DNA of 64,000 bases from Clostridia bacterium (GTDB lineage: Bacteria > Bacillota > Clostridia > UMGS1883 > UMGS1540), in NCBI GenBank assembly GCA_017450025.1, contig JAFSYJ010000002.1, positions 1-64,000 on the forward strand, in the 5' to 3' direction. The notes under the pieces were generated by a model. That model ran no database searches. It was not told the origin of the DNA and saw nothing but the letters and a program-made list of their open reading frames with translations. The translations under genes were made by a program, and so were the position numbers. Every line of letters begins with the position of its first letter. Position 1 is the first letter of the stretch. Shown here piece by piece: positions 1-64,000 of the stretch.

Positions 1-768
1 GTAATATGTTCCCGTTTCCATATCGTAAGGGATTTGTATTACCGCTTTGCCGTCTTCATCAGTATAAACACCGTCAATTTCGGTTACTGCACCGTTATCA
101 TCAACCCACGCCAGAGAAACGCCTTCCGCCGGCTCGGCTGACTCTTTGAAATCATCAGGTGTTCCATACGACGAGCCCATAAGAACCATTGCGCCTGTAA
201 CTGTAAGTTCGGCACTGCCGCCCTGTGCTACCTCAAGGTCTCCGTCAATCCAGGTGTAAATATCTGAGTAAAAAGTTGTATCGCCGAAAATATAAAAATC
301 GACTTTATCGCCATCTACAACTTCCTGTGTTTCAACGGTTGTGCCGTTGTAACCGTAAGCACTTTGCGTGCCGTCGTTAGATATGCCGCCGTTAAGCAAA
401 AATCCGTTGGCACCTGCTGTATCAATGCCATACAGTTTGTTGACAAATCCGCCTGTCTCAGTCAGGTACTCCTCCGCCGTCTCAGCTGTAAAATCACCTC
501 CGAATACCATCTCATGCGTTTTTACCAGTGCATCAAGGACAGATACGCCGTCAACGCTATCGCTGTAACCGTAATTTTCTGCGGTATCTGACGCTACTGT
601 TACAGTTTGCGGTGCGGCAAGAAATCCGCCGTAACCTTGCGCCACAAGCACAACATCTGCTGATTTGACTTCAGGTATATCTGCTGCTGCAGTTAAAGAA
701 AACATACCCAAAATCACGGAAATACACAAAACAATTGACAAAAATTTTTTCGATTTCAATTTATACAT
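1..768 (-). CDS. Secreted DUF4430-like protein, B12-riboswitch controlled (3' end cut by window)
   Basis: This is the first 256 codons of a reverse-strand gene that runs off the left edge. It starts at an ATG at 768 behind a GAAAGGA Shine-Dalgarno (SD) sequence and opens with a signal peptide (MYKLKSKKF, then a hydrophobic core ending near TAAA). Residues about 40-175 look like DUF4430: a GVSVLDALVKTHE segment, YLTETGGFVNKLYG, an FLLNGG segment and a DGDKVDFYIFGD end. This fold is related to the C-terminal domain of transcobalamin/intrinsic factor. A second module with EDGKAVIQIPYD follows. The gene lies behind a cobalamin riboswitch and a terminator, so a role in corrinoid capture at the surface is likely. 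The domain call is from memory of the family pattern; the B12 link rests on the riboswitch. Confidence 0.75.
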   Translation of the reverse strand, partial: MYKLKSKKFLSIVLCISVILGMFSLTAAADIPEVKSADVVLVAQGYGGFLAAPQTVTVASDTAENYGYSDSVDGVSVLDALVKTHEMVFGGDFTAETAEEYLTETGGFVNKLYGIDTAGANGFLLNGGISNDGTQSAYGYNGTTVETQEVVDGDKVDFYIFGDTTFYSDIYTWIDGDLEVAQGGSAELTVTGAMVLMGSSYGTPDDFKESAEPAEGVSLAWVDDNGAVTEIDGVYTDEDGKAVIQIPYDMETGTYY

Positions 769-832
769 TCCTTTCACTTTTTTATTTTAATTGTAAAAAA
801 ATCCACCTCCGTTGTATTCCCGTGACACAATC

Positions 833-873
833 AAAAAAGCCGCGGCAATTTTAATATTAAAATTACCACAGCT
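833..873 (-). terminator. Riboswitch-associated intrinsic terminator
   Basis: On the reverse strand an 18 bp stem (with G-U pairs) built around AATTTTAAT/ATTAAAATT is followed directly by six U. It lies between the B12 riboswitch and the start codon at 768, so it is the likely expression platform: corrinoid binding would favour this terminator. Confidence 0.8.
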
Positions 874-971
874 GTGTTTCCTGTGATCAAATCACAATTT
901 GTTTGAAAAAGCTTTGACATAATGCAAACAAAAAAACTGCTTCTTCGCATACCTGCGATTACAAAACAGCA

Positions 972-1185
972 TCAAAGCAGGTCTTCCGGCTCGCACCTTA
1001 TAAGGTCTTTACGCCTTGCGCTTTTATACCCTGCCTTCTCAGTTTCCCAATGACTGACTTTCGTCAACGGATACAAAAACATTTGGTGCATACGGCGACA
1101 GTAATACCGCAGGAGATTCGCACTCCATTCCCTTTTCACCACCCATACCCAAAGCGGTATGGGCGACACTTTGTGTGATATATTT
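972..1185 (-). promoter_or_regulatory. Cobalamin (B12) riboswitch
   Basis: Read on the reverse strand, the leader contains GGAGTGCGAATCTCC, then ACTGTCGCC, and ends with GAGCCGGAAGACCTGC (977-993), the characteristic B12-box region of cobalamin riboswitches. The order and spacing match the family core (G-G-T-G-C-G-A-A-T-C-C, C-A-C-T-G-T, A-G-C-C-x-G-x-A-G-A-C-C-T-G-C). It sits in the 5' leader of the gene at 1-768 and upstream of a terminator, as expected for transcriptional off-control by adenosyl- or other cobalamins. Exact 5' boundary is approximate. Confidence 0.9.
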
Positions 1186-1196
1186 AAACTACCTTA

Positions 1197-1225
1197 ATAT
1201 TAGCATATTTTTCTTATTAAATCAA
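1197..1225 (-). promoter_or_regulatory. Promoter of riboswitch transcript
   Basis: Reverse-strand TTGATT, 17 bp spacer, TAATAT, placed just upstream of the riboswitch. Confidence 0.6.
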
Positions 1226-1238
1226 CACTTAAATTTTC

Positions 1239-1259
1239 TTATCTACTATTCGTAGATAA
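1239..1259. promoter_or_regulatory. Inverted repeat, possible operator of the XRE-PfkB gene
   Basis: TTATCTAC-5 nt-GTAGATAA is a perfect 8 bp inverted repeat. The half-site TTCGTAGAT occurs here (1249-1257) and again at 1291-1299, where it overlaps the -35 box of the following gene. The product of that gene has an HTH domain, so autoregulation is a natural guess. Confidence 0.45.
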
Positions 1260-1298
1260 AGGCGTTTATTGCATCTTTTTTTATTAAATTTTCGTAGA

Positions 1299-1327
1299 TT
1301 TACATTTTTGTTTTTTTAGGTTATAAT
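1299..1327 (+). promoter_or_regulatory. Promoter of XRE-PfkB gene
   Basis: TTTACA, 17 bp, TATAAT, about 30 bases before the SD AGGAGG of the gene at 1360. Confidence 0.75.
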
Positions 1328-1359
1328 ATAGGTAAGAATAATTTTCAGGAGGTTTTTAT

Positions 1360-2574
1360 ATGAATTCTTTGACTGTTGGAAAAAACATTGCCAAATTAAG
1401 AAAAAAGCTCGGTATTACTCAAACAGAACTTGCCGGTATGCTTAATGTTACGGACAAGGCTATAAGCAAATGGGAATGCGGTCAGGGATACCCCGAAATA
1501 ACCCAATTACCTGCATTATCAAAAATATTCGGCGTTTCGACCGATTACCTCATCAAAGGCAATTCAAAAGGCATCGTTATTGCCGGAAATATCTTGGCAG
1601 ACATTGTTTGCTCAATAGATAAATATCCCCAAAAGGGTATGCTCACAAACATTACGAGCCAAGTAAGATCAGTAGGCGGTTGTGTGCCGAACACCATAAT
1701 TGACATCGCCAAAATGGATTCGGAAGTTTATTTGACAGCTCTCGGAAAAGTCGGCAACGACGAAATCGGAAAATATGTTCTTAACCAAATGAAATCTAAC
1801 GGAATAGATGTAAGCAATGTCAAACTTTCCGCAAGCAAGCCCACAAGCTGTACTTATGTTATGGCTGAAGAAAAAACGGGCGAGCGCACATTTTTCCACG
1901 ACAGAGGTGCTAACTCGGAATTCTGCCCCGCTGATATTGATATTGACTCTCTGGACTGTGAAATCTTCCACATCGGTTACATACTTCTTCTTGATGAAAT
2001 GGACAAAAAAGACGACGAGTACGGCACGCAAATGGCGCGCGTTCTTCACGATGTTCAGGCAAAGGGCATCAGAACCTCGATAGATGTTGTAAGCGAGGAG
2101 GGCGACAGATTTGCCGCAAAGGTTGTTCCCGCCCTCAAATACTGCAATTTTGCAATAATGAACGAGATCGAAAGCTGTATGGTTACGGGACTTGACCCGA
2201 AGAACAGCGACGGCAGTATCAATGTTGACAACATTCGCAAGACTATGGAGAAATTTATTGAATACGGCGTTAAAGAAAAGGTTATTATCCACTGCAGAGA
2301 AGCAGGTTTCTCACTTTCTGCAAACGGCGATTTTACCGTCGTTCCGTCGCTTGAGCTTCCGTCAGGCTTTATCAAAGGCAATGTCGGTGCAGGCGACGCT
2401 TACGCTGCCGGCAGCTTATACGGCTTATACAGCGGTTTTGGCGACAAGGAAATATTGGAATTTGCATCTGCTGCTGCAGCTTACAGCTTATCTGAACCGG
2501 ACGCAACAAGCGGTATGCAGTCAAAAGAAAAAATTTACGAGCTTGAAAAATCGTTGAAGAGAATGAGTTTATAA
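1360..2574 (+). CDS. XRE-type HTH fused to PfkB/ribokinase-family carbohydrate kinase
   Basis: A 404-residue two-part protein. Residues about 6-62 are a canonical XRE helix-turn-helix (IAKLRKKLGITQTELA, then KAISKWECGQGYPEI). Residues about 70-400 form a PfkB-family sugar or nucleoside kinase: an early GGCVPN segment, an interior substrate-contact region and the ATP/catalytic motif GNVGAGDAYAAG with Asp346 as the expected base. The start is fixed by AGGAGG seven bases upstream. The kinase substrate cannot be read from sequence. It is transcribed alone, between a divergent B12-controlled gene and a terminator. A kinase that senses its sugar and regulates DNA directly, as ROK repressors do, is an inference; the fusion itself is plain. 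Confidence 0.9.
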   Translation: MNSLTVGKNIAKLRKKLGITQTELAGMLNVTDKAISKWECGQGYPEITQLPALSKIFGVSTDYLIKGNSKGIVIAGNILADIVCSIDKYPQKGMLTNITSQVRSVGGCVPNTIIDIAKMDSEVYLTALGKVGNDEIGKYVLNQMKSNGIDVSNVKLSASKPTSCTYVMAEEKTGERTFFHDRGANSEFCPADIDIDSLDCEIFHIGYILLLDEMDKKDDEYGTQMARVLHDVQAKGIRTSIDVVSEEGDRFAAKVVPALKYCNFAIMNEIESCMVTGLDPKNSDGSINVDNIRKTMEKFIEYGVKEKVIIHCREAGFSLSANGDFTVVPSLELPSGFIKGNVGAGDAYAAGSLYGLYSGFGDKEILEFASAAAAYSLSEPDATSGMQSKEKIYELEKSLKRMSL

Positions 2575-2577
2575 GAT

Positions 2578-3009
2578 TTATAAACAGTAAGGAGGCGCAT
2601 TATTGCGTCTCCTTTGTATTATATCGTTAATTCCGCCTGTGGGAACAATAACATAGCTGTAATTTGTATTTGCCGCCATGGCAAGCGGATATACTGCAGG
2701 AGATTTACCATATGATACGGTGGTATCACTTTCATCTGTGTTAGATTCCGCCGTTCTTGTTGCGCCGTTTGTAGATGAAGTTTTTGCCTGAACTTCAAAT
2801 TGTACCTTTCCGGCGTTATCCTTAAATAATGTAATTGCATCTGTTAATTCATCTACATCGACTTCATGCGAGAAATCAATCATTATCTTTGTGGAATCGG
2901 CATTGATATATGTAACTTCCAGATTACCTTCTGCAGTAACCGTACCCACTGTACAAACAGCAAATATCATTACCGATAAAATTGCCAAAATCTTCTTTAA
3001 TCTAAACAA
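2578..3009 (-). CDS. Short secreted protein, probable N-terminal fragment of a larger surface protein
   Basis: A 143-residue product that starts at a TTG behind AAAGGTGGAG. It has a signal peptide (MFRLKKILAILSV, cleavage near VTA-EG), then one Ig-like segment (LEVTYINADSTKIMIDFSHE, and later YSYVIVP) of the sort that opens large clostridial secreted enzymes or binding proteins. The last 12 residues (QRRRNNAPPYCL) look unlike protein sequence and are read through the terminator hairpin of the converging gene. I take this as the remnant of a longer gene truncated downstream, although a small secreted protein cannot be excluded. Function unknown. Confidence 0.5.
   Translation of the reverse strand: MFRLKKILAILSVMIFAVCTVGTVTAEGNLEVTYINADSTKIMIDFSHEVDVDELTDAITLFKDNAGKVQFEVQAKTSSTNGATRTAESNTDESDTTVSYGKSPAVYPLAMAANTNYSYVIVPTGGINDIIQRRRNNAPPYCL
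2589..2620 (+). terminator. Intrinsic terminator after XRE-PfkB gene
   Basis: A ten-pair stem AAGGAGGCGC/GCGTCTCCTT (one G-U pair) with an ATTATT loop, followed by TTTGTATT. It overlaps the 3' end of the converging small gene. Confidence 0.65.
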
Positions 3010-3039
3010 AATATCTCCACCTTTCGCTAATTGCCCTTA

Positions 3040-3067
3040 ATTATACTTATTTTAATTATAAAGACAA
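3040..3067 (-). promoter_or_regulatory. Promoter of short secreted gene
   Basis: Reverse-strand TTGTCT, 16 bp, TATAAT, upstream of the TTG start at 3009. Confidence 0.45.
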
Positions 3068-3083
3068 ATTGAATATTTAACAA

Positions 3084-3116
3084 TTCTCAATATTATCTTT
3101 TTAGTTCTCAATATTA
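3084..3116. repeat. Direct repeat TTCTCAATATTA x2, 21 bp apart
   Basis: TTCTCAATATTA occurs at 3084-3095 and 3105-3116, a spacing of two helical turns, just upstream of the reverse promoter at 3040-3067. Looks like a regulator site; the regulator is unknown. Confidence 0.5.
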
Positions 3117-3198
3117 CGACAATTTATTCCGCATGGATTTTTGCATCATTTTAAGCCACCAATTTATCCCGTTTTACCCATCATTATTCAAAAATACC

Positions 3199-3227
3199 TT
3201 TACTTTATGTTTTTTCTGTGGTAAAAT
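3199..3227 (+). promoter_or_regulatory. Promoter of ACT-PFL operon
   Basis: TTTACT, 17 bp, TAAAAT, 29 bp before the start codon at 3256. Confidence 0.55.
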
Positions 3228-3255
3228 CTAAATAATAATGAAAGGCGGTAGTTTT

Positions 3256-3525
3256 ATGAAGGCGGTTATAACTGTTCTCGGAAGCGACAAGGTCGGTATA
3301 ATTGCAAAGGTAAGCTCGCTTCTGGCAAAAAAGAATGTGAATATTCTCGATATTTCCCAGACAATAATGCAGGATATTTTTACGATGATAATGCTTGTTG
3401 ATTTTTCGGGCAGCGACTGCAAGGTGAGCGAACTCGGCGAAGAACTCGAAAAATGCGGACAGGAACTTGGCGTTTCTATTACAATCGCCCACGAGGGGAT
3501 TTTTAACTCAATGCACAGAATATAG
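3256..3525 (+). CDS. ACT domain-containing protein (UPF0237 family)
   Basis: An 89-residue single ACT domain, beginning MKAVITVLGSDKVGIIAKVS and keeping the GxxV..I...L......I turn of small-molecule-binding ACT folds. I prefer the ATG at 3256 over the one at 3238 because AAAGGCGG lies at the right distance only for the former. Proteins of this family are regularly encoded immediately before a PFL/UPF0210 protein, as here (12 bases apart), so the two probably work together. By family an amino-acid-responsive regulatory subunit; the ligand is unknown. Confidence 0.88.
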   Translation: MKAVITVLGSDKVGIIAKVSSLLAKKNVNILDISQTIMQDIFTMIMLVDFSGSDCKVSELGEELEKCGQELGVSITIAHEGIFNSMHRI

Positions 3526-3537
3526 GGAGATTTTGCC

Positions 3538-4890
3538 ATGATAAATACTTTGGAGATAATGGAAACTATAAATATGATACGCGAGGAAAATCTCGATATC
3601 AGAACTATTACAATGGGTATCTCTCTCCTCGATTGCATAGGAGATAACGCAGATATTTCCGCCGGTCGCGTCTATGATAAGATAACTAAAAAGGCGGAAA
3701 ATCTTGTTAAAATAGGCAACGATATAGAAAAGGAATACGGAATTCCAATTATTAACAAGCGTATTTCCGTAACCCCTATTTCTCTGGTGGCTCAGAGCTG
3801 CAAGGGGTATACTAAATTTGCACAGGCTCTTGACCTCGCCGCTCACGAAACAGGCGTTAACTTTATCGGCGGCTACGGCGCGCTTGTTCACAAGGGTTAC
3901 ACAAAGGGAGACATTGAATTTATCGAAACCATTCCCGAAGCTCTTGCAACGACAAAGCGCGTTTGTTCAAGTGTGAATATAGGCTCGACAAAGGCCGGAA
4001 TAAATATGAATGCCGTAAGGCAAATGGGACAGATTATCAAGAAAACCGCAGAGCTTACGGCAGACACGGCAGGCTTTGGCTGTGCCAAGCTCGTTGTTTT
4101 TGCAAACGCCGTTGAGGACAACCCTTTTATGGCCGGTGCATTTCACGGCGTTGGCGAAGGCGAAAGCATTATAAATGTCGGAGTAAGCGGTCCGGGCGTT
4201 GTAAAATGCGCTCTCGAAAAGGTCAAGGGAGCTGACTTTGGCGTTGTTGCAGAAACGATAAAGCGCACGGCCTTTAAAATAACAAGGGTCGGTCAGCTTG
4301 TCGCAAACGAAGCTTCAAAAAGGCTTGGCGTTCCTTTTGGAATTGTTGATTTATCGCTCGCACCGACTCCCGCAGTTGGCGACAGTGTAGCGTATATATT
4401 GGAAGAAATGGGACTTGAAAAGTGCGGCGCACCGGGAACAACAGCGGCTCTTGCGCTTTTAAACGACGCTGTTAAAAAGGGCGGCACAATGGCTTCGTCT
4501 TATGTAGGGGGATTGAGCGGCGCTTTTATCCCCGTCAGCGAGGACGCAGGTATGATTGAAGCGGCTGTTTGCGGTTCTCTCACTCTTGAAAAGCTTGAAG
4601 CTATGACCTGCGTTTGCTCGGTAGGTATCGATATGGTTGTAGTTCCGGGCGACACAAGCGCCGAGAGTATTTCGGGACTTATCGCTGACGAAGCGGCCAT
4701 CGGCGTTGTAAACACTAAAACAACAGCAGTCAGAATTATCCCCGCCTGCGGCAAAAAAATAGGCGACATTGTTGAGTTCGGCGGTCTTTTGGGGCGCGGT
4801 CCCGTTATGCCGATAAACTCTTTTGACTGCTCCAAATTTATTGCGCGCGGCGGCAGAATCCCTGCGCCGATGCACAGCTTAAAGAATTAA
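3538..4890 (+). CDS. PFL family protein (UPF0210)
   Basis: A 450-residue protein with the full length and conserved blocks of the UPF0210/DUF711 group ([12 protein letters not shown] near the start; [63 protein letters not shown]). Family structures have a glycyl-radical-enzyme-like barrel, but catalysis is not established and no glycyl radical motif is evident here. It is the second gene of the forward operon, preceded by its usual ACT partner and followed after 9 bases by an acyl-ACP thioesterase. Function remains unknown. Confidence 0.9.
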
Positions 4891-4899
4891 GGTGAGGTA

Positions 4900-5604
4900 A
4901 TGTACGGCGAAACACGCGAAATCAAATACAGCGATCTTGCTCCAAACGGCGACGCAAGCTTGCCTGCGATCCTGCGTTTTTATCAGGACACGGCTATAAA
5001 CCACTCGGCACATGCAGGCTACCCCCTTGAGCGACTTTACGGCGACGACCGCGCATGGATCTTGCTTTCGATGAATACAGATATATTAAGATATCCTCAT
5101 TACCGCGAACAGGTAAATGTCACAACTTATACTACCGCGTTTGAACGGTGCTTTGGTTACCGCGCGTTTGAAATAACCGACTGCGAAGGCAATATACTGA
5201 CAACCGCAGCAAGCTTTTGGGTATTTATGGATATAAAAAAAGGCAGGCCTGTCCGCATTTATGACGATATACCTGAAAAATACGGCATTGAGCCAAAGGA
5301 CACGCCCGAATATATCAAACGCGAATTTGAAACAGCGGAAGGCGCGGATATATGCGATATCTCCGTCGGAAAGCGCGATCTGGACACGAACAACCATGTA
5401 AACAATGTAAAGCTTGCAGAATTTTTGCTTGAAGCTATGCCCATCGAAGCCAAAATCAAGAAAGCACAGATCTACTACAAGCACGCGGCTTATGAAGGTG
5501 AAATACTGACTGTTTCTGCCTGCACATACGGTTCTGAAACTGATGTCAGGTTAATTGGTGACAACAAAATAAAGACTTATGCGAGATTTGAAATCAAGGA
5601 GTAG
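4900..5604 (+). CDS. Acyl-ACP thioesterase
   Basis: 234 residues forming a double hot-dog thioesterase of the plant-type FatA/FatB family that is also widespread in anaerobic Firmicutes. The first half holds FYQDTAINHSAHAG and RAWILLSMNTDILRYP; the second half holds the active-site block DLDTNNHVNNVKLAEF, whose Asn and His are catalytic in the family. It would release free fatty acids from acyl-ACP in the cytoplasm. The start ATG follows AAGGTGAGG. The next gene starts 4 bases downstream, so translation is probably coupled. Chain-length preference cannot be inferred. Confidence 0.9.
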   Translation: MYGETREIKYSDLAPNGDASLPAILRFYQDTAINHSAHAGYPLERLYGDDRAWILLSMNTDILRYPHYREQVNVTTYTTAFERCFGYRAFEITDCEGNILTTAASFWVFMDIKKGRPVRIYDDIPEKYGIEPKDTPEYIKREFETAEGADICDISVGKRDLDTNNHVNNVKLAEFLLEAMPIEAKIKKAQIYYKHAAYEGEILTVSACTYGSETDVRLIGDNKIKTYARFEIKE

Positions 5605-5607
5605 AAT

Positions 5608-6528
5608 ATGAGATTTTTTGACGCGCACTGTGATACTCTTGATTTACTGAATGACAAGAACAGTCTTTATGACTGTGATACGCACTATAATTTTAAAAAA
5701 GCCGCCAAGTACGACACGCATATTCAGGTTGCGGCTATATGGATCGACGCTGATATTCACGATCCTGCGGAGAGAGCAAACGCTTTGTGCGAGCGGTTTA
5801 AAGCAGAAACGAAAAACATCGGCGTGATACGCACAAAGCATGACTTGGCAAGCGCCAACGGAGTTAATGTTATTCTCGGCATTGAAGGCGGCGAGCCTGT
5901 CGGCAACGATATAAAAAACCTTCGCTGTTTATTTGACAAAGGCGTCAGGGTCTTAACGCTTGTGTGGAATCACGACAACGCTATCGGAGGCTGTGCGGCT
6001 CTCGGAAACAGCGGGCTTACCACATTCGGTAAAGAGGTTGTTTCTGAAATGGAGCGTCTTGGCATTGTTGTTGATGTATCTCACCTCTCCGAAAAAGGAT
6101 TTTATGATGTTTATGAGGTATCAAAAAAGCCGTTTATTGCGTCACATTCTAATTCAAAGGCGGTTTTTCCGCATTTTCGGAATCTGACAGATGAACAATT
6201 CAAGTGCCTTATAGAACGGCGCGGCGTAACGGGTATAAACTTTTACCCTGAATTTTTGGGGCACAATGCCGATATTGACAGCATTGCGGCGCATATTGAG
6301 CATTTTATGGCTCTCGGCGGCGAAGACAGTGTAGGACTCGGCTCTGACTTTGACGGAATCGAATGTACTCCGCACGGCATAAGTGGTGCGGAGGACTTGG
6401 ATAAAATAGCAAACAAACTTTTGAGATTAAATTACTCTGAAGAGCTTGTTGAAAAAATATCTTACAAAAATATGGAAAGAGTGTTTGGCGAAATTTTGCC
6501 AAACGGAAAGGAAAATGAAAATGAGTGA
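5608..6528 (+). CDS. Membrane dipeptidase (peptidase M19, renal dipeptidase family)
   Basis: 306 residues, full length for the family. The zinc ligands are visible in order: HxD in FFDAHCDTLD at the N-terminus, Glu in VILGIEGGEPVG, His in VVDVSHLSEKG, His in PFIASHSNSK, and Asp in GLGSDFDGIE. The enzyme hydrolyses dipeptides, often containing a D-residue or dehydro-residue. No signal peptide is seen, so it is cytoplasmic. It sits between the thioesterase (4-base gap) and the mrp gene, with which it overlaps by eight bases (ATGAGTGA). Confidence 0.93.
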   Translation: MRFFDAHCDTLDLLNDKNSLYDCDTHYNFKKAAKYDTHIQVAAIWIDADIHDPAERANALCERFKAETKNIGVIRTKHDLASANGVNVILGIEGGEPVGNDIKNLRCLFDKGVRVLTLVWNHDNAIGGCAALGNSGLTTFGKEVVSEMERLGIVVDVSHLSEKGFYDVYEVSKKPFIASHSNSKAVFPHFRNLTDEQFKCLIERRGVTGINFYPEFLGHNADIDSIAAHIEHFMALGGEDSVGLGSDFDGIECTPHGISGAEDLDKIANKLLRLNYSEELVEKISYKNMERVFGEILPNGKENENE

Positions 6529-7339
6529 ATGCACACACAACTGCGAAACCTGCAGTTCAAACTGTTCTTCAAAAGACCTTAAGCAAAGGCCGCACGACCT
6601 TTCGCAGATAAAAAAAGTTATCGGCGTTGTCAGCGGAAAAGGCGGCGTCGGAAAATCGCTGATAACAGGTCTTTCGGCATCTTGGGCTAACCGCTCGGGT
6701 TACAAAACCGCGGTACTTGACGCGGATATTACGGGCCCGTCGATCCCGAAAATGTTTGGTCTGCACGAAAGAGCACAAGGCAGCGAATTTGGGCTTTTGC
6801 CCGTTGAAACAAAATCGGGAATAAAGGTTATGTCTCTTAATCTGCTTTTGAATAATGAATCCGACCCCGTTGTATGGCGCGGTCCTGTCATCGCAGGCAC
6901 GGTACAGCAATTCTGGACTGATGTTATTTGGGGAGATATTGACTTTATGTTTGTTGATATGCCCCCCGGAACAGGTGATGTTCCGCTGACGGTTTTCCAA
7001 TCAATTCCCGTTGATGCGATTATTGTTGTAACCTCGCCTCAGGAGCTTGTTTCTCTTATTGTGGAAAAAGCTCTCAATATGGCAAATCTGATGAATGTGC
7101 CTGTGCTTGGAATTGTTGAAAACATGAGCTACATTGAATGTCCCGATTGCGGAAAGAAAATAAATGTTTTCGGCGAAAGCAAGCTCGACGATATTGCCGC
7201 TGAAAAAAATATTGATATTTTGGGCAGAATACCGATTGTTCCGTCAGTTGCCGCAGCTGCGGACAGTGGAAACATCGAAAGCGTTGAGTCTGACAAGTGG
7301 ATCGAAGTCCTCGAGCAAAAGCTAAAAGGTTTATTATAA
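6521..7339 (+). CDS. mrp: Mrp/NBP35-family ATPase, iron-sulfur cluster carrier
   Basis: 272 residues. The N-terminus carries four cysteines (Cys4, 8, 11, 15; C-x3-C-x2-C-x3-C) in the manner of NBP35-type proteins. The deviant Walker A GKGGVGKS follows near residue 40, with DADITGPSIPKMFG, DMPPGTGD, and the C-terminal ECPDCG pair that holds a bridging 4Fe-4S cluster in family members. It probably carries Fe-S clusters to apo-enzymes. I chose the ATG at 6521 because AAAGG lies nine bases upstream; the ATG at 6515 would be too close. Last gene of the operon, before a strong terminator. Confidence 0.92.
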   Translation: MSECTHNCETCSSNCSSKDLKQRPHDLSQIKKVIGVVSGKGGVGKSLITGLSASWANRSGYKTAVLDADITGPSIPKMFGLHERAQGSEFGLLPVETKSGIKVMSLNLLLNNESDPVVWRGPVIAGTVQQFWTDVIWGDIDFMFVDMPPGTGDVPLTVFQSIPVDAIIVVTSPQELVSLIVEKALNMANLMNVPVLGIVENMSYIECPDCGKKINVFGESKLDDIAAEKNIDILGRIPIVPSVAAAADSGNIESVESDKWIEVLEQKLKGLL

Positions 7340-7342
7340 AAT

Positions 7343-7379
7343 AAAAAGCCGTCAAGATCACATATTTTGACGGCTTTTT
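7343..7379. terminator. Bidirectional terminator between mrp and spoIIIAH
   Basis: AAAAAGCCGTCA-loop-TGACGGCTTTTT gives a stem with an A-run on one side and a T-run on the other, serving both converging operons. Confidence 0.92.
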
Positions 7380-7381
7380 AT

Positions 7382-7888
7382 TTATTTTACCTGCGTTATT
7401 TTTATATTAGCTGCGCTGATGCCTGTTTGTTCTGTTATGATCTCCGAAATAATCGTGGCATCTTGATTGGAAAATTCATCTGCGCGCACAACGACATTTG
7501 CTTTTTCGTCATTTAGGTAAACTACTGCGTCTGTATATCCCTTTGCCTTAATAAGATTTTCAACTGTTGTCTCCTTTTCGGTCAGCTCCGCCATTTTCAT
7601 TACCTTTTCTTCGGCAATGATTTTTGACGACGCTTCGGCGGTATCGGAATCCATCATTGATTTGAGAGTCTCCGTTGCCTCCGCTCTGCTGTCCTCCCTC
7701 TCAAGTCTTGCGGCTTCAAAAAAATCTTCGGGTTGTACATCGTCTGAAACAAGATGAATTTCACCTATTGTTTCATCTGCTGCCGTTTCTTTGCTTTCCG
7801 CGCGGTACGACCAATTAAGGTACCCTGCCATTGCGACAAGAAGGGCAAGGCATCCCGCTATTATTTGCTTTCTTTTTAAAATAAGCAT
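7382..7888 (-). CDS. spoIIIAH: Stage III sporulation protein AH
   Basis: 168 residues: a basic start, one membrane span (residues about 9-25), an acidic linker, then the YscJ/FliF-like ring-building domain at the C-terminus (ENLIKAKGYTDAVVYLN and ISEIITEQTGISAANIKITQVK). In Bacillus SpoIIIAH spans the mother-cell side of the intermembrane space and binds forespore SpoIIQ to form a channel. Last of eight genes of the spoIIIA operon, four bases after spoIIIAG. No spoIIQ is in the window. Confidence 0.9.
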   Translation of the reverse strand: MLILKRKQIIAGCLALLVAMAGYLNWSYRAESKETAADETIGEIHLVSDDVQPEDFFEAARLEREDSRAEATETLKSMMDSDTAEASSKIIAEEKVMKMAELTEKETTVENLIKAKGYTDAVVYLNDEKANVVVRADEFSNQDATIISEIITEQTGISAANIKITQVK

Positions 7889-7891
7889 TTT

Positions 7892-8407
7892 TTACTTCCT
7901 TTCAAACACCTTAATATTATTTGCTCCGATACTGCAAAGAGCTTTTACGGCTTCGGTTATTTCCCGTTTTATTTTTGCATCTCCCCCTCCTTTGGCAACG
8001 ACAACCACTCCCATTACTCTCGGAGTTTCCTCTTTGAGCACATACGGCTTTTGCGTTGAGCCGCTGCCGATAAGCACATTCTTTTCTTCTCTTTTTGTGT
8101 CTTTTCCGTCGCTGTCCTCCGTCGTGCTTTCGCTTGTGTCCTTTGCAAGAACTGATGTCGCGCTTGATTTATATGTTATCATAACACTGACATTACCTAC
8201 GCCCTGTATCTGGGACAAAATTTTTTCCATGTCCTTACAGAGCCTTGTATCTGTATGTTGCGCCGTGGCTGTTTCTGTCTGTTGCGCAGGCTTTACAAAG
8301 CTACCTGCGCTTAAAAGAAGCACCCCTACTATTACTATTGCGTAAATTACTCCGATATTCTTTTTTTTAGCCAAAAATGTCTTGATTTTATCTTGTTTTA
8401 ACAGCAT
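7892..8407 (-). CDS. spoIIIAG: Stage III sporulation protein AG
   Basis: 171 residues with a single transmembrane helix (about 20-38) and a soluble ring-forming domain with SQIQGVGNVSVMITY and VMGVVVVAKGGGDAKIKREI, the blocks typical of SpoIIIAG. It forms the large ring of the mother cell-forespore channel. The ATG at 8407 is preferred: GGGAG lies nine bases upstream, whereas the in-frame TTG at 8416 abuts the SD. The gene overlaps the end of spoIIIAF by 20 bases. Confidence 0.9.
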   Translation of the reverse strand: MLLKQDKIKTFLAKKKNIGVIYAIVIVGVLLLSAGSFVKPAQQTETATAQHTDTRLCKDMEKILSQIQGVGNVSVMITYKSSATSVLAKDTSESTTEDSDGKDTKREEKNVLIGSGSTQKPYVLKEETPRVMGVVVVAKGGGDAKIKREITEAVKALCSIGANNIKVFERK

Positions 8408-8780
8408 TTTTGTCAACTCCCAAATTGTTTATTATATATTCCTTTGCCGATTCAGTTGTATAAACCGAGGTTATTTTAAAATCTTCGTCCGTTTCAACCT
8501 CCGCCATCTCTCCCGTATTCTCTAAAATCATATTTTCGATACGCTTTTCGTATTCCCCCCTGACCTCCGATGAAAATGTATCCTCGCCCTCCGTGTTTAC
8601 GGTTTGAAAAATCTCGTCCTTAAAATCAGTTGAAATCTCAAACGGAGACAAAAAAGAAAGCGTGACCAAAAGTGCCAGCACAACAGAGGAGTATTTTTTT
8701 ATATTACCTTCGGGCAAAAAGCTTTCACCGAGCGAATAAAGTATGACTGCTCCGATAACTTTAAGCAGATACTCTCTCAT
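8388..8780 (-). CDS. spoIIIAF: Stage III sporulation protein AF
   Basis: 130 residues, starting at an ATG that overlaps the spoIIIAE stop (TGATG). Two N-terminal membrane helices (VIGAVILYSL and YSSVVLALLVTLSFLSPF) are followed by a soluble domain ending in TTESAKEYIINNLGV, as in SpoIIIAF. Component of the membrane platform of the SpoIIIA-SpoIIQ apparatus, made in the mother cell. Confidence 0.9.
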   Translation of the reverse strand: MREYLLKVIGAVILYSLGESFLPEGNIKKYSSVVLALLVTLSFLSPFEISTDFKDEIFQTVNTEGEDTFSSEVRGEYEKRIENMILENTGEMAEVETDEDFKITSVYTTESAKEYIINNLGVDKNAVKTR

Positions 8781-9835
8781 CACATTACCCCCATATCAGA
8801 CGCCCTGATAAGTATTGATAGCGAAATCATCATTGCTGCGGAAATACTGATTGCAAAACCCGCTATTGCGCCGAGAGATTGCGCCATTCCGTCAAGCACA
8901 TTTGTTATCCGTTTATCGGCAAAGATACCCACAAGTACCGCCGTAAGTTTATATATGAAAACGACGACAGCAATTTTAAGGACAGGGAAAAGTGTTCTTA
9001 TAACAATAAAAATCATTCCCGCTGCGCCGACTGCGCTCTTTAATGCAGCCGCTCCGCTTGCAACGGCCTCGACGCTGTCTGACATAACACTCCCCAAAAC
9101 GGGTATCATACTGCCTGCAGCAAATTTAAGAGCCTTCAAAGCCGCTCCGTTTATTGCTCCGCTGCCTATTCCGCTCACGCCGACAAGCGCACAAAATACT
9201 GTCATAACAGCCGTGACAGCCCAGAATGCTGACTTTCTGATAAGCGATGCAAGCGCGCCGAGATGAAAATCGGGTGATATATTGCCAGCGACATTTATCG
9301 CAAGAGATGCAAAAACTGCCGGCATACCAACGAGATTTACAACATTTGACGCTACATTTGACATAACAAGTATAACAGGCGCAAGTGCGGAATATACGCC
9401 AAATCCGCCTGATGATATTATTGCCGTTCCCATAAGCGGAACGACTGTATTTTGCGTTAATGTCAGTGTTTCTATTATATTTTTTCCTTCGTCTGCAATA
9501 TCGCGGAACGCCGTTAAACAAAGCCCCACGACCGTCATATACAAAACAAAAAACGCGACCTGCGACACATTGTTTTTACCAAAGCCTATTTCAAGCGATG
9601 AAAGAAGTGCGTAAAACGCGCAAATACCGAAAACCGTGAGCATTACCCCGATGTTTTCTCTGACCTGCGCCATCAGATGCTTCCATACCTCCTGCCAAAG
9701 CTCGTCCGCGCTTATGGCGCTTTTGCCTTCGGAAAACGAATGTACCGCGTCTTCAAACGAAAACTGAACATACTCATCTGCAAAAACAGGTGTAGCGCAC
9801 ATAATAATTAAAAATATCACGATTATTTTTTTCAC
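8780..9835 (-). CDS. spoIIIAE: Stage III sporulation protein AE
   Basis: 351 residues beginning with a signal peptide (MKKIIVIFLIIMCATPVFA), a short external segment and then a polytopic membrane region of about seven or eight helices with the Gly/Ala-rich stretch GVSGIGSGAINGAALKALKF that is typical of SpoIIIAE. It is the largest membrane subunit of the channel. Overlaps spoIIIAD by four bases (ATGA). Confidence 0.92.
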   Translation of the reverse strand: MKKIIVIFLIIMCATPVFADEYVQFSFEDAVHSFSEGKSAISADELWQEVWKHLMAQVRENIGVMLTVFGICAFYALLSSLEIGFGKNNVSQVAFFVLYMTVVGLCLTAFRDIADEGKNIIETLTLTQNTVVPLMGTAIISSGGFGVYSALAPVILVMSNVASNVVNLVGMPAVFASLAINVAGNISPDFHLGALASLIRKSAFWAVTAVMTVFCALVGVSGIGSGAINGAALKALKFAAGSMIPVLGSVMSDSVEAVASGAAALKSAVGAAGMIFIVIRTLFPVLKIAVVVFIYKLTAVLVGIFADKRITNVLDGMAQSLGAIAGFAISISAAMMISLSILIRASDMGVM

Positions 9836-10224
9836 GGCAATATCCTTTCAATCGCGTCAAACATTGCCATTGCAACGGGGAGTGCAATAGCAAGCATCAG
9901 TATTTTGCCCGCCATTTCGAGCTTTGCCGCCAGCGCGTTTTCCCCAGCGTCGCGGCACATTTCGGCGGCGTAACCCGTAATATAAGCAATTCCTATTGTT
10001 TTAAACGCCGGCGAAAGCATATCCCTTCCTATGCCGGTTTTATCGGCAAACTGTCTTACCCCTGCAAAAAGCTGAGCAAGCTGCGGCACTACGGCTATAA
10101 AAATAACTACGCCGCCGCAAATAGTAACCGCCATCGCATATTCGCTTTTATACTGCTTTAACAAAACTGCCAAAAAACAAGTTACGACAGCCGCTGACGC
10201 AATTTTGACAACCTCCGCGCTCAT
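9832..10224 (-). CDS. spoIIIAD: Stage III sporulation protein AD
   Basis: 130 residues with four hydrophobic helices, the last ending LAIALPVAMAMFDAIERILP, which is the usual end of SpoIIIAD. It is paired with the smaller paralogue SpoIIIAC upstream (four-base overlap). Both are thought to form the inner-membrane part of the complex. Confidence 0.9.
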   Translation of the reverse strand: MSAEVVKIASAAVVTCFLAVLLKQYKSEYAMAVTICGGVVIFIAVVPQLAQLFAGVRQFADKTGIGRDMLSPAFKTIGIAYITGYAAEMCRDAGENALAAKLEMAGKILMLAIALPVAMAMFDAIERILP

Positions 10225-10415
10225 AATCCGAATACCGATTTTATCGTGCCGAACAGCATACTTACCTCGCGGACTATAACCGCAAGCACAACTATAAGCC
10301 CTGCCAATGTTACAAGCATTGCCTGCTCGTCCCTCCCTGATTTTACAAGCAGTTGATTAAGTACCGCCACTATAATTCCTATTGCAGCTATTCTGAAAAT
10401 CAAGTCCACATTCAT
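10221..10415 (-). CDS. spoIIIAC: Stage III sporulation protein AC
   Basis: 64 residues with two membrane helices (IAAIGIIVAVLNQLLV and EQAMLVTLAGLIVVLAVIV), matching SpoIIIAC in length and in the KSGRDEQA turn. A GGAG SD lies upstream. Third gene of the operon, 12 bases after spoIIIAB. Confidence 0.92.
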   Translation of the reverse strand: MNVDLIFRIAAIGIIVAVLNQLLVKSGRDEQAMLVTLAGLIVVLAVIVREVSMLFGTIKSVFGL

Positions 10416-10427
10416 TTTTGCACTCTC

Positions 10428-10919
10428 CTAAAAAAGCAAAATTGCAATAGCCGCTCCCGTAAAAAAGCCCGACGCCGTATAAAGCTTGGAGCATCTTTCC
10501 TTTTTTTCTTTAGCGATTTTAAGTATCGCTTTTATCCGTTCACGGCAAAGAGCTGCGTTTTTAACTTGTCCCTCTACATCGGGAGAATTCAGTCCTGACG
10601 CAAATGCAGTCAGCGCGGCTGTCTCTTCTTTTTCAAGCTCCGCAGACAAAATGCCTGCGCGGAACGCCTTAACAGCGCCGAGTCTTTCTGTGCTGACGGC
10701 GCTTTTTTGGAAAACGCCGCTTATATCACACACAGACGCCGCAGAAAATGCGTCTTTAATATCCGACATCATATACAAAAGCTCTCCCTCAAAAATTAGA
10801 AGTGCTTCTTCAAGCCCCATCAACACCTGAACACGGTACGCGAGCTTGTCTGCTCCGCTTTTTCCGGCGGCAAAACAGCCACCGACCAAAGCGGCCGCTC
10901 CAATCAGTTTTATCAGCAT
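10428..10919 (-). CDS. spoIIIAB: Stage III sporulation protein AB
   Basis: 163 residues with a hydrophobic helix at each end and a helical soluble middle (LEEALLIFEGELLYMMSDIKDAF and KERCSKLYTASGFFTG), related to GspF/PilC-type platform proteins, as is known for SpoIIIAB. It lies one base after spoIIIAA, its predicted ATPase partner. Confidence 0.9.
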   Translation of the reverse strand: MLIKLIGAAALVGGCFAAGKSGADKLAYRVQVLMGLEEALLIFEGELLYMMSDIKDAFSAASVCDISGVFQKSAVSTERLGAVKAFRAGILSAELEKEETAALTAFASGLNSPDVEGQVKNAALCRERIKAILKIAKEKKERCSKLYTASGFFTGAAIAILLF

Positions 10920-10920
10920 T

Positions 10921-11835
10921 TCAGTAAACCCTTTCGACCGTGCCCGGTCCGTTCCTCCTGCTTAAGACAACTATCGTCTCAAAAATATTTTTATCCATAA
11001 TGCTTTTCAGAAGTCCGCGTCTGTGCAAATCGTCTCTGTCATAGCCGTGCGCCGAGCATACTATTTTTACACCTGCGTTTATTGTACTGAATATTGCCGC
11101 CTCGTCTTCAGGTGTGCCTATCTCATCAGTAACAATAACCTGAGGTGCCATTGAACGCAAAAGCATAGTTATTCCTTCGCTTTTTGGGCAATTTGTATAA
11201 ACATCGGTATTTGTGCCCACATCAAGCTGCGGTCTGCCCTTATACGATGACGCGATTTCGCCGCGCTCGTCGATTATTCCGACTTTTATCATTCTTTCGC
11301 TCAAATTACGCGCTATATCCCTCAAAAATGTTGTTTTTCCGCAAGCGGGTGGCGATATTATAAGCGTGTTTTTTAGCATCACGGCGTCTATAATTTCGTC
11401 AGCGCAACCCTTTATCTCGCGCGCTATACGGAGGTTGAGCGACGATATATCCGAAAGCTGTATTATCTTGCCGTTTTCAACCACGGTCTTTCCGCATACG
11501 CCAACCCTGTGTCCGCCCTCAAGCGTTAAAAAGCCGTGGCGGAGTTCGTTTTGTGCCGCGTAAATTGAACGCCTTGACATCTTATCAACAGTCTCGAAAA
11601 AAGTTCCGCGGTCTGTTGTAAGAATATTTGTTGCACTTTGCGTCAATGCTCCGTCAGTTGATATAAAATACAGTTTGTCCAAACACACGCTTACCGTGCC
11701 TTCGTTTTTAAGCCTTATCTCCGATATAACATCACTCGCCTCGCTGCCGAGGTTTTTTATTGCATCTCTGACGGATGGCGGTAGGTATTCCATATAATTT
11801 TGCCTGTTTTTAACATCATCTGTTGTTATATACAT
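10921..11835 (-). CDS. spoIIIAA: Stage III sporulation protein AA, ATPase
   Basis: 304 residues with the secretion-ATPase-like core: Walker A SPPACGKTTFLRDIAR near residue 166, RMIKVGIIDERGE, and a Walker B-like PQVIVTDEIGTPED. First gene of the spoIIIA operon. I chose the ATG at 11835, preceded by GGGTGAT, over an in-frame codon at 11865. By family it powers assembly or secretion by the mother cell-forespore channel. A sigma-E promoter is expected in the 100-base gap to tmcAL, but I could not pick one with confidence. Confidence 0.93.
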   Translation of the reverse strand: MYITTDDVKNRQNYMEYLPPSVRDAIKNLGSEASDVISEIRLKNEGTVSVCLDKLYFISTDGALTQSATNILTTDRGTFFETVDKMSRRSIYAAQNELRHGFLTLEGGHRVGVCGKTVVENGKIIQLSDISSLNLRIAREIKGCADEIIDAVMLKNTLIISPPACGKTTFLRDIARNLSERMIKVGIIDERGEIASSYKGRPQLDVGTNTDVYTNCPKSEGITMLLRSMAPQVIVTDEIGTPEDEAAIFSTINAGVKIVCSAHGYDRDDLHRRGLLKSIMDKNIFETIVVLSRRNGPGTVERVY

Positions 11836-11889
11836 TTTTATCACCCAATCTATATTTATGGACAAAGCCTATCTTTTAGAACAAAAATA

Positions 11890-11918
11890 TTGCTCTTTTA
11901 CAAATTTTATGGTAAACT
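11890..11918 (+). promoter_or_regulatory. Possible promoter of tmcAL
   Basis: TTGCTC, 17 bp, TAAACT, with the start codon 16 bases further. The -35 is weak. Confidence 0.4.
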
Positions 11919-11934
11919 AAATAAAGGTGATATA

Positions 11935-13068
11935 ATGAAAGTATGCGGAATAATTGCGGAATACAACCCTTTCCACAACGGACACAAATATCATATTGAA
12001 AAATCACGCGAAATTACGGGCGCAGACTGCATTGCAGTAGTTATGAGCGCGTCTTTTGTTCAGCGCGGCGAGGTGAGCGTTTACTCCAAGCACGCGCGTG
12101 CGGAAGCCGCAATACAGGGCGGAGCTGACATTGTTTTTGAGCTGCCTGCGTACTTTTCGCTTCAATCGGCGAGCGGCTTTGCAAAGGGTGCTACCGGGAT
12201 TTTGCAAGCGGCAAAAGCTGATTATGTTTCCTTTGGTGCGGAGTGCTGTGACCTTGAAAAGCTCAAAAATGCAGCGCGGTTTTTATCAGATGAGCCTGAC
12301 GATTTTAGAGAAAAGCTGAAAAAGAATCTAAAGCACGGATATTCGTTTGCGCGCGCAAGAGCAGAGGCTTTAAGAAATTTAAATCATATCGACTGCGCCG
12401 ATATTATTTCATCACCAAACAATATTTTGGCTATTGAATATCTTAATGCGATACAGAACACAAACATAATCCCGATAGCGGTTGAAAGGCAAAAGGTTAT
12501 ACACGATTCTGACACTCCAAACGGCGATTTTGCATCTGCTTCACACATCAGAAACGCCCTTCGGCAAGGGAATGATGTCTCGGAATTTATGCCCTTTGAT
12601 ATTGATGAAAAGCCGCTTTTTACGGAGGACTTTGAGGACTTGATTTTATACGCTGTCAGATTATGCGGAAATGAAATTTCAGAAATGATCCCCGATTGCG
12701 GAGACGGTATTTGCGAAAGGATTTTATCGTCGAAGGCGACTTCCCTTAACGCCCTTTTGGAAAGTGTTAAGACAAAACGGTTCTCAATGTCAAGGATAAA
12801 AAGAGTTCTTATGAATATACTGATTGAAAACACATTGCCGCAAAGCCTTGCGCCGTCTTATTTGCGCGTTTTGGCGTTAAACAAGAGAGGCGCGGAATAC
12901 CTCAAGGAAATAAAAAAAGACGCAAGCCTGCCGATAGTTACAAAGCCTGCTTCCTACAAGGAAAATGACCCGATTTGGGATTTGGAAATGCGCGCGTCAA
13001 AGATCCGCGCGATAAAAGCACAAACAAAAACAGAGGATATTGCAATATCCCCTGTCGTTGTGAAATAG
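11935..13068 (+). CDS. tmcAL: tRNA(Met) cytidine acetate ligase
   Basis: 377 residues of the TmcAL/YlbM nucleotidyltransferase family. The HIGH-type motif is NPFHNGHKYHIEKSRE; then SASFVQRGEV, ADIVFELPAYFSLQSASGFAKGA and SPNNILAIEYLNA follow, all family signatures. The enzyme makes N4-acetylcytidine at the wobble base of elongator tRNA-Met using acetate and ATP. Start ATG at 11935 follows AAAGGTGAT; upstream in-frame codons have no homology or SD. Its stop codon lies two bases from that of the converging NlpC/P60 gene with no terminator between. Confidence 0.93.
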   Translation: MKVCGIIAEYNPFHNGHKYHIEKSREITGADCIAVVMSASFVQRGEVSVYSKHARAEAAIQGGADIVFELPAYFSLQSASGFAKGATGILQAAKADYVSFGAECCDLEKLKNAARFLSDEPDDFREKLKKNLKHGYSFARARAEALRNLNHIDCADIISSPNNILAIEYLNAIQNTNIIPIAVERQKVIHDSDTPNGDFASASHIRNALRQGNDVSEFMPFDIDEKPLFTEDFEDLILYAVRLCGNEISEMIPDCGDGICERILSSKATSLNALLESVKTKRFSMSRIKRVLMNILIENTLPQSLAPSYLRVLALNKRGAEYLKEIKKDASLPIVTKPASYKENDPIWDLEMRASKIRAIKAQTKTEDIAISPVVVK

Positions 13069-13070
13069 GT

Positions 13071-13757
13071 TTATTCAAATATTCTTCTTGCGGAATAAAT
13101 ATTATTTTTGTAATACGAGCTGTCTACATCTGTTATTTTGACTACATCTCCCGTCTGCGGCGCGTGGACAAACTGCCCGTCGCCAATATATATGCCCACA
13201 TGATTGATCTCGGAATAATACTGCCTGTTCCAAAAGAAAACGAGGTCGCCCGGCTCAAGCTTATCAAGAGGAACGGGAACTCCGTTTTTATTTTGGTCAG
13301 CCGCAACGCGGTTAAGCTTTACTCCAAGTTCACCGTAGACATAGTAAACAAGCCCACTGCAATCAAAGCCTTCAGGGGTTTTACCGCCCCACAAATACGG
13401 CGTTCCGAGGTATTCAAGCGCGAGGTCAACAGCCTGCTGCGCCTTTTTTTTGCCTTCCTCGGACTGGGGCTTTATCTTGATTTTAACCTCGCCTTTACGC
13501 GAAACCGTAAGGTAATCGCTATGTACAAATCCTACCTCTCCCTCATACTCGATCTTATACCACTCACCTGTCTTTGTAACAACCGAAACATTTGAGCCGT
13601 CATAAAGCGCGCCGATAATTTTGGCGTTGGGCGATGGACTTTGGCGGACATTGAGCTTTGTCGCGTAAACTGTGCCATATCCGTTTATATCATCTGCAAA
13701 AACAGGCGTTGTAAGTAGTAAAAGTGCGGTCATCAGTAAACATAAAAATCTTTTCAT
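13071..13757 (-). CDS. Secreted SH3-domain NlpC/P60 endopeptidase
   Basis: 228 residues: signal peptide (MKRFLCLLMTALLLLTTPVFA), a bacterial SH3 domain at about 25-88 (YATKLNVRQSPSPNAKIIG, VGFVHSDYL) and an NlpC/P60 domain at about 105-228. The catalytic Cys is in GFDCSGLVYY, the His in EINHVGIYIG, and the polar third residue in FVHAPQTG. It probably cleaves gamma-D-Glu-diamino acid bonds in peptidoglycan stems outside the cell. Last gene of the reverse operon that begins at rnj. Confidence 0.93.
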   Translation of the reverse strand: MKRFLCLLMTALLLLTTPVFADDINGYGTVYATKLNVRQSPSPNAKIIGALYDGSNVSVVTKTGEWYKIEYEGEVGFVHSDYLTVSRKGEVKIKIKPQSEEGKKKAQQAVDLALEYLGTPYLWGGKTPEGFDCSGLVYYVYGELGVKLNRVAADQNKNGVPVPLDKLEPGDLVFFWNRQYYSEINHVGIYIGDGQFVHAPQTGDVVKITDVDSSYYKNNIYSARRIFE

Positions 13758-13773
13758 TTGCTTCTCCGTAATT

Positions 13774-14865
13774 TTATCTCCAAAGCATTATTTCTGCTTC
13801 TTCTTCAGCCGTTACCTTCCACGGTGCTGTCGGAACATTTTTATTTGTTATTGCGATTTTCGCAAATTCCACGGCTTCGTCTTCTGATACAACGGGGTGT
13901 TCAAGCCCTGTGTTCCGTATCATACATGCAAACTCGTCTGATGACGAAATACCAAGCGCTTTATAAATCTTTTCCGTCTGCTCCGGTACGGCCTTTTCTG
14001 CAAATTCGACAAATTTCGGAAGCAGAACGCCGTTTGCCATTCCGTGCGGCATATCCTTGAAATATGTGAATACATAACCCATTGAGTGGACTATCGTTGT
14101 ACCAGTATGCGCTATCGCCATACCTGCAAGCATTGCGGCATGCAAAAGCTCGGCGCGCACATCGTCATCACACGGAAAATTCTGAAGCTCGGGCAGGTTT
14201 CTGCCGATAATTTCAAGTGCCCCGAGTGCAATTGGTTCGCTTATATACGAATTATTGCGCTTTAAAACGCTTTCAACCGCGTGGCTCATAGCGTCAAGCG
14301 CGGTATGGAGCGCAACATTCGGCGGAAGGCTTTTGGTATAGCGCGGATCTAAAAATGCCGCCTTCGGGAAAAGCCAATCGCCCTTGACTGTGACCTTTGT
14401 TTTGCGGCTCTCCACCGTAAGCACACTATACTGTGTGACCTCACTGCCAGTGCCTGCCGTTGTAGGAATTTCAACAACGGGAAGCGGATTATCCTCTGCA
14501 CCGTCGTAAATTTCATATGGCTCAAGCTCCGGATTAGAACCATATACCGCTGCCGCCTTTGCAGCGTCAAGCGGTGAGCCTCCTCCTATCCCCACAACGA
14601 AATCAGCAGAAAATTCTCTTGCCAGAAGTCCTGCCTCGTATGCATTTTCAACAGTGGGGTTATTCTTTACGCTGTCAAAAATACAATAGCATATTCCGTT
14701 TTTATCCAAAACATCGCAAACATCTTCAAGCGCACCGCTTTTATAACCCGAAGTTTTACCCGTGACAATAAGAGCGCGCCTACCCATTGAAACCCAAAAT
14801 TCGTCCATGTCCAAAACGCACCCTCTGCCCTCAAAAACAGCGGTTGGCATATAAAATCTTTCCAT
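13774..14865 (-). CDS. Iron-containing alcohol dehydrogenase
   Basis: 363 residues of the Fe-ADH family. NAD-binding GIGGGSPLDAAKAAA and the metal-ligand region (Asp/His in LHTALDAMSHAVES, His in HSMGYVFTYFKDMPHGMANGVLLP) are intact. It probably reduces an aldehyde with NAD(P)H; the substrate is unknown. The ATG at 14865 is chosen over an in-frame GTG at 14874 because GGGTGAGG precedes it. Thirteen bases separate it from pncB upstream. Confidence 0.88.
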   Translation of the reverse strand: MERFYMPTAVFEGRGCVLDMDEFWVSMGRRALIVTGKTSGYKSGALEDVCDVLDKNGICYCIFDSVKNNPTVENAYEAGLLAREFSADFVVGIGGGSPLDAAKAAAVYGSNPELEPYEIYDGAEDNPLPVVEIPTTAGTGSEVTQYSVLTVESRKTKVTVKGDWLFPKAAFLDPRYTKSLPPNVALHTALDAMSHAVESVLKRNNSYISEPIALGALEIIGRNLPELQNFPCDDDVRAELLHAAMLAGMAIAHTGTTIVHSMGYVFTYFKDMPHGMANGVLLPKFVEFAEKAVPEQTEKIYKALGISSSDEFACMIRNTGLEHPVVSEDEAVEFAKIAITNKNVPTAPWKVTAEEEAEIMLWR

Positions 14866-14877
14866 ATCCCTCACCCG

Positions 14878-16317
14878 TTAAAATGATTTTTTACTCAAAA
14901 GTGCCTGTCTTATATCCCACAGCTTTTGGGACATATCAACATAGTATTTATGCGGGTTTTCAAACCTCTTGACCTCGTCCCAAAGCCTGCCTATCTGCTC
15001 AAGGCAATATGTCTGAACTTCTTTTAGTGTAGGCTCCTTCCATACAAGCTGTCCTTTATCAAAGATTTTAATCAGGATTTTTTCCGTCTTAAAATCGGTT
15101 ATTGTCTTACGCTTCCATGTATGGTCCGGGTCGAAAATCTCATACGGCTTTGTGTCGTCAATCTCTTCGCCGTGTAATGTGATAACATCTGCAATCGCTT
15201 TATCGGTGTCCCTTTCAAAAAGGCGGTAAACCTGCTTGAATGCCGGGGTTGTTATCTTTTCAACATTCTCCGAAATTTTTATCTTGGGTATTTCTTTACC
15301 GTTTTCCCATATTGCGGCAAGCTTATAAACACCGCCGAAAACAGGCTCCGACTTTGATGTGATAAGCCTTTCTCCCACGCCAAACGAATTAATCTGCGCG
15401 CCCTGTGCGAGAGTGTCGCGGATTATGTATTCGTCAAGCGAGTTTGAAACAACAATACCACAATCCTCAAGCCCTGCCGCGTCAAGCTCGCGGCGTATCT
15501 TTTTTGTAAGATATGTTATATCACCGCTGTCTATGCGCACACCCTGAAGTCTGTATCCCATTGGCTCCAAAACTTCTTTATGTACTTTAATGGCGTTGGG
15601 AAGTCCCGATTTAAGCACATTATATGTATCTATCAAAAGTGTGCAGGCGTCGGGATACGAGCGCGCATAAGCCGCGAATGCATCATACTCTGTCGGGAAA
15701 AGCTGCACCCAGCTATGCGCCATTGTACCGAGTGCGGGAAAATGATAGAGCTTTTCCGCAATTGTACACGACGAACCTGCGCAACCGCCTATAAAAGCGG
15801 CTCTTGAACCGTCAACTGCAGCACTTGGTCCCTGCGCGCGTCTTGCTCCGAATTCCATAACGGGTCTCCCGTCAGCCGCGCGGACTATTCTGTTGGACTT
15901 TGTTGCTATAAGGGACTGGTGATTTATCGTGAGAAGCACCATTGTCTCAACCAACTGACACTGAATAACGGGTCCTACTACCGTTACAATAGGCTCACCG
16001 GGGAAAATAGGCGTTCCCTCTCGTACTGCATATACATCGCACTCGAACTTAAAGTTTTCAAGATATTTGAGAAAATCCTCGGAAAACATATTCTTTCCAC
16101 GCAGATATTCAATATCGTCTTTACTGAACTTTAAGCTGTCGAGGTATTCGACAAGCTGTGAAAGCCCTGCGGCAACAGCAAATCCGCCGCCGTCGGGAAC
16201 ATTTCTGAAAAACATATCAAAACAAGCCCGTGTATCGGCAAAACCCGACTCAAAGTAACCGTTTGACATAGTAAATTCATAAAAATCAGCGAGCATCGTC
16301 AGATTTTTTGCGTCCAT
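14878..16317 (-). CDS. pncB: Nicotinate phosphoribosyltransferase
   Basis: 479 residues. It opens MDAKNLTMLADFYEFTMSNGYFESG and has EFGARRAQGP, a GGCAGSSC stretch, HSWVQLFPTEYDAF and GVRIDSGDITYL, as in the long clostridial/Gram-positive NAPRTase group. It makes nicotinate mononucleotide from nicotinate and PRPP in the NAD salvage pathway. Start at 16317 behind AAAGGAG; more upstream in-frame codons lie before this SD. It shares an operon with two NAD-linked dehydrogenases (mtlD and Fe-ADH), a plausible but unproven link. Confidence 0.92.
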   Translation of the reverse strand: MDAKNLTMLADFYEFTMSNGYFESGFADTRACFDMFFRNVPDGGGFAVAAGLSQLVEYLDSLKFSKDDIEYLRGKNMFSEDFLKYLENFKFECDVYAVREGTPIFPGEPIVTVVGPVIQCQLVETMVLLTINHQSLIATKSNRIVRAADGRPVMEFGARRAQGPSAAVDGSRAAFIGGCAGSSCTIAEKLYHFPALGTMAHSWVQLFPTEYDAFAAYARSYPDACTLLIDTYNVLKSGLPNAIKVHKEVLEPMGYRLQGVRIDSGDITYLTKKIRRELDAAGLEDCGIVVSNSLDEYIIRDTLAQGAQINSFGVGERLITSKSEPVFGGVYKLAAIWENGKEIPKIKISENVEKITTPAFKQVYRLFERDTDKAIADVITLHGEEIDDTKPYEIFDPDHTWKRKTITDFKTEKILIKIFDKGQLVWKEPTLKEVQTYCLEQIGRLWDEVKRFENPHKYYVDMSQKLWDIRQALLSKKSF

Positions 16318-16330
16318 ATTGCGGTCTCCT

Positions 16331-16606
16331 TTATCCTCTTGTCGCTTCAATAGCTTCGTCAAGCCAGTATTCCGCTATATCCATAGCGGCGTACATTCCG
16401 TCACGCTCGGCTTTTTTTATTATCTTTGCGCTTTTTGTATTTTCCTGAAGCTGAATCGTTACGCTTGTCGAAACATCAAGGTCTTCTACTTTTCGGCTTT
16501 CGTTCACTATCATCATTATAATATATTTTTCAGACGGGTCGCCGTAATAAATCATATTGCCTCTGCGTACGAGCGGCTTGTCCTTATATTTTAAAAATTC
16601 ACCCAT
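16331..16606 (-). CDS. Conserved small protein of unknown function (91 aa)
   Basis: 91 residues behind a perfect AGGAGG. It begins MGEFLKYKDKPLVRRGNMIYYGDPSEKYI and shows a beta-rich first half and a helical end (AERDGMYAAMDIAEYWLDEA). No signal peptide, membrane helix or known catalytic motif. It is close-packed between mtlD (19 bases) and pncB (13 bases), so it belongs to the same transcript. I recognise the general look of a family found in Clostridia but can name no function. Confidence 0.75.
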   Translation of the reverse strand: MGEFLKYKDKPLVRRGNMIYYGDPSEKYIIMMIVNESRKVEDLDVSTSVTIQLQENTKSAKIIKKAERDGMYAAMDIAEYWLDEAIEATRG

Positions 16607-16625
16607 TATTGTACCTCCTGTCTTA

Positions 16626-17735
16626 TCACAGAATTGTTTTTGAGAGCTCTACGATTTTTTCGATTTCTGCCGCGGAAAGACCGCTGACTTCTCTCAATAT
16701 TGCCTCCGTATCGGTATCTTCAAATTTGAGAGCTGCAGCAATACCGAGCATTATCGCATCGTTGCCTACGCCTTGCTCCTTGCACATATTGTAAGCGCCG
16801 ACGAGGCGGTCGTTTTTATCAAGCTTGCGCTTTAAGTCGTTACCGACGCGGGCAACCGTGTCTCCGAGCTGCTTATTTCCAAATCTGTTTACAAGGTCAA
16901 AAACATGCTCTTCTATCTGTTCAAAATCCACACCGTGTCTTTTTGAAAGCGCCAAAGCAGACTGCGTCATGGCTTTTATTACCTTTTTCTGAATATCCGC
17001 ATCTCCGATTGCCTGCCAGATGTACTCATAACCGCGTATTTTACCGAGATATGCCGTCATTGCGTGTCCCATATTATGAATAAATAGCTTTCTCTGAATG
17101 TAATATTCAAACGGTGTGAACCAAACGGCTCCTTCTATATGCGGTCTTTCGCCCACAACGGCCGCCGAATCAAGCGGAAGGGCCGCATAACTCTCAACGC
17201 ATACGCGGAGTATATTGCCGTCTTGCATCTCGGGCGTCTGAACGGGTACCATTCTGCCTATTGAAGCTTCAACAAATCCGACTAAAGTATTGAGCTTGTC
17301 CTTTTCTCCGTCGTTCATATTTTCAGCTATCAGCCCCTTTAAATATGTATCAGCGCCTATGAGGTTTTCGCAAATAATAATATTTAAAGGTTTGGGATTA
17401 TTTTGCTGCCATCTTACCTTTAACGCTTCCGCAATAGGCTTTGCGATAAACTTTAAAATATTAACACCTACGGCTGTTGCCATAACATCAGCCTCGGCAA
17501 CAGCCTTGTTTACATTCTCCTGAACGCCGGAGTCAACTCCGCATACATTTGTGACCCACTTTTCCTCGCTTGTGTCTCCGTAAAGAATTTTAACAGGGTA
17601 CTTATGCTCTGCGTTGAGTGCGTTTATGACATCTTTATTGACATCAAGGAAGCTAACATCATATCCCGACAGGCAAAAAAGCTGTCCGATAAATCCTCTT
17701 CCTATGTTCCCTGCTCCGTACATTACCGCTTTCAT
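16626..17735 (-). CDS. mtlD: Mannitol-1-phosphate 5-dehydrogenase
   Basis: 369 residues. The Rossmann motif MKAVMYGAGNIGRGFIGQ opens the protein, and KLFIHNMGHAMTAYLG carries the conserved Lys/Asn/His of the polyol-specific long-chain dehydrogenase active site. It interconverts mannitol 1-phosphate and fructose 6-phosphate. There is no mannitol PTS gene nearby; it follows rnj by 11 bases. Without PTS it may serve internal redox balancing or mannitol made by other routes. Confidence 0.92.
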   Translation of the reverse strand: MKAVMYGAGNIGRGFIGQLFCLSGYDVSFLDVNKDVINALNAEHKYPVKILYGDTSEEKWVTNVCGVDSGVQENVNKAVAEADVMATAVGVNILKFIAKPIAEALKVRWQQNNPKPLNIIICENLIGADTYLKGLIAENMNDGEKDKLNTLVGFVEASIGRMVPVQTPEMQDGNILRVCVESYAALPLDSAAVVGERPHIEGAVWFTPFEYYIQRKLFIHNMGHAMTAYLGKIRGYEYIWQAIGDADIQKKVIKAMTQSALALSKRHGVDFEQIEEHVFDLVNRFGNKQLGDTVARVGNDLKRKLDKNDRLVGAYNMCKEQGVGNDAIMLGIAAALKFEDTDTEAILREVSGLSAAEIEKIVELSKTIL

Positions 17736-17746
17736 TTTAATTCCTC

Positions 17747-19417
17747 CTAAAGTTCCATAATAACAGGCAAAATCATCGGTTTGCGTTTTGTCTTTTCGTA
17801 CAAGAAGTCTGAAAGCCTGTTTCTAACATTGTTTTTTATTGTGTTATGGTCTGCGCCGTTTTTGTTAATGGCATTGTTTATAGCATCGGCAGCGCACGCT
17901 TTGACCTGTTCCATCAAATCGTCAGATTCTTTGACATAAACAAAGCCTCTTGAAACCACATCGGGTCCACTCAAAATCGTGCCGCCGTTCCTCGTTATAC
18001 CGAAAAATACAATGATAATTCCGTCTTCTCCGAGATGTTTGCGGTCTCTTAACACAATATTTCCGACATCGCCCACTCCGTATCCGTCAACAAGTACATT
18101 ACCTGACTGTACCTGTCCCGTAACAGATGCCGATTTCGAATCAAGCTCCAAAACGCTGCCTGTTTCATTTATAAAAATATTTTTCTTGCTGATGCCCATC
18201 GTCTCTGCGATTTTTTCATGACACACAAGATGACGGTGTTCACCGTGAACAGGCATAAAGAACTTTGGCTTTGTAAGTCCTAAAATTATTTTTAATTCCT
18301 CGCTGCACGCGTGTCCGGAAACATGAACCTCGGCAAGCGATTCGTATATAACATTGACATCTTTTCTGAGAAGCTCATTTATGAGCCTTGATACGGGCTT
18401 TTCATTACCCGGAATCGGATTTGACGATAATATAACCAAATCATCTTTTCCGAGCTCGACCTTTTTATGATCTGAAAAAGCCATTCTCGTAAGCGCGCTC
18501 ATCGGTTCTCCCTGACTGCCTGTTGTGATTATAACAAGCTGCCCGGGGCGATACCTGCCTATTTCGTCAAGTTCAATCAAAGTCCCCTCCGGCATATGAA
18601 TATAACCGAGTTCCTTTGAAACCTCCAGAACATTAAGCATACTTCTGCCGGAAACAGCAACCCGTCTCTTTGTTTTGACAGCCGCGTTTATTACCTGCTG
18701 TATCCTGTGTATATTAGACGAGAATGTCGCAACAATAATCCTTTTTTGGTGATTGTTTTTGAATATCTCATCAAACTTTTCTCCGACAGTTCTTTCTGAC
18801 ATCGTAAAGCCGCGTCTCTCTGCGTTTGTACTGTCGCTCATCAAAAGAAGCACTCCGCGCTTGCCGAGTTCACCGAAGCGGCCGAGGTCTATCATCTCTC
18901 CGCCTATCGGCGTGGGGTCGATTTTAAAATCTCCCGTGTGAACAACCGTACCTACCGGTGTTTTGATTGCAAGAGCAACAGAGTCGGCAATAGAATGATT
19001 TGTCCTTATAAATTCTACTTTAAAATGCCTTCCCAGCTTTATTATGCTTCCTGCCTTGACGCACTTTAGTGTGTTTTCCGAAAGTATTCCGTGTTCTTTA
19101 AGCTTTAGTTCCACAAGACCTAAAGTAAGCTTTGTGCCGTAAACCGTTGATTTAACATTACGAAGTACATACGGCAGTGCACCTATATGATCCTCGTGCC
19201 CGTGCGTAAGAACTATTCCGCGAAGCTTTTCCTGATTTTTAACGAGGTAAGATGTATCGGGAATGACTATATCTATTCCCAGCATATCGTCATCCGGAAA
19301 TCCCATCCCGCAATCTATAACGATCATTTCGTCTGCATACTCAATGACCGTAAGATTTTTTCCGATTTCGTCAAGTCCTCCGAGCGGAATAATCTTTAAT
19401 TTTTCTTTTTTTGCCAA
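17747..19417 (-). CDS. rnj: Ribonuclease J
   Basis: 556 residues of the metallo-beta-lactamase/beta-CASP RNase J family: LTHGHEDHIGALPYVL (HxHxDH), a HTGDFKIDPTP segment, SDSTNAERRGFTMSER, beta-CASP motifs and the C-terminal region VHVSGHACSEEL and MPVHGEHRHL. It degrades and processes RNA with both 5' exonuclease and endonuclease activity. Translation starts at TTG, seven bases after AGGAGG. It is the first gene of the reverse operon and has a leader with two hairpins (19441-19505). Confidence 0.95.
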   Translation of the reverse strand: MAKKEKLKIIPLGGLDEIGKNLTVIEYADEMIVIDCGMGFPDDDMLGIDIVIPDTSYLVKNQEKLRGIVLTHGHEDHIGALPYVLRNVKSTVYGTKLTLGLVELKLKEHGILSENTLKCVKAGSIIKLGRHFKVEFIRTNHSIADSVALAIKTPVGTVVHTGDFKIDPTPIGGEMIDLGRFGELGKRGVLLLMSDSTNAERRGFTMSERTVGEKFDEIFKNNHQKRIIVATFSSNIHRIQQVINAAVKTKRRVAVSGRSMLNVLEVSKELGYIHMPEGTLIELDEIGRYRPGQLVIITTGSQGEPMSALTRMAFSDHKKVELGKDDLVILSSNPIPGNEKPVSRLINELLRKDVNVIYESLAEVHVSGHACSEELKIILGLTKPKFFMPVHGEHRHLVCHEKIAETMGISKKNIFINETGSVLELDSKSASVTGQVQSGNVLVDGYGVGDVGNIVLRDRKHLGEDGIIIVFFGITRNGGTILSGPDVVSRGFVYVKESDDLMEQVKACAADAINNAINKNGADHNTIKNNVRNRLSDFLYEKTKRKPMILPVIMEL

Positions 19418-19440
19418 AATTGATCCTCCTGATATTCTCA

Positions 19441-19505
19441 GGTCTTGAATTCAGGCACTTCAAGACCTTTTATTTTTATAATCTCATACAAAGCATCAGC
19501 TTTGT
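19441..19505 (-). promoter_or_regulatory. Two hairpins in the rnj 5' leader
   Basis: Read on the reverse strand: ACAAAGC-TGAT-GCTTTGT (19488-19505), then GGTCTTGA-11 nt-TCAAGACC (19441-19467), ending shortly before the SD AGGAGG. Both stems are perfect. They could be targets for feedback cleavage by RNase J or protect the 5' end; that is inference. Confidence 0.6.
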
Positions 19506-19527
19506 CTAAACTCCGTATATCTGTTTT

Positions 19528-19556
19528 ATTTTAACATAATTATTTTCTTTTGTCAA
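19528..19556 (-). promoter_or_regulatory. Promoter of rnj operon
   Basis: Reverse-strand TTGACA, 17 bp, TAAAAT, about 110 bases upstream of the TTG start. Confidence 0.8.
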
Positions 19557-19601
19557 ATCTTTTCAACTGTATAATTGCTGTTTTCTGCGGCTTTTTTGTC
19601 G

Positions 19602-19627
19602 AAAAATGCAAGTCTATGCTGCATTTT
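19602..19627 (-). terminator. Terminator after glg genes
   Basis: Reverse-strand AAATGCA-9 nt-TGCATTTTT directly after the stop codon of the GlgA-like gene. Confidence 0.6.
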
Positions 19628-20085
19628 CAGACTACAATGTCTTCGGGTGTATGTATATTTGTTTCGATACCCCGATAATACGGATTGCTTTTATAATTTT
19701 TTAGCATAAGCGGGATAAGGGTGCTTTCCCAGCCGCTTATATTTATTATATCGGGCTTTAGACCGACCTTGGGCAGCATTTCAAGCACGGCTCTTGAAAA
19801 AAATGTATATCTTTCTATGCCGTATGACTCCTGAAAAAATGCAACATCTCCAAAATACAATTCATTATCGATAAAATAAAATGTGACATTTTCCTCTGTT
19901 TTTCTGAAAATTCCGCAATACTGGCTTCGCCAGCCTATATTGATATAAAAGTGCATTACATACTTCATATCTTTTGTGAAGCCCTCGGGCAGACCGCTGT
20001 ATTTGGGCATTACATAAAAGACCTTTTCGTCCCCTTTATAATTTTTATAATCGGATGTTTTTCCGACCGCGTACAAGATATTCAC
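19627..20085 (-). CDS. Miniature glycogen synthase-like (GlgA N-domain) protein
   Basis: 152 residues starting at a GTG that overlaps the glgD stop (TAGTG) behind GGGAGCGGTG. It aligns by eye with the N-terminal Rossmann domain of GlgA: VMPKYSGLPEGF, FYFIDNELYFGD, YGIERYTFFSRAVLEMLPK, KPDII...GWESTLIPLML. It lacks the KTGGLADV ADP-glucose loop and has GWES where GlgA has the catalytic His motif (DWH). A terminator follows the stop, so the gene really ends here, at about a third of the usual 480 residues. Probably non-catalytic; perhaps a regulatory or decayed product. Confidence 0.65.
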   Translation of the reverse strand: MNILYAVGKTSDYKNYKGDEKVFYVMPKYSGLPEGFTKDMKYVMHFYINIGWRSQYCGIFRKTEENVTFYFIDNELYFGDVAFFQESYGIERYTFFSRAVLEMLPKVGLKPDIINISGWESTLIPLMLKNYKSNPYYRGIETNIHTPEDIVV

Positions 20086-21179
20086 TATATCACCGCTCCC
20101 TTTCCTATAATAACGGGAAAGCTCTGCTGTCCGCACAGCCTTGCGCCCTCCCTGACAACACATTCTTTGTCCAAAACAACATATTCAAGCTGTCCGCCGT
20201 TACCCACAAAGCTTTTTTCCATAAGAATACAGTTTTGCGCTTTCACTCCCTTTTCAATTCTGACGCCTCCGAAGACAACACAGTTTTCCAGCTCTCCGTC
20301 GATGCGGCAGCCGTCGGCAATAAGGCAATCCGAAATTTGCGCGTTATCACCGTACTGCGTAGGCGCAAAATTACGCGGGCAGGTATAAATTCTTCTTTCG
20401 GGCATAAAAATTTCTGCGCGTACTTTTTCGCTCATCATATCCATATTTGTCTCAAAGTACGATTTTACGCTGTCAATGCGTTTGGAATAATTTGTAAATC
20501 TATAACAGAAAATCCTCAAATCGTTAATTTTTTTGACAATACAATCCATTATCAAATCACGGTCTCCATGCGATACGGCTTCGTCGATCAGTTTAAGCAA
20601 AAGCCGCCTCTCCAAAAGATAAATATTCATTGACGCGTTTTTACTTGACGGCGTACGCGGATTTTTTTCAAACGAATACAGCCGCCCGTTTTCGTCAAAT
20701 TCAAGTATATCCGACTTACTCAATACGCTGTTGTCTGTCAGCTTATGATACATAACCGAAATATCAGCCCTGTTTTCTCTGTGGAAGTTTAAAAACGGTT
20801 TAAAGCTTGTGTTAAAAACTATATCACCCCTTCCGACAAGCACAAGCTTTTGCTTTGAGTGCTTTAAAAAATCCGTTATCACCGCAAACCTTTGAGCATC
20901 TCCGTCAGACGACGAGGGATAAAGAAGCGTCAGTCCTTGCGACCTGCGGCGCAAGTCCCACGCTTCACCCGCTCCGAGGTGCGTATTAAGCGATGCCGAA
21001 TTACCCGATACTACGATCCCGACTTTTTCTATGCCTGAATTAGTCATACCGGAAAGCATAAAATCAATAAGTCTGTATTTTCCTGCAAGCGGCAGAGCAG
21101 ATGTATTTCTGAACTGCAAAAGCTCATTCGGTCTTTGCTGTACTCTGTCCGCCAATATAATTCCCACTGTATCTTTCAT
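20085..21179 (-). CDS. glgD: Glucose-1-phosphate adenylyltransferase subunit GlgD
   Basis: 364 residues. A GlgC-like nucleotidyltransferase fold ([33 protein letters not shown]) plus left-handed beta-helix repeats at the C-terminus, but the N-terminal nucleotide loop GGxGxRL of GlgC is replaced by [13 protein letters not shown]. GlgD is the regulatory or stabilising partner of GlgC in Firmicutes. It starts inside the 3' end of glgC (overlap 56 bases), so expression is coupled. Confidence 0.92.
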
Positions 21180-22419
21180 TTACTGTGTTTTCCTTTCTCC
21201 CGACTTCCTGTGCATCTATAATTCCGTTTTCTACCATGGAATTTTTTCCGATGTGTATGCCGTCGTCTATTGTGATATTTTCCGCTATTGCGCTTATGCC
21301 TTCCGTACACATATCGGAAAAGTACGCGCCACCTTGTTCCCGTGTGCCTATCTGCACATTTTTGCCTATTTTACAGCCCGAGCCGACGATAGTGCTCTCG
21401 ACGATGCTGTCTTCATCAATTTTGACTCCGGACATTACAACGCTGTTTTTTACCGTCGCGCCACTTCCGATAAACACATCCTGAAAAACAACGCTGTTTA
21501 TAACTGTTCCGTATATATCGCAGCCTTCGGCAACGATACTGTGCTTAACATATGCCCCCTTATGCGTAAAATGTGGAGGCAGCGGCGTGTCGCGGCAGTA
21601 AACGGCGCGGTTTCTTTCATGCAAATCGATTGCCGCCGGATTTCTGAGCAGATCCATATTGGCTTCCCACAGGCTTGCTATCGTTCCGACATCTTTCCAA
21701 TAACCGTCAAATCTATAAGCGAAAAGCTTTTCGCCCGACTTTAGCATATCCGGTATGATATTTGCGCCAAAGTCGTTTTTTGAGTTTTTATCGTTTTCAT
21801 CTATTATCAGATATTTTTTTAGTGTCAGCCAATTAAAAATATACACCCCCATAGACGCGAGAGTACTCTTCGGGTTTTGGGGTTTTTCTTCAAATTCCGT
21901 TATCCTTCCGCCGCGCGAGGTATTCATTATCCCAAAGCGCGGCGCTTCGTCTTCCTTTACATTTATAACGGCGATAGTGGCGTCGGCCTTTTTATCGCGG
22001 TGGTACTCAAGCATCTCGCCGTAATCCATTTTATAAATATGGTCACCCGACAAAACAAGAACATACAAAGGGTCAAACTGCTCTATAAATCCGATGTTCT
22101 GGTAAATTGCATTTGCCGTGCCTTTATACCACTCGCCTTTTTCGACCTTTGTATAAGGAGGAAGAATATAAACTCCCCCACGGCTTCTGTCGAGATCCCA
22201 CGACGCTCCCGAACCTATATGCGTGCTGAGTTCAAGCGGCTGATACTGCGTCAGTACGCCAACCGTATCTATCCCCGAATTTGCACAGTTACTTAATGTA
22301 AAATCTATTATCTTGTATTTTCCGCCAAACGGCACGGCAGGCTTTGCAAGGTTTTTGGTAAGCACGCCAAGTCTTGAACCCTGCCCTCCCGCAAGTATCA
22401 TTGCAACACACTCTTTCAT
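21124..22419 (-). CDS. glgC: Glucose-1-phosphate adenylyltransferase (ADP-glucose pyrophosphorylase)
   Basis: 431 residues. The catalytic loop [26 protein letters not shown], the [12 protein letters not shown] segment, [11 protein letters not shown] and a C-terminal beta-helix are all present. It makes ADP-glucose for glycogen synthesis. First gene of glgC-glgD; no complete GlgA or branching enzyme lies in the window, though malQ at 43.6 kb belongs to the same metabolism. It is slightly longer than usual at the C-terminus, where it overlaps glgD. Confidence 0.95.
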
Positions 22420-22584
22420 CGTATTTTAATGCCTCTCTTTAATCAGTCGGTGTTTTTTTATTATTTCCAAAAAGTTTTATAAAATTACATATGTTATATA
22501 TTTAAATTATAGCCGATATGATTTGTCCGTATTCCAAAGATGATCAACAAATGTTTATTTTTTGTGAATTTTATTATAATTTGC

Positions 22585-22613
22585 TTGCAAAAAAGCAAGA
22601 ATGGCGTTATAAT
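22585..22613 (+). promoter_or_regulatory. Promoter of the CdaR/PucR-type regulator gene
   Basis: TTGCAA, 17 bp, TATAAT, 39 bases before the ATG at 22653. The -35 lies in a CTTGC-AAAAAA-GCAAG hairpin sequence. Confidence 0.7.
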
Positions 22614-22652
22614 TTAACATGGTAGATTGTAAACGGAAAGGAGCTTGAGCTT

Positions 22653-23741
22653 ATGACTAAAAAGAAAATTATTGATGACATCGTTTCAAAATTCTGCAAC
22701 ACTCTTAATACTTCTATGGGTGTGATTGAAGATAATGTTATTATCGCGGACAAGCCTACCGTAACAAATATAAAGGACAGCCTTGACGAAGTTATTTCGT
22801 GCGCTTCTCTTAACGATAATCCGTTTACCGTTAACGGATTCACTTTTCTTTGTCCTTCGGGCCGTCCGAATAACGATTTGATATATTTTGCAAAGGGCGA
22901 TGACGATGACGCTCTCAAAAATGTTAAACTGCTTAATATTTCATTGGGCAGTCTTAAGGTTCTGCATGACGAAAAATATGACAGAAATAATTTTATGAAA
23001 AATGTTATACTGGACAATATCCTTATGGGTGACCTGATTACAAAAGCCAAAGAATTCCATATAGTCTTTGACGCTCCGAGAATCGTTTATCTTATAAAAT
23101 GCAACAACGCATCGGATTACCCTGCCTCTGACATTTTGCTTAACCTTTATCCCAACAAAAATCACGACTTTGTAATAAATATTGACTCCACAAGTACCGT
23201 GCTTATAAAGGAATTGAGCTCCAACGCATCTCACAGTGAAATAAACGAAACGGCTCAAACGATTTTATCTACCTTGAACTCCGAGGCTCTGGTACACGCC
23301 GTGATCGGCATCGGTACTCTTGCGGACAATCTTAATCTGCTTGCCAAATCATACAAAGACGCATGTGTGGCTCTTGAGGTAGGCAAGGTTTTCGATATTG
23401 ATAAGGATATTGTAAATTACGATAATCTCGGCGTTGCGAGGCTTGTTTACCACTTGCCTACAACGCTTTGTGAGATGTTTTTGAATGAGGTATTTAAAAA
23501 ACAGTCAATAGATGCGCTCGATCAGGAGACAATTTATACAATCCAAAAATTCTTTGAAAACAACCTCAACGTTTCCGAAACATCGCGCCAGCTTTATGTC
23601 CACAGAAACACACTCGTTTACAGATTGGACAAGGTACAAAAAATAACAGGTCTCGATTTGAGGATTTTTGAACACGCAGTTATTTTTAAAGTCGCAATGA
23701 TGGTAAAAAAATATCTTGTCTCAAATCCCATTAAGCTTTAA
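22653..23741 (+). CDS. CdaR/PucR-family helix-turn-helix transcriptional regulator
   Basis: 362 residues. The C-terminal 60 form the PucR-type HTH (TIQKFFENNLNVSETSRQLYVHRNTLVYRLDKVQKITGLD), preceded by a GGDEF-like/CdaR middle domain (IGIGTLADNLNLLAKSYKDACVALEVG). The N-terminal 150 residues are likely a sensory domain with no clear match. It is 35 bases upstream of ftsE on the same strand, so it may be co-transcribed and could tune the division genes. Ligand and targets are unknown. Confidence 0.85.
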   Translation: MTKKKIIDDIVSKFCNTLNTSMGVIEDNVIIADKPTVTNIKDSLDEVISCASLNDNPFTVNGFTFLCPSGRPNNDLIYFAKGDDDDALKNVKLLNISLGSLKVLHDEKYDRNNFMKNVILDNILMGDLITKAKEFHIVFDAPRIVYLIKCNNASDYPASDILLNLYPNKNHDFVINIDSTSTVLIKELSSNASHSEINETAQTILSTLNSEALVHAVIGIGTLADNLNLLAKSYKDACVALEVGKVFDIDKDIVNYDNLGVARLVYHLPTTLCEMFLNEVFKKQSIDALDQETIYTIQKFFENNLNVSETSRQLYVHRNTLVYRLDKVQKITGLDLRIFEHAVIFKVAMMVKKYLVSNPIKL

Positions 23742-23776
23742 TACATAAAGATTTATAGAACACAGAGGAAATACAA

Positions 23777-24466
23777 ATGATTACTTTTGACCATGTATCA
23801 AAAATTTACGAGGACAACAACACTGTTGCACTTCAAGATGTCAGCTTCACTGTTGAAAAGGGTGAATTTGTCTTTCTTGTAGGTCACAGCGGAGCAGGCA
23901 AATCCTCCGTTATCAGAATGTTGCTCTGCGAAGAAAGACCCACGAGCGGTACTGTCACGGTAAACGGATTTGACATCGGCTCTTTGCCCAGAAAGCAAAT
24001 TCCGGCTCTGCGCCGCTCGCTCGGCGTTGTTTTTCAGGATTTCAGACTTTTGAACAACCGCACAGTCTACGACAATGTCGCTTTTGCAATGAACATCATA
24101 GGCGCACCATCTAAAGTTGTTCGTCGCAGAGTGCCTGAAGTTTTGAGTCTTGTCGATCTGGCGCACAAGGCGCGCGCATACCCCAGTCAGCTCTCGGGCG
24201 GTGAACAGCAAAGGGTTTCTATGGCAAGGGCGCTTGTAAATCACCCTGCTATACTGATTGCTGACGAGCCTACCGGTAACCTTGACATAAAGCGTTCTGA
24301 CGAGATTATGGGTATCCTTGAAAAAATAAATCAAAACGGCACTACTGTTGTAATGGCAACCCACGCCGACCAGATAGTTGACGCGATGAAAAAGAGAGTT
24401 ATAACTCTTGATATGGGTTCGATTGTCCGTGATGAGGAGAAGGGTGGTTACAACATTGGCGTTTAG
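23777..24466 (+). CDS. ftsE: Cell division ATP-binding protein FtsE
   Basis: 229 residues, a complete ABC ATPase: Walker A VGHSGAGKSSVIRML, Q-loop in VVFQDFRLL, signature QLSGGEQQRVSMARAL, Walker B ILIADEPTGNLD, and the H-loop in MATHADQIV. With FtsX it forms the ABC-like complex that activates septal peptidoglycan hydrolases. Overlaps the start of ftsX, and a PcsB-like M23 partner follows. Confidence 0.96.
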   Translation: MITFDHVSKIYEDNNTVALQDVSFTVEKGEFVFLVGHSGAGKSSVIRMLLCEERPTSGTVTVNGFDIGSLPRKQIPALRRSLGVVFQDFRLLNNRTVYDNVAFAMNIIGAPSKVVRRRVPEVLSLVDLAHKARAYPSQLSGGEQQRVSMARALVNHPAILIADEPTGNLDIKRSDEIMGILEKINQNGTTVVMATHADQIVDAMKKRVITLDMGSIVRDEEKGGYNIGV

Positions 24467-25343
24467 AGGTGTCAGATATTATATAAGCGAGGCTTTTAAA
24501 AGCCTTTGGTACAATAAAGTAATGGCAATAACTTCTATGATTACCGTTATGGGCAGCTTATTGCTTCTTGGTTTTTTTATGCTGATTGTTGTTAATGTCA
24601 ACGAGCTTACGGCTCAAATCGAAAATCAGTGTGAAGTTCAGGCATTTATGAACTACGAGGCTACCGCAGAACAGGAGCAAGCTGTATTTTCGGCTGTTTC
24701 CGCTATTCCCGGTATCAAGACCGTAACTTTTGTGTCTAAAGAAGATGCGTTTGAAAGCTACAAGGCTTCTTTGGGTGATGACGCAGTTGTAATGGAAGGT
24801 ATGGCTCCCGATTTCCTCCCTGCCTCCTGCCGCATCGTTGCAGAAGATATACGGCAACTCCAGCCTATTATTGAACAGGTAAAACAAATAGACGGAATCG
24901 CAGAAGTCGTTTCCCAGCGTGAAACTATCGACAATATTATATCGTTTACTTCCGTTATAAGAAAAGGTTGCTTGATTTCAACGCTTCTTTTGACAATAAT
25001 AGCAATATTTATTATTGCAAATACAATAAAGCTTGATGTTCACGCACGCCAAAAGGAAATACATATTATGAAATATGTCGGCGCTACGGATTGGTTTATC
25101 AGGTGGCCGTTTATTATAGAGGGAATTTTTGTAGGTATTATCGGTGCTTTGATTTCCATACTTCTTTTGTGGGTTGGCTTTGCATCAGCCGGAAGTGCTA
25201 TACCTGATTTCGTCAAATCTGCGATTTTTGTTGTGCCTTTCGGTCAATCTATGCCGATTATTTCTTTAATTCTTATCGCTTTCGGCGCCCTTATCGGTGC
25301 GCTCGGCAGTATTATTGCGGTAAGAAAACATCTGGCTGTTTGA
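24444..25343 (+). CDS. ftsX: Cell division protein FtsX
   Basis: About 299 residues with the FtsX layout: an N-terminal helix (VMAITSMITVMGSLLLLGFFMLIVV), a large extracellular loop with alternating SVSAIPGIKTVTFVSKEDAF and three C-terminal helices. The exact start is uncertain. I give the GTG at 24444, preceded by AGGAG at four bases; the ATG at 24432 and TTG at 24456 are also possible. All overlap the end of ftsE. Its extracellular loop should contact the M23 protein encoded next. Confidence 0.92.
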   Translation: MVTTLAFRGVRYYISEAFKSLWYNKVMAITSMITVMGSLLLLGFFMLIVVNVNELTAQIENQCEVQAFMNYEATAEQEQAVFSAVSAIPGIKTVTFVSKEDAFESYKASLGDDAVVMEGMAPDFLPASCRIVAEDIRQLQPIIEQVKQIDGIAEVVSQRETIDNIISFTSVIRKGCLISTLLLTIIAIFIIANTIKLDVHARQKEIHIMKYVGATDWFIRWPFIIEGIFVGIIGALISILLLWVGFASAGSAIPDFVKSAIFVVPFGQSMPIISLILIAFGALIGALGSIIAVRKHLAV

Positions 25344-25352
25344 GGTGACTAA

Positions 25353-26540
25353 ATGCGTAAAAAGAGTAAACTGATTTCTGTAATTGCCTTTTTGGCGGCA
25401 TTGGCATTTTTAGCGCTTGCCATTTTGCCTGCAATTACATCTGTACGCGCGGCAACAAAGGCAGAAATACAGCAACAAATAAATAACGCAAAGAACAAGA
25501 AAGCGGAGCTTCAGGCAAAGCAGTCAAATTTGCAAAATCAAAAAAAAGACGCTGTTGCGGAAAAAGAAGCGCTTGATAAAGAAATTGCAGAGCTTGAAGA
25601 CCAAATTTATTCCGTCAATACCATAATATGGCAAAAAGACAATGAAATTGCTCAAAAAGAGCAGGAAATCGCCGAGGCGGAAGAACAGATAAGAATATAC
25701 GACGCGACCTTTAAAGAGCGTGCACGCGCTATGTATATGCACGGTTCTACGAGCTATCTCGACGTTTTGTTCGGCGCACAGGATCTTGCCGATTTAATGT
25801 ATAAGTTTGAGCTTGTCTCACGAATCATTGACTATGACAGAAACATTCTCCAAAAATTGGCTGACGCAAGACAAAAAATCGTAGATGCAAAAACTGTCAT
25901 CGAAAATGAACGCGCCGAGCAAGAGCAGTACAGGCAAGTTCTTCAGGCGGAAGATGACGCTTTGCAGGTTGCATTAAGCCAGCGTGAAGCGCAGATAGCG
26001 TCTATAAACGCGGATCTTGAACAGGTCAAACGCGAAGAAGCCGCTAAAGAAGCTGAAATACAAAAACTGAACGATCAGATAAATGCTATGATTTCCAGCG
26101 GTCAGGCTTCCACAACTTATTCGCAGGGCTCAGGCGGCCCCATTCAGTCAACAGGCTCTATGGTTTGGCCTGCAACATCGTGGACAATTACAAGTGAGTA
26201 CGGAACGCGCTTCCACCCTATCCAAAAGGTTTGGAAGACGCACACGGGACTTGACATAGGCGCAGGCTACGGCACGCCGATATACGCTGCTGACTCCGGC
26301 AGGGTTATCCTTGCAAGCTGGAACGGCGGCTACGGCAAATGTATTATGGTTGACCACGGCGGCGGCACATCAACGCTCTACGGACATTGCAGTTCTATCG
26401 CAGTTTCTGTCGGTCAAACAGTTTCAAAGGGACAGGTTATAGGGTATGTCGGCTCAACGGGTAACTCAACAGGTCCTCACCTTCACTTTGAGGTCAGAAT
26501 AAACGGTAAGGTAACAAATCCGCACGCATACGTCGGATAA
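25353..26540 (+). CDS. PcsB/EnvC-like murein hydrolase activator, coiled coil plus M23 domain
   Basis: 395 residues: signal peptide/anchor (residues 8-33), a long coiled coil rich in Glu, Lys and Gln (about 35-255), a Gly/Ser linker, then an M23 peptidase domain ending at residue 395. The zinc motifs HTGLDIG and HLHFEV are both present, so it may be an active LytM enzyme. Position right after ftsEX (9 bases) and the coiled-coil arrangement match FtsEX-dependent hydrolases of Firmicutes. A terminator follows. Confidence 0.93.
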   Translation: MRKKSKLISVIAFLAALAFLALAILPAITSVRAATKAEIQQQINNAKNKKAELQAKQSNLQNQKKDAVAEKEALDKEIAELEDQIYSVNTIIWQKDNEIAQKEQEIAEAEEQIRIYDATFKERARAMYMHGSTSYLDVLFGAQDLADLMYKFELVSRIIDYDRNILQKLADARQKIVDAKTVIENERAEQEQYRQVLQAEDDALQVALSQREAQIASINADLEQVKREEAAKEAEIQKLNDQINAMISSGQASTTYSQGSGGPIQSTGSMVWPATSWTITSEYGTRFHPIQKVWKTHTGLDIGAGYGTPIYAADSGRVILASWNGGYGKCIMVDHGGGTSTLYGHCSSIAVSVGQTVSKGQVIGYVGSTGNSTGPHLHFEVRINGKVTNPHAYVG

Positions 26541-26560
26541 AAATGAATACATTATACTAA

Positions 26561-26583
26561 CAGCCCTCTTTTGGGCTTTTAGT
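26561..26583 (+). terminator. Terminator after the M23 gene
   Basis: AGCCC-TCTTTT-GGGCT followed by TTT. The stem is short, so read-through into the S41 protease gene is likely. Confidence 0.6.
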
Positions 26584-26595
26584 ATGGGAGGAAAT

Positions 26596-27735
26596 ATGTC
26601 AGAACGAAAAAAAATTATACTTTCTGTATTGATTACATTTATTGTTACATCAGTTTTGTGCAGCGCAATTTACAAGCCAAATCATTATGCGCTGGAAGAT
26701 GTTGAAGCAATCGTAAAATCAAAGTATGTCAAAGAATATGACAAAAGTAAATTCGATGAATATGCAGCTCTCGGTGCTGTGGCTTCTCTCGGAGACCCAT
26801 ATTCTGAATATCTGAGTGCAGAAAACTACGACGCATTTATAGAAAGCATTACAGGTTCATATCACGGAATCGGTATCGAAGTTTTTTTAAATGACAGCAA
26901 CGAACTGGAAATCAGTGCGGTTATCGAATCAACACCTGCCGAAGACGCAGGATTGCAGGACGGCGATGTTCTGCTTAAGGTCAACGACTTTGACATAACA
27001 AACGAAAGCTATACGGAAGCCATTACGCGAATTCGAGGAACAAGCGGAGACGACAGCAACATTTCTCTCACAGTACGCAGAGACGGAGTCGAAATGAATA
27101 TTTCCGTCAAGCGTGCCGATATAGTTTCAAATACTGTATTTACAAAAGATATTGAAAATCTTAAATATATAAGAATTACAAACTTTACAGAAGATACGGT
27201 CGGCAAATTTGACGATGCAGTAGGCAATATCCCCGATTCGTGCAAAGGAATTATAATAGATCTTCGCAACAACCCCGGCGGACTTTTGAATGTTGTCACC
27301 AAAATTGCTGATAAGCTTTTGCCGGAGGGCAAAATCGTATATACCCAGACAAGACAAGGTAAGCAAAAGGTTTATAACAGCGACAAAAACTACATTGATA
27401 TTCCGCTTGTTATAATAACTAACGGAGGCAGCGCATCGGCGTCGGAAATCCTTGCAAGTGCCGTTCAAGACCACAAGCGCGGAACACTTGTCGGTGAAAA
27501 GACATTCGGTAAAGGCTGCGTACAGGAAATCTTCAGACTGCAAAACGGCAGTGCTCTTAAGCTGACGACAGAATATTACTATACGCCAAAAGGTGTTTGT
27601 ATTCACGGTACGGGAGTTACGCCCGACATTGAAGTCATGCTCCCCGAAGAATTACAAAAAGCATCTGTTTCAAAGCTTTCTTATGAGCAGGACACACAAC
27701 TCCAAAAGGCAGTTGAGGTACTGACTCAAAATTAA
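26596..27735 (+). CDS. S41 family C-terminal processing peptidase (CtpA-like)
   Basis: 379 residues: N-terminal membrane anchor (IILSVLITFIVTSVLCSAI), a PDZ domain at about 85-165 (GSYHGIGIEVFL, TPAEDAGLQDGDVLLKVND) and the S41 protease core. The catalytic Ser is in GGSASASEILASA and the Lys in GEKTFGKGCVQ. It acts outside the membrane on C-termini of envelope or sporulation proteins. The start at 26596 uses GGGAGG; the ATG at 26584 overlaps the SD and is rejected. Following ftsEX and M23 it probably takes part in cell-wall turnover. Confidence 0.93.
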   Translation: MSERKKIILSVLITFIVTSVLCSAIYKPNHYALEDVEAIVKSKYVKEYDKSKFDEYAALGAVASLGDPYSEYLSAENYDAFIESITGSYHGIGIEVFLNDSNELEISAVIESTPAEDAGLQDGDVLLKVNDFDITNESYTEAITRIRGTSGDDSNISLTVRRDGVEMNISVKRADIVSNTVFTKDIENLKYIRITNFTEDTVGKFDDAVGNIPDSCKGIIIDLRNNPGGLLNVVTKIADKLLPEGKIVYTQTRQGKQKVYNSDKNYIDIPLVIITNGGSASASEILASAVQDHKRGTLVGEKTFGKGCVQEIFRLQNGSALKLTTEYYYTPKGVCIHGTGVTPDIEVMLPEELQKASVSKLSYEQDTQLQKAVEVLTQN

Positions 27736-27769
27736 CATACAGCTACTGATAATTATAATATGAAAAACT

Positions 27770-27828
27770 GTATTCCCTGTTTCAGCAAGCTCTTTAAATC
27801 TGCTTGCTGAAACCGGGAATACTTTTTT
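27770..27828 (+). terminator. Strong terminator after S41 gene
   Basis: GTATTCCC...GTTTCAGCAAGC-loop-GCTTGCTGAAAC...GGGAATAC followed by TTTTTT: about 20 paired bases with a small internal mismatch. Confidence 0.93.
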
Positions 27829-27859
27829 GGCAATTTTTTAATTATTCTGTCAAAAAATG

Positions 27860-27888
27860 TTGACATTAGTCAAATAAAGTGTTATAAT
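27860..27888 (+). promoter_or_regulatory. Promoter of uracil permease gene
   Basis: TTGACA, 17 bp, TATAAT, about 70 bases before the start at 27962. Confidence 0.88.
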
Positions 27889-27961
27889 ATCAAAGATATA
27901 TGTAAATGTTTCGTTTTTCGGAATGTTTACAAAAAAATTTTATCTAAATGGAGGAAACATT

Positions 27962-29293
27962 ATGAAACTTATCTACGGAATCCACGACAAACCAAAGTTT
28001 GGTCAGCTAATTGTATTTGCCATACAGCAACTTTTGGCTATTATGGCCGCCACTCTTGTTGTTCCTGTTATTATCGGCAATGATATGAGTCCTGCGGCGG
28101 CGCTTTTTGGAGCGGGTATCGGTACTTTAATTTATGTATTGTTTACAAAAAAATCAAGCCCCGTATTTTTGGGATCATCCTTCGCGTTCTTGGGTTCAAT
28201 GAGTGCGGCATTTGCCGGTGGCGTTTCAATGGCACTCGGTTATGTCGGTCTTATCCTGGGAGCGCTTTTTGCTGGTCTTGTTTATGTTGTTATCGCTATA
28301 ATCGTAAAGATTGCAGGCGTTAAATGGATCAACAAGCTTATGCCGGCAGTAGTTATCGGTCCGACAGTTGCTATTATTGGACTTTCTCTGGCAGGAAATG
28401 CAATAGGCGACTTTACAAAAAGCAGTCTTCCTGACGGTTCGCCTTATGTAGCAATGATTTGCGGTCTTATAACACTTTTCGTAACAATGATATGTTCTTC
28501 CTACGGCAAAAAATCGCTTAAGCTTATACCCTTTATTATAGGTATTTTAGCAGGATATGCAGCAGCATCTATATTCTATGTAATCGGCTCTGCAACCGAC
28601 AATACTGCACTCCAGATAATTGATTACAGCTCGTTTACAGCTCTTAATTCAATCGTTTCCGTACCTGACTTCACATTCCTTACAGCTTTAAAAGGAACAG
28701 GCGAAATCACAGGTGCTTACATAGGCACAATAGCAGCGGCATATATTCCTGTTGCATTCGTTGTATTCGCAGAGCATATTGCAGACCACAAGAACATTTC
28801 TTCAATCATCGGCAAGGATCTTCTTGAGGACCCCGGTCTTTCAAGAACACTTCTCGGTGACGGCGTTGGTTCTATAGTAGGCGCATTCTTCGGCGGCTGC
28901 CCGAACACTACATACGGCGAATCCATTGCGTGCGTTGCAGTTACAGGTAACGCAAGCGTTGCAACTATTGTAGCGGCAGCTATCGGTGCTATTATAATTT
29001 CCTTCCTCTCTCCGTTTGTAGCTTTGGTAAATTCAATCCCAAGCTGCGTAATGGGCGGCGTATGTATGACACTTTACGGCTTTATCGCTGTAAGCGGTCT
29101 CAGAATGTTTAAACATATTGACCTTGACGAAAACAAAAACCTGTTTGTTGTTTCCGTTATACTTATAGCCGGCATAGGTGGGCTTACGATTTCTTTAGGT
29201 CAGGTTACGATCACAGAAGTTGCCTGCGCTCTTATTCTCGGTATTATAACAAATCTTGTTCTTGCTAAATCCGGTAAAAAAGAACAACAATAA
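27962..29293 (+). CDS. uraA: Uracil permease (NCS2 family)
   Basis: 443 residues with the 14-segment NCS2/UraA pattern. It begins MKLIYGIHDKPKFGQLIVFAIQ; the substrate-site region FAEHIADHKNIS holds the Glu/His of UraA, and the GAFFGGCPNTTYGESIA motif matches the second half-helix. It imports uracil by proton symport. The start at 27962 follows TGGAGG; the in-frame codon at 27923 is too far upstream. It forms an operon with upp, the enzyme that traps the imported base. Confidence 0.94.
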   Translation: MKLIYGIHDKPKFGQLIVFAIQQLLAIMAATLVVPVIIGNDMSPAAALFGAGIGTLIYVLFTKKSSPVFLGSSFAFLGSMSAAFAGGVSMALGYVGLILGALFAGLVYVVIAIIVKIAGVKWINKLMPAVVIGPTVAIIGLSLAGNAIGDFTKSSLPDGSPYVAMICGLITLFVTMICSSYGKKSLKLIPFIIGILAGYAAASIFYVIGSATDNTALQIIDYSSFTALNSIVSVPDFTFLTALKGTGEITGAYIGTIAAAYIPVAFVVFAEHIADHKNISSIIGKDLLEDPGLSRTLLGDGVGSIVGAFFGGCPNTTYGESIACVAVTGNASVATIVAAAIGAIIISFLSPFVALVNSIPSCVMGGVCMTLYGFIAVSGLRMFKHIDLDENKNLFVVSVILIAGIGGLTISLGQVTITEVACALILGIITNLVLAKSGKKEQQ

Positions 29294-29303
29294 AAAGCAA
29301 AAA

Positions 29304-29328
29304 TTAAGGGCTGCATCGCAGCCCTTAA
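29304..29328 (+). other. Intercistronic hairpin between uraA and upp
   Basis: TTAAGGGCTGC-ATC-GCAGCCCTTAA is a perfect 11 bp stem. No T-run follows on the forward strand (one follows on the reverse strand), so it is more likely an mRNA stabiliser or attenuator than a full terminator. Confidence 0.6.
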
Positions 29329-29354
29329 AAATATATTAAATCGGAGGAATAAAA

Positions 29355-29981
29355 ATGAGTAAAGTATTTGTATCAGATCATCCGCTAATCGCGCATAAAG
29401 TAACTATGCTCCGTGATGAAAACACCAGCGTTAAAGAATTCAGAGAGCTTGTGAACGAAATAGCTATTCTGATGTCATATGATGTAACAAAAGATTTGAC
29501 TCTAAAGCCTTATAAAGTTAAAACCCCCATTACCGAAACAGAAGGTAAGGTAATTGAAAAGCAGGTTGCTTTAGTTCCTATCCTCCGCGCAGGCCTGGGC
29601 TTTGTTGACGCTCTTATGAGCACTATCCCTGCCGCAAAGGTTGGACATATCGGTCTTTACAGAGATCCTAAGACTCTTCTTCCTGTTGAATATTACTGCA
29701 AGCTCCCGACTGACATCGCCGACAGACAGGTTATCGTACTTGACCCAATGCTCGCAACGGGCGGCAGCTCTATTGCAGCTATTGACTTTATCAAAAAAAG
29801 AGGGGCGAGAAAAATTAAGCTTATGTGTATGATCGGCGCGCCCGAAGGCGTTAAAGCAGTTCAGGAAAAGCACCCTGATGTTGATATATATCTTGCTGCT
29901 CTCGATGAAAAGCTGAATGACCACGGATATATTGTTCCCGGTCTCGGTGACGCAGGCGACAGACTCTTCGGAACTCTTTAA
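29355..29981 (+). CDS. upp: Uracil phosphoribosyltransferase
   Basis: 208 residues, full length. It has the UPRT N-terminus ([18 protein letters not shown]), [14 protein letters not shown], the PRPP-binding motif [12 protein letters not shown] and the uracil-binding C-terminal [19 protein letters not shown]. It converts uracil and PRPP to UMP. Start behind CGGAGG. It follows the permease gene, a standard salvage pair. Confidence 0.97.
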
Positions 29982-30013
29982 TAAATATAAATAATTCAAT
30001 TTTTCGCAATTTA

Positions 30014-31302
30014 ATGAGATGTATTAAGTTGGAACCGCACTACCGCACCAAAAACTATAAATGGGTAATTGTCGCTTTATGCTTTTTGGTGATTTTCATC
30101 TGCCTCGGCTTTTGCAGCTCGAACAAATCGCTTTACCTTGCCGCAATTACCGACGCTCTTCATATTAAGCGTAGTGCGTTTTCAATCAATGACAGCTTCA
30201 GGTTTATTTCAACTGCTGTCGTTAATGTGTTTTTTGGTACGCTTGTAAAAAAGTTCGGTACTAAAAAGCTTATCGTCGCAGGCTTTTTATGTCTTATATT
30301 ATCGTCATTGATTTATTCGTACGCGACCAACATCTTTGTTTTTTACATAGGCGGCATTTTCTTGGGCATAGGCTTATCGTGGACAACTACAACTATGGTT
30401 GGTTGTGTAATAAACAAATGGTGCAAGGAAAACACAGGTACGATAATGGGTGCTGTACTTGCAGCTAACGGTCTGGGCGGCGCTCTTGCCGCACAAATCG
30501 TCACGCCTATTATTTATCAGGAGGGCAACCCCTTCGGCTACCAAGATGCATACAAGCTTGTCGCGCTGATATTGCTTGTTGTAAGTGTTTTTATTGTTAT
30601 TTTTTTAAAGAGAAGCCTCCCGAAGATGACGGTGCGGAATATGTTCATAAAAAGCACTCACGCGGACAAAGCTGGGTCGGTATTGAATACAGCGTTGCTG
30701 TTAAAAAACCGTATTTTTATCTTGCGGCAATATGTATTTTTTTTACAGGTCTTGTACTGCAAGCTATTAACGGCGTTGCCGCCGCACATATGAAAGATGT
30801 CGGTATTGACGCCGCTTATGTCGCTACCGTTTTGAGCTTTCACTCACTTGCTCTTGCCGGATTTAAGTTTTTGACGGGCTTTTTATACGACAGGTTCGGA
30901 CTCCGTTTCACAATGACAGTTTGCGATATGGCGGCCATATCCGTTATGCTTATACTCGCAATACTCACAAACTCCGCGCTTGGCAGGACACTTGCTTTTG
31001 CATACGGAATTTTGTCCTCAATGGCGCTTCCCCTTGAGACTATAATGCTGCCGATTTTGGCAAACGATATTTTCGGAGAGAAGTCATACAACAAGGTTTT
31101 GGGTCTTTTTGTGTCAATCAACACCGCTGGATATGCAATAGGTGCTCCTCTCGCAAACTGGACATTTGACACTTGCGGCTCGTATAAGCCGATGTTTTAT
31201 GTATGCTGCTTTATTATGATGATCATAACTATTGTATTCCAATATGTTATAACCGTGTCGCATCACCATCGTCAGGATATTATAAACAAAGAAGCATTTT
31301 AA
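30014..31302 (+). pseudogene. MFS transporter, split by a -1 frameshift
   Basis: Two overlapping reading frames together encode one 12-helix major facilitator protein: helices 1-6 in the first frame (30014 to about 30607) and helices 7-12 in the other (about 30601-31302). The protein text continues cleanly across the join (IVIFFKEKPPEDDGAEYVHK) if the reading shifts back one base at 30601-30607, which is T TTT TTA in the first frame, within a run of seven T. The simplest reading is a lost T (mutation or sequencing error); programmed -1 frameshifting is possible. Family resembles oxalate/formate-type MFS; the substrate is unknown. The start ATG at 30014 has no clear SD. It follows upp by 32 bases. 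Confidence 0.8.
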
Positions 31303-31317
31303 TTTTGTTTTAGATAG

Positions 31318-31354
31318 AAAATCCGTCGTGATAATACATCACGACGGATTTTTT
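31318..31354. terminator. Bidirectional terminator
   Basis: AAAATCCGTCGTGAT-AATAC-ATCACGACGGATTTTTT, a 13-15 bp perfect stem serving the MFS gene and the converging membrane-protein gene. Confidence 0.93.
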
Positions 31355-31364
31355 AATGTAAAAT

Positions 31365-32198
31365 TTAAAAATACTTTTGCGATATTGCTCCGAGCGACAT
31401 CCAGAAAATCGCAAACACCACAGAAACTACAATCGAAGCAAGTATTGCGACAAATCCTGCCTTTGCCATACAAAATAAAATTCCGATTGACCAGCAAGCT
31501 CCTGTAATAAAATAAAGCAGCCCTGATTTATAACTTTCCAAAGCGGTAAATACTGCGACAATAGCTGCGATAACTGTACCTGCAATAATCAAAAATACTC
31601 CGATACTTGTGAAAACGGGCAAACCGTTCAGCAAGTCAAACATCATAACCGCAAATACTACCATAGCCGCGGCAAGGGGCAAAAATATCAGCAAAATGAT
31701 TTTACTGATACCCTGATACCACACAACTGCTTTGTGCTTTTTATCCGAGGGGTCTTTACGCATAGCAAAAACCGTTGTATAAAGCAGTGCAAGAATAGAT
31801 ATAAGCTCTGCATAAAATCCAATGCCTGCCTTGCCGTCAAACTTTGATGACATCATATAATATACTAACATAAACCCTACAAGTATCACTATTGACAAGA
31901 AAAACGAAACAACATATTTTTTTATTCTGTCAAACGGCCAAAACGATATAACAAGCACTGCAAAAACAGGCAAAAATATTGTGATAAATGCGACTATTCC
32001 GAAAATGCCCATCTTTGGCAAAACCGTTACGCCTTCAACGACCTTGCCTGTTATCGCGTGAACGATACTGACGGAATATTCTCCGCTGACAAGCGGCAAA
32101 AATAACGCCAGGCAGCACACGACAGCAAGCAGTGTAACCGCAAATGTGCCGTTGCTGTAATTTTGATTTTTAACTCTTTTTTTTACTTTCTTTGTCAT
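31365..32198 (-). CDS. Polytopic membrane protein of unknown function
   Basis: 277 residues. A basic start (MTKKVKKRVKNQNY) is followed by about eight hydrophobic helices (for example TFAVTLLAVVCCLALFLPLV, GIFGIVAFITIFLPVFAVLV, LASIVVSVVFAIFWMSLGA). The ATG at 32198 is chosen because GAGGTGAT lies upstream; the GTG three codons before it overlaps the SD. I see no transporter or enzyme motif. Single gene between a shared terminator and the divergent bofA-like gene. Confidence 0.7.
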   Translation of the reverse strand: MTKKVKKRVKNQNYSNGTFAVTLLAVVCCLALFLPLVSGEYSVSIVHAITGKVVEGVTVLPKMGIFGIVAFITIFLPVFAVLVISFWPFDRIKKYVVSFFLSIVILVGFMLVYYMMSSKFDGKAGIGFYAELISILALLYTTVFAMRKDPSDKKHKAVVWYQGISKIILLIFLPLAAAMVVFAVMMFDLLNGLPVFTSIGVFLIIAGTVIAAIVAVFTALESYKSGLLYFITGACWSIGILFCMAKAGFVAILASIVVSVVFAIFWMSLGAISQKYF

Positions 32199-32325
32199 AT
32201 GTATCACCTCGTAAAAGAGCTTTACATGTATCTGATTTTAATTATATACTCATTTCTACCCAAAATCAACATATTTTTCATAAATGCCCGTATCTCGAAT
32301 ATAATATAAAGAAAGGGCTGGTAAT

Positions 32326-32592
32326 ATGGATCAGGTTTCTGTTAGTATTCTCACATATATCGGCGGACTTATTTTTTTAATTTTTATGTTAAAATTATTT
32401 TCTAAGCCGCTTAAAGTGATATTAAAGCTATGTCTGAACTCTGTTTTGGGATGCCTTATTATGGTTATTATAAACTCGTTTTCACAGGTTCACGGCATTT
32501 TTCTCGGTATAAACCCCGTAACAGCAGCTGTCTGCGGAATTTTAGGGCTGCCCGGCGTTGTACTTTTGGTACTGCTTCAGGTTATACTTTGA
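32326..32592 (+). CDS. BofA-like pro-sigma-K processing inhibitor family protein
   Basis: 88 residues made of two or three membrane helices (ILTYIGGLIFLIFMLKLF, LNSVLGCLIMVIINSF) and the family end GINPVTAAVCGILGLPGVVLLVLLQVIL. In Bacillus BofA holds the SpoIVFB protease inactive until forespore signalling. The SD AAAGGGCTGG is imperfect. The 3' end overlaps the converging oxidoreductase gene by 16 bases. Consistent with the sporulation genes at 7-12 kb. Confidence 0.82.
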   Translation: MDQVSVSILTYIGGLIFLIFMLKLFSKPLKVILKLCLNSVLGCLIMVIINSFSQVHGIFLGINPVTAAVCGILGLPGVVLLVLLQVIL

Positions 32593-34103
32593 GCGGCGCG
32601 TATACCGTCAACCGCGCTTGATGTTATCCCGCCTGCGTAGCCGCTCCCCTCGCCCATCGGATATATCCCGCGTATCGGACTTTGCATTGTTTCATCCCTG
32701 ACGATACGCAGGGGCGATGAACTTCGGGTTTCGGGCGCAGTCATAAGTGCGTCATATCTGTTAAATCCGCGTATCTTATTTGCAAACAAATAGAGTGCCT
32801 CACGCATCGCGCTGCAAACATATCCGGGCAAACAATCTTCAACACTTCCCAGAACTACGCCCCTCGGATATGTCGGCTGAATATCGCCTGCCGAAGTGCT
32901 TTTCTCTTTTGCTATAAAATCACCGACAAGCTGGCAAGGAGCTTTATAGCCATCGTTATACGCTGATTTTTCTATTTTCCGCTGAAATTCTATGCCTTTT
33001 ATCGGGTCGTTTTCAAACTTATCGGGGGTTACCGATACAAGCAGTGCGCTGTTGGCATTTATGCCGTCGCGCGCACTTTTGCTGTGTCCGTTTGTAACGA
33101 CGCACCCTTTCTCTGACGCCGCCGCAGTTACATATCCTCCCGGACACATACAAAATGTATATACACCCAAGCCGTTTGAAAGGTGTGTGCTTAATTTATA
33201 ATCGGCAGGCGGAAGGTATTGCGCAAAGTCGCCGTACTGCGCCTTATTTATTTCCTCCTGCAGATGCTCTATTCTGACTCCGACGGAAAAAGGCTTTGCA
33301 ACCATCGGAACACCTTTTTTATAAAGCATCTCAAATGTATCACGCGCGCTGTGACCGATACCTAAAAGCAGATTATCTGTTTCGATTTGCTCTCCGTTTG
33401 CTGTCACGGCTGTGATTTTTCCGTCTTTTATTTTTATATCTTCCAGTTTTGTTTCAAATCTTATCTCTCCGCCGAGATTTTCTATCTGTTTTCTGATATT
33501 TTTTACAACAATCGGAAGCACATCGCTCCCTATATGCGGCTTTGCGCTATACAAGATTTCCTCGCCTGCGCCGTTTGCGGCAAATGCTTTGTAAACCTCG
33601 CGCACAAGCGGTGACGAAATGCCTGTACCGAGCTTGCCGTCCGAAAATGTGCCTGCCCCTCCCTCACCGAACTGAATATTTGACTCTGTAAGAAGCAGTC
33701 CTGTCTTTTCAAAGCTTTGCACATCAAGCTTTCTCTTATCCGCCGTTTTTCCGCGTTCAAGAATTACCGGTCTGCAACCTGCTTTTGCAAGATACAGACC
33801 TGCAAACATTCCTGCAGGGCCGAAGCCGACTATAACAGGGCGCTTTTCAAGCTTTTTTTGTTCGATTTTAAGTTCGGGTGGGTTTTGATAAATCTCACTC
33901 TTTATGCCTTTATTATCAAAAAGTGAAACCGCTACGCTGTATATCACAAAAACGCTATCTTTTTTCCGTGCGTCTATGCTTTTTTTTATAATTTTGATTT
34001 CTTTTATGTTTTGAGTTTCTGTCTTTAATTTTTGCGCGCAGATTTTATTAAGGTCATCTTCGCTTTGAGTAGGCGTAAGCTTTAAATTCTTGAGAATAAA
34101 CAT
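32577..34103 (-). CDS. NAD(P)/FAD-dependent oxidoreductase (COG2509 type)
   Basis: 508 residues. An N-terminal domain of about 90 residues is followed by a flavin fold with GFGPAGMFAGLYLAKAG (dinucleotide motif), ERGK, SDGKLGTG and a C-terminal FAD block ending GIYPMGEGSGYAGGITSSAVDG. Proteins of this group are annotated as uncharacterised FAD-dependent dehydrogenases; the substrate is unknown. The start ATG overlaps the stop of the upstream BaiN-like gene (TGATG) behind AGGAGG, so two flavoproteins are translationally coupled. Confidence 0.88.
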   Translation of the reverse strand: MFILKNLKLTPTQSEDDLNKICAQKLKTETQNIKEIKIIKKSIDARKKDSVFVIYSVAVSLFDNKGIKSEIYQNPPELKIEQKKLEKRPVIVGFGPAGMFAGLYLAKAGCRPVILERGKTADKRKLDVQSFEKTGLLLTESNIQFGEGGAGTFSDGKLGTGISSPLVREVYKAFAANGAGEEILYSAKPHIGSDVLPIVVKNIRKQIENLGGEIRFETKLEDIKIKDGKITAVTANGEQIETDNLLLGIGHSARDTFEMLYKKGVPMVAKPFSVGVRIEHLQEEINKAQYGDFAQYLPPADYKLSTHLSNGLGVYTFCMCPGGYVTAAASEKGCVVTNGHSKSARDGINANSALLVSVTPDKFENDPIKGIEFQRKIEKSAYNDGYKAPCQLVGDFIAKEKSTSAGDIQPTYPRGVVLGSVEDCLPGYVCSAMREALYLFANKIRGFNRYDALMTAPETRSSSPLRIVRDETMQSPIRGIYPMGEGSGYAGGITSSAVDGIRAAQSIT

Positions 34104-35293
34104 CAGTTTCCGCCTCCTGCGGCGATGCCTGCAAGCGCACCGCTTGTCCACGCCCATTGCAAATTAAAGCCTCCGCAGTCGCCGTCGATATTTATAATTT
34201 CTCCCGTTATATAAAGTCCGCTGACTTTTTTGGATTCCATCGTATTTTCTTTTAATTCAAGCGCGGATATGCCGCCTGCTGTGACCTGCGCGTTCTTAAA
34301 GCCGAGCGTGCCTGTAACTGTCAGTTTATAATTCTTTATAAGTGACGCTATCTGTTCGCTTGTCTCTGCGTGGCGCAGGATTTCAAGTCCTATTCTCTTA
34401 TTAAGAAGTCCGTTCAAAAAATTTTCTTTTGACAGATGAGAAAGTTTTTTGAATCGGCTGTCAATAATTTCTTTGAGCTTTAAATATCCTATATCGGGTG
34501 CAAAGTCAAGTGATACGCAAGTGTCGCGCTTTTGTTCCAGCGACTCTGACGCCATTCTGGAAAGATTAAATATAGGAGGCCCCGAAATTCCGTAAGCCGT
34601 AAAAAGCACCTCGCCTGTTTCGCGTCTTTTTTGTTTGCCGTCTATCAAAAGCTGTGCGGTACAGTTTTGCTTTATGCCCTTTAAATCCTTTGGCACATAC
34701 TGTGTTTTAAGCTGGACAAGCGCAGGGAACGGCTTGACCACCGTGTGCCCGAGTGATTTTAATAGCTCATACGCTCCGCCGTCTGTGCCGAACTCGGGCG
34801 CGGCCTTTCCCCCGCACGAAACTATAACGCGCGATGCGTAGAGCTCATCGCCGATTCTGCTTTTTATGTAAAACTTATTATCCTTCTTTTTTATCAAAAC
34901 AGCATCAAAATCACAAATAACTTCCACTCCGAGCCGTTTTAATTCCTCCCTCAGCTGGTCTAAAACTGTTGTCGCCTGCAAGCTTCTCGGGTACATTTTA
35001 CCGTCGTCGAGTTCGGTAAGCATAATACCTATGCTGTCAAAGAACTTTACGGTATCGTCTAACCCGAACTTTGCAAAAGCGGATTTTGCAAAGGACTTGT
35101 CCCCAAAATATCTTGACGGGGATATATTCTTATTTGTGATATTGCATCTGCCGTTACCTGTGGCAAGAATCTTCTTGCCAACTCGCGGCAATTTTTCGGC
35201 AACGGCAACAGATGCGCCCTGTCTTGCCGCCATTACGGCTGCCACAAGCCCTGACGCGCCTCCGCCTATTACCAAAACATCGTATTTTGTCAT
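34103..35293 (-). CDS. BaiN/HI0933-family FAD-binding oxidoreductase
   Basis: 396 residues. FAD motif VLVIGGGASGLVAAVMAARQGASV at the start, then LPRVGKKILATGNGRCNITN, the hallmark of the HI0933/YhiN/BaiN family, and a C-terminal GLYITGEIINIDGDCGGFNLQWAWTSG. Some members reduce steroid-like or other alkenes, but the true substrate here is unknown. It precedes and overlaps the COG2509 gene, and lies six bases after a 65 aa gene. Confidence 0.9.
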   Translation of the reverse strand: MTKYDVLVIGGGASGLVAAVMAARQGASVAVAEKLPRVGKKILATGNGRCNITNKNISPSRYFGDKSFAKSAFAKFGLDDTVKFFDSIGIMLTELDDGKMYPRSLQATTVLDQLREELKRLGVEVICDFDAVLIKKKDNKFYIKSRIGDELYASRVIVSCGGKAAPEFGTDGGAYELLKSLGHTVVKPFPALVQLKTQYVPKDLKGIKQNCTAQLLIDGKQKRRETGEVLFTAYGISGPPIFNLSRMASESLEQKRDTCVSLDFAPDIGYLKLKEIIDSRFKKLSHLSKENFLNGLLNKRIGLEILRHAETSEQIASLIKNYKLTVTGTLGFKNAQVTAGGISALELKENTMESKKVSGLYITGEIINIDGDCGGFNLQWAWTSGALAGIAAGGGN

Positions 35294-35299
35294 AGTATT

Positions 35300-35497
35300 C
35301 TACCTTTTAAAATCATTATCTATTATTATCTCGTGCGCCTGTTTTATTTCGGTTTCCGGAACAAGAATTTCGTATCCTTCGCACTCGGGATTTCCGCCCG
35401 CGCGCCGCACTTTTACCAAAATGCCTTCGTTTTCAAGCTTTTCACGAAGCGCTTCGGCAATAGCTTCTTTTTGTGCAAGGTAAACAACAGTCCACAT
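35300..35497 (-). CDS. Small DUF2007-like protein (65 aa)
   Basis: A 65-residue single domain: MWTVVYLAQKEAIAEALREKLENEGIL then an Arg/Gly turn and a C-terminal helix EIKQAHEIIIDND. The alternation of helix and strand and the small size suit the DUF2007 (putative signal-transducing, PII-like) group. It is squeezed between dnaE (2 bases) and the BaiN-like gene (6 bases), a position I recall for such genes in Clostridia. Function unknown. Confidence 0.65.
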   Translation of the reverse strand: MWTVVYLAQKEAIAEALREKLENEGILVKVRRAGGNPECEGYEILVPETEIKQAHEIIIDNDFKR

Positions 35498-35499
35498 TG

Positions 35500-38400
35500 T
35501 TATCCCCTCTCTATTCTGATTTGCGTATTTTCAAAAAGTGAAAGCAAGCTTTCTGTTAGTTCTTCTGAAGCATTTACACCGTAAACACAGTCATAATCTT
35601 CACCGTTGACATTCAAAATAAGCCCGTCGCTACCTTTGTTTGCCAAAATAACGGGGCGTATTTTGTCTATTTTGTATTCTTCCCCTCTTTTAACTGTTAT
35701 ATACATACGCACACCATCGCTTTTTAGTGCGGTAACAGTTTGCGCAACGATTTTGGGCGTTTCGTTTTCCCTCACATCAACTCGTCCGCTTACAAGGATT
35801 ATTCCGTCGCCGTCCAAAAACGAATCGCACTCTGCGAGCGTCTTGGGGAAAATTACGACCTCGATATTTCCGCTTAAATCCTCAAGAGTGATAAATGCCA
35901 TTTGGGTATTGCTTTTTGTAATCTTATTTTTACGCGAGGTCACTATTCCTGCAATGCGCACCATTTTGCCGTCATACTTTTCACTGTCTTCTGAAGCTTC
36001 TTTGAGCTCCGCTATCTGAATATCGCTTGTACGGCTTAAAACGCCCTCATACCTGTCAAGAGGATGACCTGACAAATATATGCCTGTCGCTTCTTTTTCG
36101 TATTTTAACAGCATTTTAAAATCGTATTCGGGCAAATTGCGGAATGTGACATCTGTATTGTCTTCTACTTCCTCAAAAAGTGAAATCTGTCCGCGTGCAT
36201 TGTTTTTCTTATCATATGACGCTGATGACATCACGGCTTCGTATCCGTCAAACATTTGTGCGCGGTTTAATCCGAGACCGTCAAAAGCTCCTGCTAAGAT
36301 AAGCTCGCCTACCGCTCTTTTGTTTATATCGATCTGTACCATTCGCCTTACAAAATCGCTGAGAGATTTGAAATCGCCGTTATCCGTGCGTTCTTTTATG
36401 CAAGCTTCGGCAAAGGCGTGCCCTACATTCCTGACTCCGCCGAGACCGAATCTTATGTCGCTGCCCTGTGCGTCAAAGGCATACTTACTCTTATTTATAT
36501 GCGGCGGCAGGATTTTTATGCCGAGCCTTCTGCACTCGTTGGAATACACCGCCACCTTATCTGCATTGTCTATAATACTGTTAAAAAGAGCCGCAAAAAA
36601 GTATGTTCTGTACCGGCATTTTAAATACGCCGTCTGATATGCAAGTACCGCATACGCCGCGGCGTGTGACTTATTAAACGCATACTTTGCAAAATCTATC
36701 ATTTCATCATAAATCCCGTTTGCCGTTTTGCTGTCAACTCCGCGCTTTCCTGCGCCTTCAACAAACACAAGCCTTTCGCGTTCCATAACATCTTGCTTTT
36801 TCTTGCTCATAGCCTTTCTCACGGAATCAGCGCGCGCAAGGCTGTAACCGCCGAGAGTGCGGACTATTTGCATAACCTGCTCCTGATACACTATGCAGCC
36901 GTATGTGACATTGAGAATATCCTCCAAAAGCGGATGCTTATATTTAATTTTAGACGGATTATTTTTATTCTCTATATACCTCGGTATCTGTTCCATAGGA
37001 CCGGGTCTGTAAAGAGAAATTCCCGCGATTATATCCTCAAGGCTTTTAGGCGAAAGGCGTTTCATAAACGCCTTCATACCGCTTGATTCGAGCTGGAAAA
37101 CACCCTGCGTTTCTCCGCTGCCGATAAGCTCATATACCTCGGGGTCGCTATAATCAAGCTGCGATAAGTCAATGTCGTGGCCGTCTGCTTTTGCCATTTC
37201 AATAGTATCTCTTATAACGGTCAGATTGCGAAGCCCCAAAAAGTCCATTTTTAAAAGTCCGAGTCTTTCAAGCGTTCCCATTGGGAACTGCGTTGTAATA
37301 ACATCGTCATTTTTTTGGAGCGGCACATACTCGTCAACAGGCTTTGCTGATATAACAACGCCTGCCGCGTGAGTTGAGGCGTGTCTCGGCAAGCCCTCAA
37401 GTGCGAGAGATGTGTCTATAAGTTGCTTTATACGCTCGTCTGTGTTATACACCTTATTAAACTCAGGATTGACTGTCATAGCCTTTGTAAGCGTCATATC
37501 AAGCTCCTGAGGTATCATTTTGGCAACTGTATCCGTGTCGGAATATGAAATCCCCATAGCTCTGCCGACATCGCGTATTACGCCGCGTGCTGCCATAGTA
37601 CCGAATGTTATGATCTGCGCCACGCGGTCTTTGCCGTATTTTGAAACGACATAGTCTATGACCTCCTGCCGTCTTTCATAGCAGAAGTCCACATCAATAT
37701 CGGGCATACTGATTCGTTCGGGGTTTAAAAATCTCTCAAAGATAAGATTATATTTTATCGGGTCGATATCGGTTATTTCAAGAGTATATGCGACGATACT
37801 GCCTGCCGCAGAGCCTCTGCCCGGACCTACGGTTATGCCGTTTTGCTTTGCAAAATGCACATAATCCCAAACGATTAAAAAGTAATCAACAAATCCCATT
37901 GACGAAATAACATCAAGCTCATAATCAAGTCTTTTTTGTATTTCGTCTGTTATGGTGGTGTACCGTTTTTTAAGTCCCTCGCTGCACATCTCTTTAAGCT
38001 TTTCGTAGTGGTCGCCTTCTATTGGGAAGCTCGGGAGCTTTAAATTGCCGAATTCGATTTCAACATTACATCTGTCGGCAATTTTCCCTGTGTTTTCAAT
38101 CGCCTGCGGCGCATATTGAAACAGAGCGCGCATTTCTTCCTCGCTCTTAAGGTAAAATTCATCGCCCTGAAACTTCATTCTATCTTTATCGTCTATCGTC
38201 TTACCTGTCTGAATACAAAGCAAAACATCTTGGTTTTTTGCATCTTCACGGTTAATATAGTGTATATCGTTTGTTGCGACGAGCTCGATGCCTGTGTCTT
38301 CCGAGAGTTTTAAGAGCATCGGGTTTATCCTTTTTTGTTCTTCGATACCGTGATCCTGAAGCTCCAAAAAGAAATTGCCGCTGCCGAATATGTCTCTGAA

Positions 38401-38883
38401 CTCCAAAGCCTTTTTTTTTGCTCCGTCGTAATCGTTTTTCATAAGCAGTCTTTGGACATCGCCCGCAAGACACGCGGAGAGCGCGATTATTCCTTCTGAA
38501 TGTTCGCGCAAAATGTCCGTATCTATTCTGGGCTTATAATAAAATCCGTCAATAAACCCCGCAGATACAATCTTTATCAAGTTATTATATCCTTTGTTAT
38601 TTTCCGCAAGCAAAACGAGATGCCCTATTTCGTTATCTATGCCGCTCTGCTTATCAAAGCGTGTCCGCGGCGCGGTATAAACCTCGCACCCTATAATCGG
38701 CTTTATGCCGTTTTTTTGCGCACTCTCATAAAAGTCAATAACGCCATACATTACACCGTGGTCTGTAAGAGCCATCGCCTTTTGCCCAAGCTCTGCCGCA
38801 CGGCGCGGTAAATCATTTATTCTGCACGCCCCGTCTAAAAGGCTGTATTCACTATGAGTATGCAAATGCACAAAATTACTCAT
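35500..38883 (-). CDS. dnaE: DNA polymerase III subunit alpha (DnaE)
   Basis: 1127 residues. PHP domain at the N-terminus (FVHLHTHSEYSLLDGACRI), polymerase core with GPGRGSAAGS and the catalytic aspartates in PDIDVDFCYERR, a helix-hairpin-helix region, and an OB-fold near the C-terminus (VRIAGIVTSRKNKITKSN). Length and order are those of a DnaE rather than PolC. The start overlaps the end of whiA by eight bases. Confidence 0.97.
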   Translation of the reverse strand: MSNFVHLHTHSEYSLLDGACRINDLPRRAAELGQKAMALTDHGVMYGVIDFYESAQKNGIKPIIGCEVYTAPRTRFDKQSGIDNEIGHLVLLAENNKGYNNLIKIVSAGFIDGFYYKPRIDTDILREHSEGIIALSACLAGDVQRLLMKNDYDGAKKKALEFRDIFGSGNFFLELQDHGIEEQKRINPMLLKLSEDTGIELVATNDIHYINREDAKNQDVLLCIQTGKTIDDKDRMKFQGDEFYLKSEEEMRALFQYAPQAIENTGKIADRCNVEIEFGNLKLPSFPIEGDHYEKLKEMCSEGLKKRYTTITDEIQKRLDYELDVISSMGFVDYFLIVWDYVHFAKQNGITVGPGRGSAAGSIVAYTLEITDIDPIKYNLIFERFLNPERISMPDIDVDFCYERRQEVIDYVVSKYGKDRVAQIITFGTMAARGVIRDVGRAMGISYSDTDTVAKMIPQELDMTLTKAMTVNPEFNKVYNTDERIKQLIDTSLALEGLPRHASTHAAGVVISAKPVDEYVPLQKNDDVITTQFPMGTLERLGLLKMDFLGLRNLTVIRDTIEMAKADGHDIDLSQLDYSDPEVYELIGSGETQGVFQLESSGMKAFMKRLSPKSLEDIIAGISLYRPGPMEQIPRYIENKNNPSKIKYKHPLLEDILNVTYGCIVYQEQVMQIVRTLGGYSLARADSVRKAMSKKKQDVMERERLVFVEGAGKRGVDSKTANGIYDEMIDFAKYAFNKSHAAAYAVLAYQTAYLKCRYRTYFFAALFNSIIDNADKVAVYSNECRRLGIKILPPHINKSKYAFDAQGSDIRFGLGGVRNVGHAFAEACIKERTDNGDFKSLSDFVRRMVQIDINKRAVGELILAGAFDGLGLNRAQMFDGYEAVMSSASYDKKNNARGQISLFEEVEDNTDVTFRNLPEYDFKMLLKYEKEATGIYLSGHPLDRYEGVLSRTSDIQIAELKEASEDSEKYDGKMVRIAGIVTSRKNKITKSNTQMAFITLEDLSGNIEVVIFPKTLAECDSFLDGDGIILVSGRVDVRENETPKIVAQTVTALKSDGVRMYITVKRGEEYKIDKIRPVILANKGSDGLILNVNGEDYDCVYGVNASEELTESLLSLFENTQIRIERG

Positions 38884-39826
38884 TGTTTTTCTCCGTAATT
38901 TCTTCTGCTATTTGAATTATTTTTTTAAATCTATGATTTATTGCAGAACGCGATATCTTTGTCCCCAAAAGCTCTGCAAGCGCGTTTAACGACGCGTCTG
39001 GGTGTTCAAGCCGCATATTTGCTACTTCTGCAAGGTGCTTTGGGAGCATTTCAAATTTGCCTGCTTCTTTTATCTTTTTTATTGCCTCTTTCTGCACAAA
39101 CGCCGCATTAAGTGTTTTATCAAGGTTTGCCGTCTCACAGTTTACCTTACGGTTTATATTATTGCGTTTATCTTTAACTATACGCACATTGGCAAATTCC
39201 ATCATTTTTTTATGCGCGCCCATAACGCTCATAACATCAAAAATATCGTCGCTGTTTTTGAAGTAAATAACATAGTTTGACTGGCGTTTAACGGTCTTGG
39301 CATCAATATCGAAGTATGCAAATACCTCCGTCAAGCCGCCCGAAAGCGCATGGTGATGCGTTACAAATTCGAGGTGATAACTCTTTTCGGGGTTTGCCGC
39401 AGAGCCTCCGCCGAGGAATGCACCCCTGATAAACGCCCTTTTACAGCATTGTTTCTTTACAAGATTTTGATTTATTTTAAAAGTAATATGCTCTGAAAAT
39501 TCATCGTCAAAAAGCCCCAAAGCGTCCAAAACCTGATGTACTTTTCCCACGGTATCAAGCACATAGTTATACAAAAATCCTCCGCGCCCTGAGCTGTTTT
39601 GCGATTTTACAAGTTCATCTTTGATTCCGAAAACTTTTTTCATCAATGTTTCAAAGCTTTTTGCCGCTGCATCGCTTTCGGTCGTGATTTTGAGATACGG
39701 TGTTTCGCCCGAATACCCGACACTGCCTGCGAAGCATATAAACCCGCAAAGTTGCGCCATATCGCAGCAGCTTTGTTCATTTTGAATACGCACAAGTTCG
39801 TCTTTGATTTCCGAAGTAAACGACAT
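38876..39826 (-). CDS. whiA: DNA-binding protein WhiA
   Basis: 316 residues: a LAGLIDADG-type fold region (IRGAFLGGGSAANPEKSYHLEF) and a C-terminal HTH (MRLEHPDASLNALAELLGTKISRSAINHRFKKI). A regulator tied to division and, in other Firmicutes, metabolism. It lies directly after rapZ (six bases); the yvcK/glmR gene usually found between the two is absent. Confidence 0.95.
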   Translation of the reverse strand: MSFTSEIKDELVRIQNEQSCCDMAQLCGFICFAGSVGYSGETPYLKITTESDAAAKSFETLMKKVFGIKDELVKSQNSSGRGGFLYNYVLDTVGKVHQVLDALGLFDDEFSEHITFKINQNLVKKQCCKRAFIRGAFLGGGSAANPEKSYHLEFVTHHHALSGGLTEVFAYFDIDAKTVKRQSNYVIYFKNSDDIFDVMSVMGAHKKMMEFANVRIVKDKRNNINRKVNCETANLDKTLNAAFVQKEAIKKIKEAGKFEMLPKHLAEVANMRLEHPDASLNALAELLGTKISRSAINHRFKKIIQIAEEITEKNNE

Positions 39827-39832
39827 AGCTTT

Positions 39833-40684
39833 TTACCTATCAATATCCCTGTGATTAATAACACAATTATTTTCTTTACGCAGAGCGTTGCAAAGGTTTT
39901 CTGCAACGACGACGCTTCTGTGTTTGCCGCCCGTGCAGCCTATGCCTATGACCAAATTGCCCTTGCCTTCTTCAATATACTGTGGTATGAGATATTCTAT
40001 AAAGTCAATGAGTTTAACATTGAATTCCTTAAATTCATCGCTTGACATAACATATTCGATGATTTCTTTTTCCAAACCCGTTTTTTCGCGAAGCTCCTCA
40101 ACATAAAACGGGTTACGCATAAAACGCACATCAAACACAAGGTCACAATCCAGCGGAAGCCCATACTTAAAGCCAAACGACACTATATTGATAACCATAT
40201 TTTCTCTGTCGGAAACCTCGGAAAACAGGGATTTTATATTTTCGTTTAGGTGTTCCGGCTTCATATTTGTTGTGTCTATAATGTAGTCCGCTATCTTTTT
40301 TGTGTCCGCCAAAAGCTCGCGCTCGCTGTCTATCGCGTCGCGAACCGTGACACCTGCCGAAAGCGGGTGCTTACGGCGTGTTTCCTTATAGCGCTTTATA
40401 ATTGTTTCATCAGATGCTTCAAGGAACAGTATCTCATACTCAAAGCCGCGCTCGTTCAGGATCTTAAGCTCGCCCTTAAGCTCTGAAAACATTTCTTTAC
40501 CGCGTGCATCTACAACAAGCGCCACTCTCGGCAGCTTGCCCTGCGAATTATAACACATTTCCACAAATTTGCTCACCAAAAAAGGCGGCATATTGTCAAC
40601 GCAGTAATACCCCACATCTTCAAGGCTCCTTATTGCCCTTGTCTTACCTGCTCCCGATAATCCCGTAACAATAACTACTCTCAT
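39833..40684 (-). CDS. rapZ: RapZ/YvcJ-family nucleotide-binding protein
   Basis: 283 residues. Walker A GLSGAGKTRAIRSLEDVGYYCVDNMP near the start, ETRRKHPL, and the C-terminal RapZ end GIGCTGGKHRSVVVAENL. In E. coli RapZ guides RNase to a small RNA that controls glmS; in Firmicutes YvcJ binds GTP with less clear function. The start codon overlaps the murB stop (TAATG). Confidence 0.95.
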   Translation of the reverse strand: MRVVIVTGLSGAGKTRAIRSLEDVGYYCVDNMPPFLVSKFVEMCYNSQGKLPRVALVVDARGKEMFSELKGELKILNERGFEYEILFLEASDETIIKRYKETRRKHPLSAGVTVRDAIDSERELLADTKKIADYIIDTTNMKPEHLNENIKSLFSEVSDRENMVINIVSFGFKYGLPLDCDLVFDVRFMRNPFYVEELREKTGLEKEIIEYVMSSDEFKEFNVKLIDFIEYLIPQYIEEGKGNLVIGIGCTGGKHRSVVVAENLCNALRKENNCVINHRDIDR

Positions 40685-41577
40685 TATCTCTCTCCAACAA
40701 ATCTTATTTCACTCTCAAGTGATACATTAAATTTATCATAAACTGTTTTTTTAACATATTCCATAAGGCTTATGACATCTTCTGCCGTCGCACCTCCGAG
40801 GTTTACTATAAATCCCGTATGCTTTTCCGAAACAGCCGCTCCACCAATAGTGTACCCCCTGAGCCCTGCATCGTCAATCAGCTTTGCCGCAAAAAATCCC
40901 TCCGGTCTTTTAAACGCGCTGCCCGCGCTGGGAAAGTTCAAAGGCTGCTTTTCTCTGCGCGCCGTGCCGAGAGATTCCATTTTTGCGGTTATATCGTTTT
41001 TATTACCTTTTTCAAGCTGCATATGCACACTTAAAATTATCCCACCGTTTGTCTGAAAAACACTTTTTCTGTATCCAAATCCGTGGTCGGTTAATTTTTT
41101 TATTTTGCAGTTTTCATCTATATATGTTGTTTCGGTTACTACATCGCGCATTTCACCGCCGTAGGCACCGGCATTCATAAATACGGCTCCTCCGAGAGTA
41201 CCCGGAATACCTGCGGCAAATTCGAGCCCCGTAAGCGAGTTCGCCGCCGCTTGCGACGCAACGCTTGACAGAAGCGCGCCTGCTTTTGCATTTATCCTAC
41301 AGCCGTCAACCGTTATATCCGAAAAGTTTTTGCCTATCTTTATAACGACACCGCGTATTCCCTTGTCAGACACAAGCAGGTTTGAGCCGTTACCGATTAA
41401 AATATACTCTATCCCGTTACTGCGGCAAATTCGCAGTATTTTGCATATTTCGCCTTCATCAGACGGCGCGAGAAGCAAATCTGCCTTGCCGCCTATTTTA
41501 AAGGTTGTATGTTTACTCATTTCTTCGTTTTCTAATATTTTATCTTCCGTAAGAAATGATTGAAATAACGACTTAAT
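40684..41577 (-). CDS. murB: UDP-N-acetylmuramate dehydrogenase, probable AUU start
   Basis: 297 residues from 41577. FAD/UDP-GlcNAc-enolpyruvate domain with KHTTFKIGGKADLLLAP, GNGSNLLVSD, GAYGGEMRDVV, and the type-II end with SAGSAFKRPEGFFAAKLID. It reduces UDP-GlcNAc-enolpyruvate to UDP-MurNAc. The first ATG in frame is at 41520, directly in front of the conserved SKHTTFKIGG block, which would remove about 20 conserved N-terminal residues. The frame stays open upstream (KSLFQSFLTEDKILENEE) to an ATT at 41577, nine bases after an AAAGGAG SD. I therefore propose an AUU start. Confidence 0.85.
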   Translation of the reverse strand: MKSLFQSFLTEDKILENEEMSKHTTFKIGGKADLLLAPSDEGEICKILRICRSNGIEYILIGNGSNLLVSDKGIRGVVIKIGKNFSDITVDGCRINAKAGALLSSVASQAAANSLTGLEFAAGIPGTLGGAVFMNAGAYGGEMRDVVTETTYIDENCKIKKLTDHGFGYRKSVFQTNGGIILSVHMQLEKGNKNDITAKMESLGTARREKQPLNFPSAGSAFKRPEGFFAAKLIDDAGLRGYTIGGAAVSEKHTGFIVNLGGATAEDVISLMEYVKKTVYDKFNVSLESEIRFVGER

Positions 41578-41578
41578 T

Positions 41579-42523
41579 TTAAATCTCTCCTTTACCTAAA
41601 AATGCGCTCCCGACAAGCCCTGCATCATTGCCGAGCTTTGCAACTGCAATCTGTGTGTGGTTTGGTATTTGCGAATATGCATTTTTCATCTGGTGAGCGC
41701 GTATAGGATCAAGCAGGTAATTGCCTTCTTTACTTATAGCTCCTCCTATTACGACATATTGCGGCTGGAACAAATTTATCACGCTGACTACGCCTGTTGC
41801 AACATATCCGATCCACTCGTCAACTATGCTTTTTGCACCGGAATCACCCATTTTCGCCATTTCAAATGCCGTTCTGCCGCTCACGCCGTCTTTGCACCTC
41901 TCAGCCACCGCCGAATCAGGATACTTTTCGGCGTACTCCTTTGTTATTCTGATAAGCGCGGTGACAGACGCGTAATTTTCCCAGCATCCTTTTGTACCAC
42001 ACGAACATTCGATGCCACCTTGTTTGAGCATCATATGACCGAACTCGGCAGCCGTTCCGTTATAGCCTGTGTAAAGGCGCTTATTTATTATTATTCCGCC
42101 GCCGACGCCTGTGCCGAGAGTTATAAACACCATATCCGAGACATCTCCGTCAAGCGCATAAAATTCTCCCAATGCCGCGCAATTTGCGTCATTGTCTATG
42201 TAAACAGGTACATCAAAATATTTGTGCATCTCATCTCTCATCGGCACATTGTAAAAGTCAATATTTGACGCATATATTACAATGCCATTTGGTATGTCGC
42301 AGGTCCCAGGATTTCCGACACCTATACTCTTTATTGCACTTTTATCAATGCCCGACTTTGCAATTACCTTATTTAATAGGTCTGCAATATCCTTGATTAC
42401 CTCTTGATACGGTCTGCCTGCATTGGTAGGCGTTAAATCCTTACATACCACCTTACCGCTTTCGTCAACGATGCCCGCCTTAATATTTGTGCCGCCAAGG
42501 TCAACTCCTGCATAATAATTCAT
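41579..42523 (-). CDS. ROK family glucokinase-like sugar kinase
   Basis: 314 residues. YYAGVDLGGTNIKAGIVDESG (phosphate-1 motif), LGTGVGGGIIINKRLY, and the ROK zinc site ECSCGTKGCWENYAS. No HTH, so an enzyme rather than a repressor; glucose is the best guess. The ATG at 42523 is chosen with AGGAG ten bases upstream, since the ATG at 42532 abuts the SD. It lies between hprK and murB, so cell-wall and sugar control genes are mixed here. Confidence 0.9.
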   Translation of the reverse strand: MNYYAGVDLGGTNIKAGIVDESGKVVCKDLTPTNAGRPYQEVIKDIADLLNKVIAKSGIDKSAIKSIGVGNPGTCDIPNGIVIYASNIDFYNVPMRDEMHKYFDVPVYIDNDANCAALGEFYALDGDVSDMVFITLGTGVGGGIIINKRLYTGYNGTAAEFGHMMLKQGGIECSCGTKGCWENYASVTALIRITKEYAEKYPDSAVAERCKDGVSGRTAFEMAKMGDSGAKSIVDEWIGYVATGVVSVINLFQPQYVVIGGAISKEGNYLLDPIRAHQMKNAYSQIPNHTQIAVAKLGNDAGLVGSAFLGKGEI

Positions 42524-42549
42524 ATGATTCATACTCCTAAATATTGAAT

Positions 42550-43485
42550 TTATTTTCCAAATTCCGCCGCAAGCCTTTGATTTAATGCTTCAACTGCGTT
42601 ATATCCCATATTTTTTTGTCTGTGATTCATCGCGGCGACTTCAACAATGACCGCCAAATTACGCCCCGGCTTTACCGGCACGGTTATTGACGGAACATCT
42701 ATACCCAAAATGTTTGTATATTCTGTTTCTCCGCCGAGCCTTTCGTATTCCTTACCGTCCTGCCACGACTCAATGTTGAGTATCATATCTATTTTTTCAG
42801 TATCTTTAATTGCGCCCATACCGAAAATCTTTTGTATATCGACTATGCCAACGCCGCGAATTTCAACAAAGTGGCGTATAACCTTAGGAGATGAGCCGAC
42901 AAGCGATTTTGACGACACCTTGCGAATATCGACAGCATCGTCTGCGACGAGGCGGTGACCTCTTTTCACAAGCTCGATAGCGGTCTCGCTTTTTCCTACT
43001 CCGCTCTCTCCGAGCAGAAGTATTCCTTCACCGTAAACTTCGACGAGAACTCCGTGACGGGAAATCATCGGCGCAAGATAGACATTAAGCGTAGCAATAA
43101 GTGCCGCCATGAATGACGAAGTTGTGAGATGAGTCCTGAAAACAGGCATATTACATTTTTTTGCTGCCGCCAAGATTTCCGGCATAACCCCCAAGCCGCG
43201 CGTTATTATCAGCACGGGCGAATGCCTGTCAAAAAGCTTTTCCAGCGTCTTCAATCTGTCCTCTGACGATACGGTTTCAAGATACGAAGTTTCCATATTG
43301 CCCATAAGCATTATTCTTTTTTCATCAAAATTTGCATAGAATCCTGACGCAAGCTGAAGCCCCGGCCTTAAAACATCTGATATTGTAACATTTCTTTCTT
43401 CAAAATCATCTGTTTTATATATAGGTTCAAGATTAAATTCTTCTGCTATTTTACTGAGCTTAACGCTTTGATTATAATTTTCCAT
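42550..43485 (-). CDS. hprK: HPr kinase/phosphorylase
   Basis: 311 residues with Walker A LLGESGVGKSETAIELVKRGH in the C-terminal kinase half, the HPrK signature VEIRGVGIVDIQKIFG, and an N-terminal domain with GLGVMPEI. It phosphorylates and dephosphorylates HPr at Ser46 to run carbon catabolite control. It is the first gene of the reverse hprK-ROK-murB-rapZ-whiA-dnaE run and has its own promoter. Confidence 0.96.
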   Translation of the reverse strand: MENYNQSVKLSKIAEEFNLEPIYKTDDFEERNVTISDVLRPGLQLASGFYANFDEKRIMLMGNMETSYLETVSSEDRLKTLEKLFDRHSPVLIITRGLGVMPEILAAAKKCNMPVFRTHLTTSSFMAALIATLNVYLAPMISRHGVLVEVYGEGILLLGESGVGKSETAIELVKRGHRLVADDAVDIRKVSSKSLVGSSPKVIRHFVEIRGVGIVDIQKIFGMGAIKDTEKIDMILNIESWQDGKEYERLGGETEYTNILGIDVPSITVPVKPGRNLAVIVEVAAMNHRQKNMGYNAVEALNQRLAAEFGK

Positions 43486-43528
43486 TTATATAACTTTCCT
43501 TTCAATTAAAGTCATACATATCATAAAT

Positions 43529-43557
43529 ATTATATACTTTTTTCTTGATTTTGTAAA
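43529..43557 (-). promoter_or_regulatory. Promoter of hprK
   Basis: Reverse-strand TTTACA, 17 bp, TATAAT. Confidence 0.75.
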
Positions 43558-43564
43558 TATAAAA

Positions 43565-43593
43565 TTGATTTATTTTATTATTTATGATACAAT
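43565..43593 (+). promoter_or_regulatory. Promoter of malQ
   Basis: TTGATT, 17 bp, TACAAT. Its -35 lies eight bases from the divergent hprK -35. Confidence 0.7.
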
Positions 43594-43610
43594 ATAACAG
43601 AAAGGTATGA

Positions 43611-44987
43611 GTGAAATTGAAAAGAACAAGCGGAATATTGGCACACATCTCTTCTATTCCCGGTGACTACGGCATCGGGTCATTCGGGGAACAGACTTTT
43701 AAATTTATAGATTTTTTGTCGGAATCCGGATTTTCTATATGGCAGGTTCTGCCTTTTTGCGTTACCGACAGCTATAACTCGCCTTACAAATCATACGGCT
43801 CTTTCAGCTTAAATCCGTATTTTATTGATTTACAAGAACTATACGAAAACGGGCTTTTAACAAAGGCTGAATTGGAATCCGCAAAGCAGGAAAAAGCAAG
43901 TCCCTGCGAATTTGTACGCTTAAAGGCTAAAAGGCTTGATACCCTGCAAAAAGCCGCCAAAAGATTTGGCAAGGTTGAGTCTCTTAAGCCTCACACCGAG
44001 AGCTTTTGCCGTTTTATGGCTTTGCGTAAATCAAACGGCAACTCACCATGGCACGGTTGGACAAATTATGTTCCAGATGATGACGCGCTCGAATTATGGC
44101 GTTTTACGCAATATATGTTTCTAAAGCAGTGGGGCGAAATCAAAAAATACGCAAACGAAAGAAACATCAAAATAATCGGAGATATTCCCATTTATGTGTC
44201 ATACGACAGCACAGATGTATGGGAAACGCCCGAAATGTTTATGCTTGACAGCGATAAAAATCCCGAATCGGTGGCAGGTGTGCCGCCTGATTATTTTTGC
44301 CCCGACGGTCAGCTATGGGGTAATCCTCTATACGATTGGTCAGTTATGAAAAGAAGTAACTTTTCGTGGTGGCGTGAGCGGATCCGCTTTATGACAGAAA
44401 TTTTTGACGGAATAAGGCTTGACCATTTCCGCGCATTTGAGTCATTTTACGCCATACCGTACGGCGATGAAACTGCAAAATACGGAAAATGGATAAAGGC
44501 TGAGGGCTATGATTTTGTTGACACGATAAAGCCTATATGCAACGGTAAAATAATGATTGCCGAGGACTTGGGAGAAATCACCCGTGAGGTCGAAAAGCTT
44601 GTTGAATACAGCGGTTTTTACTCGACCCGTGTTCTTCAGTTTGTGTCCCCCGGTGATATACATTCTCCGCACCTTCCTGAAAATTACAATGAACGCTGCA
44701 TAGCATATACCGCGACTCACGATAACGACACAACCCGTGGGTTTATCAGCAAGCGCGCCATTAACACGGACAGGCGTCAGATTTTGGAGCAAATGCTTGA
44801 AAGCGACGCCGGTATCGTGGTTTTTCCGCTTCAGGATATACTGTGGCTCGACAGTACGGCAAGACTGAACACGCCCGGAAACCCAAACGGCAACTGGGGC
44901 TGGCGCGCAACCCGTGAGATGATTGATAAAATCAACAGAGACGAACTTTTAAATCTTAACAAAAGATACGGAAGATTTATAGATTAA
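43611..44987 (+). CDS. malQ: 4-alpha-glucanotransferase
   Basis: 458 residues of GH77: SGILAHISSIPGDYGIGSFG at the start, nucleophile region IRLDHFRAFESFYAIP, acid/base AEDLGEI and TATHDNDTTRGF. It disproportionates maltodextrins released from glycogen or starch. It starts at GTG five bases after AAAGG. A little shorter than the typical 500 residues. The malic enzyme gene follows 14 bases later. Confidence 0.94.
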   Translation: MKLKRTSGILAHISSIPGDYGIGSFGEQTFKFIDFLSESGFSIWQVLPFCVTDSYNSPYKSYGSFSLNPYFIDLQELYENGLLTKAELESAKQEKASPCEFVRLKAKRLDTLQKAAKRFGKVESLKPHTESFCRFMALRKSNGNSPWHGWTNYVPDDDALELWRFTQYMFLKQWGEIKKYANERNIKIIGDIPIYVSYDSTDVWETPEMFMLDSDKNPESVAGVPPDYFCPDGQLWGNPLYDWSVMKRSNFSWWRERIRFMTEIFDGIRLDHFRAFESFYAIPYGDETAKYGKWIKAEGYDFVDTIKPICNGKIMIAEDLGEITREVEKLVEYSGFYSTRVLQFVSPGDIHSPHLPENYNERCIAYTATHDNDTTRGFISKRAINTDRRQILEQMLESDAGIVVFPLQDILWLDSTARLNTPGNPNGNWGWRATREMIDKINRDELLNLNKRYGRFID

Positions 44988-45001
44988 AGGAGATGTTTTA
45001 A

Positions 45002-46162
45002 TTGGAAAAAGCACTTGAAAAACATTACGAATGGCAAGGCAAGCTTGAAGTCACAGCAAGAACCAAGGTGAACAACAGCGAGGATTTATCGCTTGCATAC
45101 ACGCCGGGCGTTGCACTGCCCTGCCTTGAAATTCAAAAGGACATAGAAAAATCGTTTACACTTACGCGCCGCTGGAATATGGTCGCTGTCATAACAGACG
45201 GTACAGCTGTTCTCGGTCTCGGTGACATTGGTCCTGAAGCCGGTATGCCCGTTATGGAAGGCAAATGCGTTTTATTCAAAGAATTTGCAGGCGTTGACGC
45301 CTTTCCCATATGCCTTAAAACAAAAGATACTGATGAAATTGTACGGACAATATATAATATTTCTGGCGGATTTGGTGGTATAAATCTTGAAGATATTGCC
45401 GCACCGAGATGTTTTGAAATTGAAAAAAAACTGCAGGAAATATGCGATATTCCCGTTTTTCACGATGACCAGCACGGAACGGCAATAGTCGTTGCGGCTG
45501 CGCTCCTGAACGCACTTAAGCTTGCAGGAAAGGACATTAAAACTGCAAAAATAGTTATAAACGGCGCCGGCTCGGCAGGAATTGCAATTTGCCGTCATCT
45601 TATGCAGCTTGGCGCAGAAAATATTGTAATGTGCGACCGTATCGGCATTATATACGAGGGGTGCGAAGGTCTTAATCCCGCACAGCAGGAAATCAGTCTT
45701 GTTACAAACCGATCAAAGCAAAAGGGCGTTCTCAGCGATGCTATGAAGGGTGCTGATGTGTTTATCGGCGTTTCAGCACCGAATATAGTATCCGAAGAAA
45801 TGGTACGCTCTATGAACGAAAAAAACATCGTTTTTCCAATGGCAAATCCCGTGCCCGAAATTATGCCCGACCTTGCCAAAAAAGCAGGTGCATTTATCGT
45901 TGGTACAGGCAGAAGCGACTTCCCCAACCAAATAAACAATGTGCTTGCTTTTCCGGGAATCTTCCGCGGTGCACTTGACGCTAAAGCAAAGTGCATAAAT
46001 ACCGAAATGAAAAACGCGGCGTCCTATGCAATAGCAAGTCTTGTTGCGCCCGAAGAACTCACACCCGAAAACATTATCCCGAAGGCTTTTGACCGCAGAG
46101 TCGGCAAAGCAGTTGCCGAGGCAGTTAAGCAGGCTGCAATTGAAACAGGGTGCATTAGATAA
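45002..46162 (+). CDS. NAD(P)-dependent malic enzyme
   Basis: 386 residues: LAYTPGVALPCLEIQ, NMVAVITDGTAVLGLGDIGP, the acid-site HDDQHGTAIVVAAAL, and the Rossmann motif INGAGSAGIAI. It lacks the phosphotransacetylase tail found in larger forms. It decarboxylates malate to pyruvate with NAD(P) reduction. The start is TTG at 45002, nine bases after AAAGGAG. Probably an operon with malQ. Confidence 0.92.
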   Translation: MEKALEKHYEWQGKLEVTARTKVNNSEDLSLAYTPGVALPCLEIQKDIEKSFTLTRRWNMVAVITDGTAVLGLGDIGPEAGMPVMEGKCVLFKEFAGVDAFPICLKTKDTDEIVRTIYNISGGFGGINLEDIAAPRCFEIEKKLQEICDIPVFHDDQHGTAIVVAAALLNALKLAGKDIKTAKIVINGAGSAGIAICRHLMQLGAENIVMCDRIGIIYEGCEGLNPAQQEISLVTNRSKQKGVLSDAMKGADVFIGVSAPNIVSEEMVRSMNEKNIVFPMANPVPEIMPDLAKKAGAFIVGTGRSDFPNQINNVLAFPGIFRGALDAKAKCINTEMKNAASYAIASLVAPEELTPENIIPKAFDRRVGKAVAEAVKQAAIETGCIR

Positions 46163-46168
46163 AAATTT

Positions 46169-46205
46169 TAAGACCGCTGAAACCATAAAATTCAGCGGTC
46201 TTATT
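46169..46205. terminator. Terminator between malic enzyme and DUF5662 genes
   Basis: AAGACCGCTGAA-loop-TTCAGCGGTCTT: a 12 bp perfect stem; the A-rich and T-rich flanks allow action in both directions. Confidence 0.88.
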
Positions 46206-46738
46206 TAATAGTTTTCGGTTTTGAGTGTCTTTCTTATTTCTCTGAATGCGGCTTCTTCGCCTTCTTCATCTACTATGCGGAGCCACTTTTCCAAAAGGTC
46301 AGATGTTTCAGGGTTAATAAAACGCTTGCCCTTTGCCCGTAAAAAATACTGAAGCGGCTGGTGTTGATTATAATTTTTGCCCTGATACACCTTGCTCGCC
46401 GCCAACCTGTCACAAAACATCTCCGCAACATATTTAAGCGGCATCTTTATCGGTATCAATTCTCTTGTTTCGTGTGAATAGTCAGTCCAATATTCAAAAT
46501 GGTGCCTGTTCCTGCCCTTATGGTGCAGCCACGCTGCAGAATAGCCGTATTTTTGGCGTTCTATTTCGTTAGGGCTTTTGTCGCCTTGATAGTACTTTGC
46601 GCCGGCAATAAATTCCACAGGTGCGTATTTGGATAAATCGTGCCTCAAGCCCTGCCAAAAAATACCTACCTTTTTACAATGCCGTATCACTAAATGGCGG
46701 TGTGCTGTTATTGTTCTAAAATGCTTTAACGCTTTCAT
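46205..46738 (-). CDS. DUF5662 family protein
   Basis: 177 residues. It begins MKALKHFRTITAHRHLVIRHC and contains the family-like segments GLRHDLSKYAPVEF, WLHHKGRNRHHFEYWTDY and AEMFCDRLAASK, with many conserved His and Asp that could bind metal in the HD-domain manner. Function unknown. It is a single gene between a terminator and the promoter of the T-box/thrS unit, which runs the other way. Confidence 0.85.
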   Translation of the reverse strand: MKALKHFRTITAHRHLVIRHCKKVGIFWQGLRHDLSKYAPVEFIAGAKYYQGDKSPNEIERQKYGYSAAWLHHKGRNRHHFEYWTDYSHETRELIPIKMPLKYVAEMFCDRLAASKVYQGKNYNQHQPLQYFLRAKGKRFINPETSDLLEKWLRIVDEEGEEAAFREIRKTLKTENY

Positions 46739-46805
46739 AAAAAATCCCCTAAAAATTCACATATCTATATAATATCCCAAAAAGTAAAAAAAAGCAATAA
46801 AAAAG

Positions 46806-46834
46806 TTGACAAATGTCTATATTAGTGTTAGAAT
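46806..46834 (+). promoter_or_regulatory. Promoter of T-box/thrS
   Basis: TTGACA, 17 bp, TAGAAT. Confidence 0.85.
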
Positions 46835-46841
46835 AATCTAA

Positions 46842-47052
46842 AAGCAATGATGGAAAGAGTACTCGCTTTTGGGCATCACAGAGAGAGGGACATTTGCTGT
46901 GAGTTCCTTATGTGCATAGCGACGAAAACCGCTCCGGAGCTGCCGTGCCGAACTTAAGTAAGCACCGCCGTAGCCTGCGTTACAGGTCAAACGAGTTAAA
47001 AATCAAGGTGGAACCGTGCATTATGCACCCTTGAATTCAAGGGTGTTTTTTT
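46842..47052 (+). promoter_or_regulatory. T-box leader, threonine specific
   Basis: The leader begins with the Stem I start GATGGAAAGAGTACTCG and AGAGAG bulge, has a specifier ACC at 46928-46930 (within CGAAAACCGCTC), and carries the T-box core AAGGTGGAACCGTGC (47005-47019). A terminator CACCCTTG-AATT-CAAGGGTG (47026-47045) and seven T follow. Uncharged tRNA-Thr (GGU) would stabilise the antiterminator and permit thrS transcription. The ACC specifier matches the gene it precedes. Confidence 0.95.
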
Positions 47053-47078
47053 ATTCACCTAAAAAAGGAGTTTTTTGT

Positions 47079-48863
47079 ATGAAAATCATTTACAACGACG
47101 GTCATGTTGCAGATTGTCCACCAGAGGAAGAGCGCAAAGTCCTTCGCCACAGTGCCGCTCACATTATGGCGCAGGCAATTCAGCGTATTTACCCTGACGC
47201 TGACTTTGCTTACGGTCCTTCGACAGAAAAAGGCTTTTATTACGATGTCGACCTTGGTGACAGAAAGCTGACTGACGAGGATTTGACGGCAATAGAGGCT
47301 GAAATGAAGAAGATTGTTAAAGAAAACCTGCCGTTTAAATCATTTATTTTGCCGCGTGAAGAAGCTGTAAAGCTTATGCATGAAAGGCACGCAAAGTACA
47401 AAGAGGAGCATATCGGAGATTTGCCTGACGATGCAATCATCAGCTTTTTCCAGCAGGGTGACTATATTGATATGTGCACAGGTCCTCATATCACCTATAC
47501 AAAGGCGCTTAAGGCGTTTAAAATCACGCAGCAGAGCGGTGCATACTGGAAAAACGACGCAAACAACAAAATGCTTACGCGTATAAACGGCGTTGCTTTT
47601 GCTACGCAGGACGAGCTGAAAGAGTACGAAGTCCAAATGGAGGAAGCGCGCGCGCGCGACCACCGTAAAATAGGCAAAGAAATGAACCTGTTTATGACTG
47701 ACGATTTAATCGGCAAGGGTTTGCCTATGTTTCTCCCAAACGGCTATACAGTATGGCAGGAGCTGGAGGAATATATTAAAGAAAAAGAACGCAAACTTGG
47801 CTATCAGCATGTTATGACTCCTTGTGTAGGTACGGTTAATCTTTATAAAATAAGCGGTCACTGGGATCATTACAAAGAAAATATGTTCCCCGCTATGGAA
47901 GCTGACGGCGAAAGCTTTGTACTGCGCCCGATGAACTGCCCTCACCATATGATGATTTACGCTAACCACAAGCATTCATACCGCGACCTGCCCATCCGTA
48001 TCGGAGAGATCGCGCACGACTTTAGGTTTGAGGCAAGCGGTACCCTTAAGGGCATTGAACGCGGTCGTCATTTCTGTCAAAATGACGCTCATCTGTTTGT
48101 AACACCAGACCAGATAAAAGACGAAGTAAGCCGTGTGGTTGATTTGATTTTTGATGTATATAAGGACTTTGGCATTACGGATTACCGCTGTGTGCTTTCG
48201 CTGCGTGATCCCGAGGATAAAGTTAAGTATCATCAGGACGACGAAATGTGGAACAAGGCTGAAAACGCGCTCCGCGAGGTTTTGAACCAGCTTGGTATTG
48301 AGTTTACTGAAGAAATCGGCGAAGCAGCTTTCTACGGTCCTAAGCTTGATGTCAATGTTAAGCCTGCAATAGGTGCTGAATACACGCTTTCTACCTGCCA
48401 GCTTGACTTCTGTCTGCCTGCAAAGTTTGATTTGAAGTATGTTGACAAAAACGGCGAAGAAAAAACACCTGTCGTTCTTCACAGAGCTATCCTCGGCTCT
48501 CTTGACCGCTTTATGGCGTATATGATCGAGGAGACAAAGGGCAAGTTCCCGACATGGCTTGCGCCTCTTCAGGTCAAAGTATTGCCCGTAAGTGCAAAAT
48601 CGCTTGGCTATGCTACTGAAATTTACGAAAAGCTCAAGGCAAAAGGCTTAAGGGTACAGCTTGACGACCGTGACGAAAAGGTCGGATATAAGATTCGTGA
48701 GGCACAGGTTTCTGACCGCGTTCCGTATATGCTTGTTTTGGGACAGCAGGAAGAAGAAAATAAAAATGTCGCTGTTCGCTACCGCGACACCGCGCAGACT
48801 GAAACAATGGAATTTGACGACTTTGTTGCTAAAATCCAAAAAGAAATAAAAGAAAAAGCATAA
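47079..48863 (+). CDS. thrS: Threonyl-tRNA synthetase, lacking the TGS domain
   Basis: 594 residues. Editing domain (RHSAAHIMAQAI, KGFYYDV), then the class II core: motif 1, RPMNCPHHMMIY (zinc Cys and His), motif 2 FRFEASGTLKGIERGRHFCQNDAHLF, motif 3 HRAILGSLDRFMAY, and the anticodon-binding domain (LGYATEIYEKLKAKGL). The usual 60-residue N-terminal TGS domain is missing: only about 22 residues precede the editing domain. Start ATG at 47079, behind AAAGGAG. Controlled by the T-box upstream. Confidence 0.96.
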   Translation: MKIIYNDGHVADCPPEEERKVLRHSAAHIMAQAIQRIYPDADFAYGPSTEKGFYYDVDLGDRKLTDEDLTAIEAEMKKIVKENLPFKSFILPREEAVKLMHERHAKYKEEHIGDLPDDAIISFFQQGDYIDMCTGPHITYTKALKAFKITQQSGAYWKNDANNKMLTRINGVAFATQDELKEYEVQMEEARARDHRKIGKEMNLFMTDDLIGKGLPMFLPNGYTVWQELEEYIKEKERKLGYQHVMTPCVGTVNLYKISGHWDHYKENMFPAMEADGESFVLRPMNCPHHMMIYANHKHSYRDLPIRIGEIAHDFRFEASGTLKGIERGRHFCQNDAHLFVTPDQIKDEVSRVVDLIFDVYKDFGITDYRCVLSLRDPEDKVKYHQDDEMWNKAENALREVLNQLGIEFTEEIGEAAFYGPKLDVNVKPAIGAEYTLSTCQLDFCLPAKFDLKYVDKNGEEKTPVVLHRAILGSLDRFMAYMIEETKGKFPTWLAPLQVKVLPVSAKSLGYATEIYEKLKAKGLRVQLDDRDEKVGYKIREAQVSDRVPYMLVLGQQEEENKNVAVRYRDTAQTETMEFDDFVAKIQKEIKEKA

Positions 48864-48872
48864 AATAATTTG

Positions 48873-48907
48873 GGGCTGTGATAAATTAAAATCACAGCCC
48901 TTTTTTT
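48873..48907 (+). terminator. Terminator after thrS
   Basis: GGGCTGTGAT-loop-ATCACAGCCC followed by seven T. Confidence 0.95.
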
Positions 48908-48916
48908 GCTTTTTAT

Positions 48917-50284
48917 TTATTTGACATCTATAAGCGTTACGCCGAGGTCTTTCTCAACATAAAATCTATATTCCAGTTCCTGTATCGGGAGTTCCTCCCA
49001 GCCTCTCTTATATTCAAACTTTACGGTTGCATTACCGGGCTTAATACCTTTGACGCGCATTTTATAAACTCCGCCTGCACCCGGCATAACTTTATTCGGA
49101 TCAGTATAATGCTCGAGTTCTATATCAAGTTTGTCACTACCCTGCGTCAAACTCCACTCATATCCCGTTGTGCGATTTTCTTCTATTTCGTACTCAAGCT
49201 CAGGCCGATCGTAATCTCTGAGGTCAACATTTATATATTCAGAATCATAGTAAATATCGGCTGTCAGGTAACCTTCGGCATACGACGCTATCTGATACGG
49301 AACATAAAATACATGAACAGCGTTGTCTGTCAAATAATATCCCGCATTGTCAATATCCTCAAGTGCCGCGTCATGAACGCTTTTTGCGTGTTCCTCGTCG
49401 GAATATTCCAAAACCTTTTCTTCAATTCGCTCTGCAACCGCATTGTCAAGGTCAAAGGTTTCCTCATTGAAAAGATCGCGCAGATAAAGCTCTTTATTTT
49501 CTCTTAAATCAAATACTCTGCCCGCCATTGTTGAATTCGGATGTGCTCCGCCCGTGTATGAGGAATAATAAGACAGTATCGAAAGATACCCGTTTCTGTC
49601 AAGCGTAACCTCATAATCCAAATCAAAGGTATACGCCATCTTAAATTCTTCGTATACTTCATCGCTTTTAAGATAATCGTTATAAAAGGCAATCGCGTTT
49701 TCAACAACAGCTTCCGCTTCGTTTTTGTATTCTTCGTTTATTTTATCTATAAATTCATTTCCGTCTGATTCTATTTCGGGATAAGTGGCGTAAACCTCCA
49801 AGTCTACATTGCCCTCATCCTTGTATGAAATCTCGCGGCGTTCAATTTTATGCGCGCCCTGCCTGCTTTCTATAATAACGGCTCTGTCGCTTTCTATCCA
49901 TTCAACTACGGTATCCAATGCCTCCGAAACAGCGCGCAGCGGAACAAGCGTTCTGCTGTTTACGATTTTTGCAGGGACATCTATTGTTACTGCATCGCCG
50001 TCAATATACATCTCATCAGAACCAATCTCAAAGAAAACCGATTTTAACCCTCTGGAAGCATAAACCGTCTTTGATTCACCGTAATCATAATAATTAACTC
50101 TGCTTCCGAGCACTTCAAAAATTGCCCTCATAGGCACAAGTGTTCTGTCGTTTTCAATTATGGGCGGCTGGTCAAACTCAACTTTGTTGCCGTCAACCAA
50201 AACGGTTATGTCATTTTCCGCAAACACACTTACGCAAGGTACCAAAAGGCACAGCACAAGCAATACGCCAATAATCTTTTTCAT
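48917..50284 (-). CDS. Secreted stalk-DUF4163-DUF3298 protein with C-terminal chagasin-like inhibitor domain
   Basis: 455 residues in four parts: signal peptide (MKKIIGVLLVLCLLVPCVSVFA); two copper-amine-oxidase-N-like stalk units at about 25-140 (PPIIENDRTLVPMRAIFEVL and PAKIVNSRTLVPLRAVSEAL); a DUF4163/DUF3298 pair at about 155-365 (YYSSYTGGAHPNS, LYLRDLFNEE); and a C-terminal domain with all three chagasin loops, NRTTGYEW, GAGG and KRGWE. Chagasins (I42) inhibit C1 cysteine peptidases. The start at 50284 lies seven bases after GGAGG; the ATG at 50290 is too near. Predicted to sit on the cell wall. Confidence 0.8.
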   Translation of the reverse strand: MKKIIGVLLVLCLLVPCVSVFAENDITVLVDGNKVEFDQPPIIENDRTLVPMRAIFEVLGSRVNYYDYGESKTVYASRGLKSVFFEIGSDEMYIDGDAVTIDVPAKIVNSRTLVPLRAVSEALDTVVEWIESDRAVIIESRQGAHKIERREISYKDEGNVDLEVYATYPEIESDGNEFIDKINEEYKNEAEAVVENAIAFYNDYLKSDEVYEEFKMAYTFDLDYEVTLDRNGYLSILSYYSSYTGGAHPNSTMAGRVFDLRENKELYLRDLFNEETFDLDNAVAERIEEKVLEYSDEEHAKSVHDAALEDIDNAGYYLTDNAVHVFYVPYQIASYAEGYLTADIYYDSEYINVDLRDYDRPELEYEIEENRTTGYEWSLTQGSDKLDIELEHYTDPNKVMPGAGGVYKMRVKGIKPGNATVKFEYKRGWEELPIQELEYRFYVEKDLGVTLIDVK

Positions 50285-50313
50285 TTTCATACCTCCATCT
50301 TCTTTATATAAAA

Positions 50314-50342
50314 ATTGTATCATACTTTTGTCAGATACACAA
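50314..50342 (-). promoter_or_regulatory. Promoter of the stalk/chagasin gene
   Basis: Reverse-strand TTGTGT, 17 bp, TACAAT. Confidence 0.6.
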
Positions 50343-50364
50343 TAAAAAATTTTTAAAAAAAGTG

Positions 50365-50393
50365 TTGACAACGCAATTTATTTCTGTTATAAT
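50365..50393 (+). promoter_or_regulatory. Promoter of metY
   Basis: TTGACA, 17 bp, TATAAT, a consensus sigma-A promoter 54 bases before the start codon. Confidence 0.9.
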
Positions 50394-50446
50394 TTAAAAC
50401 ATATAAAACATATAGGTATTATAAATAAACTGAAGGAGGAATAAAA

Positions 50447-51742
50447 ATGGCTAATATAAAAGATACTTCAAAATGGGGATTTGATACAAAACAATTACAT
50501 ATAGGGCAGGAAAATCCTGATCCTGCGACAGACGCTCGTGCTGTTCCGATTTATCAAACTACATCGTATGTGTTCAAAAATTCTGCGCACGCGGCGGCTC
50601 GTTTTGGGCTTGCAGACGCGGGCAATATATACGGAAGGCTTACTAATTCCACGCAAGATATTCTTGAGCAGAGAATTGCCGCACTTGAGGGCGGCGTTGC
50701 AGCTCTGGCGGTTGCGTCAGGTGCAGCGGCAATAACATATACGATAGAAAATCTTGCACAGGCAGGTGACAATATCGTTGCGCAAAAAACCGTATACGGC
50801 GGAACATACAATCTTCTGGCACATACTCTGCCGTTGTACGGCATTGATACGACCTTTGTTGATATTCATAATCTTGACGAGGTCAAAGCCGCAATAAAGC
50901 CAAATACAAAAGCAATTTTCACAGAGGCTCTCGGAAATCCGAACAGCGATATTCCCGATGTTGACGCTTTGGCAGAGATAACACACGCAAATAAAATCCC
51001 GCTCGTTATCGATTCTACCTTTGCAACGCCGTATCTTTTCAGACCCATTGAACACGGCGCGGATATTGTAGTTCATTCCGCTACAAAATTTATAGGCGGT
51101 CACGGCACATCGCTCGGCGGCATTATTGTTGACAGCGGTAAATTTGATTGGGAAGAAAGCGGCAAATTTAATTCTATCACAAAGCCAAATCCGAGCTACC
51201 ACGGTATTTCGTTCACGCAGGCTGTTGGGGCGGCAGCATTTGTCACAAAAATACGCGCTATACTGCTCCGTGATACGGGCGCAGCAATATCGCCGTTTAA
51301 CGCGTTTCTTCTCTTACAGGGGCTTGAAACGCTTTCACTCCGTGTTGAACGCCACGCGCAGAACACTGCAAAAGTTCTTGAATTTCTTTCAAATCACCCG
51401 CTTGTTGAAAAAGTCAACCACCCTGCTCTCCCCGACCACCCAGACCACGAGCTTTATAAGAAGTATTATCCAAACGGCGGTGGCTCGATATTTACTTTTG
51501 ACATAAAGGGTGGCGCAAAAGAGGCGCAGGATTATATCGACAGGCTTCAGATATTTTCTCTGCTTGCAAATGTTGCCGATGTTAAATCGCTTGTTATTCA
51601 CCCTGCCAGCACAACGCATTCGCAGCTTTCCGAAAAAGAATTGCTCGAACAGGGAATCAAGCCTTCGACAATACGCCTTTCTATCGGTACAGAGAGTATT
51701 GAAGATATTATTGCAGATTTAAGTCAGGCATTTGAAGCGTAA
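50447..51742 (+). CDS. metY: O-acetylhomoserine sulfhydrylase
   Basis: 431 residues, the full length of the PLP-dependent Cys/Met metabolism family. FDTKQLHIGQENPDPATDARAVPIYQTTSY at the start, YGRLTNSTQDILEQRIAALEGG, and the PLP Lys in HSATKFIGGHG. It makes homocysteine from O-acetylhomoserine and sulfide (or methionine with methanethiol). Start behind GGAGG. No SAM riboswitch precedes it; the 5' leader is only about 45 bases. Confidence 0.94.
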   Translation: MANIKDTSKWGFDTKQLHIGQENPDPATDARAVPIYQTTSYVFKNSAHAAARFGLADAGNIYGRLTNSTQDILEQRIAALEGGVAALAVASGAAAITYTIENLAQAGDNIVAQKTVYGGTYNLLAHTLPLYGIDTTFVDIHNLDEVKAAIKPNTKAIFTEALGNPNSDIPDVDALAEITHANKIPLVIDSTFATPYLFRPIEHGADIVVHSATKFIGGHGTSLGGIIVDSGKFDWEESGKFNSITKPNPSYHGISFTQAVGAAAFVTKIRAILLRDTGAAISPFNAFLLLQGLETLSLRVERHAQNTAKVLEFLSNHPLVEKVNHPALPDHPDHELYKKYYPNGGGSIFTFDIKGGAKEAQDYIDRLQIFSLLANVADVKSLVIHPASTTHSQLSEKELLEQGIKPSTIRLSIGTESIEDIIADLSQAFEA

Positions 51743-51755
51743 AATTAAACTAAAC

Positions 51756-51788
51756 GGGGTACGGATTTTCCGTACCCCCTTGATTTAT
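51756..51788 (+). terminator. Terminator after metY
   Basis: GGGGTACGGA-TTT-TCCGTACCCC followed by CTTGATTTATT. Confidence 0.8.
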
Positions 51789-51829
51789 TGTCAATATTAT
51801 GCTAATATAACCTAAAAGGAATGATAAAT

Positions 51830-52333
51830 ATGGAAAACAGGACAAAAAAAATAATATTTGCGGCAATGTTTTCGGCTCTGGCATGCGTTACGACAATGAT
51901 AATAAGAATACCAACAATGGACGGTTATATAAACCTCGGCGACGGCATAGTGCTTCTGTGTGGGTGGGTATTAGGTCCTGCCTTTGGATTTGTCGCCGCA
52001 GGCATAGGCTCAGCTCTTGCGGATATTTTCGGCGGATATGCGCTTTATGCTCCTATTACTTTTATTATAAAAGGGTTAATGGCTTTGGCGGCTTCTTATC
52101 TGTTTAAGGCTTTATATAAGGTCAACAAAAAGAGTACTCCTTCGCGAATAATAAGCGGTATTGCGGCGGAGCTTATAATGATTGCAGGCTATTATCTGTT
52201 CGAGTCAATTATTTACGGCAGCTTTATTACCGCCGCAAAAAATATTTTGTTTAACTTGGCACAAGGAACGGCGGGTCTTGTCGCCGGTCTTGTACTTATC
52301 AAGATTTTTGAAAAAAATCAAATCAAATTATAA
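51830..52333 (+). CDS. ECF transporter S component
   Basis: 167 residues with about five or six membrane helices. The N-terminus KIIFAAMFSALACVTTMIIRIP followed by GYINLGDGIVLLCGWVLGPAFGFVAAGIGSALADIF is the signature of ECF vitamin-transporter S components. The substrate cannot be inferred, and neither an ECF module nor a vitamin riboswitch lies nearby, so it should share a common energy module. The ATG at 51830 is preferred to 51821, which sits on the SD. Confidence 0.85.
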   Translation: MENRTKKIIFAAMFSALACVTTMIIRIPTMDGYINLGDGIVLLCGWVLGPAFGFVAAGIGSALADIFGGYALYAPITFIIKGLMALAASYLFKALYKVNKKSTPSRIISGIAAELIMIAGYYLFESIIYGSFITAAKNILFNLAQGTAGLVAGLVLIKIFEKNQIKL

Positions 52334-52353
52334 AGTCATATAACGCGCGGGAA

Positions 52354-52382
52354 TAAAAAGCGGGCGATTCGTGAATCGCCCG
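52354..52382 (-). terminator. Terminator of YgjV-like gene
   Basis: CGGGCGATTC-GT-GAATCGCCCG; on the reverse strand CTTTTTA follows. It could also serve the ECF gene on the forward strand but has no T-run there. Confidence 0.7.
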
Positions 52383-52450
52383 AAACACGCCTCGCCGTGA
52401 TATTTGCAGCTTTCATAATACAGGCAATTCTTAAATTTTCCCTACAGGTT

Positions 52451-53026
52451 TTATTCTATATTCTTTTTCCCAAATATATCAAATCTCAGTATCGCTGTAA
52501 AATCTGATACCAAAGCTATACATTCTGTCACAACGCCTGCGACAGAGCCGATAGCTATGTTATATACAATCCATACGACGGAGCTTATCCAAATTGTGCG
52601 GCGCACAATCTTTGCGCTGTCAAAATATGTAACAACAGTATAAACATACGCCCCTGTGAGCGGAAACACATTGTACCATACCGGAAAATTACTTGGCACA
52701 AATATCATTATGAGCGCTGTAACAACAGTAAACGCAATCATAAATCCAACGGGCCACCATATTGAATTTGCCCATTTTTTGTCCTTATTAAAATATACGA
52801 CCGAGCGCACCGATGACAAAAGATTTAACGCCGCGCCCGAATAACCGCTGAGCATAAACATATGCACAGTAAAAAGCGCGGTAGAAAAAATCTGAAGTTT
52901 GAGTATGCCCTTTCGTTCCCGTTGCTGGAACGACAGACACATCACAGCGAGTGCGACAAAGCCGATAATTTGCGCAGGACTACTGAACACATATTCAAAG
53001 TAATTTTTAAACCACTGTAAAATCAA
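52451..53026 (-). CDS. YgjV family membrane protein
   Basis: 191 residues with about five or six membrane helices. It starts FSSPAQIIGFVALAVMCLSFQQRERKGIL, followed by LQIFSTALFTVHMFMLSGYSGAALNLLSSVRS, the pattern of the YgjV/Imp family. No function is established for the family. Single gene flanked by its own terminator and the terminator of the cohesin gene. Confidence 0.85.
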   Translation of the reverse strand: MILQWFKNYFEYVFSSPAQIIGFVALAVMCLSFQQRERKGILKLQIFSTALFTVHMFMLSGYSGAALNLLSSVRSVVYFNKDKKWANSIWWPVGFMIAFTVVTALIMIFVPSNFPVWYNVFPLTGAYVYTVVTYFDSAKIVRRTIWISSVVWIVYNIAIGSVAGVVTECIALVSDFTAILRFDIFGKKNIE

Positions 53027-53057
53027 TTTTAATCACCAACCATTATGCAATAAGGCA

Positions 53058-53088
53058 GAAAAAAGGGGCACAGCTTAAACTGTGCCCC
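53058..53088 (-). terminator. Terminator of dockerin/cohesin operon
   Basis: GGGGCACAG-TTTAAG-CTGTGCCCC on the reverse strand followed by TTTTTT. Confidence 0.93.
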
Positions 53089-53101
53089 AAATTTTAGTTA
53101 A

Positions 53102-55141
53102 TTATTTACCAGGTGTAATAGTTACAGCCTTTGTAGCATCATTCCACTCAACATTAGCATTGAGGGCTTCAGCAATAAATCTCATAGGTGTGTAAGTTCT
53201 GTCGTTTTCGATGAATGCAGGAGAATCAAGTGCAACCTCTTCACCGTTAACAAGAGCCTTATCGGAATCAATTGTGATAACGATTGTTACAGCACCCTTT
53301 GTGATTGTAACTGTCTTAGCTTCGCCGTCCCAAGCAACTGTTGCGCCGAGGTTTTCAGCTACCAAACGAGCGGGGAGCATTGTTCTGTCTTTAACGATCT
53401 TCGGAGCAACATCGTTTGTGATTGTTTCACCAAATACGCCAACTTCTTTCTCACCGATTGTGAGGATTATGCTCTCCTTCGGATAGCTCTTGGAAGGCTT
53501 GTTTTCTTCGTTGTTGTTATTGTTTTCTTCGTTATTGTTATTGTTTTCTTCGTTATTGTTGTTTGTTGCTTCACCGGTGTTGTTATTATTTGTGTTGTTC
53601 TTTCCGGGAACAAGAGAAGGACCTGTGCTACCGCCGCTTGTACCACCTGATTTCTTTAGCTCTATAGCTTCTGTTGTTTCAGAAACAGATGTACCGTCTG
53701 TAACATTTGCAGCGGTAATGACAACTTTAACATTCTTGCCAGCCATAGCAGAAGTTGTTGCAACCTTAACTACGCTATTTTTAGCATCTACTGTTATTGC
53801 ATCTGCGTTAATATAGTCGTCTTTTGTAGGTTCTTTACCTTCTTCATAATAGTAAGCTTCTGCTGTTACCTCAAGTTCTGCAGATTCATCAGTAATAGCA
53901 GCATCATACTTAACCTCAATATTCTTTCCAGCTGTTACAGTCTTAGAATAATCTTTGTCAAGAGTAAGAGTTGGAACAGCAGGCTCAATTACTTTTATCT
54001 CTACGGCGTCTGTTTTATTTCCTTCATCATCCTCATTATTTTTAGCTGTGATTATAACAGAAACTTTCTTGCCAACCATATCATTTGTTGTAGAAATGGT
54101 AACTGTGCTGTTTGCATTATCTACTACAACATCTTCAGCAGGAATATCTGTGATTTGTGGATCTTCTCCTTCAACCTCAGTAATTAATTGTGCTGCAGCT
54201 TCTGTTTTGCTTGCGATACCGTTTTTATCATCATATGTGAAAGAAATTACGATGTCACGACCTGCTACTGATTCTTCATCGACTGTATCGAGAGTAACTG
54301 TAGGTTTGTAATTGTCATCATCGTTTTTAACAATAGTGATTGTATCTGTGCCTGTGCCTGTAGCTGTATCATCATCAACGCCATCGCCTGTAACTGTAGC
54401 TGTTATTGTAAGAGTAATCTCTGCATTGCGGTCTTCCTTTTTGGGTGTGTAGGTTGCTTCTGTTCCGAGAACAACCTTTTCTTCATTAACAACCTTTGAC
54501 CACTCGTATGCAATTGTCGGTGTAAGACTCCAAGAATCAACTACTTTAGAAGTACCTTCATCTTCAGTAACTTCACCGGAAAGCTCGGTACCAACTTTAC
54601 CCGAACCTGTGATTACAGCTGTAACTGTGGGAGCTGTGTGAGCAGCTTGGATAGTAACTTTAGCTGAACCAAAGGATATGTTAGAGTTATCAACCGGCAA
54701 ATATCCATCGTCCAAGAAACCGTTCATATTTGCACCTGTTGTTATGTTTGTTTCTTCATTTGTACCTTCGATAGTTGATTTTGCTGTAAATGTTATTGTA
54801 ATAAACGCGCCTGTGTATGCCTTGCCATCAGACAAAACCGTAACATCAACAACGCCTGTTGTTGTGGTATCAACAGAAACTTCAGCGTCTGTTACGCCGT
54901 TAGAAGCAGTTAAAGTATAGTCTTTGTATGTGAGTGCTGCTGACTCATAGTTTAAAGCAAAACCTATACCATGGCAGGAAGGAGCTTCTATGCTAATAGC
55001 AACATCAACATCGCCACCGGGTGCTACGGTTGCATTAGCAGCTGATACTGCATATGTTGCCTCAGCACTTACCGATACTGTCAGTAAAGAAAATATCATA
55101 GCTACTGACAAAATAATTGATAAAATTTTTACTTTTTTCAT
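53102..55141 (-). CDS. Secreted cohesin-Ig-like-stalk domain surface protein
   Basis: 679 residues. Signal peptide (MKKVKILSIILSVAMIFSLLTVSVSA); a cohesin-like domain at about 28-165 (VAPGGDVDVAISIEAPSCHG, ALNYESAALTYKDY, GAFITITFTAKSTIEG); an Ig-like domain at about 170-275; two related beta repeats at about 280-500, each ending in GK(K/N)V(S/K)VIITA; an Asn/Glu-rich linker; and two copper-amine-oxidase-N-like stalk units at about 555-679 (PKIVKDRTMLPARLVAENLG, PAFIENDRTYTPMRFIAEALN). The stalk units suggest wall attachment. It is second in an operon, 20 bases after the dockerin-like gene, so the two are probable partners. Confidence 0.75.
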   Translation of the reverse strand: MKKVKILSIILSVAMIFSLLTVSVSAEATYAVSAANATVAPGGDVDVAISIEAPSCHGIGFALNYESAALTYKDYTLTASNGVTDAEVSVDTTTTGVVDVTVLSDGKAYTGAFITITFTAKSTIEGTNEETNITTGANMNGFLDDGYLPVDNSNISFGSAKVTIQAAHTAPTVTAVITGSGKVGTELSGEVTEDEGTSKVVDSWSLTPTIAYEWSKVVNEEKVVLGTEATYTPKKEDRNAEITLTITATVTGDGVDDDTATGTGTDTITIVKNDDDNYKPTVTLDTVDEESVAGRDIVISFTYDDKNGIASKTEAAAQLITEVEGEDPQITDIPAEDVVVDNANSTVTISTTNDMVGKKVSVIITAKNNEDDEGNKTDAVEIKVIEPAVPTLTLDKDYSKTVTAGKNIEVKYDAAITDESAELEVTAEAYYYEEGKEPTKDDYINADAITVDAKNSVVKVATTSAMAGKNVKVVITAANVTDGTSVSETTEAIELKKSGGTSGGSTGPSLVPGKNNTNNNNTGEATNNNNEENNNNNEENNNNNEENKPSKSYPKESIILTIGEKEVGVFGETITNDVAPKIVKDRTMLPARLVAENLGATVAWDGEAKTVTITKGAVTIVITIDSDKALVNGEEVALDSPAFIENDRTYTPMRFIAEALNANVEWNDATKAVTITPGK
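53500..53562. repeat. Tandem 21 bp repeat (x3) coding an Asn/Glu linker
   Basis: Three near-perfect copies of a 21-base unit (TGTTTTCTTCGTTATTGTTAT type) lie in frame in the cohesin gene and encode a heptad of two Glu and five Asn. Copy number could vary by slippage without changing frame. Confidence 0.9.
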
Positions 55142-55161
55142 TTTTACTCTCCTTTTTTAAT

Positions 55162-56718
55162 TTAATCTTTGATTATGGCAAGTTTAGGATCTTTTTTGAG
55201 AACTACTCTCTTTAAAGCTCCAAAGTCGGGTGATGTTACTTGACCGTCGTGCTTGCCGCCGCCAACATCACTTGCGAGAAGCTGTTTATCTTTCGGAGCA
55301 GTTTCTTTATTAAGAACTATTCTCTTAACAACACCAAAGTCAGGTGATAAAATCGTTTCAATCGTTTCATCAGTGTATGTTAATTGCGTCTTGCCATAAT
55401 ACATTGTATCTGAAGCCTCATCAAGTATTTGTGCTGCACTTGCTACAGCATCTGCATCAGCATAACCGGTTACAATACCTATAAAGTATTCATTCTGCGG
55501 ATTGTAGAAGAGAACAGTACCTCCTAATTTAATTGATTGCGTAGTGTAATCAAGAGTACCCTTTTCAATTGTTACAATTGCGTAGCCGTTGCCCTTGAAT
55601 TTGCTAAACGCATTCTTGTCCGCCGAGACAACGAAATTAACATCATCAGCCGAAATTGCCGTTGCAGTTGCACCCTTTGCAGGAACAAAGAATGTACCCA
55701 AAACCTTGGAAGCATCGCCTGCAGTAGCTATAACCTTAATTGTTTGAGCGTCGCCGCCATTTTCGGCTCTTGCTACCGTAAGAACACTCTCTGCAACATC
55801 TGCTGTTACATCAGTGCCTTCCTCCGCACTTCCTACAAACTTTTGTACGGTTATTACAACATCCTCTGTTGATGCGGGAATGCTGATAGTCCATTCATCC
55901 GCTTCTGCGTCGTTGCTTATCCATGCAGCTGTGCCTTCATAGTTCATAAGCTTTTCACCGTCAGCAGAAATAACCTTAACGGTTTTATCTGCTACATCAA
56001 CATATCCGTCAACATGCGAGAATTTGATTGTGTAGGTTGTAACCTCATCGGGAGCTTCGTTCATAGAGATATTACCCGTTAATGTGCTTATAGAACCTTC
56101 TTCAACCTCATCTTCACCACTATTGGGAACAACAGTAATGGTTACGCCGTCGAGCCATGCCTGAGGTACATCAGTAAAGTCAAGAACCTGAGCTCCGTCA
56201 ACATAGTAATCTTTGCCTTCTTCAAGTGCTGCCATCGGAACTGTTACGGATTCAGCAGGAGTTGACTTTGTCAGTTCAGCGCATTGAAATGCCTCAGCTT
56301 CTGATCCGCCCATAAAGACTAATATGTAGTCACCCGTTGCATCTGTTTCGCGAAGGATTATTTGGGCCCATTCTGCTGTACATTCAACAATTTCTCCGTT
56401 TTGTTCTCTGTTATCAGCTTTCTGGTCAACAAACAAAATAATGTCATCGTTTCCTGATAATTCAGGAATTTGGTTATTTAATTCCGCAAGACTTTTGTCT
56501 GACCTAACAACCAAAAGAGTTATATCGCCAGAATCTTTAAGGCTGCCACCCCCGGCGAGGGTACCCTTAACATGTATAGCAGATTCAGTATCAGCAACGA
56601 ATTCAACTGTGTCCAAAGAAACGGTAGAAGCAGCAAAAGCTACCATCGGAACAAATGTTGCCGCCATAGCCAATACAGATAACAGTGCTATAACTTTTTT
56701 AAAGTTTCTGTTTACCAT
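55162..56718 (-). CDS. Secreted protein with C-terminal dockerin-like repeats
   Basis: 518 residues: signal peptide (residues 1-29, ending VAFAAS), an N-terminal beta domain (about 30-165, with DGYILVFMGG-like text), further Ig-like segments, and a C-terminal pair of dockerin-like repeats: a degenerate YTDETIETILSPDFGVVKRIVL and a fuller ASDVGGGKHDGQVTSPDFGALKRVVL. The second has the D..DG.V...D pattern and the LKRxVL helix of type I dockerins, but with extra residues in the calcium loop. No enzyme domain seen. It is the first gene of the operon; a cohesin-domain protein is encoded next. Confidence 0.7.
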   Translation of the reverse strand: MVNRNFKKVIALLSVLAMAATFVPMVAFAASTVSLDTVEFVADTESAIHVKGTLAGGGSLKDSGDITLLVVRSDKSLAELNNQIPELSGNDDIILFVDQKADNREQNGEIVECTAEWAQIILRETDATGDYILVFMGGSEAEAFQCAELTKSTPAESVTVPMAALEEGKDYYVDGAQVLDFTDVPQAWLDGVTITVVPNSGEDEVEEGSISTLTGNISMNEAPDEVTTYTIKFSHVDGYVDVADKTVKVISADGEKLMNYEGTAAWISNDAEADEWTISIPASTEDVVITVQKFVGSAEEGTDVTADVAESVLTVARAENGGDAQTIKVIATAGDASKVLGTFFVPAKGATATAISADDVNFVVSADKNAFSKFKGNGYAIVTIEKGTLDYTTQSIKLGGTVLFYNPQNEYFIGIVTGYADADAVASAAQILDEASDTMYYGKTQLTYTDETIETILSPDFGVVKRIVLNKETAPKDKQLLASDVGGGKHDGQVTSPDFGALKRVVLKKDPKLAIIKD

Positions 56719-56801
56719 TTACATTCTCCTTTCTTAAATATATAATATGTATAAAATTTATATAAGATTTCCTTATGCCTTACAAAACGCACGCGGAAAA
56801 A

Positions 56802-56820
56802 TTACATACTTTCCTCCTTT
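56802..56820 (-). promoter_or_regulatory. Start-stop element (SD plus AUG-UAA) in the leader
   Basis: On the reverse strand AAAGGAGG, five bases, then ATGTAA, about 90 bases before the real start of the dockerin-like gene. A near-perfect ribosome site leads to an immediate stop, so it could hold a ribosome and modulate translation or mRNA stability. Confidence 0.5.
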
Positions 56821-56845
56821 CGCATCTTTATAACTATACATCAAT

Positions 56846-56874
56846 ATTATAATATCTTTTCGTATTTTTTGCAA
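56846..56874 (-). promoter_or_regulatory. Promoter of dockerin/cohesin operon
   Basis: Reverse-strand TTGCAA, 17 bp, TATAAT. Confidence 0.8.
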
Positions 56875-56967
56875 TAGAAAAACAAAAAATTTTTTTATTT
56901 TTTTCAATTTTGTTCACTTTGTCTAAAAATAATACATTTTATTGCATTTATAGATATAATAAATTGG

Positions 56968-57543
56968 TTATTTTTTTATTGTTTTCAAAAAATCTTCATA
57001 ATTCATAACGGAATTAAGCGCATTTACAAGAGCGTTTGCGGAAAGCCTTGTCGGCAAGCCCAGATTTGCGGCAAAAGTGCGCCGTTTTTCTGCACTTTCT
57101 TTACCTCCTATAAGTCCTGCTTTATACAAATCGAGCTTTGTTATAAGCCGCTTGGCGTCTTGCTTTTGCCCCATATTACACCCTGCCGACAAGAGGGCGT
57201 TTTTGACGGTCTCGGCATCAACGCCTTCAACACCGAGCAAGCCTTCTTTTGACGGCTTGTGCTTACGCCGTTCCTTGCCTTGTATGTCGGGTATATAGGC
57301 GTGCAAAATCCTGCCTTTTTTTATCTGCCCTTTCAGGTAATTCCGTATGCGGAATCCTGCGCTGTCGGAATCTGTAAGTACTACGATCCCACAAGTCTCG
57401 GCAAGTTTTTGGACATACTCAAGCTTTTCTTTATTATGTATGATATCAAACCCGTCTGTCGTTACAATATTGGCATCAACTATACTGCCGAGCTTGATTT
57501 TGTCGTAAATTCCCTCTACTACAATTGCTTCGTTAATTTTCAT
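56968..57543 (-). CDS. rnmV: Ribonuclease M5 (toprim domain)
   Basis: 191 residues. Toprim signatures AIVVEGIYDK and VVLTDSDSAGFRIRNYL, then the family-specific AYIPDIQGKERRKHKPSKEGLLGVEG and a C-terminal extension (RLITKLDLYKAGLIGG). In Firmicutes it finishes 5S rRNA 5' and 3' ends with ribosomal protein L18. It lies after hpf on the same strand with a terminator between, and no ksgA is nearby. Confidence 0.92.
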   Translation of the reverse strand: MKINEAIVVEGIYDKIKLGSIVDANIVTTDGFDIIHNKEKLEYVQKLAETCGIVVLTDSDSAGFRIRNYLKGQIKKGRILHAYIPDIQGKERRKHKPSKEGLLGVEGVDAETVKNALLSAGCNMGQKQDAKRLITKLDLYKAGLIGGKESAEKRRTFAANLGLPTRLSANALVNALNSVMNYEDFLKTIKK

Positions 57544-57554
57544 ATTTACTCCAC

Positions 57555-57603
57555 AAAAAAGGGCTGTGGCAGCCCGATTAAAAACCGTTTTGCTACAGCC
57601 CTT
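57555..57603 (-). terminator. Terminator of hpf
   Basis: Reverse-strand AAGGGCTGT...loop...ACAGCCCTT followed by TTTT, directly after the hpf stop. Confidence 0.9.
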
Positions 57604-57608
57604 AATTT

Positions 57609-58136
57609 TTACTCAATTTCAATCAATCCGTAGTCGCCGTTTTTTCTCTTATATACCAAGTTATTATCGTTTGTCTCTGCGTTTTTGAAAAGGTAAAACT
57701 CGTGTCCCAAAAGATTCATCTGAAGAATTGCTTCTTCGGCGCTCATCGGCTTAAGTGCATAACGCTTTGTCTTTACGATGTTAAACTCCTTTTCTTCTTC
57801 AACAGACGCGCCGACGAAATCCGCAGACTTATCAAACGCATTGGCACGGAGTCTTTTTTCAAGCCGTGTTTTGTTTTTGCGGATTTGCCTTTCTATTACA
57901 TCGACAACTCTGTCAAGAGCAGCGTACATATCGGCATTTGTTTCCTGCGCGCGGTAAATCATACCGTTGTAGTAAATTGTGGCTTCGACCGTGTGACGAT
58001 CCTTTTCAATCGAAAAAGTTACAGTTGCTTCTGCATCGTCTGAAAAAAACTTGGAAAGCTTTGAAATTTTCTTTTCAGCCGCTTGCTTCATACTTTCTGT
58101 CAATTCCATTTTTCTTCCCGTGATTGTAATTTTCAT
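57609..58136 (-). CDS. hpf: Ribosome hibernation-promoting factor, long form
   Basis: 175 residues. N-terminal S30AE/YfiA domain (MKITITGRKMELTESMKQAAEKKISKLSKFF, ETNADMYAALDRVVDVIERQIRK) and the C-terminal dimerisation domain (VKTKRYALKPMSAEEAILQMNLLGHEFYLFKNAET). The long form drives 100S ribosome dimers in stationary phase. Start behind AAAAGGAG. Confidence 0.96.
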   Translation of the reverse strand: MKITITGRKMELTESMKQAAEKKISKLSKFFSDDAEATVTFSIEKDRHTVEATIYYNGMIYRAQETNADMYAALDRVVDVIERQIRKNKTRLEKRLRANAFDKSADFVGASVEEEKEFNIVKTKRYALKPMSAEEAILQMNLLGHEFYLFKNAETNDNNLVYKRKNGDYGLIEIE

Positions 58137-58259
58137 AATTCACAACTCCTTTTGTTACATAAAATTGCCGTTTGCTGTGTGCGATATGCGTGAGTATTGA
58201 TGCTTTACTCTCTAATAATATATTCGACAATCTTTTCCGAAATCCTTTAAACAATATAT

Positions 58260-59255
58260 TTAAAGCAAAAGGCTGCATATTAAATTTTTCAAACAGGTTT
58301 CGGGGTCTTCGTCGCCTGATTTAATGCTGTAATCTGCGTCTTTTAATATACCTATTGATTTTTTTATATACGGCATACTAAGTCTGCCTGCCGCTTCAAT
58401 ATATTTTTTTGCCAAAAACGCCATAGGCAGATTAAGTGCTTTTTCAATATCGGCGTACGGCATATGCGCCTCAAGCATTATTTTTGCCTTATACGCCGAA
58501 ATGTATGATGACGAAATCACATAAACAAGCATAACAGGGTCAAAGCGCATCTCCAAAAGCTCCGAAAGTGCCTGAATCGCCGTGGGTTTATCGTTTTTTA
58601 AAAGCGCGTCAGTCAGAACATACTCTTTTGTAAAATGCTCTTTTACGGTTATTTCATTGACATCTTCGACGGTTATCTGAGCCTTGCCGCTGCACTTTGA
58701 CAGTAATTTATCTATTTCCGCGACAACGGAATACATTTCATTGCCGACATTATCAAGAAACAGCTCGGCGGCATTATTTTCAATTTTTTTATTGTTCTTT
58801 TGAACTGTTTTTATGATATAGTTCTTTATTTCTGCCCTTGTGCGCCGTTCAAAATTTACGCTTTGGCAATTTTCGGCAAAAGCTTTATAAATCGCGTTTC
58901 TTTTATCAAAGTTATCTTCGTAAGCAATAATATATATATAATCGGGTATGTCGGTAAAAATATTTTTCCAAAAATCCTTATTGGCGTTTGCAGATTTAAA
59001 AATTCCCGTGTTTTTTAATACAAGCAGTTTTTTACCACCCATTAAAAACGCTGTGTTTACAAACTCGTCGGCGTCGCGTATCTTGGCTTCGTCCTCCAGC
59101 ACAAGCAGATTGAATTCCTCAAGTCCGTCTTCTACAAGCAAGCTTTTAAGTCGCTGAAAATACGCGTTTTTTACATAAGTCTCCTCACCGAAAAAATGAA
59201 ATTTATGAGAGAAGTTTTTGTCTTTTATTTCTTTTTTAAGTCCCTCAAAACTCAT
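58260..59255 (-). CDS. holA: DNA polymerase III subunit delta
   Basis: 331 residues of the HolA clamp-loader family: N-terminal P-loop-like domain with LVLEDEAKIRDADEFVNTAFLMGGKKLLVL, then NFERRTRAEIKNYI, and the C-terminal LKKSIGILKDADYSIKSGDEDPETCLKNLI. The ATG at 59255 is eight bases after AAAGGAG. It overlaps the end of comEC by 11 bases, a common neighbourhood for holA. Confidence 0.9.
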   Translation of the reverse strand: MSFEGLKKEIKDKNFSHKFHFFGEETYVKNAYFQRLKSLLVEDGLEEFNLLVLEDEAKIRDADEFVNTAFLMGGKKLLVLKNTGIFKSANANKDFWKNIFTDIPDYIYIIAYEDNFDKRNAIYKAFAENCQSVNFERRTRAEIKNYIIKTVQKNNKKIENNAAELFLDNVGNEMYSVVAEIDKLLSKCSGKAQITVEDVNEITVKEHFTKEYVLTDALLKNDKPTAIQALSELLEMRFDPVMLVYVISSSYISAYKAKIMLEAHMPYADIEKALNLPMAFLAKKYIEAAGRLSMPYIKKSIGILKDADYSIKSGDEDPETCLKNLICSLLL

Positions 59256-61536
59256 CGTCAAAACTCCTTTGTGTTTTTACCGCAGAAATTTTATTTTTTT
59301 CTAATTCAAAAACAATCGTGCCGTATGCAGATGTTGAATAAACAGTTACGCCGTTTGACTTAAATATGTCGCGGGTTTGGTCGGGAATATTTTTCCCGCG
59401 CCGCGACACCACCGCATATTTTGGCTTTGCCGCTTGTATAAATTGGGGCGTTGAAGATGTTTTGCTGCCGTGATGCGCGACCTTTAATATGTCACAGCTT
59501 ACCTTCGGCAGCTGCAAAAGGAGCTTTTGTTCTCCGCTTGCTTCAACATCGCCCGAAAAGCATATCCTGTTTGTTCCGTAATCAAAATAATACACCATAC
59601 CGTTATTTTCGTTACCGTCAGTATACGAATTATATGCCGTTACGGTTAAATTTTTGTCCGACAGTCTTTTGCCTTCAGAGATATACAAAAGCCGTGTTCC
59701 CGTCTGTTTAGCAACACTTTCGAGATAGTTCTTCATGCTGTTTTCGTATATTTTGAGAGGCAGAACGATATTTTTTATTTTGCCCTGCTTCATCATGCTC
59801 ACAAACCCGAGACAATGGTCGATATGGTAATGTGAGACAAGTGCGATGTCTATTTTGGAAATACCTGCCCTGTCCATATAAGGAATAACAGCTGTCTTTG
59901 CAATATCATAATCCTCACTGCCGCCGCTGTCAACCATTATATTTATTCCGTTTACGCTCATTATCGCGCAGTCGCCGTCGCCGACATTAAGAAACGCAAG
60001 TCTCGCAGCGGAATTATAAAATCCGCCAACGGATATTATGCAAACGGCAAAAGATACGGCAAGTAGGCACGCAAGCGACTTTTGCCTCTCGTCTTTTAGA
60101 AAATAATAAACTGCTGCAACTCCTGTGCAGTATGCGAACATTCCGAGTGCGCCTAACCTTCCGACAGAAATGCTCGCATAAGGTATGCTGCCCAACGCTG
60201 CGATTGTATATAAGATTGCCTTGACAAAAACCCGTAATATTTTGACAAGAATTATTCCCGCGAAGGGAATATCGCACATAAAAAGCGTTACAATTATAAG
60301 CAAATATATAAGCGGTAAAAGCGGACAAATCACAATGTTTGCCACAAGCCCCGTGAGTGAGACTGTTCCGAAGTAATGTACCGTAACGGGTATAATCCCT
60401 ATTTGCGCCGCAAAATATACAGCCACAAGCTCCGTTAATGCCTTTGGCAGAAATTGGAGTTTATGTGCGATTTTATTTGAAAACAAAAGGATACCGGCAG
60501 TTGACGCAACGGACAAGCGAAACCCGACATCGAAAAACGATGCAGGATTTAACATAAGCATAATTATTACCGATATGCCAAGTGAGGTCAGCGGATCGTC
60601 ATTTTTACGCATGAACCAGGCAATATAGAAAAGCGTTACCATACACGCCGCCCTGACGCAAGATGCGCTCAACCCCGTAACAAGCGCCATAAGCCATACT
60701 ATAGCTATATATAAGAGCATAATGGGCATTCGCCTTTTTATGCCGAAAATACCGAAAAACGACATCGCCAAGCCAAGCAGAATATTTATATGCATTCCCG
60801 ACACTGCAACAATATGAGCAAGTCCGCTCTTACGGAACGCCATATAGATATTTTGCGAAATATCTGATTTGTCACCGAGAAGCACTCCCTTGACAAGCCC
60901 TGCCGTATTCCCGTAAAAGTGAGAGTCAACTCTGTCCGATATGAACTTTTTTATCCCGAACCCCAAATCAGCGGGACGAAAATACGAAAAATCATATCCC
61001 GTGATTTCAATATCTTCTATGTCACACGACGCCATAAGACCTATTCCCTTTGAAAGCAAATAATGCCTTTGATTCCTGCCGCTTATGCTGTATTCCGACG
61101 GTTTATACAGTACCGAACGGAATTTTATCAAATCGCCGTATTTTATATCACTATTGCCATACACATAAAGGCGCACCTTGCGCTTGCCTTCATACGATTC
61201 TGTATGAGTTTTAACCGAGCTGACAGAAACATCGGCACAGTAATAATTGTCATTTTGGGAAATATTGACAATTCTCCCCTCACATTCACACATTGTATTA
61301 TAAAAAGGCGTCGACAAATTATCAATCTTTGAGACAGCAGTATTTAACGCCGCAAAGCCAATTACGGGTGCCAGAAAGCATCCAATGAGCATAGTATATC
61401 TATTCTTATTTATGAATATGAGCGCAAATACAAGTAGCCCCGCCAACACTGCAAAAACAACTGCTGTCGAATTTGTACTGCGAAGTATCATACCGCATAC
61501 CAAAAAGACTGATGCTAAAAATAGATACCGTTTCAT
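59245..61536 (-). CDS. comEC: ComEC/Rec2 DNA-uptake channel with metallo-beta-lactamase domain
   Basis: 763 residues. N-terminal membrane helices and an OB-like soluble domain (YEGKRKVRLYVYGNSDIKYGD), the Competence domain with GLAHIVAVSGMHINILLGL and several helices, then a C-terminal metallo-beta-lactamase domain with LVSHYHIDHCLGF, FSGDVEASGEQ and VAHHGSKTSS. It forms the inner-membrane channel for single-stranded DNA during transformation. No other competence genes are in the window. Confidence 0.95.
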   Translation of the reverse strand: MKRYLFLASVFLVCGMILRSTNSTAVVFAVLAGLLVFALIFINKNRYTMLIGCFLAPVIGFAALNTAVSKIDNLSTPFYNTMCECEGRIVNISQNDNYYCADVSVSSVKTHTESYEGKRKVRLYVYGNSDIKYGDLIKFRSVLYKPSEYSISGRNQRHYLLSKGIGLMASCDIEDIEITGYDFSYFRPADLGFGIKKFISDRVDSHFYGNTAGLVKGVLLGDKSDISQNIYMAFRKSGLAHIVAVSGMHINILLGLAMSFFGIFGIKRRMPIMLLYIAIVWLMALVTGLSASCVRAACMVTLFYIAWFMRKNDDPLTSLGISVIIMLMLNPASFFDVGFRLSVASTAGILLFSNKIAHKLQFLPKALTELVAVYFAAQIGIIPVTVHYFGTVSLTGLVANIVICPLLPLIYLLIIVTLFMCDIPFAGIILVKILRVFVKAILYTIAALGSIPYASISVGRLGALGMFAYCTGVAAVYYFLKDERQKSLACLLAVSFAVCIISVGGFYNSAARLAFLNVGDGDCAIMSVNGINIMVDSGGSEDYDIAKTAVIPYMDRAGISKIDIALVSHYHIDHCLGFVSMMKQGKIKNIVLPLKIYENSMKNYLESVAKQTGTRLLYISEGKRLSDKNLTVTAYNSYTDGNENNGMVYYFDYGTNRICFSGDVEASGEQKLLLQLPKVSCDILKVAHHGSKTSSTPQFIQAAKPKYAVVSRRGKNIPDQTRDIFKSNGVTVYSTSAYGTIVFELEKNKISAVKTQRSFDDEF

Positions 61537-61556
61537 TTATGTCTCCTTGAGATATG

Positions 61557-61585
61557 AAAAAGACCGCATAGGATATATGCGGTCT
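61557..61585 (-). terminator. Terminator of rpsU
   Basis: Reverse-strand AGACCGCATA-TATCC-TATGCGGTCT followed by TTTTC, 7 bases after the rpsU stop. Confidence 0.9.
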
Positions 61586-61591
61586 AAATAA

Positions 61592-61768
61592 TTATCTGAA
61601 CTTACGCTTACGAGCGGCTTCTGATTTCTTTTTGCGTCTAACACTGGGTTTTTCGTAATGTTCTCTTTTTCTGATTTCAGACAAAACACCCGCTTTTGCG
61701 CATTGACGCTTAAAACGCCTTAAAGCGCTATCTAAAGACTCATTATCTTTTACTCTGATCTCCGACAC
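61592..61768 (-). CDS. rpsU: 30S ribosomal protein S21
   Basis: 58 residues, too short to be flagged as an open frame of usual size. It starts at GTG ([21 protein letters not shown]), has [20 protein letters not shown], and ends in the basic tail [15 protein letters not shown], which is the S21 pattern. The SD is GGGAGGG. The gene has its own promoter, a structured leader of about 180 bases and a terminator. Confidence 0.96.
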
Positions 61769-61957
61769 TGTACTTTCCCTCCCTCCGCTTTACGGAATAT
61801 GCGGCTGAATTTTAAGCAGCTGCGGTATTATCCGAATCCGCTTTCGGTGTGTGTCCTGACACCACTGCTTATACCGGTGAGAGATGAACGCAAGCCGATA
61901 TCATAACAGTGCTTTGCAATTCATTCACCAAATAAAGACACCTAAACATATACAATA
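61769..61957 (-). promoter_or_regulatory. Structured 5' leader of rpsU
   Basis: About 180 transcribed bases before the GTG start contain several hairpins: CCGAA-AGCGGA-TTCGG, GTGTC..GACAC, and a long region around GCAGCTGC. There is no open frame. A ribosomal-protein autoregulatory leader is a plausible guess. Confidence 0.45.
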
Positions 61958-61985
61958 TTATAACCGATGTTTTGTATTATGTCAA
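61957..61985 (-). promoter_or_regulatory. Promoter of rpsU
   Basis: Reverse-strand TTGACA, 17 bp, TATAAT: a full consensus promoter. Confidence 0.92.
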
Positions 61986-62058
61986 GGAAAATTTATCAAA
62001 CCGTGAATTATTTTTTACAGCGCTCCTATACAATACTGAAACGCCCTGCTTTTCACCA

Positions 62059-63516
<1,458 letters not shown>

Positions 63517-63542
63517 TTACCTCCTGTAATATCCTGAATGAA

Positions 63543-64000
63543 TCATCTCATCATAGCTTCAAGCAGTGAATAAGCAAAAAGCCTGTTCATACTTCTTGTC
63601 GGATGATTTATATGATTTGCAAGTAAATCGGTTATTAAAACGCCGTTAGCGGCTAAATTTTTCCACTTTTCGTAAACATCGCATATTTTAATTCTGCCCT
63701 CACGCGCCGCGCTTTTGCCGCTTTCTATATACTTATCAACAGTTCCGTCATTTTGGAGCTTTACGGCAAGCTCAGCGGTTTTTTTGATAACATCATCTGT
63801 TATGTGACAGCTCACTTCCGTCGCCATCATATTCGGCGTCATAAAGATAACCTCGCTGCCGCTTTCCTTAAGCTTTGCAAAAATTTCTTTAAGCGCGTTA
63901 TGATAATCATCAATATCAACATCAAAAGCGTCGTTAAGTCCGAAGCATACAACAGTCAAATCGGGATTTTGAGAAAGCACATCTCTTTCCAGCCTGCGGA
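63543..64000 (-). CDS. SGNH/GDSL-type hydrolase (5' part cut by window)
   Basis: 152 codons of an open frame that enters from the right edge; the true start lies outside. It reads RLERDVLSQNPDLTVVCFGLNDAFDVD, where GLND is SGNH block III, then IFMTPNMMA, and ends with block V-type residues in ANHINHPTRSMNRLFAYSLLEAMM, where the Asp of the usual DxxH is replaced by Asn. It should be an esterase or deacetylase of the GDSL group. The substrate is unknown. Confidence 0.8.
   Translation of the reverse strand, partial: RRLERDVLSQNPDLTVVCFGLNDAFDVDIDDYHNALKEIFAKLKESGSEVIFMTPNMMATEVSCHITDDVIKKTAELAVKLQNDGTVDKYIESGKSAAREGRIKICDVYEKWKNLAANGVLITDLLANHINHPTRSMNRLFAYSLLEAMMR

Follow-up and report, generated by a model that had tools for sequence, protein, structure and literature searches.

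A candidate enzyme-free cohesin-dockerin pair at the cell surface of a Clostridia bacterium, and its relatives

Cohesins and dockerins are best known for holding enzyme complexes together. What, then, is the business of two adjoining genes for secreted proteins, one with a cohesin and the other with a dockerin-like end, when neither product has a recognisable enzyme? Such a pair, P1 and P2, lies in the window considered here, the whole 64,000-nucleotide stretch that was analysed of contig JAFSYJ010000002.1 from an uncultured Clostridia bacterium whose draft genome (G000) is 87.5% complete. The preliminary description of this DNA proposed a wall-attached receptor and its cargo, and our preferred reading, to which we give a probability of roughly 0.7, is that the operon encodes a minimal enzyme-free cohesin-dockerin surface unit.

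The locus

55162..56718, minus strand: P1 (gene A), open reading frame of 518 amino acids, with signal peptide, 'YIDQ' beta-domain, beta-rich middle and X-dockerin
53102..55141, minus strand: P2 (gene B), open reading frame of 679 amino acids, a cohesin receptor with a wall-binding stalk
56846..56874, minus strand: sigma-70-like promoter, TTGCAA-17-TATAAT, matching the consensus at 10 of 12 positions
53065..53088, minus strand: strong intrinsic terminator, 10-bp stem GGGGCACAG..., then a TTTTTT tail

P1 and P2 form one operon, with P1 upstream and an intergenic gap of 20 bp, and the layout originally drawn, two minus-strand frames that distance apart, is what was found. Of its flanking signals, the terminator placed at 53058-53088 is a strong hairpin with TTTTTT at 53088-53065. 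The promoter is a different matter: the consensus-like site does exist where it was claimed, but the region has 15 promoter-like sites against 10.6 +/- 3.4 in shuffled sequence, which is within the shuffle range, and the site is therefore weak evidence.

The receptor half

54644..55063, minus strand: P2 cohesin domain, residues 27-166, from PF00963, profile matches to the PDB and the AlphaFold2 (AF2) fold
53603..54643, minus strand: beta-rich stem, probably Ig-like, matching no confident Pfam family; the orthologue has the same layout
53489..53599, minus strand: Asn/Glu-rich linker, residues 515-551, seen in the sequence
53105..53485, minus strand: wall-binding stalk, a tandem of PF07833 (copper amine oxidase N), two units, 169 bits, E 3.3e-50

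By profile match and predicted fold, P2 carries a genuine cohesin joined to a wall-binding domain, and the cohesin-like start proposed for P2, like the two stalk units behind an Asn/Glu linker, has held up. When the genome was searched with PF00963 the domain scored 30.4 bits, above the curated cut-off of 24.1; hmmscan listed the family neither for full-length P2 nor for its N-terminus. A profile search of the PDB returned cohesins (best E 1.7e-6). The AF2 model of the domain is a cohesin fold with a pLDDT of 83, and its best Foldseek matches are cohesins (E 2.8e-8, TMq up to 0.67), that of OlpC (4dh2) among them. Integrins and collagen-binding domains are also returned by the fold search.

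The cargo half and its unusual dockerin

56632..56718, minus strand: P1 signal peptide, residues 1-29, recognised by eye and conserved in orthologues
56269..56631, minus strand: unclassified 'YIDQ' beta-domain, residues 30-150, detected with a profile built without the window's family
55390..55683, minus strand: X-module, residues 346-443, from homologous copies in a relative (G003), BLASTP to another genome (G236) and AF2
55189..55401, minus strand: degenerate dockerin-like pair, residues ~440-510, from sub-threshold PF00404 and loop alignment to G236 and G340

Secretion signals of both P1 and P2 were judged by eye. At E<=0.1 nothing in Pfam matches P1, and neither it nor P2 has an enzyme match in Pfam or NCBIfam, so the glycoside hydrolase reported missing from the pair is indeed not to be seen there. 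The YIDQ domain gave no match in profile searches of Pfam and the PDB; the profile made from outside the family still detects P1 (E 8e-6) and its G003 orthologue (2.6e-13).

Is the end of P1 a dockerin? Considered alone it would hardly be called one. Its PF00404 score is 19.5 bits (E 0.0012), below the cut-off of 22.9, and P1 is not listed in the PF00404 profile search of its own genome. In an alignment with G236 and G340, whose loops are canonical, the first calcium loop is eroded and has lost most calcium ligands, and loop 2 carries a three-residue insertion, so that two canonical 12-residue calcium loops of the form DxNxDGxxxxxD are not present. Structure prediction gives an X-module core with pLDDT 78-90 and a dockerin half left unmodelled, with pLDDT <40. 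Foldseek of this model against the PDB yields no match below E 0.001, neither profile nor fold search matches the X sequence to any PDB X-module, and a PDB profile search with the X-dockerin gives only marginal dockerin matches (E 0.04).

The relatives tell more. The X-module and dockerin of P1 are 35% identical to a counterpart in G236 (BLASTP E 7e-10) whose dockerin passes PF00404 with 36.5 bits, and a profile of the window and G003 modules detects G236 at E 7e-18. It also picks up dockerins elsewhere in Clostridia, including one attached to a GH5-like protein. In the other direction, a dockerin profile from which the window's family was left out finds the G003 orthologue at E 4e-6 and P1 at E 0.004, close to the best of 400 shuffles (E 0.006); since P1 itself scores near shuffle level, the case for a dockerin in it is made by way of its relatives. 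Judged by that sequence linkage, via G236, the P1 C-terminus is a homologue of bona fide dockerins. The dockerin-like end in the preliminary description thus survives as homology, though with degenerate loops and a sub-threshold score of its own.

Relatives within the order

The rumen MAG RGIG8016 (G003), of another genus, carries the same P1-P2 operon, with P1 and full-length P2 orthologues each 36% identical to those of the window. Further cohesins are found there on proteins of the SLH, LRR and adaptor types, along with X-dockerins that match. In all, G003 has seven homologous copies of the X-dockerin of P1, one cut to its dockerin end; in these the X-module stands immediately before the dockerin where both are present, the dyad being conserved on a variety of carriers, and one copy sits on an adaptor-like protein with two cohesins. 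Alignment of the copies with P1 gives 28 invariant columns, and the same three-residue insertion is kept across the two genera. Further repeats of the SPDFGxxKRxVL type, which had been suggested as something to look for, do not occur elsewhere in the 87.5%-complete genome, and it is the whole module that recurs, in G003. The G003 X-dockerin proteins scanned with Pfam have no enzyme domain; two P1 paralogues were judged by homology in this respect, and contig ends truncate several of the carriers.

In a set of 28 genomes from the order, only G000 and G003 have P2-type cohesins and only these two have X-dockerins, whereas canonical dockerins are present in 18. A wider GTDB scan for the X-dockerin found it only in RGIG8016. 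Two canonical PF00404 proteins are encoded in G000, the C23 LRR protein and the C10 protein, neither of which has an enzyme domain.

A surface unit and the alternatives to it

P2 would be exported and, like OlpC, attached to the wall through its PF07833 tandem, with a single cohesin presented at the far end of the beta-rich stem and Asn/Glu linker. P1, likewise secreted, would dock on that cohesin by its C-terminal X-dockerin and so display on the cell surface the YIDQ domain of its N-terminus and the beta-domains of its middle part, where they may act as an adhesin, in ligand binding or as a structural layer. That P1 physically binds P2, that the receptor is attached to the wall in this bacterium and what the displayed domains do are inferences; display of a non-enzymatic beta-domain protein at the wall is the likely function. 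The originally proposed receptor and cargo fit the sequence evidence of a cohesin on a wall-binding domain, a dockerin homologue with an X-module and an operon kept in another genus.

Might the plug be dead? P1 and P2 could be independent surface proteins and the operon the relic of an ancestral pair whose decayed dockerin no longer binds. The loss of most loop 1 ligands and the sub-threshold score of P1 would suit this well enough, but an altered module that retains its insertion and 28 invariant columns in two genera and seven G003 copies, one of them on the two-cohesin adaptor, is the pattern that a functional variant, and not decay, would leave, and we regard the idea as improbable.

Quite improbable, to our minds, is that the P2 cohesin serves the canonical dockerins of the C23 and C10 proteins, or enzymes that the draft genome lacks, as the anchor of a small cellulosome or amylosome. 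Those two proteins do exist, the genome is incomplete, and in structure 4dh2 the OlpC cohesin binds the dockerin of another protein; against this, P2-type cohesins track X-dockerins and not PF00404 dockerins, neither candidate partner has an enzyme domain, and P2 is paired in an operon with P1. That the P2 domain is a sugar- or protein-binding adhesin fold and P1 a second adhesin, with no plug-socket contact, is very improbable indeed, for although similar folds occur in adhesins, the top 25 structural matches are all cohesins and cohesin genes recurrently adjoin dockerin genes.

Comparison with known systems

The surface unit preferred here has its nearest architectural counterparts in OlpC of C. 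thermocellum and ScaG of A. cellulolyticus and C. clariflavum, where, as in P2, a single cohesin (type I in these proteins) accompanies a PF07833 wall-binding region; the region in OlpC binds secondary cell-wall polymer, to go by the account of Pinheiro et al. given in PMC4582956. In ScaG and OlpC the cohesin follows the PF07833 domain (PMC3413522), whereas in P2 the cohesin is N-terminal and the stalk C-terminal. Unlike theirs, the likely partner of P2 is encoded next door, lacks an enzyme domain and belongs to a genome without a cellulosome.

P1 shares with the X-dockerin dyads of CipA/ScaA (type II) and R. flavefaciens CttA/ScaB (type III) a C-terminal X-module directly before the dockerin, and, in G003, occurrence on an adaptor-like protein with cohesins; it departs from them in its loop 2 insertion, its eroded loop 1 and carriers without a recognised enzyme domain. 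Coupling outside cellulosomes has precedent in noncellulosomal C. perfringens glycosidases, archaeal cohesins and the Limousia mucinolysome (PMC12997984), but in C. perfringens and Limousia it is glycosidases that are coupled, unlike in this two-gene operon. Cellulosome or amylosome membership was considered for the pair and rejected, no enzyme being found on any G000 dockerin protein seen, nor on the X-dockerin proteins of G003.

A wider gene pair in Clostridia

The pair of the window is a member of a wider family and not a local oddity. In 22 further genomes, from at least five Clostridia families, gene A encodes a signal peptide, YIDQ domain and dockerin and the next gene downstream, B, a cohesin, often with SLH, at a distance of 11-319 bp. 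Having gene B as neighbour is tied to a C-terminal dockerin on gene A (22 of 29 with one against 1 of 14 without, Fisher p 3e-5). Gene order and domains are those of P1 and P2; what sets the window's family apart is that its gene A is longer, its dockerin degenerate and its anchor of the PF07833 type instead of SLH. In two independent groups the first domain of gene B matches PDB cohesins, type II cohesins in one of them. Profile-profile comparison of that type II-matching group with the P2 cohesins gave no link, although the former matches PDB cohesins, and the cohesins of the pair are thus diverse. Outside the class the YIDQ domain appears rare: a draw of 399 genomes from the phylum had it, at E <= 1e-4, only in the window's own genome, which is limited evidence because the class genomes in the draw were ones without the domain.

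The preliminary description thought that the assembly might be undescribed. No account of such a gene pair was found in the open-licence papers searched; what has changed is that it extends across Clostridia. That it recurs suggests a widely shared surface assembly in which connectors of the cellulosome type are used without enzymes. More tentatively, at somewhat short of even odds, this would be a widespread two-gene system, a small secreted YIDQ-dockerin with a wall-anchored cohesin receptor forming a dedicated surface assembly, in which the window's lineage has remodelled, perhaps calcium-independent, X-dockerin loops and which in rumen MAG RGIG8016 has grown into a scaffold without enzymes whose members include adaptor, SLH and LRR proteins. 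Such operons in at least five families point to an older or parallel use of the coupling, the docking of structural or adhesive surface proteins. Native one-to-one pairs make the role of noncellulosomal cohesins and dockerins directly testable and may give compact orthogonal modules for protein engineering, and the degenerate-loop dockerin may help to find out how far the interface depends on calcium coordination.

Against the pairing stand seven loci at which gene A has a dockerin and there is space for a downstream gene, but no cohesin gene was detected by profile next door. In G236, though, the neighbour of gene A looks cohesin-like by eye.

Operon and neighbourhood

P1, a secreted protein with an X-dockerin end (an X-module directly before dockerin-like repeats), and P2, which has a cohesin and a PF07833 stalk, are encoded side by side:

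56874-56846, minus strand, promoter-like site ahead of P1
55162-56718, minus strand, P1 ORF (518 aa)
53102-55141, minus strand, P2 ORF (679 aa)
53088-53065, minus strand, strong intrinsic terminator after P2

The 20 bp between the genes and the terminator, the latter placed at 53058-53088 by the preliminary description and the former equally borne out by the ORF coordinates, support a predicted P1-P2 operon. The promoter it had put at 56846-56874 is present as a site, but the match alone is weak, shuffles giving about equal frequency. A DUF4093/Toprim gene and a ribosome-hibernation gene (PF02482) stand upstream of the pair and a YgjV-like membrane protein gene downstream.

The receptor

P2 is a cohesin receptor. 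Its PF00963 match, anticipated from the sequence, exceeds the cut-off in the genome profile search (30.4 against 24.1 bits). A profile of P2 with four cohesins of G003 (MAG Clostridia bacterium RGIG8016, from water-buffalo rumen, of the same family as the window's organism and a different genus) ranks PDB cohesins first (5nrk, E 1.7e-6), and for an AlphaFold2 model of the domain (pLDDT 83, built from five sequences) the 25 best PDB matches are all cohesins or cohesin complexes, including the OlpC cohesin 4dh2. Pfam hmmscan of P2 (window 53102-55141), full-length or N-terminus, listed no cohesin, and therefore routine annotation may overlook cohesins on surface proteins of this sort.

At its C-terminal end P2 carries PF07833 in tandem (169 bits). 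OlpC and ScaG pair this domain with a single cohesin (PMC3413522), as P2 does; since the PF07833 region of OlpC, a close precedent, binds secondary cell-wall polymers (Pinheiro et al., as cited in PMC4582956), P2 is presumably wall-attached. Two contigs of the window's own genome, G000, start inside stalk proteins 57-60% identical to the PF07833 part of P2 (G000:C2:50-463, L049; G000:C9:169-567, L050), and thus repeated surface genes may be where the assembly breaks.

The altered dockerin

The dockerin proposed for P1 fell short of PF00404 (19.5 bits for the C-terminus alone, cut-off 22.9), and the genome scan with that profile gives two other G000 proteins and not P1. Its dockerin homology stands through G236, a genome of another family whose dockerin passes PF00404 at 36.5 bits: BLASTP aligns the two at 35% identity over 125 residues of X-module and dockerin (E 7e-10), and a profile of the window and G003 modules matches G236 at E 7e-18 and, more weakly, the dockerin half in further genomes of Clostridia, in one case on a GH5-like protein. 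A dockerin profile made without the window's family matched the G003 orthologue at E 4e-6 and the window dockerin near shuffle level only. Against the canonical loop DVDDDGNVNTLD, repeat 2 of window and G003 has three extra residues inserted after loop position 4 and before position 5, and loop 1 is eroded. Because of these alterations and the G236 linkage the P1 end is called a dockerin homologue, probably working like a dockerin, and is not classed as canonical type I.

The X-module, of about 100 residues, lies ahead of the repeats, and the dyad keeps 28 invariant columns among seven aligned sequences. G003 has seven further copies, one cut to the dockerin end; a genome search of G000 gave no second module of P1 type.

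Co-distribution in a rumen relative

In G003, orthologues of P1 and P2 (36% identity each) likewise adjoin each other, with the DUF4093 and hibernation-factor genes again close by. Two P1 paralogues are truncated at contig ends. Further cohesins occur on a protein that has at least two of them plus an X-dockerin (an adaptor layout), on one with SLH repeats and on two with BspA-type LRRs, and a LamG-like protein bears two X-dockerins, so that RGIG8016 seems to possess a whole non-enzymatic scaffold. The two-cohesin adaptor, SLH anchor, and LRR and LamG members lie on G003 contigs C34, C18, C30 and C44 (L043, L127, L128, L042).

Of 28 genomes in the order, only G000 and G003 have X-dockerins, and the same two alone have P2-type cohesins scoring above 100 bits; canonical dockerins occur in 18. 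This favours the P2 cohesin and the X-dockerin as a matching pair, co-distribution being no proof of binding.

Recurrence of the gene pair

The N-terminal domain of P1, named YIDQ after a motif, matched nothing convincing in Pfam or PDB; as a search profile it is positive in 44 of 391 class genomes. Counting only loci with room downstream, in a sample biased towards loci resembling the seeds, a cohesin-type gene (gene B) follows the P1-like gene A in 22 of 29 cases with a C-terminal dockerin versus 1 of 14 without (Fisher p 3e-5), at gaps of 11-319 bp. The 22 genomes (G003 included, the window's own excluded; G340 and G432 marginal) belong to families f1, f3, f18, f19 and f88, and 15 are neither seeds of the YIDQ profile nor closely related to a seed locus. 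As gene B members had gone in part into the cohesin profiles, these cohesins were checked otherwise: in two groups of gene B the first domain matches a PDB cohesin, 4ums (E 6e-7) and 3l8q (E 3e-5) respectively, and seven gene B proteins outside the profile set also score as cohesin.

Seven gene A dockerin loci have no adjacent cohesin by profile, among them G236, whose neighbour looks cohesin-like by eye. The P1 homologues of G236 and G340 have a secreted protein with cohesin-like domains directly behind them (gaps 24 and 35 bp), and the upstream amidohydrolase of G236 is the G003 gene at 49% identity. Dockerin_1 is found on 18 of 26 gene A proteins; SLH is on 8 of 23 gene B proteins and PF07833 on two, those of window and G003.

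A possible surface assembly

From the observed domains, their order, conservation, co-distribution and recurrence, with secretion signals recognized by eye, the best supported mechanism would have P2 fixed to the wall and presenting one cohesin, into which P1 would plug through its X-dockerin, its YIDQ and beta-domains thereby being displayed outside the cell, perhaps to adhere, to bind a ligand or to form a structural layer. Could the plug instead be dead, the P1 dockerin no longer binding? Might P2 have another partner, or its cohesin fold be that of an adhesin? None of these explains both why the altered dockerin is conserved and why the two genes recur side by side. Cohesins, dockerins, X-dockerins, OlpC-type anchors and noncellulosomal cohesin-dockerin pairs are already known; an enzyme-free pair of adjacent genes like this one was not found described in the open-licence papers searched.

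Other dockerin-like and stalk proteins

The two canonical dockerin proteins of G000 (G000:C23:76312-76476, L003; G000:C10:20276-20437, L004), one with BspA-type LRRs and one with no further Pfam domain, lack an enzyme domain and have no evident cohesin partner. At G343:C3:896100-896288 (L138), in another genome, a dockerin-like pair opens an RHS-repeat-type ORF, beside which lies a ParE-like ORF containing masked sequence. Elsewhere in the window (48917-50371, minus strand) a secreted protein has an unusual mix of PF07833, PdaC/DUF3298 and a chagasin-type peptidase inhibitor (I42) domain.
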